The notes under the pieces are model-generated. The model did not search any database. It was not told the DNA's origin and saw only the letters and a list, made by a program, of their open reading frames with translations. Positions 1 to 64,000 of a stretch of DNA of 64,000 nt are shown piece after piece. Source of the stretch: Acidimicrobiia bacterium (lineage in GTDB: Bacteria > Actinomycetota > Acidimicrobiia > Acidimicrobiales > Aldehydirespiratoraceae); assembly GCA_022820805.1 (NCBI GenBank), contig JAJEEV010000043.1:137363-201362 (forward strand), in the 5' to 3' direction. Within the stretch, counting starts at the first letter, position 1; every line of letters begins with the position of its first letter. Made by a program: the position numbers and the translations under genes.

Positions 1-3000
1 AGATAAACACCATCGCCGGCAACCGCAACTGGATGCGGGCCCGCGAGACCCTGCTGTCGTCGCCGGAGCTGGAGGGCCTGGAGCGGGCCTTCCCGATCTG
101 CACGCCCGGCGCCAGCGACACCGCCGGCTTCGACGAGGTGCTCGAGCTCCTGACGCTCGGCGGATACTCGATGGCCGAGGCCGTGCTGATGATGATCCCG
201 GAGCCCTGGGAGCACCACGCCGAGATGAGCGACGATCGCAAGGCGTTCTACCGGTACCACGCCGCCCGCATGGAGCCTTGGGACGGCCCCGCCTCGATCG
301 CCTTCACCGACGGCACCGTCATCGGTGCGGTGCTGGACCGCAACGGCCTGCGGCCCTCGCGCTATTCGGTCACCAGCGACGGCCTCGTCGTGATGGCGTC
401 GGAGACGGGCGTGATCGACGTGCCCCAGAGCTCGGTGGTGGAGAAGGGACGCCTGCAGCCCGGCCGGATGTTCCTGATCGACACCGCCGAGGGCCGCATC
501 GTGCGCGACGACGAGATCAAGGACCGTCTCGCCTCGGCCCGCCCCTACGGCCGCTGGCTGGACCAGAACCTGGTGCGACTGGAGGATCTGCCCCCGCGTG
601 AGATCCAGCAGCGCTCCGAGGGAACCCTGATCCAGCGCCAGCAGGTGTTCGGGCACACCCACGAGGAGCACCGGCTGCTGCTCGCGCCGATGGCGATCGC
701 CGGCAAGGAGGCGTTGGGCTCGATGGGCACCGACACGCCGCCGGCGGTGCTGTCGGAGCGCAACCGACCCATCTACGACTTCTTCAAGCAGCTCTTCGCG
801 CAGGTGACCAACCCCCCGCTGGACGCCATACGCGAGGAGCTGGTCACCTCGCTGTACGCGAGGGTCGGCCCCGAGGGCAACCTCTTCGACCCGCAGCCGT
901 CGTCGTGCCGGACCGTGCATCTCGACAGCCCGGTCATCACCGACGCCGAGCTGGCCCGGCTGGTCGGGATCGACGGGCCGGGCGGGATCGGCGACTTCCG
1001 CACAGAGGTGCTAGCGGCCCTGTTCCCGGCCGCCGACGGTGGCGACGGTCTGCGCCGGGCGCTGGACGGGCTGTGCGAAGCGGCCTCCGACGCGATCGCG
1101 GCGGGAGCCAGCATCCTGGTCGTGTCGGACCGGGGCAGCGACGAGCGGATGGCCCCCATCCCGTCGCTGCTGGCGGTCTCGGCCGTGCACCAGCACCTGG
1201 TACGGGAGCGCACCCGCACCCGGGTGGGCCTGGTGTCGGAGACCGGCGACGCCCGCGAGGTGCACCATCTGTGCCTGCACTTGGGGTACGGCGCCAACGC
1301 GGTCAACCCCTACCTCGCGTTCGAGACGATCACCCAGATGGTGACCGAGGGGCTGCACGGGCTGGATCCGGCAACCGGGGTCGAGGCCGCCCACCGCAAC
1401 TTCGTCAAGGCGGCCTGCGCGGGGATCCTCAAGGTCATGTCGAAGATGGGGATCTCCACGGTGGCGTCCTACACCGGCGCCCAGATCTTCGAGGCCATCG
1501 GGCTCGGCCCGGAGCTGGTCGACAAGTACTTCACCGGCACGGCCAGCCGCCTCGGCGGGATCGGCATCGACGAGATCGCGGCCGCGGTGGCTGGGCGCCA
1601 CCGGCGAGCCTTCGGTGCAAACCCGACCCGCCGGGCCCACCGCACCATCGAGGCCGGCGGCGAGTACCAGTGGCGGCGCGAGGGCGAGTACCACCTGTTC
1701 AACCCCGAGACGGTGTTCAAGCTGCAGCACGCCACCCGCGACCGGCGCTTCGACATCTTCCGGGAGTACACCCGGCGCGTCGACGACCAGTCGAGCCGCC
1801 TGGGCACGCTGCGGGGCCTGTTCCGGCTCCGCAGCGGGGTGCGGCCGCCGGTGCCCGTCGAGGAGGTCGAGCCGGTCACCGAGATCGTGAAGCGCTTCGC
1901 CACCGGCGCGATGAGCTACGGCTCCATCTCCAAGGAGGCCCACGAGACCCTGGCCATCGCCATGAACCGCATCGGGGGCAAGTCCAACACCGGCGAGGGC
2001 GGCGAGGACGCCGACCGCTACGTCCGCGACCCCAACGGGGACCTGAGGCGCAGTGCGGTGAAGCAGGCCGCGTCCGGGCGTTTCGGGGTGACCAGCGAGT
2101 ACCTGGTCAACGCGGACGACATCCAGATCAAGATGGCCCAGGGGGCCAAGCCGGGCGAGGGCGGCCAGCTGCCGGGCCACAAGGTGTACCCGTGGATCGC
2201 CAAGACCCGCCACTCCACCCCGGGGGTGGGGCTCATCTCGCCGCCGCCGCACCACGACATCTACTCCATCGAGGACCTGGCCCAGCTCATCCACGACCTG
2301 AAGAACGCCAACCCCGCAGCCCGCATCCACGTGAAGCTGGTGGCCGAGGTCGGGGTGGGGACGGTGGCCGCGGGCGTGTCGAAGGCCCACGCCGACGTGG
2401 TGCTGATCTCGGGCAACGACGGGGGGACCGGCGCGTCGCCGCTCACGTCCATCAAGCACGCCGGCGCACCGTGGGAGCTGGGCCTGGCCGAGACCCAGCA
2501 GACCCTGCTGCTGAACGACCTGCGGGACCGCATCGTGGTGCAGGTGGACGGCCAGCTCAAGACCGGCCGCGACGTGGTGATCGCCGCGCTGCTGGGGGCC
2601 GAGGAGTTCGGCTTCGCCACCGCTCCGCTGGTGGTGATGGGCTGCGTGATGATGCGGGTCTGCCACCTCGACACCTGCCCGGTGGGGGTTGCCACCCAGA
2701 ATCCCGAGCTGCGCAAGAAGTTCACGGGACAGCCCGAGTTCGTGGTCACCTTCTTCGAGTTCATCGCCGAGGAGGTGAGGGCCCTGCTGGCCTCGCTGGG
2801 CTTCCGCACCATCGAGGAGGCCGTCGGGCAGGTCGAGATGCTCGACACGACCGACGCCGTCGACCACTGGAAGGCAGCCGGTCTGGACCTGTCGCCCATC
2901 CTGCACCTCCCGCCGCTGGGGCCCGACGCGGTCCGCCACCAGCGGGCCGAGCAGGACCACGGGCTCGACCGGGCCCTCGACCAGACGCTGATCCAGCTGG

Positions 3001-3812
3001 CCACCGGAGCACTCGACGACGGCCGCCCGGTGACCATCGACATCCCCATCCGCAACGTCAACCGGACGGTGGGGACGCTGCTCGGCAGCGAGGTGACCAG
3101 CCGCTACGGGGCCGAGGGCCTGCCCGACGACACCATCGTGGTGAGCTTCACCGGCTCCGCGGGCACCTCCTTCGGCGCCTTCGTGCCCAAGGGCGTCACG
3201 CTGCGCCTCGAGGGCGACGCCAACGACTACGTCGGCAAGGGCCTTTCCGGTGGCCGCATAGTCGTGAGGCCGCCGGCCGGCGCCAACTTCGCGGCCGAGG
3301 ACAACGTGATCGCCGGCAACGTGATCGGCTACGGGGCCACCAGCGGAGAGATGTACCTGCGGGGCCTGGTGGGGGAGCGCTTCTGCGTGCGCAACTCCGG
3401 GGCCACCGCGGTGGTCGAGGGGGTCGGCGACCACGCCTGCGAGTACATGACCGGCGGGCGCACGGTGGTGCTCGGACCGGTCGGCCGGAACTTCGCGGCC
3501 GGGATGTCGGGCGGGGTGGCCTTCGTGTACGACCCCGACGACAAGCTGCCGGTCCGGGTCAACCCCGAGATGGTCGAGCTGGAGCCGCTCGACGCCGAGG
3601 ACTTCGTGTGGCTGCGCCACCGGGTGGAGCGCCACCGGCACGAGACAGGCAGCGCGGTGGCCGCCCGCCTGCTCGACGACTGGGCCTCGGCCTCGAGGAG
3701 CTTCGTGAAGATCATGCCCAACGACTACAAGCGGGTGATGCTCGCAGCAGAGCAGGCCCGGGCCGAGGGCACCGACGAGGTCGCTGCGGTGATGGCCGCG
3801 GCCCATGGCTGA
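1..3812 (+). CDS. gltB: Glutamate synthase (NADPH) large subunit, 5'-truncated by window edge
   Basis: GltB takes the amide of glutamine and transfers it to 2-oxoglutarate, giving two glutamates. The reading frame is open to the left edge from base 3, and its first visible codons encode [14 protein letters not shown], the conserved motif that follows the N-terminal class II amidotransferase domain. About 230 residues, including the catalytic Cys1, therefore lie outside the window. The 1269 visible residues contain the central domain, the FMN-binding synthase domain, and the [3Fe-4S] cysteines in [12 protein letters not shown] at about residues 880-893. The C-terminal Gly-rich beta-helix domain includes [11 protein letters not shown] near residue 1078. 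The apparent ATG at base 33 is internal, not the start. gltD follows 44 bp downstream on the same strand, the usual gltBD order. The gene is intact within the window and the identification is very secure. Confidence 0.97.
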
Positions 3813-3856
3813 GCCTGCGGTGAAGCTCGACCTCAGGATCAGGTCCAGGACCCGCC

Positions 3857-5320
3857 ATGGCTGACCCTCGGGGCTTCCTCGTCCACGACCGGGAGCTGCC
3901 GACCCGCCGGCCCGTCCCGGTGCGGCTGCGGGACTGGCGCGAGGTGTACGAGCACTTCCCGGAGGAGAAGCTCCGCCAGCAGGCGTCGCGCTGCATGGAC
4001 TGCGGCATCCCGTTCTGCAACAGCGGCTGCCCTCTGGGCAACCTGATCCCGGACTGGAACGACCTCGTGTACCGCCGGCACTGGCGCCGGGCCATCGAGC
4101 GCCTCCATGCCACCAACAACTTCCCGGAGTTCACCGGCCGGCTCTGCCCGGCGCCTTGCGAGGCCGCCTGCGTGCTGGGAATCCACGAGCCGCCGGTGAC
4201 CATCAAGCAGGTGGAGGTCGAGATCGTCGACCGGGCCTGGGCCGAGGGCTGGATCGTGCCCCAGCCGGCCGCGGTGAGCACCGGGCACAGCGTGGCAGTG
4301 GTCGGGTCGGGCCCGGCCGGGCTGGCCGCGGCCCAGCAGCTCACCCGCGCCGGCCACCGGGTGGTGGTCTTCGAGCGGGCCGACCGGATCGGTGGCCTGC
4401 TGCGCTACGGGATTCCCGAGTTCAAGATGGAGAAGCGCCACCTCGAGCGGCGTCTGGCCCAGATGGAGGCCGAGGGCACCGAGTTCCGTGCCGGTGTCGA
4501 CGTGGGCACCGACGTCACCGCCGAGGAGCTCAAGGCGGGCTTCGACGCGGTGGTGCTGGCCTGCGGGGCCACCGCCTGGCGGGACCTGCCAATCCCGGGC
4601 CGGGAGCTCGACGGCGTGCATCAGGCCATGGAGTACCTGCCGGGGGCGAACCGGGTCCAGGAGGGCGACCTGGACGAACCGCCCATCACCGCGGCGGGCA
4701 AGCGGGTGGTGATCATCGGCGGGGGCGACACCGGGGCCGACTGTCTCGGCACCGCCCACCGCCAGCAGGCCGCCTCCATCCGCCAGTTCGAGATCATGCC
4801 CCGGCCGCCCGACGAGAGGCCTGAGCACAACCCGTGGCCGACCTGGCCGATGATCTACCGGGTGTCGTCGGCCCACGAGGAGGGCGGCGAGCGCGACTTC
4901 GCCATCAACACCACCGCCTTCATCGGCGACGGCGACGGAAACCTGGCTGCTCTGGCCACCGTGCGGGTGGAGCAGGCCTTCGAGGACGGGCGGATGAGCT
5001 TCGAACCGGTCCCGGGCACCGAGGAGCAGATCGGTGCCGATCTCGTGCTGCTGGCCATGGGCTTCGTGGGTCCCGAGCAGGGCCCGCTCATCGAGCAGTT
5101 CGGGGTGGAGTTCGACGCCCGGGGCAACGTGGCCCGCGACGAGCAGTGGGCCACCAACGTCGAAGGCGTCTACGTCTGCGGCGACATGGGGCGGGGCCAG
5201 AGTCTGATCGTGTGGGCCATCGCCGAGGGCCGGGCCTGCGCGGCCGCGGTGGACGCCCACCTCACCGGCCACACCGACCTTCCCGCCGTCGTCACCCCCG
5301 CCTCGATGCCGTTGAGGTAG
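3857..5320 (+). CDS. gltD: Glutamate synthase small subunit
   Basis: GltD (487 aa) passes electrons from NAD(P)H through FAD and Fe-S clusters to GltB. The N-terminus carries the cysteine clusters [21 protein letters not shown] and CPAPCEAAC, which bind two [4Fe-4S] centres. An FAD Rossmann motif ([12 protein letters not shown], about residues 150-162) and an NADPH Rossmann motif ([13 protein letters not shown], about residues 285-297) follow. The C-terminal [14 protein letters not shown] is the usual FAD-contacting segment. The ATG at 3857 is chosen because it gives the family's standard N-terminus (MADPRGF, near the start of bacterial GltD). The gene lies 44 bp after gltB and is presumably co-transcribed with it. 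Length and all motifs are normal. Confidence 0.96.
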
Positions 5321-5331
5321 CGCCAGGCGCT
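5319..5331. terminator. Possible bidirectional terminator between gltD and the AftD-like gene
   Basis: A 6-bp perfect inverted repeat, AGCGCC-A-GGCGCT, spans the stop of gltD in the 12-bp gap between two convergent genes. It lacks a T-run and the one-base spacer is very tight, so only its position supports it. Confidence 0.25.
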
Positions 5332-5332
5332 C

Positions 5333-8300
5333 TCACGTGTCCTCGCGGGCCCCGACCCGGCGGCGGGGGCTGCGGGCTCGGACCATCGCTACGGCATAGT
5401 CGCAGGCCAGGAGGATGATGGCGACCATGCCGAGGATGTGGACCGACTCGAACCTGACGGGCCACACGAAGTCGGGTGGGTAGCGCAGCCGGTACTGCTG
5501 GATCAGCACGAACAGCGCCGCTATCCCCAGTGAGGCGGCCGCGGTCATCGGGGCCAGCCACCACAGCCGGCGCCCGCGCAGGGCCAGCACGGTCACGACC
5601 CCCGCCAACGGGGCCAGCAGGTGCCAGTCACCAACGCTGGCGGCGGCCAGTGCGGTGACCGCCGCGGCGGCCAGGACGGCCGCAGCTGTCGACGGCCTCG
5701 ACCCAGGCATCTCATGCCAGGGCCACCGCAGCAGGGGACGGTCGGGCTCGAAGCGGGCCAGCGACGGCCGGGGCCCACCGCGGTCGGGGCGGCCCCGCCA
5801 GGCGATCAGCGCGGCGGCGACCACAGCCAGCGCCGAGAGGCGCAGGGCCCAGTCCACCAGCCGCTGGGGCGTCCAGCGCAGCTCGACTGTCGCGGCCTCG
5901 CCGGCGGGCAGGAGCCAGCCGTTGGCGAACCCGTCGATCACCACCGGCGGGCCCAGGTCTGCACCTGCGAGGGTGGCCTGCCAGCCCCGGTTGTGGCTCT
6001 GGGCCAGCACCAGCCAGCGGTCGCGGTCGCGGGCCGCCACATCGACCGTGTAGGACGTGTCGCGGTGGCGGACCGCGTGGACGCCGCCGGCGGCGTCCGG
6101 CGGGCCCACCGGCTGCGGACCGTGCAGCACCAGCTGGTCGATATCGAAGCCGGTGACCGACCCGGGCGCGGTGACGATCAGGCTCTCGGGAGCTCCGAGC
6201 GAGACTGGGGCGCAACCGTCGACTCTCAGCTCCCGGCGGGCCAGCGCGTCGCCGGCTGTGCCGGTGATGCGCACCGGCACGGACTGCCCGTCGATCGTCA
6301 ACAGATCGTCGCGGCAGCCGGTGTCGATGTCCGCGGGCGACCCGAGTCGGGGGCTGTTGTCGATCCGCGCCTCGGCCACCGATATGGGCAGGGCCACCAG
6401 ACCGTTGCTGTACCAGTCCCTGGTCAGGCGCTCGATCACCTCGGTGAACACCAGCCTCACGGTCGTGCCCGCCGCCTCCAGCGGCACGGAGACGGTTGCG
6501 GTGGTGTGGGGCTCGGCGCCAGCCGGAGCACCGGAGAGGCCCAACTCGTAGGTGCCCGCGTCGGCGCCGTCCACCAGCACCTGGACCGCGGCCGGGGTGG
6601 AGTGAAGCTCGTCCACCACCACATCCAGCTCGATGGATCCCGGCTCGAACGGCGCCGGTCGGGTCAGCTCCAGCCACTGGCCGGGCGGGGTGTCGAACCG
6701 GCCGGTCCATGCGGTCGCCGGATCGCCGTCGAGGACGGCGGAGGCCCGGCTGCCGAGGTCGCCGGCGAGGTGGCCCGAGGAGGAGGCCCCGCCCGCGGCC
6801 GATCCGGCCATCCCGACGAGCGCGTCGATCAGCTCAGCCGCCGCGGTCGTCGCCAGCCGGGCGCTGCCCGAGACCTCGACCTCGAGGCTGGCCGGCAGCG
6901 GGACGGCTCGCACCATGTGCAGCTCGGGGTCGGTGCGCACCGGCTCGCGGGGATTGGACCGCTCCCGGGTCAGGACGACGCTGAGGTGGTGGTCGTCGAG
7001 CTTGTCGCCGACGCGGTCGAGCAGTGCCCGCGGGGTGCGGATCACCTCGAGCACCGGCCCGAGGCCGAGGTCGATCTCGGCGAAGCCGACCGGCGCGACG
7101 GCGGGGTAGGTGGTCCGGCGGCCGATGTTGGTGCCGGTTATCTCTATGTCGATCACCGACGCCGCCACTCCCAGCGGGACCCGCTGGCCGCCGGGTGATC
7201 TCGACCTCTCGTCCAGGGTGATGGTGAGCGGGTCGCCGCCGTCGACGCGAACCTCGATCTCGGTGATGTGGCGATCGCTCTCGACGGTATGGCGCTGCGA
7301 GCGTCCCTGGGGCTGCACCAGGAGCATCGACTCCACCACGGCCGGTTCGGTGAGGGTGAGGCGCAGCTGCTCGCCGATGGCTTCGCTGAAGGCGGCCACC
7401 ACCCAGGCAGTGTCCAGCGATCCGTCCAGAGCGTTGTAGGGACGGTCGTCGTTGGTGTAGGTGACCGGGTTGCCGTGGGCGCTGGCCCGGGCCGCCACCG
7501 GGCCGCGCTGCTCGCTGACGGTGCGGACGTCGTCGACCGGGACGCCGTTGGCCGCGATGACGTCGTAGTCGAAGGCGGGCAGGCGGTTGTCGAGCGGGTC
7601 GTGGCGTATCGGCTGCTCGCCGGCCTGCTCGGTGTGGCCCCCGTTCTCCCGCAGCGTCCCCCACCGCTGGGCCCGCCGCCGGTTGGAGTCGGTCACCACG
7701 ATGTGAGCCGGCTCCGAGAGCACGAGGTCGCCGAGAGCGGGGTCGGCGGCCATGTCGGCGGCGAAGACGAGGGCTCGCTCGAGGTCGACGACCCCGGCAC
7801 CGGCCGCGTCGACGATCCCGTCGGCATCGCCCACCAGAACCGTGGCCCCCCCGACAGGCTTGGTGCGCACCACCGGCAGCGGGTCCGAGACCTCGTAGCG
7901 GGTCACCGGGGCGGGGTGCACGGCCCCGGGTGGACGGGCCAGGTGGATCTCGTCGATCAGGGTCTGCTCGGGGCCGGCCACATTGGGCACCGGCTCGCCG
8001 AAGGCCTCGACCGGCGCCAGGCCCGGCACGCGGCCGAGGAACTCAGCCGTCTCGACCGGCCTCGGGGTCCGGTAGCGCTCGAAAATCAGGTCGGCGCGGT
8101 GCACCACGTCACCCACCGACATCAGCCGGGCGACCGGCGCCAGGCTGGCGGGATCGAGCGTGTCCTCCTGCAGCCGCCGGTCGACCGCGCCCAGCAGCGA
8201 CGCCGACTGCGCCGAGCCGAACGGCACCAGCTCGCGGGCGACGTAGCCCCGTTCCATCAGGCCGGGCGTGATCGGGTCCACGGTGTTGCCCCAGCGGTAG

Positions 8301-9700
8301 GAGGCGAAGTCGGATCCGGGGACCTCCCACACCCGGGTCTCGCCACGGGAGTCGTCCCGGTCGAGCGACTCGGCCGCCTCCAGCCAGTACTCGGGAACCT
8401 CCTCGGGCCGGTTGAGGTGCTCCTCGACCATGCGGACCCTCCACATGGCCGGGTTGTTGAGCACGACGCCGATCAGCACCAGGGCGCCCACCACCGTCCC
8501 GACCCTGCGCATCCTCCCGGCCAGGGCATTGACGCCGGCACCCAGGAACACCGCCATCGCCAGGGCCAGCAGGGGGACGGCCCTCGGCAGCGAGCGCATG
8601 GCCAGCAGCGGCCCGGTGCGGGAGTAGCGCTCGAACAGTGACCCGAGCAGCGAGGGGTCCTCGGGGGGATGGAATCCCACCGCGATCAGGGCCCCCACCG
8701 CAGCCAGCAGCACGAAGTAGCTGCGGTGGCGCCAGCGCACCAGTGCGGCCGACCCGAGCGCCAGCACCGCCAGCCCGAAGCCCACGAAGAGCAGCCACCC
8801 GCCCTGGGTGTAGGCGACGCTGGGCTCGATCCAGGGTCCGAGCTTGTCGTTCCCGTAGAAGAACCAGTAGCCCAGGCTGCGCAGCACCTCCGGAGCGGTC
8901 GAGGCCGCTGCCACCACCTCGCGGCTCTCGGTGTAGCGCAGGACGTTCAGGCTGAAGCCGCTCTGCAGCACCAGCCCGGCCATCCACCACAGCGAAGCAG
9001 CCACGGTGAGCCCGCCGATCCGGGCGGCTGCAGCCAGCGCCCGGCGCGGTCCGATGCTGCGGTCGGTGACGGCCGCGTGCACGAGCCACAGCACGGGTCC
9101 GAGTCCGGCCAGCGCCAGGCTGGTGGCGTTGACGCTGCCCACGGTCACGGCAACCAGAGCGAAGAGCGCCGGATGGCGCCATCCCCCTGTGCGGGCCGAG
9201 CGGACGGTCAGGCCGATCAGCCAGCCCAGACCGGCCCACGGCAACAGCACAGCCGAGATGCGGGCCGAGTAGTTCAGCGCGTAGGGGCTCAGCTCGTAGG
9301 CGAGCATGGCGACCAGCAGGCCCCGGCCCTCGAAGCCGAGCGTTCGCAACAGGTAGCGGACGCCGAGTCCGGCCGCGAACAGCAGCGTTCCCACCCACAG
9401 GCGCTGAGCCACCCAGTCGGGGGCTCCGACGGTGTCGAAGAACCAGTAGAAGGGTCCCATCGGCCACAGGAAGCCGATGTTCTGATGGGTGACCGTTCCC
9501 AGAGCCCGGTCCGCATCCCAGAGAACGCCCGCCTGGCTCATCAGCCGGCCGGGGTCGAGGTACAGGTAGGTCTTGGTGTCCGCCCCCACCAGCCCCGGGC
9601 TCGAGGCGAGCAGCGGGACGTAGGCCACGGCCGCGGCCACCGCGACGGTCCACCGGGATCGGTGGCGCCACCACGCCACGGCCCGGTGCGGCCGCGTCAT
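5333..9700 (-). CDS. AftD-like alpha-(1->3)-arabinofuranosyltransferase (DUF3367 family) with carbohydrate-binding domains
   Basis: This is a 1455-residue polytopic membrane glycosyltransferase of the AftD/DUF3367 type. In mycobacteria AftD adds alpha-1,3-arabinofuranose to arabinogalactan and lipoarabinomannan. The N-terminus has a membrane helix (about 15-35) followed by GADTKTYLYLDP, and a multi-helix GT-C core extends to about residue 450. Two discoidin-like (F5/8 type C) signatures follow: YNALDGSLDTAW near residue 763 and AVLDGDPATAW near residue 995. Four or so helices occur near the C-terminus (about 1290-1440). Length matches AftD (about 1400). The downstream partner on the strand is none; upstream, the GT4 gene overlaps this start by 4 bp (ATGA), so the two are translationally coupled. 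The donor and acceptor in this organism are unknown; arabinan synthesis is inferred from the family. Confidence 0.82.
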   Translation of the reverse strand: MTRPHRAVAWWRHRSRWTVAVAAAVAYVPLLASSPGLVGADTKTYLYLDPGRLMSQAGVLWDADRALGTVTHQNIGFLWPMGPFYWFFDTVGAPDWVAQRLWVGTLLFAAGLGVRYLLRTLGFEGRGLLVAMLAYELSPYALNYSARISAVLLPWAGLGWLIGLTVRSARTGGWRHPALFALVAVTVGSVNATSLALAGLGPVLWLVHAAVTDRSIGPRRALAAAARIGGLTVAASLWWMAGLVLQSGFSLNVLRYTESREVVAAASTAPEVLRSLGYWFFYGNDKLGPWIEPSVAYTQGGWLLFVGFGLAVLALGSAALVRWRHRSYFVLLAAVGALIAVGFHPPEDPSLLGSLFERYSRTGPLLAMRSLPRAVPLLALAMAVFLGAGVNALAGRMRRVGTVVGALVLIGVVLNNPAMWRVRMVEEHLNRPEEVPEYWLEAAESLDRDDSRGETRVWEVPGSDFASYRWGNTVDPITPGLMERGYVARELVPFGSAQSASLLGAVDRRLQEDTLDPASLAPVARLMSVGDVVHRADLIFERYRTPRPVETAEFLGRVPGLAPVEAFGEPVPNVAGPEQTLIDEIHLARPPGAVHPAPVTRYEVSDPLPVVRTKPVGGATVLVGDADGIVDAAGAGVVDLERALVFAADMAADPALGDLVLSEPAHIVVTDSNRRRAQRWGTLRENGGHTEQAGEQPIRHDPLDNRLPAFDYDVIAANGVPVDDVRTVSEQRGPVAARASAHGNPVTYTNDDRPYNALDGSLDTAWVVAAFSEAIGEQLRLTLTEPAVVESMLLVQPQGRSQRHTVESDRHITEIEVRVDGGDPLTITLDERSRSPGGQRVPLGVAASVIDIEITGTNIGRRTTYPAVAPVGFAEIDLGLGPVLEVIRTPRALLDRVGDKLDDHHLSVVLTRERSNPREPVRTDPELHMVRAVPLPASLEVEVSGSARLATTAAAELIDALVGMAGSAAGGASSSGHLAGDLGSRASAVLDGDPATAWTGRFDTPPGQWLELTRPAPFEPGSIELDVVVDELHSTPAAVQVLVDGADAGTYELGLSGAPAGAEPHTTATVSVPLEAAGTTVRLVFTEVIERLTRDWYSNGLVALPISVAEARIDNSPRLGSPADIDTGCRDDLLTIDGQSVPVRITGTAGDALARRELRVDGCAPVSLGAPESLIVTAPGSVTGFDIDQLVLHGPQPVGPPDAAGGVHAVRHRDTSYTVDVAARDRDRWLVLAQSHNRGWQATLAGADLGPPVVIDGFANGWLLPAGEAATVELRWTPQRLVDWALRLSALAVVAAALIAWRGRPDRGGPRPSLARFEPDRPLLRWPWHEMPGSRPSTAAAVLAAAAVTALAAASVGDWHLLAPLAGVVTVLALRGRRLWWLAPMTAAASLGIAALFVLIQQYRLRYPPDFVWPVRFESVHILGMVAIILLACDYAVAMVRARSPRRRVGAREDT

Positions 9701-10851
9701 GGGTGCCGGCGGCGGACCTCGCCGGCCAGCACAGCCAGCGTGTCGTAGGCGGTTCGCTCCCAGGTGAGCCGGGCCGCCCGGGTCCTGGCCGCCTCGCCGA
9801 GCCGTTCACGGTGACGCTGGTCGACGACAAGCCTCTCGAGGGCGCCGACGAAGTCGCCGTCGCGGGCGGCGAGGTGTCCGGTCTCGCCGTCGGCGACCGC
9901 GTCGGCATGGCCGGCGATGTCCGAGACGACCGACGGGGTCCCGCAGGCGGCGGCCTCTGTGATGGTCATGCCCCAGCCCTCGGCGGTGGAGGCGCTGACC
10001 AGCGCCCACGCCCGCTGGTACAGGGCGGCCAGCGCGTCGTCGTCGATCCGGCCTGCCAGCACGCACCAGTCCTCCGCGCCCAGTTCCGACACCAGGCTCT
10101 CGAGGCGGTCCCGCTCGGTTCCCGAGCCCGCGATCACCAGCCGGGCCGCAGCGCGCTCTCGCAGCTGGGCGACGACCCGGATCACCCGGTCGAACTGCTT
10201 GGAGGCGGTGAGACGGCCCACGGCCACCAGCAGCGGCTCCGGATCCCTGGCCTCAGGGCTCGGACCGAAGCGGTCGTCTATCCCGGGCGGAACCACATGG
10301 ATCCGCTCGGGCCGGAGCCGGAATTGCTCCACCAGATGGCGGCGCACCGACTCCGAGAGCGTCACGACCGGCGTGCTGCGGTACAGCCGGGGTGCCACGT
10401 CCCGCTCGAAGGCGCGGCCCGCGGCCGCCCGGCCCGGCGGCAGCACCCGGTCCCACAGGTCGGTGTGGGGCTGGTGGATCCAGGCGGCCCGCGGTCGGCG
10501 GGCCCACAGCGGCGAGAGGAACGGCATACCGTTCCAGATCTCCACCAGCCCGTCGCGGGGGCCGTGGCCTCCGGCCATCTCGGCCAGGACCGCCCGGGGG
10601 AAGACCATGTAGCGCCCGCCGCGGCGGATCACCCGGTAGCCCGACCGGACCGCCGCCGGAGGCGAGCCCGCCGAGAAGGAGGTGCGCATCGTCACGTCCA
10701 CGCCGGCCTCGGCCCAGAGCCGGGCGACGCGGTCGGCATGGAGCTCCGAACCGCCGGCCTCGATGTCGTCGAGATCGCGCCAGGCGAGCAGATGGATCCG
10801 GCGCAGCCCGGCATCGGCGGCCAGATCGCCGATCTTGGCCACTGTCACCAC
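9697..10851 (-). CDS. Glycosyltransferase family 4 (GT-B fold)
   Basis: A 384-residue soluble GT-B glycosyltransferase. The N-terminal half has the GGSELHADRVARLW acceptor-side motif seen in GT4 enzymes. The C-terminal half has LVAVGRLTASKQFDRVI (about residue 210) and the nucleotide-sugar site EGWGMTITEAAACG (about residue 285), which contains the GT4 E-x7-E pair. It presumably uses a nucleotide-sugar donor on the cytoplasmic face. Its stop overlaps the start of the AftD-like gene by 4 bp, and the FAD oxidoreductase lies 22 bp upstream on the same strand. The three therefore form one envelope-glycan operon. Sugar and acceptor cannot be read from the sequence. Confidence 0.85.
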   Translation of the reverse strand: MVTVAKIGDLAADAGLRRIHLLAWRDLDDIEAGGSELHADRVARLWAEAGVDVTMRTSFSAGSPPAAVRSGYRVIRRGGRYMVFPRAVLAEMAGGHGPRDGLVEIWNGMPFLSPLWARRPRAAWIHQPHTDLWDRVLPPGRAAAGRAFERDVAPRLYRSTPVVTLSESVRRHLVEQFRLRPERIHVVPPGIDDRFGPSPEARDPEPLLVAVGRLTASKQFDRVIRVVAQLRERAAARLVIAGSGTERDRLESLVSELGAEDWCVLAGRIDDDALAALYQRAWALVSASTAEGWGMTITEAAACGTPSVVSDIAGHADAVADGETGHLAARDGDFVGALERLVVDQRHRERLGEAARTRAARLTWERTAYDTLAVLAGEVRRRHP

Positions 10852-10873
10852 GGCGCCGGATCGTAGTTGCCTC

Positions 10874-12343
10874 CTAGCGGGGCTTGGCTGACGGGGCGGG
10901 AGCGGAGGTCCCGTCGAGCTCCTCGTGGTACTCCGCTTCGACGTTGACGCTCCAGATGTCGTGGGCTGTTCCGAGCACGATGTTCTCCACCGCGAGCATG
11001 GCCGTGAACATGGAGTGGTCCTGGTTGTTGTAGCGGTGCATGCCGTTGCGGCCGACCGGCCAGACGTTGGGCGCGTTGGCCTGGAGCCAGCCTCTCAGCA
11101 CGTCGACGCGGCTCTGGTATCCCCGCGAGTACATGGGGTAGGCCTTCGGCATCCGGACCACCCAGCCTCCCTGCACCGCGCCGGCGGGCACCAGCCCCAG
11201 CGTCTCGAGCTCGCGGGAGGCCAGGGACACCAGACACTCGTCCGAAGCGGTCCACAGGTCGTCGCCCTCGAAGACGAAGTACTCGAGTCCCAGGCACGTC
11301 ATGTCGTCGGCGGGAACCATGTGCGGCGACCACGACCGGAAGTTCTGCACCCTGCCCACCCGCACATCGGGGGAGTGGATGTAGACCCAGTTGTCGGCGA
11401 AGGCCGCATCGGCCGGGACGGCGAGGGCCACGGTCAGGAAGTCCCGGAACGTGAGGCCCGCGGCCGCCTCCAACACCTCGGGCGGCGGCTCGGGGTCCAT
11501 AGACTCCACCAGCCGCGGGAGCGGCATGGACGAGACCACGCTGCTGCACCCGATCTCGACGTCGCGGCCGCCGGTTCGGGCCACGACCGACACCGCCCGG
11601 CCGTCGCGGTGGCGGACGGAGGTGACGGGGTGGTCCATGAGCAGGCCCACGCCGCGGGCCTGCACGAGTTCGGCGCACCGCTCCCACATCATCCCCGGCC
11701 CGTGCCTGGGGTACTCGAAGGAGTCGATGAGGCTCGTGATCGCCGTGCGCCGGCGACGTGGCAGCAGCCCGTTGGTCACGGCCTTCAGCAGGTTGAGGTT
11801 CTTGATGCGCTGAGCGGCCCAGTCGGCCTGGATCTCGGTGGCGGGCACGCCCCACACCTTCTCGGTGTAGGTCTTGAAGAACGTCCGGTACAGGCGCCAC
11901 CCGAACTGCGCCGCCATGTAGCCCTCGAACGAGCTCTGGTCCGCGGGCGGCCGCAGGCGGGCCCACGCGTACGAGGCCGCGCAGCGGGCCGCCTCGATCG
12001 GCCCGAGGTTCGACAGGGCGTTGCGCACGTTCAGGGGGTAGTCGTAGAACTTGCCGCCGTAGTAGATGCGGCTCAGCCGCGGGCGAACCAGGAAGTCCTC
12101 CGAGCCGAGGATCTCGTACCAGAGGTCGCGCACCGCGGAGACCTTGGTGAAGAACCGGTGCCCGCCGATGTCGAAGCGCCATCCGTCGCGCTGCACGGTC
12201 TGGGAGATCCCGCCGATCTCCGACGTGGCCTCGACCACGGTGCTCGTGACCCCGTGCTTGGCGAACTGGTACGCCGCGGTCAGCCCGGCCGGGCCGGCAC
12301 CGATGATGACCGGGCCGGCTGCGTCGGAGGTGTCACTGGCCAT
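10874..12343 (-). CDS. NAD(P)/FAD-dependent oxidoreductase (UDP-galactopyranose mutase / protoporphyrinogen oxidase-like)
   Basis: A 489-residue flavoprotein. VIIGAGPAGLTAAYQFAKHG at residues 12-31 is a textbook FAD Rossmann motif, followed by EATSEIGGISQTV and GWRFDIGGHRFF, which are conserved in UDP-galactopyranose mutase-like and HemY-like amine-oxidase-fold proteins. Near the C-terminus, VGRNGMHRYNNQDHSM is the typical FAD-contacting closure of the actinobacterial members. These are often found beside polysaccharide genes. Its position upstream of a GT4 and an AftD-like enzyme suggests a role in sugar-nucleotide or lipid-sugar conversion (inference). A TACACT element ends 9 bp before the ATG, so the transcript probably has almost no leader. 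Confidence 0.8.
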   Translation of the reverse strand: MASDTSDAAGPVIIGAGPAGLTAAYQFAKHGVTSTVVEATSEIGGISQTVQRDGWRFDIGGHRFFTKVSAVRDLWYEILGSEDFLVRPRLSRIYYGGKFYDYPLNVRNALSNLGPIEAARCAASYAWARLRPPADQSSFEGYMAAQFGWRLYRTFFKTYTEKVWGVPATEIQADWAAQRIKNLNLLKAVTNGLLPRRRRTAITSLIDSFEYPRHGPGMMWERCAELVQARGVGLLMDHPVTSVRHRDGRAVSVVARTGGRDVEIGCSSVVSSMPLPRLVESMDPEPPPEVLEAAAGLTFRDFLTVALAVPADAAFADNWVYIHSPDVRVGRVQNFRSWSPHMVPADDMTCLGLEYFVFEGDDLWTASDECLVSLASRELETLGLVPAGAVQGGWVVRMPKAYPMYSRGYQSRVDVLRGWLQANAPNVWPVGRNGMHRYNNQDHSMFTAMLAVENIVLGTAHDIWSVNVEAEYHEELDGTSAPAPSAKPR

Positions 12344-12352
12344 CGGTGGCCG

Positions 12353-12358
12353 AGTGTA
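12353..12358 (-). promoter_or_regulatory. -10 element of a near-leaderless promoter for the envelope-glycan operon
   Basis: TACACT on the minus strand ends 9 nt before the ATG at 12343. Transcription starting about 7 nt downstream would give a 2-3 nt leader. No clear -35 box is seen. Confidence 0.45.
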
Positions 12359-12387
12359 GGGCCGGCGCTACAGCAGCCGGGACGCGA

Positions 12388-12952
12388 CGGAGCCCCGAGT
12401 AGCCTCGCGACCTGCGCCGCTCAACTTCTCGGGGCTCCGAGTGCGCCTTTACCACCGACCGCATCCTCCCGGCGGAGTCTGCGGTGCTCCGGGGCCCATT
12501 CCCGTATCCGGTCCTGTGCCCTGATCCCCGCCCCGGACGCCTCCGTGGCGTGAATCTGAATCACCCGGTCGTGCCCGTCGGCACCGCACCTGGCTCCGGC
12601 TCCGTTCCTCTCCCCGTCGGGTTCGGATTCGATTCCGATGCCTGTGCGACACCCTCACCCGGAGGCGGTTCCGGTGACTCCCTCTCACACCCGCCGGTGT
12701 GTTCGGTTGTCACCGGGCTTTCCCGGTGAGGCGGTCCTCCTTCGGCTTTGCGGTCCTCGTCCCCCGTCGGGGATTCCTACTGCTCACCCGGAGTAGAACC
12801 TCCGTGTCCCCGGCTGACCCGCCGGCTCCCGAGGGAACCGGCCTGGTTGGCTGGGTGTCCTCTGCGGACCGCTCTGTTGACTCCGCTCCGCTGCCTCGGG
12901 CCGAGACCCTCGGACTTCGGTTCAGTGTCGCTATCGCTGCTCACGTCGGACG
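12388..12952 (-). ncRNA. Candidate structured non-coding RNA of unknown class
   Basis: The 760 bp between 12343 and 13106 contain no convincing protein gene. Short ORFs exist on both strands but they lack ribosome-binding sites, recognisable domains and consistent codon bias. The minus strand instead shows closely spaced hairpins: 12901-12913, 12857-12869, 12822-12841 (8 bp including one G-U pair), 12789-12804, 12762-12772, 12710-12729 (8 bp, 4-nt loop), 12686-12701 (6 bp) and 12655-12677 (8 bp with one bulge). A perfect 12-bp inverted repeat (12388-12399 with 12428-12439) may mark the 3' end. A promoter with 17-bp spacing lies just upstream. No conserved core of RNase P RNA, tmRNA, SRP RNA or 6S RNA was found. 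The 3' boundary is a guess. A decayed transposon end is the main alternative. Confidence 0.35.
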
Positions 12953-12958
12953 CTGCGC

Positions 12959-12987
12959 ATCTTGAAGGGTCTTCGCCGGATTGTCAA
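12959..12987 (-). promoter_or_regulatory. Sigma70-type promoter for the candidate RNA
   Basis: On the minus strand a perfect -35 hexamer TTGACA (12987-12982) is followed after exactly 17 bp by CAAGAT (12964-12959). The -10 box keeps the conserved A at position 2 and AT at positions 5-6. The predicted start is near 12952. This is the best -35 box noticed in any intergenic region of the window. Confidence 0.55.
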
Positions 12988-12998
12988 CCTCGATCAGC

Positions 12999-13039
12999 GA
13001 AATCCCCATCGAAATCCCGAACATCGGCGAGAAATCCCC
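12999..13039 (-). repeat. Three direct repeats GGGATTTC upstream of the promoter
   Basis: The octamer GGGATTTC occurs three times on the minus strand, at 13039-13031 (as GGGGATTTC), 13018-13011 and 13007-12999 (as GGGGATTTC). The start-to-start steps are 20-21 and about 12 bp. They lie upstream of the -35 box at 12987, where activator sites would be. The binding protein is unknown. Confidence 0.4.
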
Positions 13040-13105
13040 AGGCAGCACCGACTTATGCACAGACGAACCACAGTTTGACGCCGTCCGAGGCCGTCAGGTT
13101 GCCGC

Positions 13106-13867
13106 TCAGAGGCTCCAGTGGCCGCGCTCGACCATCACCTGCCGCAGCACCGCGGGCCGGTCCGTCATGATGCCGTCGACGCCCAGGTCCAGCAGCCGGT
13201 GCATCTCCGCGGGATCGTCGATGGTCCACACATGGACCGCGATCCCGTGGCGGTGGGCCGCGTCCACGACCTGGGGCCGCACCAGCGTGAGGCCCTTGGA
13301 GCGGACCGGAACCTGGGCCGCGTGGAAGTCGAAGGACCCCATCGCCGGGAGGCGGGCCGACGCCGCCAGCAGGCGGGCGATGCCGCGGGGCCCGGCACCG
13401 ACACAGAGCGCGTCGCCGATGCGGTCGCGCACCCGCTGCGTGCGCCGGTCCGAGAACGAGCAGACGCAGACCCGCTCGACGGCGCCGAGGCGCTGGAGCA
13501 CCTCGACGAGGGGCTCGACCGCTGCATCGCTCTTGGGGTCGATGTTGATCCGGGTGTCCGGCAGCTCCTCCAGGAGCTCGTCGAGGCGCACGACCGGGTC
13601 GCTGCCCGCCACCCGGGCCTGCCGGACCTGACTCCAGGCCAAGTCGCCGACAGCGCCGCGGCTGTCGGTCACCCGGTCGAGCGTGTCGTCGTGGAAGGCC
13701 ACCGCCACGCCGTCGGCGGTGGCATGGACGTCGGTCTCCACATGGGTGTATCCGAGGGACACCGCGTGACGGAAGGCCCGCAGTGTGTTCTCCGGGTACT
13801 CCTCGGCCCCGCCGCGATGGGCGAAGGCGATGGGCCCGTCCGTGTCCAGGTAGGGGTGGCGGGGCAC
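13106..13867 (-). CDS. Glycerophosphodiester phosphodiesterase family protein
   Basis: A 253-residue TIM-barrel phosphodiesterase that hydrolyses glycerophosphodiesters to glycerol-3-phosphate and an alcohol. The N-terminal catalytic motif AHRGG...EYPENT (about residues 16-28) gives the conserved His, Arg and Glu. ETDVHATADGVAV plus FHDDTLDR gives the metal-binding Glu/Asp and the second catalytic His. There is no signal peptide, so it is probably cytoplasmic (UgpQ-like). The start is the GTG at 13867. A TACGGT element ends 6 nt before it, implying a leaderless transcript divergent from pyk. Length is normal for the short bacterial form. Confidence 0.9.
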   Translation of the reverse strand: MPRHPYLDTDGPIAFAHRGGAEEYPENTLRAFRHAVSLGYTHVETDVHATADGVAVAFHDDTLDRVTDSRGAVGDLAWSQVRQARVAGSDPVVRLDELLEELPDTRINIDPKSDAAVEPLVEVLQRLGAVERVCVCSFSDRRTQRVRDRIGDALCVGAGPRGIARLLAASARLPAMGSFDFHAAQVPVRSKGLTLVRPQVVDAAHRHGIAVHVWTIDDPAEMHRLLDLGVDGIMTDRPAVLRQVMVERGHWSL

Positions 13868-13873
13868 GCCCGA

Positions 13874-13879
13874 ACCGTA
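13874..13879 (-). promoter_or_regulatory. -10 element of leaderless promoter for the GDPD gene
   Basis: TACGGT on the minus strand sits 6 nt before the GTG start at 13867, placing transcription initiation at or next to the start codon. Confidence 0.5.
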
Positions 13880-13894
13880 GCGGCATCGGCCCCT

Positions 13895-13983
13895 GAGGCC
13901 GAGCGATCAGGCGGGCCCATGCGGCCCGTACGGGCGAGGCCGTGGCCCGAGCGGCCCGTGAGCGCAGCGAACAAGAGCGGGAA
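13895..13983 (+). repeat. Dispersed intergenic repeat, copy 1
   Basis: This 89-bp element recurs at 16947-17036. The last 50 bp (13934-13983) are identical between the two copies, and the first 40 bp are similar and begin with GAGGCCGAGCG. Its final 29 bp recur inverted at 63972-64000. It lies between the divergent GDPD and pyk genes. No transposase or target duplication is visible. Confidence 0.85.
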
Positions 13984-14040
13984 ACACCCCTTAGCGGCGC
14001 GGGCAGCTCTCACCCATCCGCGTGGCCCCAGCAGGGAGAG

Positions 14041-14049
14041 TTATCCACA
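14041..14049 (+). promoter_or_regulatory. Consensus DnaA-box sequence upstream of pyk
   Basis: TTATCCACA matches the classical DnaA box exactly and lies 31 bp before the pyk start, in the -35 region of its promoter. A single one-mismatch copy (TTATGCACA) lies at 13053-13061 on the other side of the GDPD gene. Two scattered boxes do not make an origin, so a regulatory role or chance is more likely. Confidence 0.35.
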
Positions 14050-14067
14050 GGAGGGTGCGGTGGGCGG

Positions 14068-14073
14068 TAGCGT
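14068..14073 (+). promoter_or_regulatory. -10 element of leaderless promoter for pyk
   Basis: TAGCGT ends 7 nt before the pyk ATG at 14081, so the transcript should begin at the start codon. The same TAGCGT spacing recurs before dop. Confidence 0.5.
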
Positions 14074-14080
14074 TACGGGC

Positions 14081-15514
14081 ATGCAGCGCCGAACCAAGAT
14101 CGTCGCCACGATCGGCCCCGCCAGCGAGGACCAGTCCACCCTGCGGGACATGATCGCGGCGGGCATGGACGTGGCTCGTATAGGCCTGGCTCATGGGACT
14201 CTCGACGAGGCCATCGAGCGCTACCACCGGATCCGGTGGGCCGCCGAGCAGGAGGGTCGCGCCGTAGGGATCCTGGTGGACCTTCCCGGACCCAAGGTGC
14301 GGGCCGCCGCCTTCGGCGAGGCCGCCACGGAGTTCCACTCCGGCAGTGCGGTGCAACTGGTGGTGGGCCGCGACTCCTCGAACGCCGACGTGATCGAGGT
14401 GGACTACGAGGGGCTGCTCGACGACGTCCTGGTGGGCGACAGCCTCGACGTGGGCGACGGCCGGGTGGTGCTCGACGTCGTCGACAAGGACAGCAACGGG
14501 ATGAAGGCCCTCGTGGTGCACGGCGGGGTTCTCTCGGGCTGTCCCGGAGTGCACATACCGGCGGACCGGCTCCGGATATCGACGCCCACCCCCCAGGACT
14601 TCGTCGCACTCGATGCCTTCGTCGAGCTCGGAGTGGACATGGTGGCCATCTCGTTCGTGCGCTCCGCCCACGACATCCGCCGCGTCGGCACCGAGCCCCA
14701 TCCGCGGGGTCCGATGCTGGTGGCCAAGATCGAGACGCGGGCTGCCGTGCAGAACCTGGCGGGCATCATCGACACCGCCGGGGCGATCATGGTGGCCCGC
14801 GGCGATCTAGGCAGCGAGTGCAGCATCGAGGAGCTGCCCCATCTGCAGAAGCAGATCATCCAGCAGTGCATCGCGGGCGGCCGGCCGGTGATCACCGCCA
14901 CGCAGATGCTCGACTCGATGGTGTCGCGCCCGTCGCCGACCCGGGCCGAGGCCAGCGACGTGGCCAACGCGGTGTTCGACGGATCGTCGGCCCTGATGCT
15001 GTCGGGCGAGACCGCGATCGGCGTCGACCCCACCAACGTGGTTCGCACCATGGACCGGATCGCCCAGCGGGCCGATGAGGAGTTCAACTTCGAGCTGTGG
15101 GCGGAGCGTCTGGCCGAGCTGCGCATGACCGACGACACGACCCACGACGCGGCCTCCATCACCGACGCCATGACCATGGCCGCGTGGCGGGCGGCGGACA
15201 GTCTGGGAATCTCGACGATCCTGGCCATCTCGGGCACCGGTTTCACCGTGCGGTCGATGGCCCGCTTCCGGCCCCAGGCCCGCATCATCGGAATGTCGCA
15301 CAACGAGCGCGCCGTGCAGCAGCTCACGATGAGCTGGGGCACAACCCCTGTGCTGGTGAAGGACCGGGGCTCCAACGACGAGATGGTGCGTCAGGCGGTG
15401 GAGGTGGCCCGCGACCGGGACTTCGCTCGATCCGGTGAGGTGGTGGCGGTTCTTGCCGGTTCCGACAACCGTTCTCGCAGCGCCAACGTGCTGCGCCTCG
15501 AGCGCGTCCCCTAG
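14081..15514 (+). CDS. pyk: Pyruvate kinase, atypical active-site N-terminus
   Basis: Pyruvate kinase (477 aa) converts phosphoenolpyruvate and ADP to pyruvate and ATP. The ATG at 14081 gives the family N-terminus RRTKIVATIGPAS. Visible catalytic features are the Lys in VAKIETRAAV, the metal site in MVARGDLGSECS, and TATQMLDSM. Two oddities stand out. The usual R-x-N-F-S-H-G motif reads RIGLAHG, replacing the Asn and Ser that contact K+ and ATP. The DTKGPEIR motif reads DLPGPKVR, where the Lys at the Glu117-equivalent position is the hallmark of K+-independent pyruvate kinases. The B domain and C-terminal domain are present and length is normal. The open frame extends far upstream, but nothing there is conserved. 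Confidence 0.9.
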   Translation: MQRRTKIVATIGPASEDQSTLRDMIAAGMDVARIGLAHGTLDEAIERYHRIRWAAEQEGRAVGILVDLPGPKVRAAAFGEAATEFHSGSAVQLVVGRDSSNADVIEVDYEGLLDDVLVGDSLDVGDGRVVLDVVDKDSNGMKALVVHGGVLSGCPGVHIPADRLRISTPTPQDFVALDAFVELGVDMVAISFVRSAHDIRRVGTEPHPRGPMLVAKIETRAAVQNLAGIIDTAGAIMVARGDLGSECSIEELPHLQKQIIQQCIAGGRPVITATQMLDSMVSRPSPTRAEASDVANAVFDGSSALMLSGETAIGVDPTNVVRTMDRIAQRADEEFNFELWAERLAELRMTDDTTHDAASITDAMTMAAWRAADSLGISTILAISGTGFTVRSMARFRPQARIIGMSHNERAVQQLTMSWGTTPVLVKDRGSNDEMVRQAVEVARDRDFARSGEVVAVLAGSDNRSRSANVLRLERVP

Positions 15515-15524
15515 AGGCTTGCCG

Positions 15525-15788
15525 TCAGGGGCAGTTGGGGTTGGCGTCGGCCGGGACCGCGACCTCCTGGCCGAACAGCCGGCACGAGCACGTCTCCACG
15601 CAGTCGGCCAGGTCGGTTCGTTGCAGCCACAGGCTCGCGGCCAGCGCGCCGATGAGCAGTATCAGCAGGAACCGGAGCAGCAGCCTGCGCACCACCTTCG
15701 CAACCAGCACCGCGGCGATGGCCAGCGCCACCATCACCACGACGATGACCTGCTGCAGCGACTCGGCGTCGATCCAGTCTCCCATCAC
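15525..15788 (-). CDS. Small membrane protein with cysteine-rich C-terminus, function unknown
   Basis: An 87-residue protein. Two adjacent hydrophobic stretches (about residues 14-32 and 36-55) form one or two membrane helices, with the basic spacer KVVRRLLLR between them. The C-terminal tail contains three cysteines in CVETCSC and a fourth near the end (NPNC), suggesting disulfides or metal binding if it faces outside. It converges on pyk with a 10-bp gap. Starts at either of the adjacent Met codons (MMGDW) are possible. No family was recognised. The hydrophobic pattern makes it likely to be a real gene. Confidence 0.6.
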   Translation of the reverse strand: MMGDWIDAESLQQVIVVVMVALAIAAVLVAKVVRRLLLRFLLILLIGALAASLWLQRTDLADCVETCSCRLFGQEVAVPADANPNCP

Positions 15789-15806
15789 CGGCGCGCAGGG
15801 TACCGG

Positions 15807-15812
15807 TAGCCT
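15807..15812 (+). promoter_or_regulatory. -10 element of leaderless promoter for the DUF3151 gene
   Basis: TAGCCT ends 8 nt before the ATG at 15821, giving a leaderless transcript by the same geometry as pyk and dop. Confidence 0.45.
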
Positions 15813-15820
15813 CAGCGGCC

Positions 15821-16291
15821 ATGAGTGACGCTCCCGTCTCCCTGCTGTCGCACGGTCCCCCCGAGACGATCCTGGACCCTGAGCCCGACGACGTGCGAGC
15901 CGCGGTGGCCCGGGCGGCCGCCGGCGGCGACGCCGTCGACGCTCTGGGAGCGGTCAGCGCGCGCTGGCCGCGGAGCCTGGAGGCCTGGGCCTCGCTGGGC
16001 GAGACGCTGGAGTCGAGCGGAGCGACGCCGGCGCTGGCCTACGCCGCCTTCCGGACCGGCTACCACCGGGGCCTGGACCGCCTGCGGGCCAGCGGTTGGC
16101 GGGGCTCCGGCTACGTTCGCTGGGTCCATCCGTCCAACCGGGGGTTCCTGCGGGCCCTGAGCGGGCTGCAGCGCGTGGCGGCCGGGATCGGCGAGGCCGA
16201 CGAGGCCGAGCGCTGCGCGCTGTTCCTGATGCAACTCGATCCCGGCTGGCCGCCCCCGGACGCAGTGGCGGACCCGGGAACCGAGGTCTGA
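15821..16291 (+). CDS. DUF3151 family protein
   Basis: A 156-residue protein matching the actinobacterial DUF3151 family, whose function is not established. The repeat-like helical segment includes SLEAWASLGETL and the family signature AYAAFRTGYHRGLDRLRASG (about residues 68-87). HPSNRGFLRAL and the C-terminal EADEAERCALFL follow. The pattern resembles a short TPR-like alpha-solenoid, which would fit a protein-interaction role (inference). It is soluble, without signal or membrane segments. mobA follows 21 bp downstream on the same strand. Confidence 0.8.
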   Translation: MSDAPVSLLSHGPPETILDPEPDDVRAAVARAAAGGDAVDALGAVSARWPRSLEAWASLGETLESSGATPALAYAAFRTGYHRGLDRLRASGWRGSGYVRWVHPSNRGFLRALSGLQRVAAGIGEADEAERCALFLMQLDPGWPPPDAVADPGTEV

Positions 16292-16312
16292 GCAGGGCCG
16301 GAAGGAGCGCCC

Positions 16313-17014
16313 GTGCCCCCGATCGGAGAGTGCATGGGCGCCGTGCTGGCCGGCGGGGCCAGCACCAGGATGGGCACCGCCAAGGCCTTTCTCGAGGTTG
16401 ACGGCGTGCCCATGGTGGCCCGTGCCGTCGCGGTCCTGACCGCTGCCGGAGCGACGGGCGTGCTGGTGATCGGGGGCGACGCGGACCGCCTCGCCGGGCT
16501 CGGCCTGCCGGCCGTCGCCGATCGCTATCCGGGCGAGGGGCCCCTGGGCGGGGTCATCACCGCCCTCCGTGCCCTCGAGTCGCACCGGTGGCCCGACCGC
16601 GCCGCCGCCGAGGCGGTCGTGACGCTGCCGTGTGATGTGATCGAGCCCGACGTCGCCGCGGTGCGCCTCGTCATCGACCGGCTCCGGGGCCCGGCCGGAG
16701 ACCCGGCGGACCCGTCGGGGGAGGCCGACCTGGTGGTCCCGCTCGGGGCCGGCGCCCCGCAGTGGACGCACGCCGCTTGGCGCCGGCGCTGCCTCCCGAG
16801 GCTGGAGGCGGCGTTCGACCGCGGGGTGCGCGCCCCCCGGGAGGCGGCGGCGCGGCTGCGCACCGTGGAGGTCGAGATCCCCGGAGCGGGCTGGTTCGAG
16901 GACGCGGACCGCCCCGAGGACCTTCCGGCCGGCGTGCGGCCTCCAAGAGGCCGAGCGGGTAGGCGGGACAACGCGGCCCATACGGCGCGAGGCCGTGGCC
17001 CGAGCGGCCCGTGA
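16313..17014 (+). CDS. mobA: Molybdenum cofactor guanylyltransferase (MobA-like), C-terminus run into a repeat
   Basis: MobA-type nucleotidyltransferases add GMP to molybdopterin. The 233-residue product has the signature AVLAGGASTRMGTAKAFLEV at about residues 10-29, GEGPLGGVITAL near 75 and a VVTLPCDV metal-site segment near 103. The GTG at 16313 is preceded by GGAAGGAG at a good distance. The C-terminus is unusual: from about residue 212 onward it is encoded by the dispersed repeat at 16947-17036, and the stop codon lies inside it. The family would normally end near the GWFEDADRPED motif, which matches a NxNTPED-like closing motif. No other molybdopterin genes are in the window; a related nucleotidyltransferase role (MobA-like/NTP_transf_3) remains possible. 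Confidence 0.78.
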   Translation: MPPIGECMGAVLAGGASTRMGTAKAFLEVDGVPMVARAVAVLTAAGATGVLVIGGDADRLAGLGLPAVADRYPGEGPLGGVITALRALESHRWPDRAAAEAVVTLPCDVIEPDVAAVRLVIDRLRGPAGDPADPSGEADLVVPLGAGAPQWTHAAWRRRCLPRLEAAFDRGVRAPREAAARLRTVEVEIPGAGWFEDADRPEDLPAGVRPPRGRAGRRDNAAHTARGRGPSGP

Positions 17015-17036
17015 GCGCAGCGAACAAGAGCGGGAA
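16947..17036 (+). repeat. Dispersed intergenic repeat, copy 2, overlapping the mobA 3' end
   Basis: This 90-bp copy has its last 50 bp (16987-17036) identical to 13934-13983. It begins within mobA and ends 78 bp before the rhodanese start. It supplies mobA's last codons and stop codon. Confidence 0.85.
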
Positions 17037-17114
17037 TGACCCCGCTGCGACGCGACGGGCTCTCGCCAATCCGCGCGGCCTCTAAGATTGCGGGCGGACG
17101 AGCGGAGAGCGCGC

Positions 17115-17456
17115 ATGGACGACGCCGAAATACCCGAGATCGATGTGGACGAGCTCGACCGTCGCCGATCCGCGGGTGCCGCCGTGTTCGACGTGCGGGA
17201 GCCGGACGAGTACGAGGAGGTCCGCATCCCCGGGGCGGTGCTCGTGCCGCTCGCGACCGTTCCCGATTCCGTGGAGCGGTTCCGCGCCGCCGCGGCCGAC
17301 TCCCAGGTGTGCGTGGTGTGCGCGGTCGGGGGCCGCAGCGGTCAAGCCGTCGGATTCCTGAGAGCCCGCGGCGTGGACGCCGTCAACGTCGCCGGCGGCA
17401 CCAACGCCTGGCACCAGTCGGGGAGACCGGTCGAGACGGGCCCCGTGCCGGCTTGA
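17115..17456 (+). CDS. Rhodanese-like domain protein
   Basis: A 113-residue single-domain sulfurtransferase. FDVREPDEYEEVRIPGAVLVPL is the N-terminal rhodanese signature, followed by the active-site loop CAVGGRSGQAV, in which the persulfide-carrying Cys is present. The closing motif is NVAGGTNAW. The ATG at 17115, preceded by GGAGAG, is preferred over an in-frame TTG at 17088. TAAGAT at 17083-17088 may be its -10 box. The stop overlaps the TTG start of the RNase D gene by 3 bp. Its sulfur acceptor is unknown. Confidence 0.88.
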   Translation: MDDAEIPEIDVDELDRRRSAGAAVFDVREPDEYEEVRIPGAVLVPLATVPDSVERFRAAAADSQVCVVCAVGGRSGQAVGFLRARGVDAVNVAGGTNAWHQSGRPVETGPVPA

Positions 17457-18613
17457 AGTATCGTTTCATCGACTCCGAGGCCGGGCTGCGCGCCGCGGTG
17501 GCGGCGTTGTCGAGCGAGCCTCGGTACGCCCTCGACACGGAGTTCCACCGGGAGCGCACCTACCGGCCCGAGGCCGCCCTGATCCAGATCGCGTGGCCCG
17601 GCGACCTGGTGCTGATCGATCCGCTGGCCGTCGACGTCCGGCCGCTGTCGGCGGTGCTGTCCTCCAGCAGCCTGATGGTGGCCCATGCCGCCGGCCAGGA
17701 TCTCGAGGTCCTCGAGAACTGTTGCGGGGCCGTCCCGGCAAGGATCTTCGACACCCAGATCGCGGCCGGGTTCTGCGGGCACGGCACGCCGGCGCTGTCG
17801 TCGCTGTACCAGAGCGAGATCGGCTGGCGGCCCCCCAAGGCGGACCGGCTGACCGACTGGCTGGTGCGGCCGCTCAAGACCTCGCAGCTCGAGTACGCGG
17901 CCAGCGACGTGATGCACCTGCTGGAGATCCATGACCGGCTGGCGGCGCGGCTCAGCGAGCTGGGACGGCTCGACTGGGCCGAGGCCGAGTTCGATCTGCT
18001 GCTGGAGCGCAACCGCCGCATCCAGCGCCCCGAGGACGCCTGGACCAGGCTCAAGGAGGTCCGGCACCTGCGGCGCCGCGACCTGCCCGTGGTCCGCTCG
18101 GTGGCGATGTGGCGGGAGCTGAGGGCAGCGAAGGTCAACCAGCCCGTACGCCATGTGCTGCCCGACATGGCGGTCGTCTCGATCGCCAGGGCCGCGCCCC
18201 GCACGACCGGGGACCTGGCCGCGGTGCGGGGCGTGGGCGAGGGGATGGCTCGCGGGCGGCTGGGTCCCGCAATCCTCGGGGCCGTCGCCGACGGGCTCGC
18301 CTCAGACTGGCGCCCGCCTCCGGCGCCCCGGCGTCGATCCGACCATGCCGAGCGCCTCCGACCAGCCGTGGGCCTGGTGACCTCCTGGGTGGGCCAGCTC
18401 GCCCGCGATCGCATGATCGAGCCCTCGTTGCTGGCCACCCGAGCCGACATTGAGGCGCTGGTCCGCGGCGACGCCGACGCGCGGCTGTCGACGGGATGGA
18501 GGTCGGACATGGTCGGCGAGCCGATACGACGGCTGGTCGAGGGCGAGGCCGCCCTCGCCTTCGACGACGGCCAGTTGGTGCTCGAGGAGCGCAGCCGCCG
18601 GCCCGTGGCCTGA
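17453..18613 (+). CDS. rnd: Ribonuclease D-like 3'-5' exoribonuclease with HRDC domain
   Basis: A 386-residue DEDDy exoribonuclease that trims tRNA and other RNA 3' ends. ExoI is ALDTEFHRERTY (Asp, Glu), ExoII is VAHAAGQDLEVLE (Asp), and ExoIII is YAASDVMHLLEIHD (Tyr, Asp), so all catalytic residues are present. An HRDC nucleic-acid-binding domain follows at about residues 205-285 (RTTGDLAAVRGVGEG). The TTG at 17453, overlapping the rhodanese stop, gives MKYRFIDSEAG, the natural beginning of the exonuclease fold; upstream in-frame sequence is the rhodanese gene in another frame. The 11-mer GAGGCCGAGCG starts within the stop codon. Confidence 0.88.
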   Translation: MKYRFIDSEAGLRAAVAALSSEPRYALDTEFHRERTYRPEAALIQIAWPGDLVLIDPLAVDVRPLSAVLSSSSLMVAHAAGQDLEVLENCCGAVPARIFDTQIAAGFCGHGTPALSSLYQSEIGWRPPKADRLTDWLVRPLKTSQLEYAASDVMHLLEIHDRLAARLSELGRLDWAEAEFDLLLERNRRIQRPEDAWTRLKEVRHLRRRDLPVVRSVAMWRELRAAKVNQPVRHVLPDMAVVSIARAAPRTTGDLAAVRGVGEGMARGRLGPAILGAVADGLASDWRPPPAPRRRSDHAERLRPAVGLVTSWVGQLARDRMIEPSLLATRADIEALVRGDADARLSTGWRSDMVGEPIRRLVEGEAALAFDDGQLVLEERSRRPVA

Positions 18614-18702
18614 GGCCGAGCGGATCGGCGTGCGCGTGGGCCTGCGGCAGGCGTCCGATACACTTCCAGCGCTGCGAAATCGTCAAACCGGGAGTTGGGA
18701 CC

Positions 18703-18903
18703 GTGAAGAAGGGTCGACACCGAAGGTATGAGGAAGCCCGTAAGTTCAAGCGCTCGCAGGTGGACGACCTCCAGGGTCTGATCGAGTCGTTCAACGAACC
18801 GGACGACTATGTCAAGCCCGAGCACGCATCTTGGGCCGAGGAGTTCGGGGCCGAGGAGTTCGAGGACGAGGAGTTCGCCGAGACGGCGGCTGACGACGAC
18901 TGA
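18703..18903 (+). CDS. Small bipolar (basic N-terminus, acidic C-terminus) protein, function unknown
   Basis: A 66-residue protein starting at the GTG at 18703, preceded by GGGAG. The first 18 residues are strongly basic (KKGRHRRYEEARKFKR) and the last 25 strongly acidic (EEFGAEEFEDEEFAETAADD), a charge layout seen in small nucleic-acid or ribosome-associated proteins. No family is recognised. TACACT at 18658-18663 could be its -10 box. It lies alone between the RNase D gene and the convergent ClC gene. Confidence 0.6.
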   Translation: MKKGRHRRYEEARKFKRSQVDDLQGLIESFNEPDDYVKPEHASWAEEFGAEEFEDEEFAETAADDD

Positions 18904-18905
18904 GG

Positions 18906-18924
18906 CCGGAGCGGCTCGCTCCGG
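18906..18924. terminator. Hairpin between convergent genes (possible bidirectional terminator)
   Basis: A perfect 8-bp stem, CCGGAGCG-GCT-CGCTCCGG, sits 3 bp after the small-protein stop and 5 bp from the end of the convergent ClC gene. No T-run follows on either side. Confidence 0.45.
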
Positions 18925-18928
18925 GACG

Positions 18929-20614
18929 TCATCCCTCGGTCTCGTCCAGAATCTCGCCGAGACGCACGATGTCGTCCTCGGTGACCACGCCGATGAAGTT
19001 GCCGGAGCTGTCGGTCACCGCCAGCACCTCGATGTCGGCGCCCTCCATGGCGACCACAGCGTCGCGCACGGTCCACGACGGGGAGCCGGCCGGCAGGTCT
19101 GTCGTCATCATCGACTCCACCGAGGTCGACTCCCACTCGTCGCGGCTCACCGTGGACAGCTGGGACAGCTGGGCCATCCCCAGATAGGCGCTCCCGGACA
19201 CGACCGGGACGACCCGCTCGCGCCGTCCGAGGACGTGCATGTACACGAACTCCGACACGGTGGCGTCGGGCGGAACGGTCAGCACGTCGGTGGTGAGAAT
19301 GGAGCTGAGGGGAAGGGTGAAACGCTGCTCGAGATGGCCCATCCGCTTGGACCGCTGGTACTCGACGACCGAGGACGGCCCGCCCACCACCTGGCTCACG
19401 GCGGCCGCCACCAGAGCGGGCACCACGAACGCGGCCGCTCCGGTGGACTCGGCCACGAACATCACCGCCGCGATGGGGGCTCGATACCCGGCACCCAGGA
19501 AGGCGGCCAGGCCCAGCGTGGCATAGAGGCCGGTCGACTCGGCGTCGAGGGCCACGCCCACGAACTGCCCGACGATCACGCCGAGGGTCGCCAGCGGAAT
19601 GAAGAGACCGCCGACGCCGTCGCCCAGCACGGTGGCCAGCGTGGCCGCGACCCTGATCCCGAACAGCAGCGCGATCAACTCCAGCGCGTCCTGGTTGACC
19701 ACCCACTCCATGGCCCTGATGCCGGGACCGAGGCTCAGGACCTCGTCGAAGGCGAAGTCGGCCAGCAGCGCGAGGCCGGCCATGGCCGCGGCCGCGGCGA
19801 CGGCCCTCCTCGGCCATGAGATGGTGTGGGTGGCGTGCTTGGCCCGGCGCACCAGCCAGGCGAAGCCCCGCCCGCCCAGCCCGGCCGCGATCCCCAGGAT
19901 GAGCGCTCCCAGCAGATCGCCGATCTCGACGTCCACCAGCGAGCCGCCCCCGGCGCCGATGCCGCCCTCGCCGAGGAACGGGACCACCGGCGTGCTGCCC
20001 ACGAGGAAGACGAACGTGACGTAGCTGGCCGCCGACGCGATCAGCGACGGCAGCAGCGCCTGAGGGGTCACGTCGTCGCGGTAGGGGGCCTCGATGGCGA
20101 AGATCACCCCGGTGGCCGGTGTCTTGAACACGGCGGCCACCCCGGCCGCCGCCCCGGCGGTCAGCAGTATCCGGGCCTCGTCGCGCCGGAAGAAGCGCCC
20201 CAGCCGCTCGTGGACGAAGAGCCCCGTCGACGACCCGGCGTAGATCGACGGACCCTCCAGGCCCACCGCGCCGCCCCCGCCGATGGTGGCGATGCCGGCC
20301 AGCAGCTTGGCCGGCAGGTACCGGATCGGGATGCTGGGCTGGCGCTCGTGGAACGCCCGGATGTACTCGTCGGAAGTCGATCCCGACGTTCCGCCGCCCA
20401 CCGTGCGCAGCACCAGCTTCGAGGCCACGATGCCCAGCACCGGAGCCAGCGCCAGCACCGCCAGATGCTGCTCCAGGACCCGCTCGAGCACGACGTGCAG
20501 CGCCACCGTCTCGAAGGCGGCCACGAGCACGGCCACGATGACCCCGGTAGCCGCCGAGGCAGCCAGGAGCCGCGGATTGCGAGCCGCACCGAAGGTCCTT
20601 CTGAAGTTCTGCAT
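18929..20614 (-). CDS. ClC-family chloride channel/transporter with tandem CBS domains
   Basis: A 561-residue ClC protein with about ten membrane segments up to residue ~410. GLEGPSIYAGS (about residue 118) contains the gating glutamate of the conserved G-x-E-G-P motif. GVGGLFIPLATLG (about residue 337) is the second anion-selectivity region. The helix-D motif reads GTSGSTS instead of the canonical GSGIP. Two C-terminal CBS domains (about residues 430-555) may bind adenine nucleotides and regulate gating; GVVTEDDIVRLGEIL is the last CBS strand and helix. Whether it is a channel or a Cl-/H+ antiporter cannot be decided here. The gene is monocistronic. Confidence 0.9.
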   Translation of the reverse strand: MQNFRRTFGAARNPRLLAASAATGVIVAVLVAAFETVALHVVLERVLEQHLAVLALAPVLGIVASKLVLRTVGGGTSGSTSDEYIRAFHERQPSIPIRYLPAKLLAGIATIGGGGAVGLEGPSIYAGSSTGLFVHERLGRFFRRDEARILLTAGAAAGVAAVFKTPATGVIFAIEAPYRDDVTPQALLPSLIASAASYVTFVFLVGSTPVVPFLGEGGIGAGGGSLVDVEIGDLLGALILGIAAGLGGRGFAWLVRRAKHATHTISWPRRAVAAAAAMAGLALLADFAFDEVLSLGPGIRAMEWVVNQDALELIALLFGIRVAATLATVLGDGVGGLFIPLATLGVIVGQFVGVALDAESTGLYATLGLAAFLGAGYRAPIAAVMFVAESTGAAAFVVPALVAAAVSQVVGGPSSVVEYQRSKRMGHLEQRFTLPLSSILTTDVLTVPPDATVSEFVYMHVLGRRERVVPVVSGSAYLGMAQLSQLSTVSRDEWESTSVESMMTTDLPAGSPSWTVRDAVVAMEGADIEVLAVTDSSGNFIGVVTEDDIVRLGEILDETEG

Positions 20615-20629
20615 CTACTAGGGCGTCGC

Positions 20630-20635
20630 TAGGGT
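20630..20635 (+). promoter_or_regulatory. -10 element of leaderless promoter
   Basis: TAGGGT ends 7 nt before the ATG at 20643, in the 28-bp gap between divergent genes, giving a leaderless transcript. Confidence 0.45.
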
Positions 20636-20642
20636 GTCAGGC

Positions 20643-20846
20643 ATGGTTGATAAGCGTCATGATATTTCAGACCGGCTGACTGCGATCGCCGAGGAGATCG
20701 CGGATCTGGCGCTGGAGAGTCTGCGGGATTCCATCGAAGCGGGGGAGACCAGGCTGTCGGACGACGAGAAGCGCCTCACCAGGGCCCGGCGCTCCGTCGA
20801 GAAGGCTGCCTACCTGCTGCGAGCCGATCCGCCGTCGCCCGGGTGA
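20643..20846 (+). CDS. Small conserved-looking alpha-helical protein, function unknown
   Basis: A 67-residue protein, almost wholly amphipathic helix. ISDRLTAIAEEIADLALESL and the basic segment EKRLTRARRSVEKAAYLL are the two halves. No signal or membrane segment is present. The ATG at 20643 fits the leaderless promoter better than the in-frame GTG at 20634, which overlaps the -10 box. It converges on fbiC with 7 bp between stops. No function is recognised; the high helical content and tidy promoter argue that it is real. Confidence 0.6.
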   Translation: MVDKRHDISDRLTAIAEEIADLALESLRDSIEAGETRLSDDEKRLTRARRSVEKAAYLLRADPPSPG

Positions 20847-20853
20847 GTTCCGG

Positions 20854-23271
20854 CTAGCTTGCCCTGACCGCGACGCGAACCCTCCGTGCCCCGTTGCCAT
20901 CGACTGGCGGAGCGCTGTCCGGGTCGACCCGGCCGTACAGCGTGGTCCGCTGCACCAGGCGGCGTCCCAGGGGCCCGACCAGCTGCTCGAACTCGTCGGC
21001 GCCGGCGCCCTGCCCGTGCTCGGCGCCCGCCGCCCGTGAGATGTTCTCGTCCATGAGGGTGCCGCCCAGGTCGTTGACGCCGGCCTGCAGCAGCTGTTCC
21101 ATCGACCTGAAGCCGAGCTTCACCCACGACCCCTGGATGTTGTCGATGTAGCCCCGGTACGCGATGCGGGCGACGGCGTGCATCAGCAGCACCTCGCGGA
21201 ACGTCGGCCCCCGCCGAGCCCGGCGCTGGAGATAGATGGGCGAGGCCATGTGGACGAAGGGCAGGCCGACGAACTCGGTGAACCCGCCGGTGACGGCCTG
21301 CAGCTCCCGGGTCCGCAGCAGGTGCCGGGCCCAGTGCTCCGGTCGCTCGATGGAGCCGAACATTATGGTGACGTTGGAGCCCAGGCCGATGCCGTGGGCG
21401 ATGCGATGGCATTCCAGCCACTCGTCGGTGGTGATCTTGTCGGGGCAGAGGGTCTCCCTGACCTCGTCGTCGAGGATCTCGGCGGCGGTTCCGGGCAGTG
21501 ACCGCTGCCCGGCGGCCATGAGGCGGCGCAGGTAGTCGTCCAGCGGCTCGCGGTTGCGCCGGGCGCCCTCGGTCACCTCCAGGGCGGTGAACCCGTGGAT
21601 GTGGATGCCGGGCACCTCGGCGTGCACGGCCTTGGCGACGTCGATGTAGTAGTCCCCGTCGAAGGTGGGATGGATGCCGCCCTGCAGGCACACCTCGGTC
21701 GCGCCGAGGTCCCAGGCCTCGCGCGACCGCCGTGCGATCTCCTCGATCTCGAGCAGGTAGGGGGTGCCCCTCAGGTTGAGGGACAGCGGCCCCTTGGAGA
21801 AGCCGCAGAAGCGGCACTTGAAGGTGCAGACGTTGGTGTAGTTGATGTTGCGGTTGGCCACCCAGGTCACATCGTCGCCCACGATGGAGCGGCGCAGGTC
21901 GTCGGCGACCCCGGCCACGGCGGCCACCTCGGGGCCCCGGGCGCCGAACAGGGTGACTATCTCGTCGAAGCCGACCTCGGATCCGGTGGCCACGCCCTGG
22001 AGGACCTCGCCGACCGCGCCGCGGGCCGCAGCCCGGGCCGGGACGAGGACGGCCGGGTCGGTGCCGGCCCCCGAGTACCACTGGGTCGAGGGCTCGCCGA
22101 CCAGTTCCACGTCGGCCCCGTCGCCGGCCTTGGCCCGCTCCATGGTCCGCTCCGGGAACTGCGAGCCGGGGTCGTCGCGCCCGAACCCCTCGGCGTCGCT
22201 GCGGTCGGTCACCGCGAAGTGCAGCCCCTCGTCGATCCAGCGCCCGGCGTCTCGCACGTACGAGGGGTGGACGGTCAGGCGGGGGGCCAGCACGTGCCCG
22301 GCCGCCTCGGTCACCTCCCTCAGGCGGTCCAGGTCCGGCCAGGGACGCTCGGGGTTGACATGGTCGGCGGTGACGGGCGACACCCCGCCCCAGTCGTCGA
22401 TGCCCGCGGTCAACAGCTCGCCGAAGTCCTCGGTCAGGTTCGGCGGCGCCTGCACGTGCACCTCGGCCGGCAGGATCACCCGGGCCAGCGAGATGGCGTC
22501 GAGGTGGTCGGCTCGGGGACACGGCGCCCAGTGCTGCATGGCCGTGCCCGGCTTGGGCAGGAAGTTCTGGACGATCACTTCCTGGACATGGCCCCAGCGG
22601 CGGTGCGACGCGGCGATGGCCTCCAGCGCCTCGATGCGGTCCGCCCGGCTCTCGCCGATTCCCACCAGGATGCCGGTGGTGTAGGGAATCTGGAGCTCGC
22701 CGGCCGCCTCCAGGGTGGCCAGACGGCGCTCCGGGGTCTTGTCGGGGGCGCCCCGGTGGGCGTCTAGGCCGCCGTTGAGCGTCTCGATCATCATTCCCTG
22801 GCTCGGCGCCACCTCGCGCAGCGCCCTCAGCTCGTCCGCGGTCATGGCCCCGGTGTTGGCGTGGGGGAGCAGGCCGGTCGCGTCCAGGACGAGGCGAGCC
22901 ATGGCCGCCACGTAGTCGACGGTGCTGGCGTAACCGTGGCGGTCGAGCCAGTCGCGGGCCACCGGATAGCGCAGCTCGGGCCTCTCGCCCAGCGTGAACA
23001 GGGCCTCGTGACAACCGCGGCGCGCCCCGGCCTGGGCTATGTCGAGCACCTGCTCCCCGGTCAGGTACGGGGACTCGAGCCGGGCCGGAGGCTGGGCGAA
23101 GGTGCAGTACCCGCAGCGGTCACGGCACAGCTTGGTGAGCGGGATGAAGACCTTGGGCGAGTAGGTCACCCGGGTGCCGTGGGCGAGATCGCGGATGGAG
23201 CGGGCCTGCGCGGCCAGCTCGACCGGGTCGTCCGGGAGCGTCCGCGAGTAGTTGGGAGCCTCCACACTCAT
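20854..23271 (-). CDS. fbiC: FO synthase, CofG-CofH fusion (F420 biosynthesis)
   Basis: FbiC (805 aa) makes 7,8-didemethyl-8-hydroxy-5-deazariboflavin (FO), the chromophore of coenzyme F420, from tyrosine and a ribityl-diaminouracil. The N-terminal half is CofG-like with the radical-SAM cluster CRDRCGYC (about residue 49). The C-terminal half is CofH-like with CTFKCRFCGF (about residue 472) preceded by NRNINYTNV. Fusion of both halves is the actinobacterial arrangement. The end of the protein (QAGVNDLGGTLMDENISRAAG) is typical CofH. Both [4Fe-4S] motifs are intact. The upstream cysC lies 12 bp away on the same strand, but the functional link is weak. F420 implies F420-dependent oxidoreductases elsewhere in the genome. 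Confidence 0.96.
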   Translation of the reverse strand: MSVEAPNYSRTLPDDPVELAAQARSIRDLAHGTRVTYSPKVFIPLTKLCRDRCGYCTFAQPPARLESPYLTGEQVLDIAQAGARRGCHEALFTLGERPELRYPVARDWLDRHGYASTVDYVAAMARLVLDATGLLPHANTGAMTADELRALREVAPSQGMMIETLNGGLDAHRGAPDKTPERRLATLEAAGELQIPYTTGILVGIGESRADRIEALEAIAASHRRWGHVQEVIVQNFLPKPGTAMQHWAPCPRADHLDAISLARVILPAEVHVQAPPNLTEDFGELLTAGIDDWGGVSPVTADHVNPERPWPDLDRLREVTEAAGHVLAPRLTVHPSYVRDAGRWIDEGLHFAVTDRSDAEGFGRDDPGSQFPERTMERAKAGDGADVELVGEPSTQWYSGAGTDPAVLVPARAAARGAVGEVLQGVATGSEVGFDEIVTLFGARGPEVAAVAGVADDLRRSIVGDDVTWVANRNINYTNVCTFKCRFCGFSKGPLSLNLRGTPYLLEIEEIARRSREAWDLGATEVCLQGGIHPTFDGDYYIDVAKAVHAEVPGIHIHGFTALEVTEGARRNREPLDDYLRRLMAAGQRSLPGTAAEILDDEVRETLCPDKITTDEWLECHRIAHGIGLGSNVTIMFGSIERPEHWARHLLRTRELQAVTGGFTEFVGLPFVHMASPIYLQRRARRGPTFREVLLMHAVARIAYRGYIDNIQGSWVKLGFRSMEQLLQAGVNDLGGTLMDENISRAAGAEHGQGAGADEFEQLVGPLGRRLVQRTTLYGRVDPDSAPPVDGNGARRVRVAVRAS

Positions 23272-23283
23272 GATCGCCCCACG

Positions 23284-23934
23284 CTAACCGACGCCGTCAC
23301 CTGCTCCGTCACCGGATGGGCGGATGCGCCGGAGAACCTCGGCCACGATGACGCCCGACGCGGTCTGCACGTCGCCGGCCGACGTGTCGATGCGCAGTTC
23401 GGCGTCGACGGGCTGCTCGTAGGGGGCTGAGAGGCCGGTCAGGTCGGTGATCGCGCCCGAGCGGGCCTTGGCGTAGAGGCCCTTGGGGTCGCGGCGCTCG
23501 CACACCTCGAGCGGAGCGTCCACGAACACCTCCACGAACGCGCCGTCGGGATGCAGGCCGCGGGCCCGATCCCGATCCCGGCGGTAGGGGGAGATGAACG
23601 AGGCCAGCACCACGGCCCCGGCGTCGCACAGCAGGGCGGCCACCTCGCCGGCCCGGCGGATGTTCTCGGCCCGGTCGGCGGGGGAGAAGCCCAGGTCGGA
23701 GTTCAGGCCGAATCGCAGGTTGTCGCCGTCGAGCACGTACGCCAGAACGCCCTCCGCCTCGAGCGCCGCCGCCGAGGCGTGGGCCAGCGTCGACTTTCCC
23801 GAACCGGGGAGGCCGGTGAGCCAGACCGTGACCGCGCCGTGGCCGAGCAGGCCGGCCCGGTCCCGAGCGGTGACGGCCGGCGGGCTCCACACCACCGCGG
23901 CCTCGCTGGTGGACGGCGACACTTCGCCGGTCAC
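23284..23934 (-). CDS. cysC: Adenylylsulfate (APS) kinase
   Basis: A 216-residue APS kinase that phosphorylates adenylylsulfate to PAPS. WLTGLPGSGKSTLAHAS is the P-loop, DGDNLRFGLNSDLGFS and DRAENIRR bind APS, and VCERRDPKGLYAKAR carries the canonical lid-region RDPKGLY. The GTG start at 23934 overlaps the cysNC stop by 4 bp, so it is translationally coupled. A second CysC domain is fused to CysN just upstream; this free-standing copy keeps the canonical motifs and is probably the main APS kinase. About 30 N-terminal residues precede the kinase core and look unstructured. Confidence 0.9.
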   Translation of the reverse strand: MTGEVSPSTSEAAVVWSPPAVTARDRAGLLGHGAVTVWLTGLPGSGKSTLAHASAAALEAEGVLAYVLDGDNLRFGLNSDLGFSPADRAENIRRAGEVAALLCDAGAVVLASFISPYRRDRDRARGLHPDGAFVEVFVDAPLEVCERRDPKGLYAKARSGAITDLTGLSAPYEQPVDAELRIDTSAGDVQTASGVIVAEVLRRIRPSGDGAGDGVG

Positions 23935-25871
23935 GCCTCGGACGTCCCGCCGGCCGGGATGAACCGGCCGGCCTCGAGCCACGCCAGGATGGCCCGGACG
24001 CAGGCGTCGACATCGAGGCGGGATGTGTCGAGCACCAGGTCGGCGTCGGCCGGCTTGTCGTAGGGGGCCGACACCCCCGGGAACTGCCTGATCTCGCCCC
24101 GGTCGGCCGCCTCGTACAGACCGGCGTGGTCGCGGGAGCGGCACACCTCCAGCGGGGGGTCGAGGAACACCTCCACGAACCGGTCCGGGCCGATCAGCTC
24201 GCGGGCGCGCTCGCGGACGGCGGCGCTGGGCGCGACCAGCGCCGCGATGGCTATGAGTCCCTGGTCGTTGACCAGGCGGGCCAGCTCTGCTGTGCGGCGC
24301 ACGTTCTCGGAACGGTCCCGGCTGGAGAACCCCAGGTCCCGGCTGACGCCCAGACGCATGTTCTCGCCGTCGAGGCGGACCGTGGTGCAGCCCCGTTCGA
24401 ACAGCTCGCGCTCCAGGGCTGAGGCGATCGTCGACTTGCCCGCGCCGGTGAGCCCGGTGAGCAGCAGCGTCACCGGTCGCTGCCCGAGGCGCTGGGCCCT
24501 CTCTGCGCTGGTGATGGAGCTGCGCTGGCGCTCGAGGGTCGGTCCGGGCACTGCCTCCCAGGCGGCGGCCGGGGCCGCGGCCTCGATCATTCCCGCGGCC
24601 ACGGTGGCGTTGCTCGCCCGGTCGATGAGGATGAACGAGCCGGTGGTCCGGTTCTGGGTGTAGGGGTCGAAGATCAGTTCGGTGTCGGTGCGGACCGTCA
24701 GGGTGGCGATGTCGTTGAGCCTGACGGCGTCGGCCGGCACCGATTCGAGGGTGTCGACGTCGAGGCGACCCAGCACCTCGGACACACGGCAGTTCATGGT
24801 CTGGCCTCCCTGTGCCAGCAGGTACTCGCTCCCCACCACCAGGTCCGCCTGCGACATCCACACGACCGTGGCCGTCACCCGACGGCCCCGCTGGGGCGGG
24901 TAGGCCAGGTCGACGATGACATCGCCCCTGCCGATGTCGATCTCGTCGCTGGTGGTGACGACCACGGCCCGTCCCGTCCCGGCCTCCTCGAGATCGCCGT
25001 CGAAGGTCACGATCCGTTCGATTGCGGTGGTGCGGCCCGAGGGCTCGACCCTCACCCGGTCGCCCGCCCGCACGGTGCCCTCGCAGACCGTGCCGGCGAA
25101 GCCGCGGAACCGGTGGTCGGGCCGCAGGACGAGCTGCACCGGCAGCCGCAGCCGACCCCCGACGAGCCCCGACGCTCCCGCGGGCGGGTGGCCGGCTGCG
25201 TCCACGTGCTCGAGGTGGTCCAGGAGGCACGGGCCGTCGTACCACGACATGTTGGCGCCGGGCTCGACGACGCCGTCGCCGTGCAGGGCCGACACCGGGA
25301 TGCACACCGGCTCGGCCAGGCCCAGCGCCCCGGCCATGGCCGACACCTCGGCCGCGATCGACCGGAAGCGGGTCTCGTCGTAGCCGGCCAGGTCCATCTT
25401 GTTCACCGCCACGACCGCGGCGGAGACTCCCATCAGGCCCGCGATAGAGCTGTGCCTGCGGGTCTGGGTGGTCACGCCGCGGACCGCGTCCACCAGGATG
25501 ACGGCCAGGTCCGCGGTGGAGGCGCCGGTGGCCATGTTGCGGGTGTACTGCTCGTGGCCGGGTGTGTCGGCGATGATGAAGCTGCGCTCGGGGGTCGAGA
25601 AGTACAGGTAGGCGACGTCGATGGTGATGCCCTGCTCCCGCTCGGCCATCAGGCCGTCGGCCAGCAGGGCCAGATCGAGGTGCCCGCCGGCGTGGCCGGC
25701 GAGGGCCGACTCCTTGTACACCGCCGCCAGGCGGTCGTCGTGAAGCTGCCGGGAGTCGTGCAGGAGCCGCCCGATGAGGGTCGACTTCCCGTCGTCCACC
25801 GAGCCGCAGGTGAGCAGGCGCAGCAGGTCCGGATGCCGTCCGGTCCCCTCGGGCACCGCGGCCGGACCCAT
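23931..25871 (-). CDS. cysNC: Sulfate adenylyltransferase GTPase subunit fused to an APS-kinase-like domain
   Basis: A 646-residue bifunctional protein. Residues ~15-440 are CysN, the GTPase that powers ATP sulfurylase: the P-loop GSVDDGKST, DTPGHEQY and NKMD motifs are present, followed by EF-Tu-like beta-barrels. Residues ~450-646 are an APS-kinase domain with P-loop GLTGAGKST and DGENMRLGVSRDLGFS. In that domain the canonical RDPKGLY reads RDHAGLY, losing the Lys. The ATG at 25871 overlaps the cysD stop by one base (TGATG), tying CysN to its partner CysD. Sequence upstream in the same frame is only cysD antiframe. CysNC fusions are common in actinobacteria and proteobacteria. Confidence 0.93.
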   Translation of the reverse strand: MGPAAVPEGTGRHPDLLRLLTCGSVDDGKSTLIGRLLHDSRQLHDDRLAAVYKESALAGHAGGHLDLALLADGLMAEREQGITIDVAYLYFSTPERSFIIADTPGHEQYTRNMATGASTADLAVILVDAVRGVTTQTRRHSSIAGLMGVSAAVVAVNKMDLAGYDETRFRSIAAEVSAMAGALGLAEPVCIPVSALHGDGVVEPGANMSWYDGPCLLDHLEHVDAAGHPPAGASGLVGGRLRLPVQLVLRPDHRFRGFAGTVCEGTVRAGDRVRVEPSGRTTAIERIVTFDGDLEEAGTGRAVVVTTSDEIDIGRGDVIVDLAYPPQRGRRVTATVVWMSQADLVVGSEYLLAQGGQTMNCRVSEVLGRLDVDTLESVPADAVRLNDIATLTVRTDTELIFDPYTQNRTTGSFILIDRASNATVAAGMIEAAAPAAAWEAVPGPTLERQRSSITSAERAQRLGQRPVTLLLTGLTGAGKSTIASALERELFERGCTTVRLDGENMRLGVSRDLGFSSRDRSENVRRTAELARLVNDQGLIAIAALVAPSAAVRERARELIGPDRFVEVFLDPPLEVCRSRDHAGLYEAADRGEIRQFPGVSAPYDKPADADLVLDTSRLDVDACVRAILAWLEAGRFIPAGGTSEA

Positions 25872-26869
25872 CAGAAGTAGCCCTCCCGCTTCTTCTGTTC
25901 CATCGAGCCGGAGCGGTCGTGGTCGATCACCCGGCCCTCGCGCTCGGACCGGCTGGCTCTCGCCATCTCGGCGATGACATCGTCCAGGGTGGCCGCCCGA
26001 GACTCGACCGCCCCGGTGAGCGGGTAGCACCCCAGTGTCCGGAACCGGACCGAGCGCATCTCGGGCTGCTCGCCCGCCTCGAACCGGAAGCGCTCGTCGT
26101 CGACCATCAGCAGGGTCCCGTCGCGTTCCACCACCGGGCGGGGCGCGGCCAGGTACAGGGGCACGACCTCTATGTGCTCGGCCGCGATGTAGTGCCACAC
26201 GTCCAACTCGGTCCAGTTGCTCAGCGGGAACACCCGGATGCTCTCGCCCGGCGCCACCCGGCCGTTGTAGTGGTTCCACAGCTCGGGCCGCTGGTTCTTG
26301 GGATCCCAGCGGTGGTTCCGGTCGCGGAAGCTGAAGACCCGCTCCTTGGCCCGCGACGGCTCCTCGTCGCGCCGGGCCCCGCCGAAGGCGGCGTCGTAGC
26401 GTCCGGCCTCCAACGCCTGCTTCAGGGCCTGGGTCTTCATCACGTCGGTGTAGTGCAGCGATCCGTGGTCGAAGGGGTTGACCTGTGCGGCCACGCCGTC
26501 GGAGTTGGTGTGCACCAGCAGCTCGAATCCGACCTCGCGGGCCATCCGATCCCGGAAGGAGATCATCTCGCGGAACTTCCAGGTGGTGTCCACATGCAGC
26601 AGCGGGAACGGGATCGGCCCGGGGTGGAAGGCCTTGCGGGCCAGATGCAGCATCACCGAGCTGTCCTTGCCGATCGAGTAGAGCATCACCGGGTTGCGGA
26701 ACTGCGCGACCACCTCCCGGATGATGTGGACGCTCTCGTCCTCGAGCTGCTGCAGGCGGCCCCGGCTCGGGCCGGCGGGCGCGCCCGATCCGCTCGGCCC
26801 GGCTCGCGCCCCCCGGCGGGGACGGCTAGCCGCGGCCGCTTCCGGGACGGAGCGAGTCGGCCTTGTCAC
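25871..26869 (-). CDS. cysD: Sulfate adenylyltransferase small subunit
   Basis: CysD forms adenylylsulfate from ATP and sulfate, driven by CysN. It is a PP-loop N-type ATP pyrophosphatase: [19 protein letters not shown] contains the pyrophosphate loop, and [25 protein letters not shown] and [12 protein letters not shown] are family signatures. The C-terminus [12 protein letters not shown] is typical. The conserved part begins at LQQLEDES, before which no good start exists outside the upstream tal gene. The GTG at 26869 is therefore taken (332 aa), which overlaps tal by 44 bp. A non-standard start nearer 26760 is an alternative. The order cysD-cysNC-cysC forms one operon. Confidence 0.9.
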
Positions 26870-27944
26870 CCAGCACCTCGAGCAGCTCGTCGAAGCTCTT
26901 GGTGAACGCGGCGACGCCCTCATCCTCGAGTTGGGCCGTGACCGCGGCGAGATCCACGCCCACCGCGGCGAGCCCGTCGAGAACCGAGACGGCCTCGCCC
27001 AGCCCGGCGGTGAGGGTGGGCTGCACCGAGCCGTGGTCCTCGAACGCCTCCAGAGTGGCGTCGGGCAGGGTGTTCACCGTGTCCGGGCCGATCAGGCCGT
27101 CCACATACAGCGTGTCGGGATAGCCGGGGTTCTTGGTCGAGGTGCTGGCCCACAGCAGCCTCTGGGGCCGGGCGCCCCGGGCGGCCAGAGCGTCCCAGCG
27201 GGGTCCTGAGAAGAGCTGCTGGTAGTGCGAGTAGGCCACCTTGGCGCTGGCGACGGCGGTGCGGCCCCTCAACGCGAGCGCTTCGGGCGAGCCGATGGCG
27301 TCGAGGCGGCGGTCCACCTCGGTGTCGATCCTGGAGATGAAGAACGAGGCCACGCTGGACACCCTCGACAGGTCGCCCTCAGCCTGCTCGAGGCCCGAGA
27401 GGTAGGCCTCGGCAACCTCGAGGTACCGGTCGACGCTGAAGATCAACGTGACGTTGATGCTGCGGCCTTCCGAGATCATGCGGGTGATGGGCCCGAGGCC
27501 CTCGGCCGTGCCGGGGATCTTCACATAGAGGTTGGGAACGTCCAGCCGCTGGTGGAGTTCCCTGGCCGCGGCCTCGGTCGCGCCGGCGTCGCGGGCCAGG
27601 TCGGGGGCGACCTCCACCGAGACGAACCCGTCGAGCCCGCCGGACCCGTCGTAGACGGGACGCAGGATCTCGGCCGCCGCGGCGATGTCGGAGGTGACCA
27701 GACGCCAGTAGGACGACTCGACATCGAGCCCGTCGGCGATGGCCGACCGGAACTCGTCGTCGTAGTCGACTCCCGAGGCGATGGCCTTCTGGAAGATCGA
27801 CGGGTTCGAGGTCAGGCCCCGGACGCCCCGCCTGACCCAGTCGTGCAGGTCCCCTCCGGTGATCCAGCCCCGCCGGATGTTGTCGAGCCAGGGGCTCTGC
27901 CCGCACCGGGTGTAGAGGTCGTGCAATCGGTTGTTCTGGCTCAC
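26826..27944 (-). CDS. tal: Transaldolase
   Basis: Transaldolase (372 aa) of the pentose phosphate pathway moves a dihydroxyacetone unit between sugar phosphates. [17 protein letters not shown] is the N-terminal signature, and [12 protein letters not shown] carries the Schiff-base lysine (about residue 140). [11 protein letters not shown] and [19 protein letters not shown] are characteristic of the longer actinobacterial type. The GTG at 27944 is preceded by GAGGAGG at 7 nt. It lies 22 bp after the transketolase stop, giving a tkt-tal operon. The 3' end overlaps the likely cysD start. Confidence 0.95.
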
Positions 27945-27966
27945 GGCGCGGCCCTCCTCGACCGTC

Positions 27967-29940
27967 TCACAGAGCGGCCCGCGACCGCGAGCCGTCAAGC
28001 AGGGCCCGGGCCCTGCCGGCCACGTTGGAGGCGGAGATGCCCAGCTTCTCCATGACCACCGCGCCGGGCGCCGAGGCGCCGAAGCGATCGATGCCCACCG
28101 CGTCGTCGGTCCAGCGGCTCCATCCCATGGTGCTGGCCGCCTCCACCGCCAGCGACGGCAGGTCGGGCCGCAGCACCCGGGCCTGCTCGCGGTAGGGCTG
28201 CTGCTCGAACAGCTCCCATGACGGCAGCGAGACCACCCGGGCCGAGATCCCGTCGGCGGCCAGGAGGTCGGCGGTGTCACAGCACACCGACACCTCGCTG
28301 CCCGTTCCCACCAGCGTCAGGCTGGCGTCGTCGGGCTCGCAGACGGCGTAGCCGCCCGCTGCGACCGCGGCGGCGCTCGTACCCTCGAGCACCGGCACGC
28401 CCTGGCGGGTCAGGATCAGCGCCGTCGGCCCGCCGGAGGCCACCGCCACCTGCCATGCGCCCACCGTCTCGGTGGCGTCGGCCGGGCGGATCACCCGCAG
28501 GCCCGGTATCGCTCTCAGCGAGGCCAGATGCTCGACAGGCTGGTGGGTGGGGCCGTCCACTCCCACGCCCACCGAGTCGTGGGTCCACACGAAGACGACC
28601 TTCGCCTCCGACAGGGCGGCGAGTCGCACCGCGGGCCGCATGTAGTCGGCGAACACCAGGAAGGTGCCCACCACCGGGATGGCGCCGCCGTGCAGCGCCA
28701 TGCCGTTCGCGACTGCGCCCATGGCGTGCTCGCGCACGCCGAAGTAGAGCTGGCGGCCTCCCGGATCCTGGGTTGAGAACACGCCGCTGTCCCCGATGAC
28801 CGTGCCTGTGTTGCCGGTGAGGTCGGCTCCCCCTCCGGTCAGTCCCGGGACCTCGTCCAGCAGGGCCTGCAGGGTGACGTTGGAGGCCTTGCGCGTGGCC
28901 ACCGACTGGCCCGGCTCGAACGTGGGCAGCGCCTCGTCCCAGCCTGGGCGGCCCGTCGCGGTCAGGCTCGCTTCCAGGGCGGCGCGGTCGCCCTCGAAGG
29001 CAGCCGTCCGGCCCTCCCAGTCGAAGCGCTCCGACTGGGAGGCGATCCCCGCGTTCCGGTAGTAGTCGAGCACCTCCGGGGGGACATGGAAGGTCTCGCC
29101 GGCCGGGAGTCCCATCAGCGTCTTGGTGGCCGCGATCTCCTCGTCGAAGATGGCGTAGCCGTGCCCGGCGGGCGAGCCGGCGGTATCCGGTGCGGGTGCG
29201 GCGATCACCGATCGCACGACCACCAGCGACGGTCGGTCCTCCGTCGCCATGGCTTGGCGCAGGCCGGCCTCCAGGGCGTCGGGGTCCTCGGCGGCCTCGC
29301 CGAGCTCGACGGTGTGCCAGCCGTAGGAGCGGAAGCGGGCCGCCGCGTCGTCGGAGAGGGCGAGGTCGGTGCCGCCGTCGATGGTCACCTCGTTGTCGTC
29401 GTACACGACCACCAGACGCCCCAGGCCCAGGTGTCCGGCCAGGGAGGCCGCCTCGTGGCTGACGCCCTCGGACAGGTCGCCGTCGCCCGCGATCACGAAG
29501 ACTCGGTGGTCGCAGACCTCGGCGCCGAAGCGGGTCCGCATCTGGCTCTCGGCGATGGCCATGCCCACCGCGTTGGCCAGGCCCTGGCCCAGCGGCCCGG
29601 TGGTGACCTCCACCCCGGGCGTGCAGCCCACCTCGGGATGGCCCGGCGTCGGGGACCCCCACTGGCGGAAGTTGCGCAGGTCGTCGAGCTCCAGGCCGTG
29701 ACCGGTGAGGTACAGCATGGCGTACTGCAGGATCGAGGCGTGGCCGGCCGACAGCACGAACCGGTCGCGGTCGGGCCAGTCGGGACGCTGGGCGTCGTAG
29801 GTCATGATCCGGGTCCACAGCACGTGGGCCAGGGGAGCGAGGGACATCGCGGTGCCCTGATGGCCCGACCGGGCCGCGTGGGGCGCGTCCATGGCCAGCC
29901 CCTTGATCACGTTGATTCCGAGCCGCTCTATCGAAGTCAC
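27967..29940 (-). CDS. tkt: Transketolase
   Basis: Transketolase (657 aa) is the thiamine-diphosphate enzyme that transfers two-carbon units in the pentose phosphate pathway. GHQGTAMSLAPLAHVLW, LSAGHASILQYAMLYLTG and GDGDLSEGVSHEAASLAGH with VYDDNEVTIDG give the ThDP/Mg site. GVREHAMGAVANGMALHGG and THDSVGVGVDGPTHQPVEHL are the pyrimidine-domain signatures. The GTG at 29940, preceded by GGGAGGG, gives the natural start VTSIERLGINVIKG; ORF sequence further upstream has no conservation. TATGGT at 29985-29980 could be its -10 box. It is the first gene of a tkt-tal unit. Confidence 0.95.
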   Translation of the reverse strand: MTSIERLGINVIKGLAMDAPHAARSGHQGTAMSLAPLAHVLWTRIMTYDAQRPDWPDRDRFVLSAGHASILQYAMLYLTGHGLELDDLRNFRQWGSPTPGHPEVGCTPGVEVTTGPLGQGLANAVGMAIAESQMRTRFGAEVCDHRVFVIAGDGDLSEGVSHEAASLAGHLGLGRLVVVYDDNEVTIDGGTDLALSDDAAARFRSYGWHTVELGEAAEDPDALEAGLRQAMATEDRPSLVVVRSVIAAPAPDTAGSPAGHGYAIFDEEIAATKTLMGLPAGETFHVPPEVLDYYRNAGIASQSERFDWEGRTAAFEGDRAALEASLTATGRPGWDEALPTFEPGQSVATRKASNVTLQALLDEVPGLTGGGADLTGNTGTVIGDSGVFSTQDPGGRQLYFGVREHAMGAVANGMALHGGAIPVVGTFLVFADYMRPAVRLAALSEAKVVFVWTHDSVGVGVDGPTHQPVEHLASLRAIPGLRVIRPADATETVGAWQVAVASGGPTALILTRQGVPVLEGTSAAAVAAGGYAVCEPDDASLTLVGTGSEVSVCCDTADLLAADGISARVVSLPSWELFEQQPYREQARVLRPDLPSLAVEAASTMGWSRWTDDAVGIDRFGASAPGAVVMEKLGISASNVAGRARALLDGSRSRAAL

Positions 29941-30040
29941 CGACCCTCCCGCCGGACGCTGCGAGGACACTGGCGGCTCACCATAGAACATGCTGCCGAC
30001 CGGCAGGGGGAGCGATCCGCCACCAGCCCGGACCCCGTGG

Positions 30041-30427
30041 TCACGGAGGGGGTGGCAGCAGCGTGTAGGGGACGATCGTGACCGGTCCGGCGTCGATCCG
30101 GGCCCGGGCCTCGACCGTCCCGTAGTCGGTGAACTCGAGTTCGGCCCGCACCAGCCGGTAGTTGAACTTCCCCGGCTCCACCTGCAGGGGCTGCACGTTG
30201 CGGGCGATGCGCTCGTCGCCCCGGTAGTAGGAGACCTCCAGCGCGCCCATCCCCGGATCGTCGGGAGCGCAGCGCACGATCACCACCAGGTGGGGAGCCC
30301 AGACCAGGGGCAGCTCGGTGGGGGCCACGGCTGAGAACTGCACCCCGGTCAGGTCGATCCGGGTGGAGGGCCCCGGCACCTGGCGCAGCTGGATGTCGTC
30401 GATGAACAGGGCGGCCACGATGTCCAT
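30041..30427 (-). CDS. Conserved-looking hypothetical beta-rich protein
   Basis: A 128-residue soluble protein starting MDIVAALFIDDIQLRQV, with mostly alternating hydrophobic residues that predict a beta-sandwich. It ends in PYTLLPPPP. It faintly resembles DUF6941-type small proteins (an N-terminal 'ALF.DD' element), but I cannot confirm that. The ATG at 30427 has GGGAG upstream, and TACACT at 30467-30462 may be its -10 box. It is divergent from dacB with 108 bp between the starts and lies upstream of, but separate from, the tkt unit. Confidence 0.55.
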   Translation of the reverse strand: MDIVAALFIDDIQLRQVPGPSTRIDLTGVQFSAVAPTELPLVWAPHLVVIVRCAPDDPGMGALEVSYYRGDERIARNVQPLQVEPGKFNYRLVRAELEFTDYGTVEARARIDAGPVTIVPYTLLPPPP

Positions 30428-30521
30428 GGTCGGCTCCCGGTGGGCGAGCGGATCTGGCGGCAGTGTAGGAGCACCTGGAACGGGTGCGCGTGGGCTGAAT
30501 CCTCCCGAGGCGCTCGCGGCC

Positions 30522-30527
30522 TACGAT
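30522..30527 (+). promoter_or_regulatory. -10 element of leaderless promoter for dacB
   Basis: TACGAT ends 8 nt before the ATG at 30536, giving a leaderless mRNA for the carboxypeptidase gene. Confidence 0.45.
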
Positions 30528-30535
30528 GCTGGGCG

Positions 30536-32128
30536 ATGCGTCGGATCCTGGTGTCGATCCTTCTGGCTGCCCTTGTGACCACCGCGGTGGGCTCGTACGT
30601 GCAGGCCCGGCGCACCGACGCGTCGTCCGACCCGGGGTGGATAGAGGAGGCCGGTCCTCCCGGTGTGGTCCTCTCCACTCCGATGCTCAGCGTGCGCCGG
30701 ACGCCGGGGTGGGTGTCGGCGCCCGTGACCGAGACCCGTCTGGTCGAGCGGCTCTCCGAGGTGGTGGCGCTCCCGAGCGCTCCTCAGCAGACGTGCCTGG
30801 CCGCCTACCGCGGCGCGGACCCCGTCGCCTGGGAGCGGGCCGACGCGCTGATGGTTCCCGCGTCGCTGATGAAGATCGTCACCGCGGCCGTGATCCTCGA
30901 GCTCGCCGGACCGGCCGCGAAGTACACGACCGAGGTGTTCGCCCGGGCCGACGCGCTGGACGCAGTCGCCGACGGCGTGCTGGTGGGCGACATCTACCTC
31001 GTGGGAGGGGGCGATCCTGTCCTGTCGACTCTGGCCTACGTGCGCCGCTTCGACGAGCCCATAGTCCACACCGACTTCGCCGAGCTGGCCGTCGAGGCGG
31101 CCGCCACCCTGAGGGCTCAGGGCATCTCCACCGTCGAGGGCGCCGTCGTGGCCGATGAGTCGCGCTTCCCCGAGGCGGAGCGGGACTACACCGACCAGTT
31201 CCCCGAGCCCGGCGCCGCCCCGGTCTGGAAGCCGTCCTACGTCAGCAACAACCAGGCCGGACCGCTCTCCGCGCTGCTGCTGAACGACGGCTACGCCTCC
31301 TTCCCGCCGTCGGCCGACTCCCAGAGCCGGCGCCGGAACGTCCGGGCCGACGACCCTGCCCTCCATGCCGCCGAGGTGCTGGGCGGTCTGATAGAGGCCC
31401 GGGGAGTGGGCGTGTCCGGGGAGGCGCTCAAGGGGACCGCGCCGCCGCCGGCCGAGCTTCGCTCGCTGGGCACCGTCCACTCGCCGCCGATGTCAGAGAT
31501 CGTGGCCCGCATGCTGCGCAACTCAGACAACACCACCGCCGAGATGCTCCTCAAGGAGATCGGGCGACGGCTCTCGGGATCGGCCCGGGCCGAGGCCGTG
31601 GCGGGCGTGCAGGACGTGCTCGACAGGCTGCTGGGCGTCCACACCAGCGGGATCGTGATCGTCGACGGCTCGGGCCTGTCGGTTCACAACCGGCTCACCT
31701 GCGGCCTCATCGCCGACCTGCTGCGCCGGGCCGGGCCGGACTCGCCCCTGGTCACCGGCCTGGCCGTGGTGGGGGAGAGCGGGACGCTCCAGGACTGCGA
31801 CGCCGGCCTCGCCCCGGCCGCCGGATCCGACCCCGGCGGGCCGCAGATCTCGCCTCGCACGGTGTGGGCCAAGACCGGGACCCTCAACGACGTCTCGGCG
31901 CTGGCCGGGGTGACCGTCGCCCGCAACCGCGACGTGCTCACCTTCGCCCTGATCGCCAACCGCGAGTCGCTGTTCGTCGACCTCGGCTACTGCAACGTCC
32001 TCCAGCGGGGCCTCATCGTGGCCGCAGCCGGCCACCCCTACGGGCCGTCCTCCGCGGACGTCGCGCTGCATCCCGAGCCGGCCAGGGTGCCGGTCGTCGC
32101 CACGACCGCCGAGCCCGTCGACGGATAG
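30536..32128 (+). CDS. dacB: D-alanyl-D-alanine carboxypeptidase/endopeptidase (PBP4 family, peptidase S13)
   Basis: A 530-residue penicillin-binding protein that trims or cleaves peptidoglycan stem peptides outside the membrane. An uncleaved or cleaved N-terminal signal (MRRILVSILLAALVTTAV) exports it. The three serine-acylase motifs are all present: SLMK in MVPASLMKIVTA (catalytic Ser), SDN in LRNSDNTTAEML, and KTG in VWAKTGTLNDVSA. The inserted domain between SxxK and SxN, characteristic of S13 peptidases, is there (about residues 150-290). The ATG at 30536 is favoured by the signal peptide and the -10 box. A LON-domain gene follows after 15 bp. Confidence 0.92.
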   Translation: MRRILVSILLAALVTTAVGSYVQARRTDASSDPGWIEEAGPPGVVLSTPMLSVRRTPGWVSAPVTETRLVERLSEVVALPSAPQQTCLAAYRGADPVAWERADALMVPASLMKIVTAAVILELAGPAAKYTTEVFARADALDAVADGVLVGDIYLVGGGDPVLSTLAYVRRFDEPIVHTDFAELAVEAAATLRAQGISTVEGAVVADESRFPEAERDYTDQFPEPGAAPVWKPSYVSNNQAGPLSALLLNDGYASFPPSADSQSRRRNVRADDPALHAAEVLGGLIEARGVGVSGEALKGTAPPPAELRSLGTVHSPPMSEIVARMLRNSDNTTAEMLLKEIGRRLSGSARAEAVAGVQDVLDRLLGVHTSGIVIVDGSGLSVHNRLTCGLIADLLRRAGPDSPLVTGLAVVGESGTLQDCDAGLAPAAGSDPGGPQISPRTVWAKTGTLNDVSALAGVTVARNRDVLTFALIANRESLFVDLGYCNVLQRGLIVAAAGHPYGPSSADVALHPEPARVPVVATTAEPVDG

Positions 32129-32143
32129 CCCCGGCCAGAACCC

Positions 32144-32797
32144 ATGGCCACCCCGATGTTCGCGCTCCAGTCGGTGCTGCTGCCCGGCTCGCCGCTGCCG
32201 CTGCAGGTGTTCGAGCCCCGCTACCAGCAGATGCTCGAGACCGTCCTCTCCACGGACCGCGAGATGGGTGTGGTGCTGATCGAGCGGGGTCGCGAGGTCG
32301 GCGGAGGCGATGTCCGGTGCGATGTCGCCACCATGGCCGGCATCGTCGAGACCCGCCGGCTGGCCGACGGGCGGCTGCTGGTGATGGCGGTGGGGGACCG
32401 CCGCATCCGGGTGCGGCGCTGGCTGCCCGACGACCCGCACCCGCGGGCCGAGACCGAGGATTGGCCCGACGAGCCCGAGCCGGCCCCGACCGGCGCCTCG
32501 GACCTCGCGCACGAGCTGGCCGGACTGGTCACCGAAGCCCGCAGCCTGGCCTTCCGCCTCCAGGCGGGACCCATGGCCCGGCCCGAGGCTGAGGCCGGGA
32601 TCGCCGGTCCGGTGGATCTCGGCCCGGAGCCTTCCATGGCCGCCTACCGGGCCGCGGCCCTGGCCCCGCTGGGACCGCTCGACCGGTTCGAGGTGTTGAG
32701 CACGCCGTCAGCGGGAGAGAGGCTCGCGGTGGCGCACCGCCTGGTGGCCGACGCCGCCGAGCTGTTGCGGGCTCGGATCGAGCTCGGCAGCGGGTAG
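32144..32797 (+). CDS. LON peptidase substrate-binding (N-terminal) domain protein
   Basis: A 217-residue stand-alone PUA-like LON-N domain. It has no AAA+ or protease part. MFALQSVLLPGSPLPLQVFEPRY is the canonical LON-N opening, and VVLIERGREVGGGD and GRLLVMAVGDRRIRVRRW form the beta-barrel. The rest is helical. Such stand-alone domains are common in actinobacteria and probably bind unfolded peptides or adapt substrates, though their role is unproven. The ATG at 32144 lies 15 bp after dacB, suggesting co-transcription. Confidence 0.88.
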   Translation: MATPMFALQSVLLPGSPLPLQVFEPRYQQMLETVLSTDREMGVVLIERGREVGGGDVRCDVATMAGIVETRRLADGRLLVMAVGDRRIRVRRWLPDDPHPRAETEDWPDEPEPAPTGASDLAHELAGLVTEARSLAFRLQAGPMARPEAEAGIAGPVDLGPEPSMAAYRAAALAPLGPLDRFEVLSTPSAGERLAVAHRLVADAAELLRARIELGSG

Positions 32798-32831
32798 CGT
32801 CAGGAGTCCACCGACCGCGGAGGATCCACCC

Positions 32832-33131
32832 TTGGCACGCAGGCAGGGCGTAGCAGAAGTCGCGGACCTGGTGAAGGCCTACGTCCGCCAGGAGCTGCTC
32901 GGCCCGCTCCAGGGCGCCGGCCGGTGGCTCTCGATGGGTCTGGCCGGGAGCGTGGCGCTGGTCGTGGGGGTGGTGCTGCTCCTGCTGTCGCTGCTGCGGG
33001 CCCTGCAGACCGAGACCGGCACCGTGTTCGCCGAGAGCCGCTCGTGGATCCCGTACCTGATCGTGGTGGGCGCGCTCGGCGGGGTGATCGCGCTGCTGCT
33101 GCGCCAGGTCGGCAAGCGAGGCTTGAAGTGA
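32832..33131 (+). CDS. Actinobacterial holin-like membrane protein (Phage_holin_3_6 / DUF1469 type)
   Basis: A 99-residue protein with an amphipathic N-terminus (VADLVKAYVRQELLGPLQGAG) and two membrane helices (about 36-58 and 73-92). This pattern matches the chromosomal 'phage holin family' proteins of actinobacteria, which are not phage lysis genes and whose role is unknown. The TTG start at 32832 has GGAGG just upstream. The stop overlaps the next GTG start, coupling it to two further small membrane proteins. Confidence 0.75.
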   Translation: MARRQGVAEVADLVKAYVRQELLGPLQGAGRWLSMGLAGSVALVVGVVLLLLSLLRALQTETGTVFAESRSWIPYLIVVGALGGVIALLLRQVGKRGLK

Positions 33132-33343
33132 GCGCCGAACCGGAGCGGCCCATCAGCCGTGACTCGCTGGAGGACGCGCTGCGCGACCTCCAGGCCGACA
33201 TCGACCGCGAGGCCCAGCCGCTGCTCGTCAAGGTCGCCTACGGGGCGGCCGCGGCCGCCGGCGTCCTGATCGGCCTGGCCTACCTCCTGGGGCGCCGGGC
33301 CGGCCGGCTCCGCAGGACTGTCGTCGAGGTAAGGCGGATCTGA
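33128..33343 (+). CDS. Small single-pass membrane protein
   Basis: A 71-residue protein. The N-terminal half is a charged helix ([20 protein letters not shown]), followed by one Gly/Ala-rich membrane helix (about residues 35-55) and a basic tail. The GTG start overlaps the preceding stop (GTGA), so translation is coupled. It resembles the DUF3618-like partner proteins often found next to the holin-like gene, but the match is loose. Confidence 0.65.
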
Positions 33344-33346
33344 ACG

Positions 33347-33571
33347 GTGGGGGTGGTCGGCGGGCGCACGGCGGCATCCTGGGTCACCCGCCAGGCGCTG
33401 CGCCGGGGCCTGCTCGGCAGTTCACGGTTCTGGTTCGCGGCGTTCGTCGCCACCAGCGCGGTCAAGCTGGTGCGGCGGGCCATGGGACCGCGCGAGCCCG
33501 TCACGGTGCTGTCGGAGCGGCTGGAGCCCTCCACCGGCATCGAGATCCGCCACGTCGAACCGGACGCCTGA
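33347..33571 (+). CDS. Small membrane-associated protein, function unknown
   Basis: A 74-residue protein in a row with two other small membrane proteins. It has one weakly hydrophobic segment ([20 protein letters not shown]) and a basic N-terminal half. A GTG start at 33347 is used; an in-frame GTG two codons later is also possible. The 3-bp gap to the upstream gene implies co-transcription. The trio may form one envelope-stress or cell-shape unit (inference from co-location only). Confidence 0.55.
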
Positions 33572-33590
33572 CCAGCCCGACGCTGCTCGG

Positions 33591-33812
33591 ATGCGAGTTG
33601 TGCTGCGCAACCCGACCAGGGAACTGGAGATGGAGGGACCGGTGACGGTGCGTGACCTGCTCAACCGCCTCGGCCTTAACCGGGAGTCGCATCTCGTGAT
33701 CTGCGACGGCGAGCTGGTGCCGGGTGATCGGATGCTCGGTGACCGCAGCGAGGTGGAGGTGCGCAGCGTGATATCGGGCGGCGCGGCCGGAGCGATCGGC
33801 GCGCCGGCATGA
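33591..33812 (+). CDS. ttuB: ThiS/MoaD-like sulfur carrier (TtuB-like) with residues beyond the Gly-Gly
   Basis: A 73-residue beta-grasp protein. [20 protein letters not shown] and [12 protein letters not shown] are typical of ThiS/MoaD, and VRSVISGG supplies the Gly-Gly that would be thiocarboxylated. The oddity is that GG is not C-terminal: nine residues (AAGAIGAPA) follow, so either processing or an alternative mechanism is needed. The gene overlaps the TtuA-like gene by 4 bp (ATGA). In Thermus, TtuB donates sulfur to TtuA for 2-thioribothymidine in tRNA, so the pairing supports this role. Confidence 0.8.
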
Positions 33813-34747
33813 AGTGCCGGGTCTGCCGCGGGCCGGCGATCATCGACGTGCGTCGCCACAACGCCAACTTCTGCGCCGAGCACTTCCTGCGCCTGTGCCG
33901 CGATCAGGTGGCCAAGGCCATCCGCCAGTTCGACATGCTGGCCGCCGACGACCGGGTGCTGGTGGCGGTGTCGGGAGGCAAGGACAGCCTGGCGGTGTGG
34001 GATCTGCTCACCGAGCTCGGCTACGCCGCCGACGGCTTCTACCTGGGGCTCGGCATCGGCGACTACAGCCAGGACTCCGAGGGCTACGCCCGCCGCTACG
34101 CGGACGGCCGGGGCCTGAGGCTGCACACCGTCGACCTGCCCGAGACCCACGGCTTCGACATCCCCGGCGGCGCTCGGGCGGCCAGGAGGGCGCCGTGCTC
34201 GGCCTGCGGGCTGTCGAAGCGGCACCTCTTCGACGATGCGGCTCGCCGGGGTGGCTACGACGCCCTCGCCACCGGGCACAACCTCGACGACGAGGCGGCC
34301 GTGCTGATGGGCAACACGCTGCGGTGGCAGACGGAGTACCTGGGCCGGCAGCTGCCGGTGCTGGCCGCCCGTGACGGGTTCCCCCGCAAGGTCAAGCCCC
34401 TGGTCCGCCTGAGCGAGCGCGAGACCGCGGCCTACTGCCTGCTTCGGGGGATCGACTACATCGTCGAGGAGTGCCCCATGGCGGCCGGCAACAAGCACCT
34501 GGCCTACAAGGCCGCCCTCAACGACATAGAGGTCGAGTCGCCCGGGGCCAAGCACGACTTCTACTTCGGGTTCCTGGACAGGGCCTCGGCCCGTTTCCGG
34601 GCCGAGGTGGAGCGCGACCGCGACGGGCTGGCCCCGTGCGAACGCTGCGGGTCGCCCACCGACGCGGGGGTGTGCGCCTTCTGCCGTCTCGCGGCGCGGG
34701 CGGCCGGGCCGGAGCCGGTTCGCCTCTCTGATCGTCGCGTTCGATGA
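33809..34747 (+). CDS. ttuA: tRNA 2-thiolation enzyme, TtuA/NcsA-like PP-loop ATPase
   Basis: A 312-residue PP-loop ATPase that activates a tRNA uridine as the adenylate and replaces oxygen with sulfur. The N-terminal zinc finger is CRVCRG...CAEHF. The PP-loop is [16 protein letters not shown] (about residue 50). The catalytic cysteine pair is in [11 protein letters not shown] and [11 protein letters not shown]. The C-terminal zinc finger is [16 protein letters not shown]. All are hallmarks of TtuA/NcsA rather than TtcA, which lacks the flanking zinc fingers. It overlaps ttuB upstream and trmI downstream by 4 bp each, forming a tRNA-modification operon. The modified position is inferred from the family. 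Confidence 0.9.
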
Positions 34748-35520
34748 CTGATCGGCCGTTCGAGCCGGGCGAGCCGGTCCTGCTCATCGATCGCAAGCGC
34801 CGCCGCTACCTGTTCGACCTGTCCCAGGGCCGCGAGTTCCACACCCACACCGGGGTGATCCCCCACGACGACATCATCGGAGCAGCCGAGGGGACCAGGC
34901 TGCGGTCAACGCGGGGCACCACCTTCCTGGCCCTGCGGCCGACGCTGGCCGACGCGGTGCTCAAGATGCCCAGGGGGGCGCAGGTCATCTACCCCAAGGA
35001 CATCGGTCCGATCCTGATGCTGGCCGACGTGTTCCCGGGCGCCCGCGTGCTCGAGGCGGGGATCGGCTCCGGGGCCCTGTCGATGGCGCTGCTGCGGGCC
35101 GGAGCGGTGGTGTCGGGGTATGAGCGGCGCGAGGACTTCTGCGCCCGGGCCCGAGCCAACGTGGAGCGCTTCTGCGGGTCCGGGGCGCTGGAGCGCTACC
35201 GAACCGAGGTGCGCGACGTCTACGAGGGCATCGACGAGACCGGGCTCGACCGGGTGGTGCTGGACCTCCCCGAGCCCTGGCAGGTGGTGCCCCACGCCTC
35301 GGCGGCCCTGCGACCCGGCGGGATCCTGCTGGCCTACACGCCGAGCATCGTGCAGGTCCAGAGACTGCGGCGAGCGCTGGAGGACTCTCCCTTCGACCTG
35401 CACGAGACGGTCGAGGTCCTCCAGCGGGGCTGGCATGTGGAGGGCGACGCGGTGCGCCCCAACCACCGGATGGTGGCCCACACCGGCTTCCTCACGGTCA
35501 GCCGGCTGACCGAGCAGTGA
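34744..35520 (+). CDS. trmI: tRNA (adenine-N1-)-methyltransferase
   Basis: TrmI (258 aa) methylates N1 of A58 in the T-loop of tRNAs using SAM. The N-terminal beta-barrel has DRKRRRYLFDL and FHTHTGVIPHDDIIG. The Rossmann domain has VLEAGIGSGALSMALLRAG (SAM-binding motif I, about residue 100) and VVLDLPEPWQVV (motif IV). NHRMVAHTGFLTVSR is the conserved C-terminus. In many actinobacteria trmI is beside the proteasome ATPase mpa; here mpa is about 19 kb away and trmI sits instead with tRNA-thiolation genes. Overlaps of 4 bp on both sides couple it to its neighbours. Confidence 0.94.
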   Translation: MTDRPFEPGEPVLLIDRKRRRYLFDLSQGREFHTHTGVIPHDDIIGAAEGTRLRSTRGTTFLALRPTLADAVLKMPRGAQVIYPKDIGPILMLADVFPGARVLEAGIGSGALSMALLRAGAVVSGYERREDFCARARANVERFCGSGALERYRTEVRDVYEGIDETGLDRVVLDLPEPWQVVPHASAALRPGGILLAYTPSIVQVQRLRRALEDSPFDLHETVEVLQRGWHVEGDAVRPNHRMVAHTGFLTVSRLTEQ

Positions 35521-36365
35521 CATCGAGGCGGCGGCTCCTGCTCGGAGCGGCCATCGCCGCCGCCGTCGCGGGGGCCGGCATCGCCGCCGTCAACCTGCTC
35601 GGCGACGGCACGACCACCGTGACCGGCGATCCCCGACCGCCGGCGCCGGTGGAGGAGGACCCCGCGGTGGCGCCCTCCTCCACGAGGCCGCCGCTCGACG
35701 ACCCTCCCGACCCCGGACCGGTTCCCGACGATCACGGCTTCTCGGAGACGGATCTGGCCGCGGCGGTGAAGTCGTCGGTGAGGGTCTACGGTCCCGCCTG
35801 CCGCGGGATCGTGCGCGAGGGAAGCGGCTTCGCGGTGGGCGACGGCGACCTCGTCGTCACCATCGCGCACCTCATGGTCGGCATGCACGAGCCGACGGTC
35901 GAACTCCACGACGGCCGCCAGTTGGGCGCGGTGCTGGTGGCCTTCGACCCCGTGAACGACCTGGCCGTGCTGCGAGCAGCCGGAGCGGGCCTGCGTCCCC
36001 TGCCCCTCAGCGAGGCGGTCCCCGACGGCACCGTCGGCGCCGTGCTGGCCTGGGAGGCCGAGGGCGCGCCGGACCCGACGCCGTTCCGCATCGATCGCCC
36101 GGTCACGGTGCGGACCGACATAGTGAACGGGGACGAGCGCATCGAGCGGCAGTCATGGCTCCTGGCCGCCCAGACCGAGGTGGGCGACTCCGGCGCCGCG
36201 CTGGCCGCCGACGTGGACGGCCGGCTCACCGCGGTCGGCGTCGCCTGGGGCGCGTCGCGCCGCGGGGGAGGAGGGGTGGCCTACGCCACCCGGGGCGGCC
36301 CGCTCGCAGAGCTGCTCGACGTGTCCGACCTGGACGAGCCCGCCGAAGTCCCCGCTTGTAGCTGA
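35517..36365 (+). CDS. Secreted or membrane-anchored trypsin-like serine protease (MarP-like)
   Basis: A 282-residue protein starting at GTG 35517, which overlaps the trmI stop. The signal anchor RRRLLLGAAIAAAVAGAGIA is followed by a Pro/Asp-rich linker (about 40-75) and an S1-family protease fold. The catalytic triad is intact: His in VVTIAHLM, Asp in VNDLAVLRA, and Ser in VGDSGAAL. CRGIVREGSGF and a C-terminal Cys may form a disulfide like that of mycobacterial MarP, an acid-stress protease. MarP's multi-helix CvpA-like N-terminal domain is missing. The substrate is unknown. Confidence 0.82.
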   Translation: MTSRRRLLLGAAIAAAVAGAGIAAVNLLGDGTTTVTGDPRPPAPVEEDPAVAPSSTRPPLDDPPDPGPVPDDHGFSETDLAAAVKSSVRVYGPACRGIVREGSGFAVGDGDLVVTIAHLMVGMHEPTVELHDGRQLGAVLVAFDPVNDLAVLRAAGAGLRPLPLSEAVPDGTVGAVLAWEAEGAPDPTPFRIDRPVTVRTDIVNGDERIERQSWLLAAQTEVGDSGAALAADVDGRLTAVGVAWGASRRGGGGVAYATRGGPLAELLDVSDLDEPAEVPACS

Positions 36366-36399
36366 TCGGCCTCGCACCGTGTGCGCCGGATTCGCGTGC

Positions 36400-37233
36400 C
36401 TATCCGCTCGGCCTCTGAGGCGGCCGGTAGTCGATGTTGCGATCCACGGCCATGAAGATGTCGTTGCCGATCGGATCGTCGAGCTCCTCGGCCAGATGGC
36501 CCAGCAGGCCGGCGCAGCGGGCCAGCAGCGCCACCCCGCGGGCCACGCCCAGCGGCAGGCCCAGATCGCCCAGCACCGCGCCGCAGGCGCCCGCGCCGTT
36601 CAGGGGCAGTGTCCGGCCCAGCACCTCGGGGTGAGCCCGGCCGATGGCCGCGAACAGCTCGAGATGGGGCCCGAAGAGGTCGTTGCGCCGGGCCAGCGCG
36701 AACAGGGCAGGCGTGCGGGGATCGCCCTCCTTGTGGACGGGGTGGCCCAGTCCCGGCACGAACCGGCCCTCGGCCCGAGTCCGGCCCACCACCTCCGCAG
36801 CCAGGGCGTCCCAGGCCCCGTCGTCCTGGGGGAGCGGGTCGCGGCCCTCCAGGGCGGCGTGCAGGAACCGGGCCGCGTTCTCGGTCACGCCGAGGAACCG
36901 GTCGCCGCCTCCCAGCAGCCCCGCGGCCAGCGCTCCCTGGATCGACTCGGGCGCGCTCAGCAGCGTCACCCGGGCCGCGATGGCGGTGGGTGTGAAGCCG
37001 TGGTCGGCCAGTGCGACCAGCACCGCCTCGAACATGGTGCGCTGCTGGGGTGTGGGCCGCCGCTTGGCCATCAGCCAGAAGGCCAGCTCACCGAAGGACA
37101 CCTGGCCCAGCAGGTCGTCAGCGAGGCTGTGGCCCAGGAGGGTGATGCTGTCGGCGTCGGAGGTGCCCAGGCCCGTGCGGTAGGTCTCGGCTCGGCTCAC
37201 GTCTGGCTCCTGTGGTGGATCCGCTCCCGCCAT
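36400..37233 (-). CDS. Citryl-CoA lyase / citrate synthase-like protein
   Basis: A 277-residue protein corresponding to the C-terminal catalytic part of citrate synthases, as in short citryl-CoA lyases. GHPVHKEGDPRTPALF carries the second catalytic His and an Arg, and VDRNIDYRPP the catalytic Asp. ESIQGALAAGLLGGGDRF corresponds to the active-site region that holds the first His in synthases, but no His is seen in that element here. It starts at ATG 37233, or at GTG 37200, which has AGGAG at 6 nt. It is 6 bp after the CaiB-type transferase. A role in cleaving a citryl- or related 3-hydroxyacyl-CoA ester made by that transferase is plausible but not proven. Confidence 0.75.
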   Translation of the reverse strand: MAGADPPQEPDVSRAETYRTGLGTSDADSITLLGHSLADDLLGQVSFGELAFWLMAKRRPTPQQRTMFEAVLVALADHGFTPTAIAARVTLLSAPESIQGALAAGLLGGGDRFLGVTENAARFLHAALEGRDPLPQDDGAWDALAAEVVGRTRAEGRFVPGLGHPVHKEGDPRTPALFALARRNDLFGPHLELFAAIGRAHPEVLGRTLPLNGAGACGAVLGDLGLPLGVARGVALLARCAGLLGHLAEELDDPIGNDIFMAVDRNIDYRPPQRPSG

Positions 37234-37239
37234 GGACGG

Positions 37240-38418
37240 CTAGGCCTCCGGCGCGGGCGCCGAGAGCCATTCCCGGATCTCGTCGCTGTGCTGTCCCAGA
37301 GCCGGGGGCGGGTGGTCGTAGCGCAACGGGGCGTTGCTGAATCCGATGGGATTGCGCACCAGGTCCACGGTCTCACCGTCGTGTCCGAGGGTCACCCTCG
37401 GCTCGAGGCCCAGGCGCTCGGCCAGCTCGATGCCCTCCCGGATCGAGTTGATGGGCCCGCAGGGCACGCCGGCCTCGTTGAGGGCTATGAAGAGGTCGTC
37501 GGCGTTCCATTGGGCGACCCGCTCCATCAGCAGCGAGTGCATCTGGTCCCGGTTGCGGGTGCGGTCGGCGTTGAGCCTGAAGCGCTCGTCGGTGGCCAGC
37601 TCCCCGATGCCCAGTACCTCGCACAGCGCCTTGAACTGGCGGTCGTTGGCCGCGGTGATGATCATGTCGCGGTCCTTGGCCGGGATCACCTCGTAGGGGT
37701 AGACGCTGGGATGGGCGTTGCCCATGCGATGGGGCACCGTCCCAGAGGCGGTGTAGGCGCCGGTCTGGTTGACCAATCCCGACAGGGCCGACGACAGCAG
37801 GTTCAGTTCCACGAGCTGGCCCTGGCCGGTCAGGCTGCGGTGGTGGAGGGCGGCGAGGATCCCGATGGTGGCGTGGAGTCCGGTCATGACGTCGAACACC
37901 GAGATGCCGGCCCGGTAGGCGGGGCCGTCGGCGTCGCCGGTGAGGCTCATCAGTCCCGACACGGCTTGAACGACCAGGTCGTAGCCGGGCAGTCCAGCGC
38001 CCTCGGCCGTGCCGAAACCGCTAATGGAGGCGTAGATGAGCGACGGGTTGATGGCCCGGGCGCGGTCGTAGTCGAGCCCGAACTTGGCCAGCGCGCCCGG
38101 CTTGAAATTCTCGATGGCGATGTCGGCCCGCCGGAACAACTCGTGGACCAGGGCGACATCGGCGGCGTCCCGGAAGTCCAGCACGATCGACCGCTTGTTC
38201 CGGTTGATGGACATAAAGTAAGTCGATGTGCCGTCCTTCTCCGGTGGGGTCCAGGCCCTCGTGTCGTCGCCCGCCGCGCTCTCTACCTTGATGACGGTCG
38301 CCCCCAGATCGGCCAGCAGCATCGTGCAGTACGGCCCGGCCAGCACTCTGGACAGGTCGGCGACGAGTATCCCGTCGAGCGGCGCGCTGCCGTTCGGCGT
38401 TCCGGCGGCTGTTGTCAT
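37240..38418 (-). CDS. Class III (CaiB/BaiF) CoA-transferase
   Basis: A 392-residue acyl-CoA transferase. The N-terminal signature is LDGILVADLSRVLAGPYCTMLLADLGATVIKVE, the glycine-rich adenine-binding part of the knot fold. The catalytic Asp is in SVFDVMTGLHA (about residue 172), where it forms the mixed anhydride. VNQTGAYTASGTVPHRMGNAHPSVYPYEV and the closing GFSNAPLRYDHPPPALGQHSDEI are family-typical. It is divergent from the IclR regulator with only 27 bp between starts and is followed by a citryl-CoA lyase-like gene. In context it may activate a dicarboxylic intermediate of the aromatic pathway. Confidence 0.88.
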   Translation of the reverse strand: MTTAAGTPNGSAPLDGILVADLSRVLAGPYCTMLLADLGATVIKVESAAGDDTRAWTPPEKDGTSTYFMSINRNKRSIVLDFRDAADVALVHELFRRADIAIENFKPGALAKFGLDYDRARAINPSLIYASISGFGTAEGAGLPGYDLVVQAVSGLMSLTGDADGPAYRAGISVFDVMTGLHATIGILAALHHRSLTGQGQLVELNLLSSALSGLVNQTGAYTASGTVPHRMGNAHPSVYPYEVIPAKDRDMIITAANDRQFKALCEVLGIGELATDERFRLNADRTRNRDQMHSLLMERVAQWNADDLFIALNEAGVPCGPINSIREGIELAERLGLEPRVTLGHDGETVDLVRNPIGFSNAPLRYDHPPPALGQHSDEIREWLSAPAPEA

Positions 38419-38445
38419 GCCAGGACTTCCGTCGGGGCGGGCGTC

Positions 38446-39264
38446 TTGAGCCCGCATTCTGAGGAGAGGCGGGGCCGTGAGTTCGTGGAGGCTCTGGCCC
38501 GGGGGCTGGACGTCCTCAAGGCCTTCGGTCCCACCGCCATGGAGCTGACGGTGAGCGAGGCCGCCTCCCGCACCGGGCTGGCCCGGCCCACTGCCCGGCG
38601 GCTGCTGATGACCCTGGAGCAGCTCGGGTATGTCCGCTCGGTGGGCGGCGCGTACTCGCTCACCACCAAGGTGCTCGAGATCGGGACGACCGCCATAGCG
38701 GCCCAGGGGCTGTGGGACGTGGCCCGCCCCCATCTGGTGGCTCTGGTGGCCCGGACCCACGAGTCGAGTTCGATGTCGCAGCTCGACGGCAGCGACATCG
38801 TGTACATGGCCCGCGTCCCCGTGGCCAAGATCATCGCGCTGTCGGTCAGCATCGGCACCCGGTTCCCGGCCGTCGCCACCTCGATGGGCCGGGTGCTGCT
38901 GTCGGAGCTGGACTCAGCGGAACTCGACAAGGTGCTCGAGCAGCCGTCGCAGTCGGGCATCATCCCGCGGGTGGTGCCGTCGCGAGCCGAACTGGACGAG
39001 GACCTGGCCCGGGTGCGCCAGCGGGGCTGGGCCCTGTCGGACGAGCTGCTCACCGTGGGCATCCGGTCGATCTCGGCGCCGGTCCGTGACGGCGAGTGCC
39101 GCATCGCGGCGGCCATGAACGTGACCGTGTACGCGGCCGAGACGTCGATCGAGCACCTCACGGGCGAGTACCTCCCGGCACTGCTGGACACCGCGGCCGC
39201 GGTGACACGCGAGTGGTCCAATCTGGCCATGCTGCCGATCGCGGAGGCGCCTGCCGACGGCTAG
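38446..39264 (+). CDS. IclR-family transcriptional regulator
   Basis: A 272-residue regulator. The N-terminal winged helix-turn-helix spans about residues 15-75 (LTVSEAASRTGLARPTARRLLMTLEQLGY). The C-terminal GAF-like effector domain includes SQLDGSDIVYMARVP, ATSMGRVLLSEL and GWALSDELLTVGIRSISAPV, as in the PcaR/PobR group that senses aromatic intermediates. The TTG at 38446 gives a normal leader before REFVEALARGL; GTG 38485 would cut the first helix. Upstream in-frame codons are antisense to CaiB and meaningless. The divergent arrangement with the CoA-transferase is a classic regulator-target layout. The stop shares CTAG with the convergent VOC gene. Confidence 0.9.
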   Translation: MSPHSEERRGREFVEALARGLDVLKAFGPTAMELTVSEAASRTGLARPTARRLLMTLEQLGYVRSVGGAYSLTTKVLEIGTTAIAAQGLWDVARPHLVALVARTHESSSMSQLDGSDIVYMARVPVAKIIALSVSIGTRFPAVATSMGRVLLSELDSAELDKVLEQPSQSGIIPRVVPSRAELDEDLARVRQRGWALSDELLTVGIRSISAPVRDGECRIAAAMNVTVYAAETSIEHLTGEYLPALLDTAAAVTREWSNLAMLPIAEAPADG

Positions 39265-39794
39265 CGGTAGTTGTTGTTGCTGGTATGGTCGCCGGCAAGC
39301 CAGCGCCGCAGAGTCTCGTGGGCGTCGGCAGCCCGCGCCACCGCGATGTCGTCCGCGTCGGGAGCGTCGACGGTGAACTCGAGCAGCATCCCGTTGGGGT
39401 CATGGGTGTAGAACGAGCGGCAGTAGCCGTGCTCGAGCACGAAGCTGCCCCCCTCGGGATCCCAGCCGGACTCCTCGACGCGCCGCTCGAGGTCGGCCTG
39501 GGTCTCGGCGTCGACCTTCAGCGCGATGTGGCGGAACGGCGAGGGCACCAGGTCGGGGTCGAACAGTTTCTGGTCCTCCTCGTCGGCGAACTGGAAGAAG
39601 GCCAGCGCACTGCCGTCCTGAAGGCCGAAGAAGGTGTGGCAGTAGACCCGGACCGCACCGAACAGCTCGTCGGCCTCCGACCATGTCGCGATCAGCGGAA
39701 AGCCGAGGATGTCCTCGTAGAAGGCCCGGGTGGCCTCCTGATCCTTGGTGACGTATGCGTTGTGGTGAAGCCTCTGGACGGCGGCTTGGCTCAT
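39261..39794 (-). CDS. VOC-fold protein (glyoxalase/extradiol dioxygenase superfamily)
   Basis: A 177-residue protein with one paired beta-alpha-beta-beta-beta unit. Candidate metal ligands are the His in RLHHNAYVT, the His in SPFRHIALKV and the Glu in GMLLEFTVD, the usual H-H-E set. The ATG at 39794 has AAAGGA upstream. It faces away from the ring-cleaving dioxygenase gene at 39992 and converges on the IclR gene. Extradiol dioxygenase or isomerase activity on an aromatic intermediate is likely from context, but the substrate cannot be read. Confidence 0.75.
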   Translation of the reverse strand: MSQAAVQRLHHNAYVTKDQEATRAFYEDILGFPLIATWSEADELFGAVRVYCHTFFGLQDGSALAFFQFADEEDQKLFDPDLVPSPFRHIALKVDAETQADLERRVEESGWDPEGGSFVLEHGYCRSFYTHDPNGMLLEFTVDAPDADDIAVARAADAHETLRRWLAGDHTSNNNYR

Positions 39795-39991
39795 GGCATT
39801 CCTTTCGCTGATGCTCGCTTTGGACGGGCTGCCAGCCCCGACTTGACCGGCATGCGGACACTTTACCGGCAGACGTACGGCGCTGCTGCTAGAGTTGTGG
39901 CATGGGCGTAGTATCGCGCTCGAGCATGGTCGCCGCGTCAACGGGCTCGATGTGTCGGCCGGAAGCAATGCGTCAATAAGGAGGAGCCGCC
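39795..39991. promoter_or_regulatory. Divergent intergenic region between two VOC genes
   Basis: These 197 bp separate two divergent genes. AAGGAGG (39979-39985) is the ribosome-binding site for the GTG at 39992. TAGAGT (39890-39895) and TAGTAT (39909-39914) are possible -10 boxes without good -35 partners. CATGCGGACA at 39851-39860 partly resembles the half-site at 49060-49070 and might bind the same regulator. Confidence 0.3.
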
Positions 39992-40951
39992 GTGAACAAT
40001 CCGACATCCATCCTCAGTGGTCACAACCACATCACCCTCAATGTGGGCGGTGCCCAGGAGGACTACGACTTCCACACCGAGGTGCTGGGCCTCAAGAGCG
40101 TGAAGAAGACGCTCCTCTACGACGGCCAAGCTCCCATCTATCACCTCTACTACGGCAACGACGTCGGCGAGGAGAGCACCCTGGTGACCACCTTCCCGTT
40201 CCGTCACGCCGGCATGACCGCCAAGAAGGGCAGCGGCCAGATCAGCGTGCTGACGCTGTCGGTGCCCGAGTCCTCACTGGACTGGTGGCGCAACCGGCTG
40301 GAGGAGAACGGGTTCGAGGTGACCCCCGTCGAGCGCTTCGGTGAGAAGCGCCTCGCCTTCCAGCATCCCTGCGGGATCGACTACGAGCTGGTCGGCGTGT
40401 CCGACGACGAGCGCACCCCCGCCACCCATCCCGACATCCCGGCCGAGTTCGGCATCCGGGGCGTGCACAGCATCAGCTGCTCGGTGCGCGACATGGAGCT
40501 GACCGACCAGTTCATGCAGGTGGGCTGGGGGAGCCGCATGGTCGAGGGCGACGGCAACGCCACCCGCTACGAGATGGGCGAGGGCGGCCCGGGCACCATC
40601 GTCGACTACATCCTGGAGCCGAGCCGCGAGCCCGGCAGCTGGACCTTCGGCGAGGGTTACGTGCACCACTGCGCCTTCAGCGTGGACAGCCTCGAGTCGC
40701 AGATGGCAGTGAAGCTGTTCCTCGAGGGCCTCGGGTACACCGACGTGTCCGATGTCAAGGATCGGGGCTACTTCTACTCGATCTACGTGCGCACGCCCGG
40801 CGGCCCGCTGTTCGAGGCCACCTACACCAAGCCCGAGCACTTCGCCATCGACGAGCCCCGTGAGAGCCTCGGAGCCCAGATCATGATCTCGCCCCAGTTC
40901 GAGGACTCACGCCAGGAGCTGCTCGCCCAGCTCGAGACCATCGAGTACTGA
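39992..40951 (+). CDS. Ring-cleaving extradiol-type dioxygenase (LinE/PcpA/MhqO-like, two VOC modules)
   Basis: A 319-residue enzyme of two VOC modules, the size of hydroquinone dioxygenases such as LinE and PcpA or MhqO-type enzymes. Fe(II) ligands would be the His of GHNHITLNV, the His of GYVHHCAFSVD and the Glu of GPLFEATYT. The GTG at 39992 has AAGGAGG upstream. Members open the ring of hydroquinones between the hydroxylated and adjacent carbon. A non-homologous hydroquinone dioxygenase (HapCD) is encoded 8 kb away, so the two may act on different substituted hydroquinones. A strong hairpin follows the gene, then an intradiol dioxygenase. Confidence 0.82.
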   Translation: MNNPTSILSGHNHITLNVGGAQEDYDFHTEVLGLKSVKKTLLYDGQAPIYHLYYGNDVGEESTLVTTFPFRHAGMTAKKGSGQISVLTLSVPESSLDWWRNRLEENGFEVTPVERFGEKRLAFQHPCGIDYELVGVSDDERTPATHPDIPAEFGIRGVHSISCSVRDMELTDQFMQVGWGSRMVEGDGNATRYEMGEGGPGTIVDYILEPSREPGSWTFGEGYVHHCAFSVDSLESQMAVKLFLEGLGYTDVSDVKDRGYFYSIYVRTPGGPLFEATYTKPEHFAIDEPRESLGAQIMISPQFEDSRQELLAQLETIEY

Positions 40952-40980
40952 GCAGGGCTGATCCCAGAGTCCGCGACGCG

Positions 40981-41010
40981 CGGCTGAGCGCCCTCGCGGG
41001 CGCTCAGCCG
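40981..41010 (+). terminator. Strong intergenic hairpin (terminator or processing site)
   Basis: A perfect 13-bp stem (40981-40993 with 40998-41010) closes a TCGC loop, 29 bp after the ring-cleaving dioxygenase stop. No T-run follows. It could attenuate read-through into the intradiol dioxygenase or protect the upstream mRNA end. Confidence 0.5.
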
Positions 41011-41046
41011 GGTGACGCTCGCGCCAATCAGGAGAGAGGAGCACAC

Positions 41047-41868
41047 GTGGCCAACATCACGCCTGAAGAGCACCTGGCCGAGGTGCTGTCCCGCTACGAG
41101 GACGCACCCGACGCCAGGCTCGCCGAGATCATGAAGTGCGCGACCCGCCACATGCACGAGTTCGTCCTCGAGGTCGGCCTGACACGAGAGGAGTGGTTCG
41201 CCGGCATGCAGGCCCTGGCCGACATAGGGCACATGTGCGACGAGAACCGCCAGGAGTTCATCCTGCTGTCGGACACTCTGGGCGTGTCGATGCTGGTAGA
41301 GATGATCAACCATCTGGCGGCCGAGGGAACCACCGAGCCCACCGTCTTCGGCCCGTTCCACGTCGATGGAGCCACCCGGCGCGAGATGGGCGACTCGATT
41401 GTGGTCGACCCGATGGACAACGACGAGCCGCTGACGATCCTCGGAGAGGTCAGCTCGCTCGGAGGCGGACCGATCGAGGGCGCCACCCTGGACGTGTGGC
41501 AGGCGGCCAGCAACGGCTTCTACGACGTGCAGGACTCCGATCAGACCCCGCTGAACATGAGGGGCATCTTCACCACCGGCGCCGACGGACGCTACGAGGT
41601 GCGCACCGTGCGGCCGGTGTCGTACCCGGTGCCTGACGACGGCCCGGCCGGGGCGCTACTCAACGCCACCGGACGCCACAACTGGAGACCGGCCCACGTG
41701 CACTTCGTGGTGTCGGCGCCCGACCACAAGACGGTGATCACCCACCTGTTCGACAGCGAGAGCGACTTCCTCGACAGCGATGTGGTCTTCGGGGTGCGCG
41801 ACTCGCTGATCGTCGACATGAACGGCGGGCGCTGCGACTACGACTTCGTGCTGGAGCCCACGGCCTAG
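41047..41868 (+). CDS. Intradiol ring-cleavage dioxygenase (hydroxyquinol 1,2-dioxygenase type)
   Basis: A 273-residue Fe(III) dioxygenase. The N-terminal helical dimerisation domain (about 1-95) identifies the catechol/hydroxyquinol branch. The catalytic beta-sandwich starts near PTVFGPFHVDGA. The four iron ligands are visible: Tyr in SNGFYDVQ, Tyr in RPVSYPVPDDGP, and two His in RPAHVHFVV. Hydroxyquinol 1,2-dioxygenase makes maleylacetate, the substrate of the maleylacetate reductase encoded in this island, which favours hydroxyquinol over catechol. The GTG at 41047 follows GGAGAGAGGAG. It converges on the thiolase gene with a 9-bp gap. Confidence 0.87.
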   Translation: MANITPEEHLAEVLSRYEDAPDARLAEIMKCATRHMHEFVLEVGLTREEWFAGMQALADIGHMCDENRQEFILLSDTLGVSMLVEMINHLAAEGTTEPTVFGPFHVDGATRREMGDSIVVDPMDNDEPLTILGEVSSLGGGPIEGATLDVWQAASNGFYDVQDSDQTPLNMRGIFTTGADGRYEVRTVRPVSYPVPDDGPAGALLNATGRHNWRPAHVHFVVSAPDHKTVITHLFDSESDFLDSDVVFGVRDSLIVDMNGGRCDYDFVLEPTA

Positions 41869-41877
41869 CCCCGATGG

Positions 41878-43065
41878 CTACGAGCAGGACTCGACAGTGA
41901 CCGCGATGCCCTGCCCGACCCCGATGCACATCGCCGCCAGGCCGTAGCGGCCGCCGCCGCGGGCCAGGTGGTGGGTCAATGTGGTCAGAATGCGCGCCCC
42001 GCTGGCCCCGATGGGGTGGCCGATGGCGATGGCGCCTCCGAGGGGGTTGACGATCCTGCGGTCTAGCTCCGGCCACTCCGCGAGGCAGGCCAGGGCCTGG
42101 GCCGCGAACGCCTCGTTGAGTTCCGCTGCGGCGAGGTCGCCCCAGTCGATGCCGGCCCGGGCCAGAGCGGTGCGGGCCGCCTGGACCGGTCCGATGCCGT
42201 AGAGGTCTGGGTCCACGCCGCTGACGCCCCGGCTCACCACCCGGGCCAGCGGCGCCCGCCCGGCTGCGGCCAGGCCCCGCTCCGACGCCAGCAGCAGCGC
42301 GGCGGCACCGTCGTTCATGGGCGACGAGTTGCCCGCCGTCACCGTGCCGTCGCCGCGGAACACCGGCTTCAGGCGGGCCAGCGCGTCGAGGGCCGTGTCG
42401 GGCCTGATCGTCTCGTCACGGTCGACCTGAACGCCGTCGACGGGCACTACCTCGTCTGCGAAGTCGCCTCGTGTCCAGGCGGCGGCCGCCTTCTGGTGGC
42501 TGCGCAGCGCGAAGCCGTCCTGCACGGCCCGGGTGATGCCGTACTTCCCGGCGAGGATCTCCGCGCCCTCGCCCAGCGGCACCGTCCAGCGATCGGGGTG
42601 GCGGGGGTTGACGAGTCGCCAGCCCAGCGTCGTGGAGTGCATCTGCTGGTGGCCCCGCTCGTACGGTCGCGCCGGCTTGGCGACTACCCAGGGCGCCCGG
42701 CTCATCGACTCGACCCCGCCCGCGATGCACACGTCGGCGTCGCCGACGGCAATGGCCCGGCTGGCTCCCACCACAGCCTCCAGTCCCGAGCCGCACAGCC
42801 GGTTGGCGGTGGTCCCGGGCACCGATGTGGGCATGCCGGCCAGCAGGGCGGCCATGCGGGCAACGTTGCGGTTCTCCTCGCCCGCGCCGTTGCCGTTGCC
42901 GAAGTGGACGTCGTCAACGGCGGCTGGATCCAGGTCAGCGGAGCGTTCCAGCAGGCCTGAGATGACGGTGGCCGCGAGGTCGTCGGGCCGGACCCCGGCC
43001 AGGCTCCCCCCGATCCTGCCGACCGGCGTCCGCACCGCGTCGACGATGTAGACGGCCTCCGTCAC
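41878..43065 (-). CDS. pcaF: Acetyl-CoA acyltransferase, probably beta-ketoadipyl-CoA thiolase
   Basis: A 395-residue thiolase that cleaves a 3-ketoacyl-CoA with CoA. NRLCGSGLEAVV holds the nucleophilic Cys (about residue 91), GGAIAIGHPIGASGAR the catalytic His, and CIGVGQGIAV the second Cys (the usual CIGGGMG is changed). The GTG start at 43065 overlaps the livM stop by 4 bp (GTGA). As the last gene of an array with maleylacetate reductase, its most likely substrate is beta-ketoadipyl-CoA, giving acetyl-CoA and succinyl-CoA. An ordinary acetoacetyl-CoA thiolase cannot be excluded by sequence alone. Confidence 0.85.
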   Translation of the reverse strand: MTEAVYIVDAVRTPVGRIGGSLAGVRPDDLAATVISGLLERSADLDPAAVDDVHFGNGNGAGEENRNVARMAALLAGMPTSVPGTTANRLCGSGLEAVVGASRAIAVGDADVCIAGGVESMSRAPWVVAKPARPYERGHQQMHSTTLGWRLVNPRHPDRWTVPLGEGAEILAGKYGITRAVQDGFALRSHQKAAAAWTRGDFADEVVPVDGVQVDRDETIRPDTALDALARLKPVFRGDGTVTAGNSSPMNDGAAALLLASERGLAAAGRAPLARVVSRGVSGVDPDLYGIGPVQAARTALARAGIDWGDLAAAELNEAFAAQALACLAEWPELDRRIVNPLGGAIAIGHPIGASGARILTTLTHHLARGGGRYGLAAMCIGVGQGIAVTVESCS

Positions 43066-44159
43066 GGGGCCGGACCCTCCGCGCCGGCCACGGGCTGGGC
43101 CGGGCCGCCGGCATCTGCGGTGCCCCCTGGCGGGGCACCGGGCGCGGGGCCGCCGATGCCGGGCCCCACCAGTCTTCGCCTGACCGGGAAGAACTGCACC
43201 GCCCATCGCTTCTGGAGCAGTCCGTACACCCCCCTCGGGGCCAGGATGGCCATGACCGCCGCGATCAGGCCCAGGATGATGAAGCGCCACTCGTCGGCAT
43301 CCTCGAGGAACTCGCGCACGAACCAGTAGATGGCGACCCCGATGATGGGGCCGGTGGTGGAGCCCACACCGCCGATGATGGCGATGAACACCACCAGTGC
43401 GGTCCACCTCAGCACGCTGAAGGCCGACTCGGCCCGGGCCGACGGATTGGCCAGCAGGATCACCGCGCCGGTCATACCCGTCCAGAAGGACGCCATGACC
43501 CATACGACCAGCTTGGCCCTGGTCACCGAGACCCCGAGGCCCCGGGCCCCCTCCTGGTTGTCGCGTATGGATCGCAGGGCCAGGCCCAGCCGGGATCTCA
43601 GGACAAGCACCACGATGGCGGTGGCTCCGACGGCCAGGCCCAGCGCCATCAAGTAGGTGACGGTGTTGCGGGTGTCGAGCGAGTAGCCGCCCAGCGACTC
43701 CCGCGTGAGGGTCCGGACGTTGGCCCCGCCCAGGAAGTCGCTCTCCAGCGCGATGAGCCGGAACACCTCGGCAATCACCCAGGTGCCGATGGCGAAGTAC
43801 CCGCCCCGCAGGCGGAAGGCGAAGGCGGCCACGGGAAGGGACAGCACTGCGGCCACCACCCCGGCGAGCAGCACCGACACGTACGGGTCGACGCCGAAGT
43901 CCTCGGCGAAGGTCAACAGCGTGTACACGCCGATGCCCACGAACATCTGCTGCCCGATGGACACCAGCCCCGCGAACCCGGCCAGCAGGTTCCACATCTG
44001 CGCGAGGGCCAGGTAGTAGAGGATCGCGACCAGCGGCACCCGGAGGCTGCCGTCGCCGTCCCACCAGGGCAGCAGGAACAGCACCACGACCAGGACCGCC
44101 GAAGCGGCCAGCCCGAAGCTGGACTGGCGGTCCGAGCGGGTCACCCGGTGCTCGGTCAT
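43062..44159 (-). CDS. livM: HAAT-family ABC transporter permease (LivM type)
   Basis: A 365-residue permease with about ten membrane helices. MWNLLAGFAGLVSIGQQMFVGIG is the LivM signature and SIRDNQEGARGLGVSVTRAK is the EAA-like loop that contacts the ATPase. After the last helix a Gly/Pro/Ala-rich tail of about 40 residues is present, longer than usual. The start overlaps livH by 4 bp (ATGA). With a binding protein and two ATPases it forms a complete branched-chain-amino-acid-type importer. Its position among aromatic genes suggests an aromatic acid as cargo (inference). Confidence 0.92.
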   Translation of the reverse strand: MTEHRVTRSDRQSSFGLAASAVLVVVLFLLPWWDGDGSLRVPLVAILYYLALAQMWNLLAGFAGLVSIGQQMFVGIGVYTLLTFAEDFGVDPYVSVLLAGVVAAVLSLPVAAFAFRLRGGYFAIGTWVIAEVFRLIALESDFLGGANVRTLTRESLGGYSLDTRNTVTYLMALGLAVGATAIVVLVLRSRLGLALRSIRDNQEGARGLGVSVTRAKLVVWVMASFWTGMTGAVILLANPSARAESAFSVLRWTALVVFIAIIGGVGSTTGPIIGVAIYWFVREFLEDADEWRFIILGLIAAVMAILAPRGVYGLLQKRWAVQFFPVRRRLVGPGIGGPAPGAPPGGTADAGGPAQPVAGAEGPAP

Positions 44160-45034
44160 TCCGCTCGCCTGCCCAGCAGACCGGTGGGTTTGGTGGCGAG
44201 CACCACAAGGAACATGAGGTGGCCGACGAGCGGCCCGGAGCCCAGGCCGTAGGCGACCTCGAACTGCCCCCCGACGGTGTGGGCCACGCCGAGCAGCAGC
44301 CCCCCGACAAGCGTGCCCCACACCGACCCGAGGCCGCCGATCACCACCGCCTCGAAGGCATACAAGAGCTGAGCCGGTCCGTCCAGGGGTCCGAAGCTCT
44401 GCCTGATCCCGAGGAACACGCCGGCTATGGCCACGGTGGCGAAGGCGATGCCCATGGCCACCGCGTAGAGGTTGCGGTCGTTGATTCCCATGAGGCGGGC
44501 GGTGGCCGGATCGTCGGACACGGCCCGGAATGCCCGGCCCAGGGCGGTACGCGACAGTATGAGTTGCAGCGTCCCGAGCACCGCGACCGCCACCACCAGG
44601 GTGATAAGCGGGATCCAGCCGACAGCGATCGCGTCGTTGATCCTGATGCTCTCGATCTCGATCGAGCCCACGTCGAGGCCGCGCGAGTCGGCGCTGTAGG
44701 TCTCCAGCAGCACGTTCTGGATGACGACACCGAGGCCGAAGGTCACCAGGATCGAAGGGAGGGGGTCTGCGCTGATGGTGAAGTTGAATGCCCCCAGCTG
44801 CAGCGCGTAGCCCGCGGCCAGCATCACCGGCACCACGACCACCAGCGAGACGAAGGGGTTCAGGCCCAGCGCCGAAGTGACCGACACCGCCACGAACGCG
44901 CCGAGGATGGCGAGGTCCCCGTGGGCCAGGTTCACGAAGCGCATGACGCCGAAGGCCAGCGACAGGCCGGTGGCGAACAGCGCGAACAAGCCGCCGAGCA
45001 TGATCCCCTGGACGACCGCGTTGAGCCACTCCAT
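44156..45034 (-). CDS. livH: HAAT-family ABC transporter permease (LivH type)
   Basis: A 292-residue permease with about eight membrane helices. VVQGIMLGGLFALFATGLSL and FVNLAHGDLAILGAFV are LivH signatures; FRAVSDDPATARLMGIN is the cytoplasmic ATPase-contact loop. VIGGLGSVWGTLVGGLLLG is conserved near the C-terminus. The ATG at 45034 overlaps the livF stop by one base, and the stop overlaps livM by 4 bp. It pairs with LivM to form the transmembrane channel. Confidence 0.93.
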   Translation of the reverse strand: MEWLNAVVQGIMLGGLFALFATGLSLAFGVMRFVNLAHGDLAILGAFVAVSVTSALGLNPFVSLVVVVPVMLAAGYALQLGAFNFTISADPLPSILVTFGLGVVIQNVLLETYSADSRGLDVGSIEIESIRINDAIAVGWIPLITLVVAVAVLGTLQLILSRTALGRAFRAVSDDPATARLMGINDRNLYAVAMGIAFATVAIAGVFLGIRQSFGPLDGPAQLLYAFEAVVIGGLGSVWGTLVGGLLLGVAHTVGGQFEVAYGLGSGPLVGHLMFLVVLATKPTGLLGRRAE

Positions 45035-45762
45035 CAGCCCGGGCCCTCCGAGCCGGCTCCGGCGGGCAGACCGAAATAGGCCGCGGTGATGTCGGAGCGG
45101 GCCAGTTCGCCGGGCCGGCCCTCGAGCGAGACCCGCCCCTCCAGCAGGCACACGACCCTGGACGCCACCGCCAGCGCCTGCCCGATGTCCTGCTCGACCA
45201 GCAGGACGGTGGCGCCGCCCTCCGACAGCGCGGGCAGGGCCTCATACAACGACTTGACCACCACCGGCGCCAAGCCGAGCGACACTTCGTCGAGCAGGAT
45301 CAGCCTGGGGTTGGACATCAGGGCCCGGCCGATGGCAACCGCCTGCTGCTCGCCTCCCGACAAGACGTGGGAGGGTCGGTCCATCAGCGGCCGGATCAAC
45401 GGGAACACGTCGAGGACGGAGTCGAGATTCCAGCGGCCCGGTCGAGCGGCGTGGGCGCCGATGATCAGGTTCTCGCGAACGGTCAGACTTCCGAACAGCA
45501 TGCGGCCCTCGGGCACGAGGGCGATCCCGAGCCCGACCCGCCGGTGGGCCTTGACCCCGGCGATGTCGGTGCCGTCGAACAGGATGGAGCCCGCTCTGGT
45601 GGGCACCTGTCCGGCCAAGACCCGCAGGAACGTCGTCTTGCCGGCCCCGTTGGCGCCGATCATGGCCAGCGTCTCGCCCTCGGATACGTCCACGTCGATC
45701 CCGAAGAGCGCCTGGAAATCGCCGTAGCCCGCGTCGAGACCTCGCACCTCGAGGAGGGTCAT
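45034..45762 (-). CDS. livF: HAAT-family ABC transporter ATPase (LivF type)
   Basis: A 242-residue ATPase. Walker A is IGANGAGKTTFLRVL, the signature is LSGGEQQAVAIGRALM, and Walker B is LILLDEVSLGLAP. The Walker B Glu is followed by V rather than P, a conservative change. LVPEGRMLFGSLTVREN is typical of LivF. Its stop overlaps the livH start, and the start overlaps the livG stop by 4 bp. It energises the importer with LivG. Confidence 0.93.
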   Translation of the reverse strand: MTLLEVRGLDAGYGDFQALFGIDVDVSEGETLAMIGANGAGKTTFLRVLAGQVPTRAGSILFDGTDIAGVKAHRRVGLGIALVPEGRMLFGSLTVRENLIIGAHAARPGRWNLDSVLDVFPLIRPLMDRPSHVLSGGEQQAVAIGRALMSNPRLILLDEVSLGLAPVVVKSLYEALPALSEGGATVLLVEQDIGQALAVASRVVCLLEGRVSLEGRPGELARSDITAAYFGLPAGAGSEGPG

Positions 45763-46487
45763 TCCGGCGCCACCCCCAGGTACACCTCCTGGACCGCCGG
45801 ACTGGCCATGACCTCGGCCGGGTCGCCCTCGGCGATCTTCATCCCGAAGCTCATGGCCATGATCCGTCCGACCACGGCGAGCAGGGCATGCACGATGTGC
45901 TCTATCCAGACGATGGTCACGCCGCCGGTGTGAATCGCCCGGATGTTGTCGACCAGCTCCAGCACCTCGGCCTCGGTCAGGCCCCCGGCGATCTCGTCGA
46001 GCAGGAGGATCTTGGGCTGGGTGGCAAGGGCGCGGGCCAGCTCCAGGCGCTTGCGGCCCAGCAGGGGAAGGGCTCCTGCCCTGGTGTTGGCCGACTCCAG
46101 CAGCTGAGACCGTTCGAGGGCTTCGACCGCGATGGGGGTGGCGTGGGCCTCCGACATCGGCACGCCCGCGCCGAAGACCGCGGCCACGAGCACGTTCTCG
46201 AACACCGTCATGCCCTCGAACGGCCGCGGGATCTGCGATGTTCGGGCCAGCCCCCGCCGGCAGCGACGGTCGGCGGAGGTCCGTGTGACGTCCTCGCCCT
46301 CGATCAGGATGGAGCCGCGGTCGCAGCTCAGATCGCCTGCGATCAGGTTGAGGAGAGTCGTCTTTCCGGCGCCGTTGGGTCCGACGATGCCGAGCGCGTC
46401 GCCCTCGCTCACCTGGAGTGAGAGGTTGTCGACGACCTTTACGCCGAACGACTTGTCGACATCGACGACCTCGAGCAGCGGGGCCAT
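45759..46487 (-). CDS. livG: HAAT-family ABC transporter ATPase (LivG type)
   Basis: A 242-residue ATPase. Walker A is VGPNGAGKTTLLNLIAG. The signature position reads LPLLGRKRLELARAL instead of LSGGQ-like LSYGQQRRLEIARAL, an altered form of the ABC signature. Walker B is ILLLDEIAGGLTEAE. GLARTSQIPRPFEGMTVFENV is characteristic of LivG. It is preceded by a 70-bp gap after the binding-protein gene and coupled to livF by a 4-bp overlap. The altered signature loop may slow ATP hydrolysis but is seen as a variant position in this subfamily. Confidence 0.9.
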   Translation of the reverse strand: MAPLLEVVDVDKSFGVKVVDNLSLQVSEGDALGIVGPNGAGKTTLLNLIAGDLSCDRGSILIEGEDVTRTSADRRCRRGLARTSQIPRPFEGMTVFENVLVAAVFGAGVPMSEAHATPIAVEALERSQLLESANTRAGALPLLGRKRLELARALATQPKILLLDEIAGGLTEAEVLELVDNIRAIHTGGVTIVWIEHIVHALLAVVGRIMAMSFGMKIAEGDPAEVMASPAVQEVYLGVAPE

Positions 46488-46557
46488 CCGCCCAAGCTAG
46501 CCGAGCAGCCAGGCCGCTCGATCAGCGGGACCGCTGGCCCGGGTCACCCGGACGGGA

Positions 46558-47907
46558 TTACTCGATCAGCTGCAGCGGACCGTCGATGGGATGGTCCGGC
46601 AGGAACGTGTTGACCGCGACGAACAACTCGAACGGGAACCGCTCGCCGGCCACCCACTGGCCGCCCACCAGGCTGGTCGTGGTGAGCTGCGGGACGGGGC
46701 CCTCGTTGAAGTTGACCCGCCCGACCTGGGTCTCCAGGTCGGTCTGGCCGATGGCCTCGTTGAGTGCCGTCTTCTCGGCGGTGCCGGCCCTCTTGAGGGC
46801 GTCGATGGCGACCTCCCAGACGGCGTGGCCGTAGCCCAGAGGCTGCTCCCAGTTGCGGCCGGTGGCGGCGATGTATGCCTCCGCCAGGTCGTTGGCGCTC
46901 TGACCCGTGAGTGACGACTTGGTCGGGTACCGGTCGGTCCACCAGATCTCGGAGCTGAGTCCGGCTCCCTTGGGGTAGGTGGCCACCGCGCTGCTGAACA
47001 GCAGTCCCTTGGCCACGGTCACGACCGGCGGGTTGAAGCCCTGCTGGAGGGCCTGGGCCTGGTACGTGGCGAACACCGGGGGCGGCAGCACGCCCGTGAC
47101 GATCTGCACGTTGTTGTCCTTGAACGACGCGATCTGCGCCGAGAAGTCCTGGGTGCCCAGGTCGAAGCGGCCGTCGTCGATGATGGTGTAGCCCTCGGCG
47201 ATGAACGCCGGGGGCTGCCCGAGCTCGGGGTCGCCGAAAGCGGTGCCGTCGGGATCGCCGGCCCACAGAGCGCCGATGATGGGCTCTACGTCAGCCTGGG
47301 CCCACAGGTCGAGGAACACCGCGGTCAGGTGCTCGATGCCCCAGAAGAAATGGTGGTTCCACACAGATGCGGGCTCGGGACCAGGGGGGCCGCCCTTGAC
47401 GTTGACGTAGTGCGGCTGCCAGGGAGCCAGCGTCGACAGGCACGGGGTCTCGCCCAGATCGCAGGCCGCGGCCACCGGGATGGTGGTGTCGGGTGTGCCG
47501 CCGCACAGCACCAGGTCGACGCCCTCGGCGATGAGCTCGTTGGTCACCTCGCCGGCCCGGGTTGCGTCGGTCTCGGTGTCCTTGTCGATGATCTCGATGC
47601 GGTCGCCGAAGAGCTCCCGCATCTGTGCCAGCACGAAGTCGTCGGTCTCTCCCAGAGCAGCCAGCGGGCCGGTCCGGGGCGTGACGAAGCCGACCTTGGC
47701 CGGCGGTATGTCCGATGTGGCGCTGGCCGCGGTGGTGGTGGCTGCGGCTGCGGTGGTGGTGGCTGCGGCCGCGGTGGTGGTGGTCGCGGCGGGCGCGGCC
47801 TCCTCGTCGTCACCGCACGCGGCCAGCAGCCCGCCGCCGAGGCCGACTGCGGCGGCGCTGCCCAGAAACTGCCGTCTCGAGGTTCTGCGCTTGTTGGATT
47901 CGGTCAT
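46558..47907 (-). CDS. livK: HAAT-family ABC transporter substrate-binding lipoprotein (Tat-exported)
   Basis: A 449-residue periplasmic-binding-protein-fold protein. The N-terminus TSRRQFLGSAAAVGLGGG is a twin-arginine signal with lipobox LLAACG, so it is exported folded and lipid-anchored. A low-complexity Ala/Thr linker (ATTTTAAAA repeats, residues ~38-65) tethers the binding domains. KVGFVTPRTGPLAALGE begins the type I binding fold. LVLCGGTPDTTIPVAAACD lines the usual hinge side of the pocket. Cargo is unknown; the neighbourhood suggests an aromatic or carboxylic acid. macA lies 30 bp upstream on the strand. Confidence 0.9.
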   Translation of the reverse strand: MTESNKRRTSRRQFLGSAAAVGLGGGLLAACGDDEEAAPAATTTTAAAATTTAAAATTTAASATSDIPPAKVGFVTPRTGPLAALGETDDFVLAQMRELFGDRIEIIDKDTETDATRAGEVTNELIAEGVDLVLCGGTPDTTIPVAAACDLGETPCLSTLAPWQPHYVNVKGGPPGPEPASVWNHHFFWGIEHLTAVFLDLWAQADVEPIIGALWAGDPDGTAFGDPELGQPPAFIAEGYTIIDDGRFDLGTQDFSAQIASFKDNNVQIVTGVLPPPVFATYQAQALQQGFNPPVVTVAKGLLFSSAVATYPKGAGLSSEIWWTDRYPTKSSLTGQSANDLAEAYIAATGRNWEQPLGYGHAVWEVAIDALKRAGTAEKTALNEAIGQTDLETQVGRVNFNEGPVPQLTTTSLVGGQWVAGERFPFELFVAVNTFLPDHPIDGPLQLIE

Positions 47908-47937
47908 TGGGTTTCCTTTCGGTGTCAGCGCCGGCGG

Positions 47938-49011
47938 CTACACCGGCCTGCGGCCATGGAAGGCGTCGTCCAGCATCTGCCGGATCCCGCCCTCCGTCGG
48001 TGGCCGCACGTTGGCGGCCGCTTCAATCACAACCCTCCGGGTTGCTTCGTCGAGTCCACCGGCGGGCATGCCGAGGGCTTCGAGACTGGTGGGCGCACCG
48101 ATGGCGCCGGCGAGATCGAAGAAGGCGGCGGGCACGTCGCGTGCCGGAGCGTCGATCACGGCCGCGATGTCCTCGATGATGCTGCCGATGGCGGGCGCGT
48201 TGTAGGCGAGCGCGTGGCCGAGCACCGCGGCGTTCATCCCGCCGTGGTCGAGGTTGAACATCCCGCCCAGCACGTGGCAGGTCTTGTGGTGCAGCGCCGT
48301 GCCGCCGGTGCCCAGCACCACCCCGCCGAGGTAGGCGCCGTAGAGGACGTCGGTGCGGGCCGCGATGTCGCCGGGCTCGGCCGTGACCGCCGGCAGACCC
48401 CGGTACATGACCCGGATGCTCTCCAGTGCCATGAAGGAGATGAACGGGTTGGCGCCTGGACCGTAGAGCGCCTCGACTGCATGGGCGAGGGCGTTCATCC
48501 CGGACGGTCCGGCGATGGCGGCCGGCAGGGTGACGGTCAGCTCGGGGTCGTAGACGACCAGCGCGGGCTTGGCGGCGGCGTCGACGCCCACCTGCTTGTG
48601 GTCCCCGTCGCTGATTCCCCAGATGGGGGTCATCTCCGAGCCGGCGTAGGTGGTGGGCACGGCGATCTGCCTGATGCCGGCCTCGAGCACGACGGCCTTC
48701 CCGAACCCGGTCGCCGATCCGCCGCCGATGGTGAGCACGGTGTCGGCGCCGGCCTCGCGTGCCTGCGCGGCTGCTGACCGTGCCAGCTGGAGCGGAACGT
48801 GCTGGGCCACCTCGTCGAACCGGCCCGCGACCCGGTCGCCGAGGATGGCGCTGATCTCGGAGGCGAGGGCATCGGTGGCCTGGTCCGCGATGATCAGGAT
48901 TCGCTCCGCGCCCAGGGCCTCGGCCTCTGCGGCCAGCGACTTGCGGGCACCCGCACCGAACACGACCCTGCCCGGCAGCGCGTCGTAGGTGAACTCCAGG
49001 TCACGCTGCAA
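47938..49011 (-). CDS. macA: Maleylacetate reductase
   Basis: A 357-residue member of the iron-containing alcohol dehydrogenase fold that reduces maleylacetate to beta-ketoadipate with NAD(P)H. GRVVFGAGARKSLAAEAEAL opens the domain; TIGGGSATGFGKAVV binds the cofactor; IAVPTTYAGSEMTPIWGIS and ALHHKTCHVLGG are specific to maleylacetate reductases. HALAYNAP is conserved. No metal is needed in this branch, in keeping with the missing canonical iron His set. It links HapCD and hydroxyquinol dioxygenase products to the thiolase. It follows hapD after 106 bp that contain an inverted repeat. Confidence 0.92.
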   Translation of the reverse strand: MQRDLEFTYDALPGRVVFGAGARKSLAAEAEALGAERILIIADQATDALASEISAILGDRVAGRFDEVAQHVPLQLARSAAAQAREAGADTVLTIGGGSATGFGKAVVLEAGIRQIAVPTTYAGSEMTPIWGISDGDHKQVGVDAAAKPALVVYDPELTVTLPAAIAGPSGMNALAHAVEALYGPGANPFISFMALESIRVMYRGLPAVTAEPGDIAARTDVLYGAYLGGVVLGTGGTALHHKTCHVLGGMFNLDHGGMNAAVLGHALAYNAPAIGSIIEDIAAVIDAPARDVPAAFFDLAGAIGAPTSLEALGMPAGGLDEATRRVVIEAAANVRPPTEGGIRQMLDDAFHGRRPV

Positions 49012-49035
49012 CTGTCCGGCCCCCTCTCCAGAATC

Positions 49036-49069
49036 GTCCGCTGTGCAGACAAGTTACCACATAGCGGAC
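49036..49069. promoter_or_regulatory. Inverted repeat, possible operator upstream of macA
   Basis: GTCCGCT (49036-49042) and AGCGGAC (49063-49069) form a 7-bp inverted repeat with a 20-bp spacer, extendable to GTCCGCTRTG on both arms. It lies 24-58 bp before the macA start. IclR-type regulators often bind GC-rich palindromes of this kind, and an IclR gene is in the island; the link is inference. Confidence 0.4.
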
Positions 49070-49090
49070 AATCTCGTGCGTCCTAGTTCT

Positions 49091-49117
49091 CCGCTCTCGT
49101 TCGCTCCGCTCGGCCTC
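49091..49117 (-). repeat. Degenerate relative of the dispersed repeat
   Basis: This 27-bp stretch, read on the minus strand, begins GAGGCCGAGCG like the 5' end of the dispersed repeat and continues GAGCGAACGAGAGCGG, close to its 3' part. The middle is missing. It directly follows the hapD stop codon. Confidence 0.5.
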
Positions 49118-50086
49118 CTAGAAGTCGACGGGGTGCACCGGCGCCTCGCCCTTGGCGATCATCTCGGGGATCCGGGGCGAACCGTTCTCCCAGACCAGCA
49201 GCATCGACCGCTTGGGCGAGTAGCCGGTGTGGCGGATATCGGCCGGCATGGCGGCGACATCACCCGCCTTCATGATCACCCGGGCCCGCTTGGCCCCCGT
49301 GTCGCGGTCCTCCACGTCCCACTGGATCTCGTCGCTGAGCTGCACGAACCACTCCACCCGGTCGTTGCCGTGGATGACCGGCAGGGTGAACTCCTCGGTG
49401 GTGGGGCAGTAGAGGCTCTCCTTGCAGGCCGAGACCACCGAGGGATTCCAGGTCACATCGGACCGGGACAGGTACGCGAACAGGTTGAACGAGCAGACCT
49501 CGCCCTCGTAGCCGGGCTCGGCCTCGATGACGGGCTCGTCCTGGTCGACGTCGGCGAAGGCCCGGTTCACCGGGAAGCCCGACTCGTCGCTGCGCAGCGG
49601 CTCGTCGCCGGGCACCCCCACCATGCGGTCGGCCACCACCCGCCTGCGGGTGACCGCGTCGTCGTTGCTGCCGCTGCTGGGGCCGAAGGCGCTGCCCGTC
49701 TCCAGCGGTGCCGCGAAGGGGTCGTAGCCCTCGTTGGTCCAGTCCGAGAGCATGGCCTTGAAGCAGCCGAGCAGCTCGTCATGGTCGAAGGTCTCGTTGT
49801 AGTCCACCTCGGCCCGGCGGTAGGCCTCGTTGAACCGCCCCGCGAACATGTCGACGGTGCCGTAGTGGTTCATGGTGCCGATGACCGAGTCGAAGTTGAC
49901 GATGCCGTAGAAGAACCCCCAGGCCACGTCGCGCTGGACGCAGCGCAGCCAATGGTCGACGGGCATCTGGTGGTTCCCGGTCGGCCACTCGACGGTGACG
50001 AAGTACTCGTCGCGGCTGAATGTGAATCCGCCCACGCCGAACTGCCGGTATCCGAGTCGGTTGGCGGGTGCTTCCGTGACGGTCAT
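49118..50086 (-). CDS. hapD: Hydroquinone 1,2-dioxygenase large subunit (HapD-like)
   Basis: A 322-residue protein resembling the large (beta) subunit of the two-component hydroquinone 1,2-dioxygenase of Pseudomonas, which opens hydroquinone to 4-hydroxymuconic semialdehyde. MPVDHWLRCVQRDVAWGFFYG and the cupin-like C-terminal part (LPVIHGNDRVEWFVQLSDEI, KAGDVAAMPADIRHTGY) are the recognisable stretches. The C-terminal half could supply His ligands for iron. The ATG at 50086 has a perfect AGGAGG at 6 nt, and hapC ends 9 bp upstream. Two adjacent genes of the right sizes (322 and 165 aa) strengthen the assignment. Confidence 0.82.
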   Translation of the reverse strand: MTVTEAPANRLGYRQFGVGGFTFSRDEYFVTVEWPTGNHQMPVDHWLRCVQRDVAWGFFYGIVNFDSVIGTMNHYGTVDMFAGRFNEAYRRAEVDYNETFDHDELLGCFKAMLSDWTNEGYDPFAAPLETGSAFGPSSGSNDDAVTRRRVVADRMVGVPGDEPLRSDESGFPVNRAFADVDQDEPVIEAEPGYEGEVCSFNLFAYLSRSDVTWNPSVVSACKESLYCPTTEEFTLPVIHGNDRVEWFVQLSDEIQWDVEDRDTGAKRARVIMKAGDVAAMPADIRHTGYSPKRSMLLVWENGSPRIPEMIAKGEAPVHPVDF

Positions 50087-50095
50087 GGTGTCCTC

Positions 50096-50593
50096 CTAGA
50101 AGGTCTGGCAGATGTCGGCCCACCGGAACACGGTGTCGGGCCCCTCGATGGTCTGGAGCAGCACGACGCCGACGCCGTCGCTGTGCATCCGGTACGCCTT
50201 CCCGGCGGGGAGCATCGTCATGTGTCCCCGCTGGGCGGTCACGGTCCCCATGGGGCTGCCCTCCGGCTCACCCTCAAGGGTGATCGAGCCTCCGGAGGAG
50301 GGATCGACCAGCTCAGCCGCAGGGTCGAGCAGCTCGAAGCGCACGGTGCCGTCCATGACGAGGGCGAACTCGTCATGGGGTGCGGCTCGCCAGGCGCTGG
50401 TGCCCTCGGCTCTGATGGCCTCGAGCACGTACTCCAGGTTCTTGCCCACCGCCACCTTCTCGTAGGGAGCGGCCGCCGAGGCCACTTCGAAGATGTTGGA
50501 GAAGGCGTAGTACTTCGGGTCGTCGTCGACGAGCTGGACGCCGCCCTTGGCGAAGTCCGTGAGCGATCCGAACACGGTCGTGTACTGCGTCAT
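50096..50593 (-). CDS. hapC: Hydroquinone 1,2-dioxygenase small subunit (HapC-like)
   Basis: A 165-residue cupin-like protein matching the small (alpha) subunit of two-component hydroquinone 1,2-dioxygenase. FGSLTDFAKGGVQLVDDDPKYYAFSN is the family opening and HDEFALVMDGTVRFELLDP and RGHMTMLPAGKAYRM are cupin strands. The ATG at 50593 (MTQYTTVFG) has GGGAGAGGA upstream and is preferred over an in-frame start seven codons earlier. It is the first gene of the nine-gene array and is divergent from the VWA gene with 106 bp between starts, where the array's main promoter should be. Confidence 0.82.
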   Translation of the reverse strand: MTQYTTVFGSLTDFAKGGVQLVDDDPKYYAFSNIFEVASAAAPYEKVAVGKNLEYVLEAIRAEGTSAWRAAPHDEFALVMDGTVRFELLDPAAELVDPSSGGSITLEGEPEGSPMGTVTAQRGHMTMLPAGKAYRMHSDGVGVVLLQTIEGPDTVFRWADICQTF

Positions 50594-50643
50594 GCGTCCT
50601 CTCCCGCAGCTCAACGCTGCTTGAAACGTTGTCTTAGCATGGT

Positions 50644-50672
50644 GTGACCGTCCGGCCGGCGGGCGGTATACA
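50644..50672 (+). promoter_or_regulatory. Promoter for the VWA-domain gene
   Basis: GTGACC (50644-50649) and TATACA (50667-50672) are separated by exactly 17 bp and point to the VWA gene, giving a leader of about 20 nt. The region must also hold the oppositely directed hapC promoter, for which no clear boxes were found. Confidence 0.45.
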
Positions 50673-50699
50673 CGAGACTAGCAGCGCCTGGTTTACCGA

Positions 50700-52013
50700 A
50701 TGCCAAGAGACCGAGCGAAGGAGTCGCCGGCCGGGGCGGCCATCGCCGAGCGTGTCACCCAGCTCGGTCACAGCCTCCAGGCCCGTGGAGTGGACGTCAC
50801 CGTGGCCGAGATAATCGACGCCGCCCGGGCTGCGACCCTGGTCGACCTGGGTTCCCGCTCGGAGTTCCGGGTCGCGCTCAGGGCCACGCTCATCAAGGAC
50901 GCACGCCACTTGGCGCTGTTCGACGCCGTGTTCGACCGGCTCTTCCCGCTGAGCGGATCCGGCGGAGCACCGGGAGGCGATGCCGCCGCCATCGATCCGG
51001 TGAGCGTGGTCGCCTTCGACTCCGACCCGGCCGCGCTGGCGGCGAGCCTGGTGGCCGAGCACGGCGGCTTCGACGGTGAACTGCGGGGTGAGCGCCACCA
51101 CCTCCAGCGGGCGCTGCGGGCGGCCGACCTGGCCCAGTTGATGAGCGACGCCCGCAGGGCCAATCCCGAACTGCCCACCGCCGAGCTGCGCGAGCGGATC
51201 GAGCAGCTCAAGCAGCTGATGGCCGCGGAGGTCCGCTACCGCCTGGGCGAGTCCAGCCCGATCCCGCTCGACCCCGCGGTGCAGGACATCGAGTTCCTCA
51301 ACGCCACCCGGCATCAGCTGGACGACATTCGCGACGCGGTCAGGCCTCTGGCCCGCCGGCTGGCCGCCCGCCTCGCCCGGCGCCGGCAGGCCCGCCACGG
51401 TCGCAGCGTCAACTTCAGGCGCACCATCAGGCAGTCGCTCTCCACCGGGGGCACGCCCGTCGACATCGCCTACCAGCGGGCCCGGTCCCACCGGCCGGAA
51501 CTGTTCGTCCTGTGCGACATATCCGGCTCGGTGGCGCACTTCTCGGTGTTCACGCTGACCCTCATGGCCGCTCTGTCGGCGGAGATACCCCGGTGCCGCT
51601 CCTTCGTCTTCGTCGACGCCGTGGACGAGGTGACCGACCTGCTGGCCGCCACCGACCACGGCATCGAGCCGTGGCAGCTCATGAGGAACACCAACGTGAT
51701 CGCCGGCGACGGCCATTCCGACTACGGCGCAGTGCTGAGCCAGTTCTGGGACCAGGTCGGCTCCGGGGAGATGAGCCCCAACTCGACGCTGCTCATCACC
51801 GGCGACGCCCGCACGAACTACCTGGACAAGCGGGTCGAGATGCTCGAGGAGATCGCAGGCCGGTGCCGGGCCGTGTACTGGCTCAATCCCGAGCCGCGTG
51901 CCGATTGGGACACCCACGACTCGGAGATGGATGCCTACGCTCGGCACTGCACCGAGACCTTCGAGGTTCGAACGGTGCGGCAGCTGGTCAGCTGCGTGGA
52001 GAGGCTGCTCTAG
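50700..52013 (+). CDS. VWA domain protein, CoxE-like
   Basis: A 437-residue protein. The N-terminal half is helical with many Arg and Glu residues (FRVALRATLIKDARHLALFD). The C-terminal third is a von Willebrand A domain: LFVLCDISGSV carries the MIDAS D-x-S-x-S metal motif, and TLLITGDARTNY the later Asp. CoxE-like proteins usually act with a MoxR-type AAA+ ATPase to insert metals or mature large enzymes, but no such ATPase is in the window. The ATG at 50700 follows the promoter at 50644. Its stop shares the tetramer CTAG with the convergent methionine synthase gene. Its client protein is unknown. Confidence 0.85.
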   Translation: MPRDRAKESPAGAAIAERVTQLGHSLQARGVDVTVAEIIDAARAATLVDLGSRSEFRVALRATLIKDARHLALFDAVFDRLFPLSGSGGAPGGDAAAIDPVSVVAFDSDPAALAASLVAEHGGFDGELRGERHHLQRALRAADLAQLMSDARRANPELPTAELRERIEQLKQLMAAEVRYRLGESSPIPLDPAVQDIEFLNATRHQLDDIRDAVRPLARRLAARLARRRQARHGRSVNFRRTIRQSLSTGGTPVDIAYQRARSHRPELFVLCDISGSVAHFSVFTLTLMAALSAEIPRCRSFVFVDAVDEVTDLLAATDHGIEPWQLMRNTNVIAGDGHSDYGAVLSQFWDQVGSGEMSPNSTLLITGDARTNYLDKRVEMLEEIAGRCRAVYWLNPEPRADWDTHDSEMDAYARHCTETFEVRTVRQLVSCVERLL

Positions 52014-53047
52014 CAGCCGGGTCCCAGCTCTGACCGCACGATCCGGGCGCCCTCGACCATGGCGGCCAGCTTGGCCTGCGCCACGTGGCGCGGCAGGAAC
52101 TTCATGCCGCAGTCCGGCGACACCGAGAGCCGGTGCGCGTCGACGTGCTCGAGCGCGGCCCGGATCCGCCGCGCGACGGCCTCGGGCGTCTCGACCTCGG
52201 CGGTCCCCAGGTCGAGGACTCCCAGCACGACCGATCGCGGCGCGAGCTCAGTCACCACGCCGGGGTCGAGGCGGGGCTGGGCCGCTTCTATGGCCACGTA
52301 GTCGACCGGTGCGGACGCCAACTCGGCCAGGAAGGGGTAGCCGCCCGACTTGTCGGTCATGTAGATGGCGTACCCGTAGCAGGTATGGAGGGTTGTGGTG
52401 GCGCCGATGCCGTCTACCGCTGCCGCGATCGCATCCACCGCGAAGCCCCGCGCGACCTCGGCGTTGGCCTGCAGGTACGGCTCGTCGAGCTGAAGCACGT
52501 CGATGCCCGCAGCCTCCAGGTCCCGCAGTTCCTCGTTGATCGCGGCGGCGTAGGCCATGGCCAGCGACCGCTGGTCGGGGTAGAAGTCGTTCTGGGCGAG
52601 CTGGCTCAGCGTGAACGGACCGGGGACGGTCACCTTGGCCTGCCGGGAGGTGTTGGCCCGCAGGAACCGGGCCGAGTCCAGCTCGATGGGCTCCTCGCGC
52701 CGGATTGGGCCGTTGACCAACGGGACGACGGCCTCGCCGCCGCGCCGGTTGACACCCCTTCCCAGCCGGTCGGCGTCGACGCCTCCCAGGGAGTTGGCGA
52801 AGTGGTTGAAGTAGGACTCCCGGCCCATCTCACCGTCGGTGATGATGTCGACCCCGGCGGCCTCCTGGTCGGCTATCGCGGCCAGGACCGCGGCCTCGAT
52901 CGCCTCCTGCCTGAACTGGAGCTCGACCTTCCAGATGCCCTCGGCGCGGACTCGGGGCACCCCCTCGCCCACCAGCACGTCGCGGTCGACGAGCCATCCG
53001 GGCTGGGGATAGCTGCCCATGACCGTGGTGGGCAGAACGTCCTGCAC
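52010..53047 (-). CDS. Core-MetE methionine synthase (catalytic domain only)
   Basis: A 345-residue protein equal to the C-terminal catalytic domain of cobalamin-independent methionine synthase. The N-terminal folate-handling domain of the 750-residue MetE is absent. The zinc ligands are all present: His and Cys in TLHTCYGYAIY, Glu in YVAIEAAQPRLD, and Cys in SPDCGMKFLP. VMGSYPQPGWL, IITDGEMGRESYFNHF and LQLDEPYLQANAEVA are conserved. Short 'core-MetE' enzymes are believed to take methyl groups from donors other than methyl-tetrahydropteroyl-triglutamate. The true methyl donor here is unknown. It stands alone between a VWA gene and a ferredoxin gene. Confidence 0.85.
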   Translation of the reverse strand: MQDVLPTTVMGSYPQPGWLVDRDVLVGEGVPRVRAEGIWKVELQFRQEAIEAAVLAAIADQEAAGVDIITDGEMGRESYFNHFANSLGGVDADRLGRGVNRRGGEAVVPLVNGPIRREEPIELDSARFLRANTSRQAKVTVPGPFTLSQLAQNDFYPDQRSLAMAYAAAINEELRDLEAAGIDVLQLDEPYLQANAEVARGFAVDAIAAAVDGIGATTTLHTCYGYAIYMTDKSGGYPFLAELASAPVDYVAIEAAQPRLDPGVVTELAPRSVVLGVLDLGTAEVETPEAVARRIRAALEHVDAHRLSVSPDCGMKFLPRHVAQAKLAAMVEGARIVRSELGPGC

Positions 53048-53106
53048 CCTCGATCCCTCGAGTCGGCTGTCCGGCGGCTACGGGCGTGCCCGGTGACGCA
53101 GCCGGG

Positions 53107-53340
53107 TCACACCTCGATGAAGATGCACTCCCCGGGGCACTCTTCCGCGGACTCGATCACGGCCTCCTCCTGGCCTGCAGGCACCGCGGCCAGCCCGTCG
53201 GGGCCTCCGGGGTCGGCGAAGACGTTGCCGTCCTCGACCACGTAGGCCAGCCCGTCGTCGAGCAGCGTGAAGACATCGGGGGCGATCTCCTCGCACAGTC
53301 CGTCGCCCGTGCACAGATCCTGATCAATCCAGACCTTCAT
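53107..53340 (-). CDS. Small ferredoxin, single-cluster P450-type
   Basis: A 77-residue ferredoxin. MKVWIDQDLCTGDGLCEEIA provides the first Cys and the third, with Gly/Asp in place of the second, and EECPGECIF provides the last Cys-Pro. That pattern fits the single [3Fe-4S] ferredoxins that feed cytochrome P450s and other oxygenases. The insert VEDGNVFADPGGPDGLAAVP is longer than usual. The ATG at 53340 begins the fold exactly; ORF sequence upstream is not conserved. It is divergent from mpa and upstream of core-MetE; its redox partner is not evident. Confidence 0.85.
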   Translation of the reverse strand: MKVWIDQDLCTGDGLCEEIAPDVFTLLDDGLAYVVEDGNVFADPGGPDGLAAVPAGQEEAVIESAEECPGECIFIEV

Positions 53341-53593
53341 GTCCCGGAGGCACCTCTCTGTATGTGGGGCGAGTGGATTGGGCTGCAAAGTGCCCGCGGC
53401 CCGAAGCAGTTGACTTCAGGATAGCGGGCCGGGAGCCCCAAGCCTGCCAACTCGCGGGCGAAAATGCCAACACACGCTCGAATTACTCCGGCGGAGTGCT
53501 GAACGCTGCGTCCGCTGACATTTCGCCTTGCGGCATCGGTGCAGTCTAGGGTGTCGTCGGGTCCGGGACCGTCAACGACCGAGGAGGTGACCG

Positions 53594-55348
53594 GTGAGCG
53601 ACTCCGCAAGCGACAATTCGAAGCAGGACCTGGAGCGCCTGCGCCGCCTCGTCTCCGAACTCGAGGGCGAGGTCGCCTCGCTGCGGCGGCGGCTCCACGA
53701 CGCGCCCAAGCGGGTGCGAATGCTGGAGGAGCGCCTGGCCGACACCAAGGGCCGGCTCACCCAGGCCGTGTCGCAGAACGAGCGGCTCACGACCATGCTG
53801 CGCGACGCCCGCGAGCACATCGGATCGCTGCGAGAGGAGGTCGAGAAGCTCACGCAGCCTCCGAGCGGCTACGGCACCGTGCTCGGCCGCAACGACGACG
53901 GCACCGTCGACGTGCGCGCCGGCGGCCGCAAGATGCGGGTGGCCGTCCATCCCGACCTCGCCGAGGACCTGAAGGCCGGCGAGGAGGTCGCCCTCAACGA
54001 GTCGTTCAGCGTGGTGCTGGCTCGACGCCCGGACCGCACCGGCGAGGTCGCCACCGTCAAGGAGCTGCTGCCCGGCGGCGACCGGGCGCTGGTGCTCGGA
54101 CGGGCCGACGAGGAGCGGGTGGTGGAGTTGAGCGCGGCTGTCGCTGCAGGTCCGATCCGCAGCGGCGACAACGTGCTGATCGACGCCTCCGGGGACCTGG
54201 TGATCGAGCGCCTGCCCCGGCCCGAGGTCGAGGACCTCATCCTCGAGGAGGTGCCCGACATCAGCTACGCCGACGTCGGCGGGCTCGACTCCCAGATCGA
54301 GCAGATCACCGACGCGGTGGAGCTGCCGTTCGTGCACCACGCCCTGTTCGCCGAGTACGACCTGCCCGCGCCCAAGGGCGTGCTGCTGTACGGCCCGCCC
54401 GGCTGCGGCAAGACCCTGATCGCCAAGGCGGTGGCCAACAGCCTGGCCACGAAGGTCTCGGACCTGTCCGGCGACGCCAACGCCCGCAGCTTCTTCCTGA
54501 ACATCAAGGGCCCGGAGCTTCTCAACAAGTACGTGGGGGAGACCGAGCGCCAGATCCGCCTGGTGTTCCAGAGGGCTCGGGAGAAGAGCGAGCAGGGCTG
54601 GCCCGTGATCGTGTTCTTCGACGAGATGGAGTCACTGTTCCGCACCCGGGGCTCGGGCATCAGCTCCGACATCGAGTCCACCATCGTTCCCCAGCTGCTG
54701 GCCGAGATCGACGGGGTCGAGGCTCTGCGCAATGTGATCGTCATCGGAGCCTCCAACCGGGAGGACCTCATCGACCCCGCCATCCTCAGGCCCGGCCGCC
54801 TCGACGTGAAGATCAAGATCGAGCGGCCCGACGCCGAGGCCGCGTCGGCCATCTTCGCCCGCTACCTGGTGCCCACCCTGCCGATCGCGTCCGAGATGGT
54901 GGAGACCGTCGGCGGCGGCGATTCCGACAAGGCCGTGCGGGGGATGATCGAGCAGACCGTGGAGGACATGTACCGCCCCGCCGATGCCAACCAGTTCCTC
55001 GAGGTCACGTACTCCAACGGCGACAAGGAGGTCATGTACTTCCGGGACTTCGCCTCGGGCGCGATGATCGAGAACGTGGTGAGGCGGGCCAAGAAGCTGG
55101 CCATCAAGCGGGAGATCTCCGGGGGCGCCCGCGGCATCGTGACCGCCGACCTGCTGGCCTCGGTGCGACAGGAGTTCAAGGAGCACGAGGACCTGCCCAA
55201 CACCACCAACCCCGACGACTGGGCCCGCATCTCCGGGAAGAAGGGCGAGCGCATCGTGTTCGTGCGCACGCTGGTGTCCAGCGACCACGATGAGGAGGCC
55301 GCCGGGGGCCGCTCGATCGAACGGGTGCAGACCGGCCAGTACCTGTAA
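53594..55348 (+). CDS. mpa: Proteasome-associated AAA+ ATPase (Mpa/ARC)
   Basis: Mpa/ARC (584 aa) is the hexameric unfoldase that delivers pupylated proteins to the 20S proteasome. The N-terminal coiled coil (about residues 8-90) binds Pup. Two OB domains follow (about 95-230). The AAA+ domain has Walker [18 protein letters not shown], Walker [13 protein letters not shown] and [15 protein letters not shown]. The C-terminus ends exactly in GQYL, the docking motif that opens the proteasome gate. GTG 53594 with AGGAGGTGACC upstream is the start. dop, usually its next neighbour, is 7 kb downstream. Confidence 0.96.
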
Positions 55349-55361
55349 GGGGGCTGCGACC

Positions 55362-56489
55362 GTGCGCCGAGCGCTGTTGGCGGTGGTGGCGGTGGCGGCA
55401 CTGTTCGCCTCGGCCTGCGGCGACCCGGATCCGCAGCCTGTCGCGCCCGGGTCGGCCGGCGGCTCGGCGCCCGAGGCCGCCGAGCCGGCCACGACGGCGC
55501 CCGAGGTCGTCACCGACGGCGAGGACGGCGACCTGCTCCAGCGGGTGCAGCAGCGAGGCAGGCTGGTCTGCGGCGTCTCGGGCACCAGGGTGATCTTCTC
55601 CGAGACCCTGCCCGACGGCACGGTCGTAGGGGTCGACGCCGACTACTGCCGGGTCGTGGCTGCGGTGGTGTTCGGTGACTCCGACGCGGTGGAGTTCGTC
55701 TCACTGACGGCCGCCGAGCGCTTCGCCGCTCTGCAGGCCGGCCACATCGACGTGCTGTTTCGCAGCACCACCTGGACCCAGAGCCGCGACACCGAGGTCG
55801 GCCTGGACTTCGGTCCGGTGATCTACTACGACGGCCAGCAGCTCATGGCCCGGGCAGCCGACGGCTTCTCGGCCTCGTCGCAGGTGGCCGACATCGCCGG
55901 CGCCGAGGTCTGCGCGCTGGCAGGGACCACCACCGAGCAGAACGTCTCCGATGCCGCCGACGCCGCCGGCACCGAGATATCGCTGAGCACCTTCGAGGAT
56001 TTCGACCAGATCGTCGAGAACTTCATCGGCGGCGGCTGCGACGTGATCACCGCCGACGGCTCGTCGCTGGCGGGGCGCAAGGCGAAGCAGCAGCCCGACG
56101 ACCAGGAGTGGGTGATCTTCCCGGCCATCCCGATCTCGAAGGAGCCGCTGGCCCCTGTGTACCCGCAGAACCAGTCGCGCTTCGCCGACGCCGTGAACTG
56201 GGCGGTGTACGCCACCATCATCGCCGACGAGAAGGGGATCACCTCCGGCAACGTGGTCGAGATGGCAGCCAGCCCGCCGGACGCGGAGGCTCGCCGCCTT
56301 CTCGGCGGCGAGGACGAGTTGCAGACCGCCATGGGTCTGGCCCCCGACGCCTTCTATCGGGCCATCTCGCAGGTGGGCAACTACGGCGAGATCCTCGCCC
56401 GCCACCTCGAACCGGCGGGTTTGACACGCGGCTCACTCAACGCGAGCTGGCGCGACGGCGGCCTCATCTACGCTCCGCCTGCCCGCTGA
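55362..56489 (+). CDS. General amino-acid ABC transporter substrate-binding lipoprotein (AapJ-like), copy 1
   Basis: A 375-residue family 3 solute-binding protein. The signal LLAVVAVAALFASACG ends in a lipobox, so it is a lipoprotein, with a Pro/Ala/Thr-rich linker to about residue 50. VQQRGRLVCGVSG begins the AapJ core; TWTQSRDTEVGLDFGP and YYDGQQLMARAADGF are AapJ signatures. GTG 55362 lies 13 bp after mpa. It is a close paralogue of the next gene, the two being collinear almost throughout. It probably binds polar amino acids. Confidence 0.9.
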   Translation: MRRALLAVVAVAALFASACGDPDPQPVAPGSAGGSAPEAAEPATTAPEVVTDGEDGDLLQRVQQRGRLVCGVSGTRVIFSETLPDGTVVGVDADYCRVVAAVVFGDSDAVEFVSLTAAERFAALQAGHIDVLFRSTTWTQSRDTEVGLDFGPVIYYDGQQLMARAADGFSASSQVADIAGAEVCALAGTTTEQNVSDAADAAGTEISLSTFEDFDQIVENFIGGGCDVITADGSSLAGRKAKQQPDDQEWVIFPAIPISKEPLAPVYPQNQSRFADAVNWAVYATIIADEKGITSGNVVEMAASPPDAEARRLLGGEDELQTAMGLAPDAFYRAISQVGNYGEILARHLEPAGLTRGSLNASWRDGGLIYAPPAR

Positions 56490-56542
56490 CCACGGCAAAG
56501 GTGATAATAGTCAGAATGCTTACTCACCGGGCCACAATTTGG

Positions 56543-56571
56543 TTGAAACGGCGGACGCGGGCCAATACGGT
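56543..56571 (+). promoter_or_regulatory. Promoter for aapJ copy 2
   Basis: TTGAAA (56543-56548) and TACGGT (56566-56571) are 17 bp apart, 38 bp before the GTG at 56610. The second binding-protein gene can therefore be transcribed independently of mpa and copy 1. Confidence 0.5.
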
Positions 56572-56609
56572 TGCGACGTCACCCAACCACACACCCACGG
56601 AGGGACACT

Positions 56610-57779
56610 GTGACTCAGAAACAATCGCTGCTTTGGCGCGTGCTTGCTGTCGTGTTTGCCGTAACGCTGATCGCGGCGTCCTGCGGCGACGACGATGACG
56701 GCGACGTCGGCACCACCGAGGCGCCCGAAGACACCACGGCTCCGGAGACCACCGCGGCCGCGCCCGAAGAGACTGCGCCGCCCGAGGACACCATCGCCGA
56801 CACCCAGGACGGGGACCTCCTCGACACAGTCCTCGCCCGCGGCGAGCTGAACTGTGGCGTGTCCGGCTCGGCTGTGGCCTTCTCGGAGACCCAGCCCGAC
56901 GGCTCCCAGACCGGCTTCGACGCCGACTACTGCCGTGCCGTGGCCGCCGCGCTGTTCGGTGACGCCGATGCGGTCGTGTTCACGCCGCTGACCGCGGCGG
57001 AGCGGTTCACCGCCGTTCAGACCGGCGAGGTGGACGTGCTGATGCGCAACACCACCTGGACCCAGAGCCGTGACACCGAGGTGGGCATGGACTTCGGTCC
57101 GACCACCTACTACGACGGCCAGCAGCTCATGGCCCGCGAGGCCGACGGCTTCTCCGGCGGCTCGCAGGTCGCCGACATCGCCGGAGCCGTCGTGTGCACC
57201 AACGCCGGCACCACCACCGAGCAGAACATCGCCGACGCGGCCGAGGCGGCCGGCGTGTCGATTCAGCTCACGACGTTCGAGGACTTCGACCAGGTCACCG
57301 AGAACTTCATCAACGGTGCGTGCGACGTCATCACGACCGACGGTTCGGCACTCGTCGGGCGCAAGGCCAACCAGCAGCCCGCGGGTGAGAACTGGGTGAT
57401 CTTCCCGGCCACGCCCATCTCGAAGGAGCCACTGGGCCCGACCTACGGGCAGAACCAGTCCCGCTTCGCCGACGTGGTCAACTGGACGGTTTACGCCACG
57501 GTCATCGCCGACGAGAAGGGCATCACGTCGGCCAACGTCGCCGACATGGCTGCCAACCCGCCCGACGCCGAGGCGGCTCGCCTGCTCGGCGCGGCCGACG
57601 ACGAGCAGCAGTCGAACATGGGCTTGGCCCCCGACGCCTTCTACCAGGTGATCGCCCAGGTCGGGAACTACGACGAGATCTACGCCCGCCACCTCAACCC
57701 GGTCGGCCTGACCCGCGAGGGCTCGGCCAACGCCGGTTGGCTCGACGGCGGCCTGATCTACGCACCCCCGGCCCGGTAG
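56610..57779 (+). CDS. aapJ: General amino-acid ABC transporter substrate-binding lipoprotein (AapJ-like), copy 2
   Basis: A 389-residue family 3 solute-binding protein with lipobox LIAASCG and an acidic, Thr/Pro-rich linker (residues ~25-65). The core repeats the AapJ signatures of copy 1: LNCGVSGSAVAFSE, TWTQSRDTEVGMDFGP and YYDGQQLMAREADGF. GTG 56610 is preceded by GGAGGG. It has its own promoter and a strong hairpin after it, an arrangement that usually lets the binding protein be made in excess over the permeases. The two copies differ mainly in linker and surface positions and may have diverged in specificity. Confidence 0.93.
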   Translation: MTQKQSLLWRVLAVVFAVTLIAASCGDDDDGDVGTTEAPEDTTAPETTAAAPEETAPPEDTIADTQDGDLLDTVLARGELNCGVSGSAVAFSETQPDGSQTGFDADYCRAVAAALFGDADAVVFTPLTAAERFTAVQTGEVDVLMRNTTWTQSRDTEVGMDFGPTTYYDGQQLMAREADGFSGGSQVADIAGAVVCTNAGTTTEQNIADAAEAAGVSIQLTTFEDFDQVTENFINGACDVITTDGSALVGRKANQQPAGENWVIFPATPISKEPLGPTYGQNQSRFADVVNWTVYATVIADEKGITSANVADMAANPPDAEAARLLGAADDEQQSNMGLAPDAFYQVIAQVGNYDEIYARHLNPVGLTREGSANAGWLDGGLIYAPPAR

Positions 57780-57826
57780 GGCGGCGGTCCAAATACTTCA
57801 CCTAGCGAGCACGCTCGTCTAGGTTG

Positions 57827-57860
57827 ACGGGGGTCCGGGACAGCAGTCCCGGACCCCCGT
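57827..57860 (+). terminator. Strong hairpin between aapJ and aapQ (attenuating terminator)
   Basis: A perfect 15-bp stem (57827-57841 with 57846-57860) closes the loop AGCA, 48 bp after the aapJ stop and 54 bp before aapQ. No U-run follows. It probably limits read-through into the permease genes. Confidence 0.6.
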
Positions 57861-57913
57861 TGCCGTTGTAGACCACTCAAGCCCGCGACCGACCGCCACG
57901 GAGGCGCCCCCGG

Positions 57914-59449
57914 GTGTCGAATACTGACCAAGCCACGCTGGCCGCGACCCAGTCGCAGCGTCCGCCCTTCTACCGGGACGCCACTGTCGTCAAGTGGTTG
58001 GCGCAGGTCTTCGCCCTCGTGCTGGTCGTCTTCGCCCTGTTCTTCCTGACCACGCAGGCCCTCGAGAACCTCAACCGCCAGGGAATCGAGATCAGGTACG
58101 ACTTCCTGGGCATCGGCCTCGGCAGCGACCTGCGGGAGGGCATCGACACCGACCCCGACACCGCGGGCCGGGCGCTGTGGGCCGGGGCGGTCAACACCAT
58201 CCGCATCGCCGTCGGCGGGATCATCGCGGCCACCATCCTCGGCGTGCTGGTCGGCGTCGGGCGGCTGTCGAGCAACTGGATCGTCAACCGGATGTGCAGC
58301 GTCTTCATCGAGACGCTGCGCAACATCCCGCTGCTGGTGCAGATCGTCTTCATCTGGGCGCTGGTGGCCACCTTCCCCGACCTGGAGCTGGACCAGGGTC
58401 CCGTCAACGGTCTGCTGCACATCTCCAACAAGGGCCTGTCGGTGCCGCGGGTGCACATCGACGACGGCTTCTACCAGTGGATGATCTTCATCGCCCTGGG
58501 CTCGCTGGCCGGCTGGTACGTCAAACGCCGCCAGGACCGCCGCCACGACGCCACCGGCCGCGACACCTACCCGGTGGGGAGCTTCCTGGGGGTGGTGGCC
58601 GTCTTCGGCGCGGTCGGCTGGGTCGCGCACCCGATCTTCGGCTGGGTCGGCGCCATCTTCGACTTCATCGGCGGCGCCTACTCCTCGCTGACCCAGGTGG
58701 TGGTGCAGGTCCTGCTGTCGCTGGCCGCGCTGGCCGCGGCGGCGTGGTGGATCCGGCGCTTCCTGGCCCGGCTCCGCACCCCGGCGGGCCTCATGAAGCT
58801 CACCGACGACGACAAGTTCCGCATCATCTTCGCCGGCGTGGGCGCCCTGGCGTTCATCGCCTTCGTGCTGGTCGTCTGGCCCGGCCTGTCGAGCTGGATC
58901 ATCAACTCCGGCACCGACCTGTTCGAGGTGATCGCCAACAAGTTCGGCGACGGCCGCACCGGACGGCCCATCGACATCAAGCGCCCCGACATCCAGCAGC
59001 TGGGCAACTTCCCCAACCCCGGTCCCGCCGGGCTGAGCCTCACCCAGGGCGGCACCGCGGTGTTCTTCGGCGTGGTGCTCTACACCGCCTCGTTCATCGC
59101 CGAGATCGTCCGGGGCGGCATCCTGGCCGTTCCCAAGGGCCAGACCGAGGCCGCCCAGGCCGTCGGCCTGCGGCGGGTGACCATGCTGCGGCGGGTGATC
59201 CTGCCGCAGGCCTTCCGGGTGATCCTGCCGCCGCTGGGAAACCAGTACCTCAACCTCACCAAGAACACCTCGCTGGCCATAGCGGTCGGCTACAGCGACT
59301 TCGTGCAGGTGGGGCAGATCGTCTACAACCAGACCGGCAAGACGCTCGAGGTGATCTCGCTGTGGATGCTGTTCTACCTCGCCTGCTCGCTGACGATCTC
59401 GGTGATCGTGAACTTCTTCAACGTCCGCATGAAGATCGTGGAGCGCTGA
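57914..59449 (+). CDS. aapQ: General amino-acid ABC transporter permease (AapQ-like)
   Basis: A 511-residue permease, larger than the usual ~400 residues of AapQ. The first helix is at about 22-42 and LGIGLGSDLREGIDTDPDTAG precedes the HisM-type core. ETLRNIPLLVQIVFIW and the later ETEAAQAVGLRR-like QTEAAQAVGLRRVTMLRRVILP give the conserved permease motifs, including the EAA loop. A segment between them (about 180-340) contains extra membrane helices, including YVKRRQDRRHDATG. The GTG at 57914 follows a GGAGGCGCC-like site. One base separates it from aapM. Confidence 0.92.
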   Translation: MSNTDQATLAATQSQRPPFYRDATVVKWLAQVFALVLVVFALFFLTTQALENLNRQGIEIRYDFLGIGLGSDLREGIDTDPDTAGRALWAGAVNTIRIAVGGIIAATILGVLVGVGRLSSNWIVNRMCSVFIETLRNIPLLVQIVFIWALVATFPDLELDQGPVNGLLHISNKGLSVPRVHIDDGFYQWMIFIALGSLAGWYVKRRQDRRHDATGRDTYPVGSFLGVVAVFGAVGWVAHPIFGWVGAIFDFIGGAYSSLTQVVVQVLLSLAALAAAAWWIRRFLARLRTPAGLMKLTDDDKFRIIFAGVGALAFIAFVLVVWPGLSSWIINSGTDLFEVIANKFGDGRTGRPIDIKRPDIQQLGNFPNPGPAGLSLTQGGTAVFFGVVLYTASFIAEIVRGGILAVPKGQTEAAQAVGLRRVTMLRRVILPQAFRVILPPLGNQYLNLTKNTSLAIAVGYSDFVQVGQIVYNQTGKTLEVISLWMLFYLACSLTISVIVNFFNVRMKIVER

Positions 59450-59450
59450 G

Positions 59451-61592
59451 ATGGCCGCGCCGATGACCGAGGGCCCCGATCCCGCAGCCCTAGAGGCCTG
59501 GGCAGGCGACGAGGAGCAGGCGACCAAGCCTGAGGAGCCGAGCCTGTCCGCGGGGGAGTGGCTGAGCCGGAACCTCTTCTCCTCGGCGGTCAACTCCCTG
59601 CTCACGGTGGTGTTCTCGCTGCTGTTGGTCCTCGTGCTGCGCGGCCTGCTCAACTTCATGTTCAGCGAGGAGCGGACGTGGCGGGCCGTCAAGACCAACA
59701 TGCGGTTCCTGTTCACCCACGCCTACCCCCAGTCGCAGTACGCCCGCATCTGGGTCTGCATCGGGGTCATAGCGGTGCTCTCGGGGTTGTCCGTCGGGCT
59801 GCTGGCCCGGACCGGCGGCGGCATCTCAATGAAGAAGCTGTCGATGAACCTGATGGCTGCCGGCGCCCTGATCGCGCTGGGGATACTGCTGCGCGAGCCG
59901 TCGGCGGCGGTCGGAGCCGACGGCAGGGCCATACACCGCAGCGGGGCCGAGGCCCGTGGCGACTCCTTCGTCGACTGGCTGGATGCCAATGCTCTAACGG
60001 TGCTGGGCCTGCTGGTGCTGGCCAACGTCCTGCTTGCCGCGTGGTTCCACCACCGCGGCACCTACCTGCAGGTCGCCACGGAGCCGCGGGTCGCCCACGG
60101 GGTGCTCGTGCTGGCCAGCCTCGGCGTGCTGATAGGGCAGCAGTACGCAACCGGCGAGGTCGTCCGGGAGTCCTTCGCGGAGGCGATGGCGGACCGGGCG
60201 TGGTGGTGGCTGGCCGCGGTCGTGCTGGTCGGAGCGGGCGCGGCGCTGTGGGCTGGGCTGGGCGACGCCCGCAGGCGCAACACGTTCGTGCCGGCCATGT
60301 ACGTCTTCTTCGCGGGCGCCGGGTTGATGGTGCTGTCGGCATGGGTCTACCCGTGGGGCCACTACGCCTTCCTGGAGGGCGAGTTCATCGCCGAGCCCGG
60401 CAGCACGGTGGCGATGACCACGAAGCTGCCGTGGACCGTGATATGGATCCTGCTGGTCGCGACCTTCGAGCTGGGGCGGGCCATCAAGGGGACCCGGGTG
60501 GGCCCGAGGCTGCGGGTGCCTCTGAACCTGCTGTGGGTGATGACGCCGTTCGTCCTGTACTGGGCCGTGCTGCGCGATCCCGACCTCGACTGGGCCCACG
60601 TGATGTCCACCGACATCCCGATGGCGGTGTTCTTCGCAGTCTTCGGCGGCCTCGTCGTCTGGTACCTGGCGCACCCCCGCATCGGCGAGACCGGCCGCGT
60701 CGTCGCAGTGGGCCTGTTGCTGGTGGCGGTGCTCAACTGGGTGGCCGCCTTCTTCGGCTGGTACCCGATGCTCCAGAAGGCGCGGATCAGCTTCCTGCTG
60801 CTGGCGGTGGTGGCGATGCTGGCCCACAACTTCGCCGGTGACCGGTCCCAGCGGATGAAGCTCGTGGCCGCGTGGGTGGCGGCCATGGCTGTGTTCCATT
60901 GGCTGGTGACCCTGGTCAACTCACCCTCCACCGTGGACACGCCCACGGACGCCCTGATCGGCGGCTTCGGCATCACCCTCATCGTGGCCGTGTTCACCCT
61001 GCTGCTGTCGTTCCCGCTGGGGGTGCTCCTGGCGCTGGCCCGCACGTCCAAGCTGCCGATCTTCAGGGTGCTGTCCACCGCCTACATCGAGGTGTTCCGG
61101 GGCGTGCCGCTGATCACGCTGCTGTTCTTCTTCACCCTGATCTTCAACCTGTTCCTTCCCCAGAACATGACCCTTGTGGACATCGCCGGCGCCACCATCG
61201 GCTTCTCGCTCTTCTCGGCCGCCTATCTCGCCGAGAACGTCCGGGGCGGCCTGCAGGCCGTCCGACGCGGCCAGTACGAGGCCTCGGACGCGGTCGGGTT
61301 CACCACCGTGCAGCGCACCCTGTTCATCGTGCTGCCCCAGGCGCTGAGAGTGTCGATACCGCCGCTGGTCGGCCAGGTCATCGCCACTTTCAAGGAGACC
61401 TCGCTGCTGGCCGTCGTCGGGATCTTCGACTTCCTGCGGATCGCCGACAAGGTCATCTCGGCCCAGTCGGAGTTCCTCGGCGTCAAGCGCGAGGGCCTGC
61501 TGTTCGTGTCGTTCGTCTACTGGATATTCGCCTACAACATGTCCAAGTACAGCCAGCGGCTGGAGAAGCGGCTAGGAGTGGGGGAGCGGTGA
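59451..61592 (+). CDS. aapM: General amino-acid ABC transporter permease (AapM-like) with long N-terminal membrane extension
   Basis: A 713-residue permease, almost twice the ~390 residues typical of AapM. The canonical part occupies the last ~230 residues: [37 protein letters not shown] and [31 protein letters not shown]. Upstream, about 450 residues hold roughly ten additional hydrophobic segments, including [22 protein letters not shown], part of which corresponds to the AapM N-terminal region. The ATG at 59451 lies 1 bp after aapQ. No frameshift or fusion to a known second domain is apparent. Confidence 0.9.
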
Positions 61593-61632
61593 CGCGAGCC
61601 CGAACACGATCGAGAACAACGGGGGAGACGAG

Positions 61633-62412
<780 letters not shown>

Positions 62413-62438
62413 ACCCCACTCCTCTCTCTAAGGCCCGG

Positions 62439-62444
62439 TAGCGT
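62439..62444 (+). promoter_or_regulatory. -10 element of leaderless promoter for dop
   Basis: TAGCGT ends 8 nt before the dop ATG at 62453, so dop has its own leaderless promoter and need not depend on the transporter operon. Confidence 0.5.
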
Positions 62445-62452
62445 CCGGCCCC

Positions 62453-63970
62453 ATGGCTGTCCCCAAGATGCTCGGCCTCGAGACCGAGTACGGCATCGTT
62501 CACCGGGGAGCCTCCGAGCCCAACCCCATCTCAGCGTCGTCGCTGCTGATCAACGCCTACCTGATCGCCCACGGGCAGGCGCCGGAGCCGGGGCGGGCCG
62601 CGGTGGGCTGGGACTTCACCGACGAGACCCCCGGCAACGACGCCCGGGGCGGCGCGCCCGCGGGATCGCTGGCACCGGAGATCGAAACCCATCTCGTGAA
62701 CGCGGTGCTCACCAACGGCGCCCGCTACTACGTGGACCACGCCCACCCCGAGCTCTCCACGCCCGAATGCGCCGATGCCCTCTCAGTGGTCCTCTACGAC
62801 AGGGCGGCCGAGCTGATCGCGGCCCGCTCGATGGAGGCGGTCCGGATGCTGCTGCCGCCGGGCGAGGAGATCGTCGTCTACAAGAACAACTCCGACGGCA
62901 AGGGCAACAGCTACGGCTGCCACGAGAACTACCTGGTGAGCCGGGCGGTGCCCTTCTCGCGCATCGTCACCGGCGCCACCGCGCACTTCGTGACCCGCCA
63001 GATCTACTGCGGCGCGGGCAAGATGGGCAGCGAGACCTCCGGGATGCGCCTCGACGATGCCGGGTACCAGCTCTCCCAGCGGGCCGACTTCATCGAGGAG
63101 GAGGTCGGCCTGGAGACCACCCTCAAGCGCCCCATCGTCAACACCCGCGACGAGCCCCACGCCGACGCGGCCAAGTACCGGCGCCTGCACGTGATCGTGG
63201 GCGACGCCAACATGTCGCAGGTGGCGACCTTCCTCAAGGTCGGCACCACCGCGCTCGTCATGGCACTCGTCGAGGACGATGCGATGCCCCGCGAGTTCCG
63301 GTTCGCCACCCCGGTGGCTGCGCTGCGACAGGTGAGCCGCGACCGGCATCTGCGCCAGCCGCTGGAGCTCGCCGACGGCACCACCGTGACCGCTCTCGGC
63401 GTGCAGTGGGAGCTGCTGGCCGCGGCCCGGGCCTACCTGGAGCGGCGGGGCGCCGACGCGGTGGGGGGCGAGGTCGCGCACCTGGTGGTGGCCCGCTGGG
63501 AGGAGGTGCTCGGCGGCCTGGAGCGCGATCCGGGCGAGCTCGCCGGCCAGATCGACTGGGTGGCCAAGCTCAGGCTCCTGGAGGGCTTCAGGGACCGTCA
63601 CGGCCTGGACTTCCAGGACGCCCGCCTGCGGGCCCTCGACATCCAGTACCACGATCTGCGCCCGGACCGGTCCCTGGCCGCCCGGGCTGGGTTGGAGACG
63701 CTGGTGGACGAGGCCGCCGCGGTCGAGGCGATGACCGAGCCCCCACCCGACACCCGGGCCTTCTTCAGGGGCCGCTGCCTTCAGAGGTTCGCAGCCGAGG
63801 TGGTGGCGGCCAACTGGGACTCGATCGTCTTCGATGTGGGCGAGGGGTCGCTGCGGCGGGTCTCGATGACCGAGCCGGCCCGGGGAACGGTCGCCCATGT
63901 GGGCGACCTGTTCGACGAGTGCGACTCCGCGATGGAGCTGCTGCGACGCTTGGGGTCCGCCGGCGCGTAG
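62453..63970 (+). CDS. dop: Pup deamidase / depupylase
   Basis: Dop (505 aa) deamidates the C-terminal Gln of Pup and removes Pup from substrates. It is a glutamine-synthetase-fold enzyme. GLETEYGIVH holds the ATP/Mg Glu pair, YKNNSDGKGNSYGCHENYL the conserved central motif, and TRDEPHADAAKYRRLHVI the phosphate-binding region. The segment at about residues 40-80, rich in Gly, Ala and Pro, corresponds to the Dop-loop that is missing in the ligase PafA, so this is Dop rather than PafA. pup and the proteasome subunit genes would be expected just beyond the window. A dispersed repeat starts 2 bp after the stop. Confidence 0.94.
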   Translation: MAVPKMLGLETEYGIVHRGASEPNPISASSLLINAYLIAHGQAPEPGRAAVGWDFTDETPGNDARGGAPAGSLAPEIETHLVNAVLTNGARYYVDHAHPELSTPECADALSVVLYDRAAELIAARSMEAVRMLLPPGEEIVVYKNNSDGKGNSYGCHENYLVSRAVPFSRIVTGATAHFVTRQIYCGAGKMGSETSGMRLDDAGYQLSQRADFIEEEVGLETTLKRPIVNTRDEPHADAAKYRRLHVIVGDANMSQVATFLKVGTTALVMALVEDDAMPREFRFATPVAALRQVSRDRHLRQPLELADGTTVTALGVQWELLAAARAYLERRGADAVGGEVAHLVVARWEEVLGGLERDPGELAGQIDWVAKLRLLEGFRDRHGLDFQDARLRALDIQYHDLRPDRSLAARAGLETLVDEAAAVEAMTEPPPDTRAFFRGRCLQRFAAEVVAANWDSIVFDVGEGSLRRVSMTEPARGTVAHVGDLFDECDSAMELLRRLGSAGA

Positions 63971-63971
63971 G

Positions 63972-64000
63972 TTCCCGCTCTTGTTCGCTGCGCTCACGGG
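63972..64000 (-). repeat. Dispersed intergenic repeat, copy 3, inverted and cut by the window edge
   Basis: These 29 bp are the exact reverse complement of the last 29 bp of copies 1 and 2 (CCCGTGAGCGCAGCGAACAA and on). The element starts just after the dop stop codon and continues past the window. Confidence 0.85.

Follow-up and report, generated by a model that had tools for sequence, protein, structure and literature searches.

Does the 762-bp gap between a glycerophosphodiester phosphodiesterase (GDPD) gene and an FAD-dependent oxidoreductase gene hold a gene of its own and, if so, of what kind? A sequence-only reading of the 64,000-nucleotide stretch of DNA analyzed here (the window) had seen no credible gene in this interval and had proposed an approximately 550-nt noncoding RNA of unknown class, preceded on the minus strand by its own activated promoter. 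The proposal of such an RNA is supported by covariation, by conservation, and by the absence of Rfam and Pfam matches; positions 12381-12952 of the minus strand almost certainly specify a structured RNA. The features of the locus are collected in Table 1, in which the 5' end of the RNA near 12952 is deduced from the promoter and the 3' end near 12381 is predicted.

Table 1. Features at the RNA locus, in window coordinates
Feature	Position	Strand	Basis or remark
Intergenic interval	12344-13105		Between GDPD gene and FAD-dependent oxidoreductase gene
Structured noncoding RNA gene, ~572 nt (predicted)	12381..12952	minus	Conserved block, consensus folds, covariation, z-score
3' hairpin, terminator-like, most conserved element of the family	12381..12439	minus	Models R1, R2; covariation
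GNCG-capped hairpin 1, loop GACG	12761..12772	minus	
GNCG-capped hairpin 2, loop GGCG	12686..12701	minus	
GNCG-capped hairpin 3, loop GACG	12610..12623	minus	
GNCG-capped hairpin 4, loop GACG	12571..12585	minus	
GNCG-capped hairpin 5, loop GCCG	12466..12477	minus	
Sigma-70-type promoter, 17-bp spacer	-35 TTGACA, 12987-12982; -10 CAAGAT, 12964-12959	minus	Sequence; same layout in relatives
Three upstream repeats, CTGGGGATTTC / TCGGGATTTC / ATGGGGATTTC	12999..13041	minus	Outer two in phased TGKGGA array
TTATGCACA, DnaA-box-like	13053..13061	plus	Occupies place of distal array element, TGTGGANAA in relatives
GDPD, upstream neighbor	13106..13867	minus	Pfam PF03009, E 7.2e-46
FAD-dependent amine-oxidase-fold oxidoreductase, downstream neighbor	10874..12343	minus	Pfam PF01593, E 1.1e-20

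Open reading frames (ORFs) of 79-140 amino acids are present on both strands, and the five that we tested in or across the region had no Pfam match. When the window was compared with 11 relatives of the same genus, whose RNA regions are 80-94% identical to it, all 55 indels (55/55) measured 1-2 nt and none was a multiple of three. No reading frame is therefore shared and the RNA region is not coding, as the sequence-only reading had held. Rfam 15 at the gathering score gave zero matches in the whole 64-kb window and 0 across 20 relatives' loci, and the best E-value in a permissive search of the RNA region was 2.6. RNase P RNA and tmRNA, whose conserved cores were not visible to the earlier reading, resemble the RNA in size class. 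The genome's single RF00010 match (230 bits) sits on another contig, and ARAGORN found no tmRNA in the window. In the open-licence literature searched, titles and abstract openings contained neither a description of this RNA nor a global regulatory RNA for Acidimicrobiia. The RNA is a new family of an already known broad kind, that of structured RNAs transcribed as units of their own.

When the 762-bp interval was used as a DNA query, 16 of 31 genomes gave a match, the window's own included. Within the genus, 13 of the 15 other genomes were matched, twelve of them strongly (79-91% identity, one split over two contigs). In G004 the match came in pieces only, and the unit spans about 253 nt from the 5' motif to the end of the hairpin. 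Two of three genomes from other genera of the family were matched weakly, and none of 12 genomes from other families of the order was matched in this search. The alignment of relatives revealed a block conserved from the upstream repeats to slightly beyond the 3' hairpin. The region proposed for the RNA was real; its proposed end at 12388 fell slightly short, as conservation and the 3' stem reach about 12381.

The many hairpins described earlier were recovered as predicted structure. The single-sequence fold had a z-score of -6.56 (0/100 shuffles were equally stable), and the consensus structure shared by 12 sequences of the genus had 27 helices and 170 pairs with 98.3% of cells paired. A fold of 16 sequences drawn from eight of the family's genera comprised 99 pairs with 93.2% of cells paired; both folds were predicted from the same alignments in which pairs were counted, which favors them, above all in the percentage paired. 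Covariation was evident at both depths: both-sided changes occurred at 12/170 pairs in the genus, compared to 6.6 in shuffles (0/500 as high; 1-5 when slid), and at 58/99 pairs across the eight genera, compared to 33.5 in shuffles (0/500; 15-26 when slid), the shuffles preserving column composition and not relatedness. Further pair types in the genus fold were not above shuffles (217/500 reached the count). Both-sided change was present in 16 of 17 helices, the exception being a 3-pair helix (108-110/605-607). Pairing favors the minus strand, on which 93.2% of cells pair compared to 79.7% on the plus strand, in a test that leans toward the minus strand because the structure was predicted there; in the minus-strand reading, there were 237 G-U and 24 A-C cells.

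An inverted repeat near the end of the RNA, which the earlier reading had also pointed out, lies in the 3' hairpin. Its arms (12388-12402 and 12425-12439) are 15 nt long and 93% complementary. Across the family the hairpin carries the motif GAGRAGYYGA ... GAGGCUACUC, with the consensus GGCCCCGAG-R-AGUU-GA-CCGG-loop-CCGG-GA-GGCU-A-CUCGGGGCC. Two nearly constant features, an R.A mismatch and a tandem G.A internal loop, break up the long helix, whose flanking pairs vary. In a set of 26 hairpins representing nine families of the order, pairing holds in 94.9% of cells, and 10/21 pairs show both-sided changes (0/500 shuffles). A T-run follows the hairpin in several relatives, so the hairpin is probably also a terminator; none follows the window copy. 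The near-invariant internal loop indicates that the hairpin is more than a terminator, and we rejected an intrinsic terminator as the sole explanation because the loop is kept in 26 diverse hairpins and the body is conserved in the family. In family f56, a second, partly degraded 3' hairpin lies about 90-100 bp further on (L056 reverse complement, ~1595-1650; G272:C155:16464, 16557).

Two models, R1 and R2, represent the 59-position 3' hairpin alone, so that distant matches to them could share a terminator style and not the whole RNA. At E<=0.01, R1 matched 40/51 family genomes and 105/298 order genomes, the latter partly through weak or opposite-strand echoes. At E<=1e-4, R2 matched 90/298 order genomes (208/298 were unmatched), 76/395 class genomes, 41 of them outside the order, and 16/396 phylum genomes, 12 of them outside the class. 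Seven of the class matches outside the order were read as sequence (L094-L097, L099, L100, and L103). Among the phylum matches outside the class, we judged L101, L112, L102, L113, and L114 plausible on reading (L106 excluded) and L105, L109, and L110 ambiguous, and took L104, L107, and L111 for chance or plain terminators. Candidate units in families f104, f111, and f95 have a promoter, a body of about 150-220 nt, and the same hairpin motif. A hairpin-pattern scan of named genomes returned 37 loci, 30 titled Acidimicrobi- and seven otherwise. The RNA family is spread through Acidimicrobiales and other Acidimicrobiia, and the window copy is a long-form member. RNA length ranges from about 150 to 730 nt across lineages. 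From promoter to hairpin end it is ~550-570 nt in the window's family, ~730 nt in f28, 220-270 nt in f35, and ~155-215 nt in several others, based on automatic promoter picks of which a few are evidently wrong (L052, L075) and with six loci having no pick or a weak one.

Two details of the distant loci deserve mention. In the ambiguous L105, L109, and L110, from three other genomes of the phylum, a promoter-like pair runs straight into a hairpin of ~60 nt that looks like the 3' hairpin (near 1480-1560); these are possible hairpin-only units. In L113 and L114, from the very AT-rich family f95, a TTGACA-type promoter, a ~170-nt unit, the hairpin motif, and a long T-run lie near 1400-1570, adjoining a branched-chain aminotransferase-like gene (by eye).

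The minus-strand promoter that the sequence-only reading had reported, TTGACA and CAAGAT with 17 bp between them, is present at 12987-12959, and so are the three direct repeats upstream of it, all on the minus strand. The repeats share GGGATTTC (13038-13031, 13018-13011, and 13006-12999, all minus). These are its only three copies in the 64-kb window, where 0.60 were expected; since 3/100 shuffles also reach three copies, the clustering within 40 bp is the notable part. Among members of the genus, the promoter is kept while the sequence past the hairpin differs.

Upstream of 44 representative hairpins (<=1 kb), we counted 47 copies of CTGGGGA on the RNA strand and 1 on the opposite strand, with 6.0 expected, a count that ignores relatedness. 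The element is present at 30/44 loci. It is missing at 14/44, so the array is not family-wide; the 14 include all seven class loci outside the order (six from f71/f72 and one from f62), and in four others of the 14 (L045, L065, L066, and L068) TGGGGA is present but its leading C is not. Measured from each TGKGGA to the TTGA that comes next, distances peak near 20-21, 32, 42, 52-53, 63-64, 73-75, and 84-86. Phase coherence (R) was 0.82 at 10.5 bp (n 94) and 0.05, 0.50, 0.82, and 0.56 at 9.5, 10, 11, and 11.5 bp, respectively, for distances that are non-independent within a locus and with a TTGA that is simply the next one downstream. We regard the TGKGGA array as a probable phased activator site. 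Judged from sequence, the earlier suggestion that the promoter is activated appears strengthened by helically phased repeats common to several families. The distal member of the array is often TGTGGANAA, and the proximal members are CTGGGGATTTC. Both TTATGCACA and TGTGGANAA are DnaA-box-like, and their presence at the distal site suggests DnaA as a candidate activator.

We then considered the genes flanking the RNA. Beyond GDPD in the window lies pyruvate kinase, on the plus strand. GDPD was found at 22/41 relatives' loci and the FAD oxidoreductase at 13/41 (one weak 34-residue match excluded), with one or both at 29/41 and neither at 12/41; these loci (L036-L076, family and order) are partly non-independent, and some are shortened by contig ends. 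In other families of the class, the RNA adjoins a UvrD helicase gene; neighbor genes were viewed at ten of the class loci outside the order. The helicase was established with Pfam on two loci, L168, with a zincin-like metallopeptidase nearby, and L164, with a lactone oxidase nearby; UvrD-like sequences were seen by eye at L165, L169, L170, and L171 too. In three genomes of the sister genus g2 (G016, G058, and G062), GDPD and a gene whose beginning resembles that of the oxidoreductase lie ~100-300 bp apart and the RNA is absent between them, and in G011 another gene lies close behind GDPD, again with the RNA absent (all by eye). In L185, the locus from the GDPD search in G024, reading likewise found no RNA downstream. 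R2 at E up to 1 gave weak matches in 4/6 g2 genomes (E 0.01-0.47, six places), and these stretches (L181 excluded) resemble coding sequence or a plain terminator. No GDPD was found in G005 (84% complete), G036, and G037, so the absence of the RNA there says little. GDPD is a conserved neighbor, and neither GDPD nor the oxidoreductase belongs to the RNA. Since the RNA is missing in some genomes that keep GDPD, it behaves as a discrete unit that may be absent. The conserved promoter, the varied neighbors (UvrD), and the lack of the RNA between GDPD and the oxidoreductase in the three g2 genomes all argue, with high confidence, for a predicted independent transcription unit.

The body of the window RNA is marked by recurring hairpin loops. 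Its minimum-energy fold contains five C-G-closed GNCG tetraloops, four of which pass a stricter count. In 43 RNAs, whose ends were partly placed by eye, C(GNCG)G hairpins extended by three or more further pairs numbered 76 compared to 6.3 in dinucleotide shuffles, relatedness being ignored in these counts. GNCG loops made up 53/176 in 15 long forms and 1/73 in 16 short forms. Repetition of the loop inside single RNAs suggests multivalent binding. As these hairpins are nearly absent from short forms, multivalence would be an addition of the long forms and not the core function.

Our best reading of the locus as a whole, which we hold with about even confidence, is that it encodes an RNA with a transcription unit of its own, activated conditionally, which acts in trans in the form of a ribonucleoprotein. 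The RNA would be transcribed as its own unit from the conserved promoter. Strong, conditional expression would come from a DNA-binding activator seated on the phased TGKGGA repeats, which precede the -35 element, and the RNA would then act in trans together with protein, a mechanism drawn by analogy for which we see the chances as evenly balanced. All forms could dock protein and end the transcript at the conserved 3' hairpin, with its R.A mismatch and tandem G.A loop. The long forms would add a covarying body of many helices, whose several alike C(GNCG)G hairpins may make it a multivalent platform for holding or titrating a protein.

The main rival, which we consider unlikely, is that the RNA is present in abundance and corresponds in Acidimicrobiia to 6S or Ms1; it would bind RNA polymerase, as holoenzyme or core, and would reduce transcription capacity or keep it in store while growth is slow. 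A housekeeping-type promoter, an independent unit, and variable sequence all agree with it. Ms1, which is about 300 nt long in mycobacteria, is likewise actinobacterial, weakly conserved in sequence, and independently transcribed, as is predicted for the window RNA. The niche in Acidimicrobiia also seems open: one source describes 6S RNA as not identified in actinobacteria save for one Streptomyces candidate (PMC11077062), and the main text of an Ms1 survey that predicts Ms1 by synteny in 14 actinobacterial orders has no word starting with Acidimicrobi (PMC9130861). According to the same survey, however, Ms1 typically lies between a HAD-IB hydrolase gene and an oxidoreductase gene and is about 230 nt long in Streptomyces coelicolor (PMC9130861). 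Set against these descriptions, the window RNA is longer and multi-branched, and its neighbors are GDPD and an FAD oxidoreductase (a UvrD helicase in other lineages) with the HAD hydrolase absent; the shared synteny word "oxidoreductase" is unspecific. With 6S, the RNA has in common the general kind of an independent noncoding RNA gene. It has no match in Rfam, where 6S is presumed to be included, and at 572 nt the multi-branched consensus of the window RNA, like the long forms in general, differs from a single ~180-nt rod with a large central bubble.

The length, GC-rich multi-helix structure, and deep covariation of the RNA also recall OLE, GOLLD, and ROOL, which are large, intricate, deeply covarying RNAs, and repeated alike loops could make intermolecular contacts in a catalytic or self-assembling ornate RNA of this manner. 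We hold this to be distinctly unlikely, because no covariance model matched the window RNA, although these families are presumed to be in Rfam 15, and because the family shrinks to far smaller forms (~150 nt in some lineages and ~253 nt in one genus member). GOLLD-like RNAs often occur in viral contigs; the exact hairpin pattern, which overlooks diverged copies, had 0 matches in viral contigs, and a phage-borne ornate RNA was rejected on this result. Pairing of the loops with mRNAs, as in a base-pairing regulatory RNA, would fit the RNA's own promoter and terminator-like end, typical of bacterial small RNAs, but covarying helices take up much of the sequence, and we give this explanation little credence. 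CsrB and RsmZ, which act through repeated alike hairpin loops and vary in length, offer another likeness. The RNA differs from them in having GNCG and not GGA loops, its short forms lack the repeats, and a CsrB-type sponge was excluded since CsrA is absent from the assembly: no PF02599 match was found in the window's genome (94.8% complete), in a search whose control was positive in E. coli, B. subtilis, and T. maritima. The position of the RNA directly between two minus-strand genes could point to a cis-acting leader, terminator, or attenuator of those genes. This is highly improbable given that the sequence past the hairpin differs among same-genus relatives, the neighbors remain adjacent without the RNA in the sister genus, and unrelated genes adjoin it in other lineages. 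As for a decayed or overlooked protein gene, the ORFs on both strands would be its trace, but the missing Pfam matches, the uniformly frame-breaking indels, and the compensatory changes that track helices leave it next to no probability.

The reading as a trans-acting ribonucleoprotein can be extended. In a broader form, which we put forward tentatively and think rather unlikely as a whole, this would be an ancient actinobacterial RNA (at least class-wide and possibly phylum-wide) acting as a global ribonucleoprotein regulator, with expression tied to growth or replication and with a GNCG sponge in long forms. A factor binding the phased TGKGGA repeats would couple expression of the Acidimicrobiales RNA to growth or replication, a similar array preceding dnaB in the window's genome. 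If so, the RNA would fill a global-regulator role where 6S and Ms1 are unknown. Retention of the RNA across a large, mostly uncultured class, with compensatory evolution and an elaborate promoter, indicates that it is under selection. Handles for a transcript search, a pull-down, and a hunt for the activator come from the covariance models and from the promoter array, and the natural absences in close relatives (the three g2 genomes and G011) are ready comparisons.

Finally, we noted several sequences elsewhere. Of the four copies of TGGGGATTTC in the 3.4-Mb assembly, two belong to the RNA locus. Another lies in the rplI-dnaB gap, where an array of CTGGGGATTTCG, CCGGGGA, and TGGGGGA runs at 21- and 10-bp steps (L154 ~1500, G000:C14:184874); this array is opposite in orientation to dnaB and phased like that of the RNA promoter. 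The fourth has a selenocysteine tRNA gene (1324-1419) some 80 bp away (L155 ~1500, G000:C25:11834). MraZ was weighed as a candidate activator, and the sequence speaks neither for nor against it. The window's genome contains mraZ, and no TGGGGA array was found in the region upstream of it. In its leader, TGTGGA and TCGGGA stand 10 nt from each other directly behind a -10-like element (L177 reverse complement, ~1370-1430), a possible operator resembling the upstream repeats of the RNA. In the window itself, a 1,455-residue ORF at 5333-9700 (minus) is membrane-protein-like, and a glycosyltransferase-like ORF adjoins it at 9697-10851 (both by eye).
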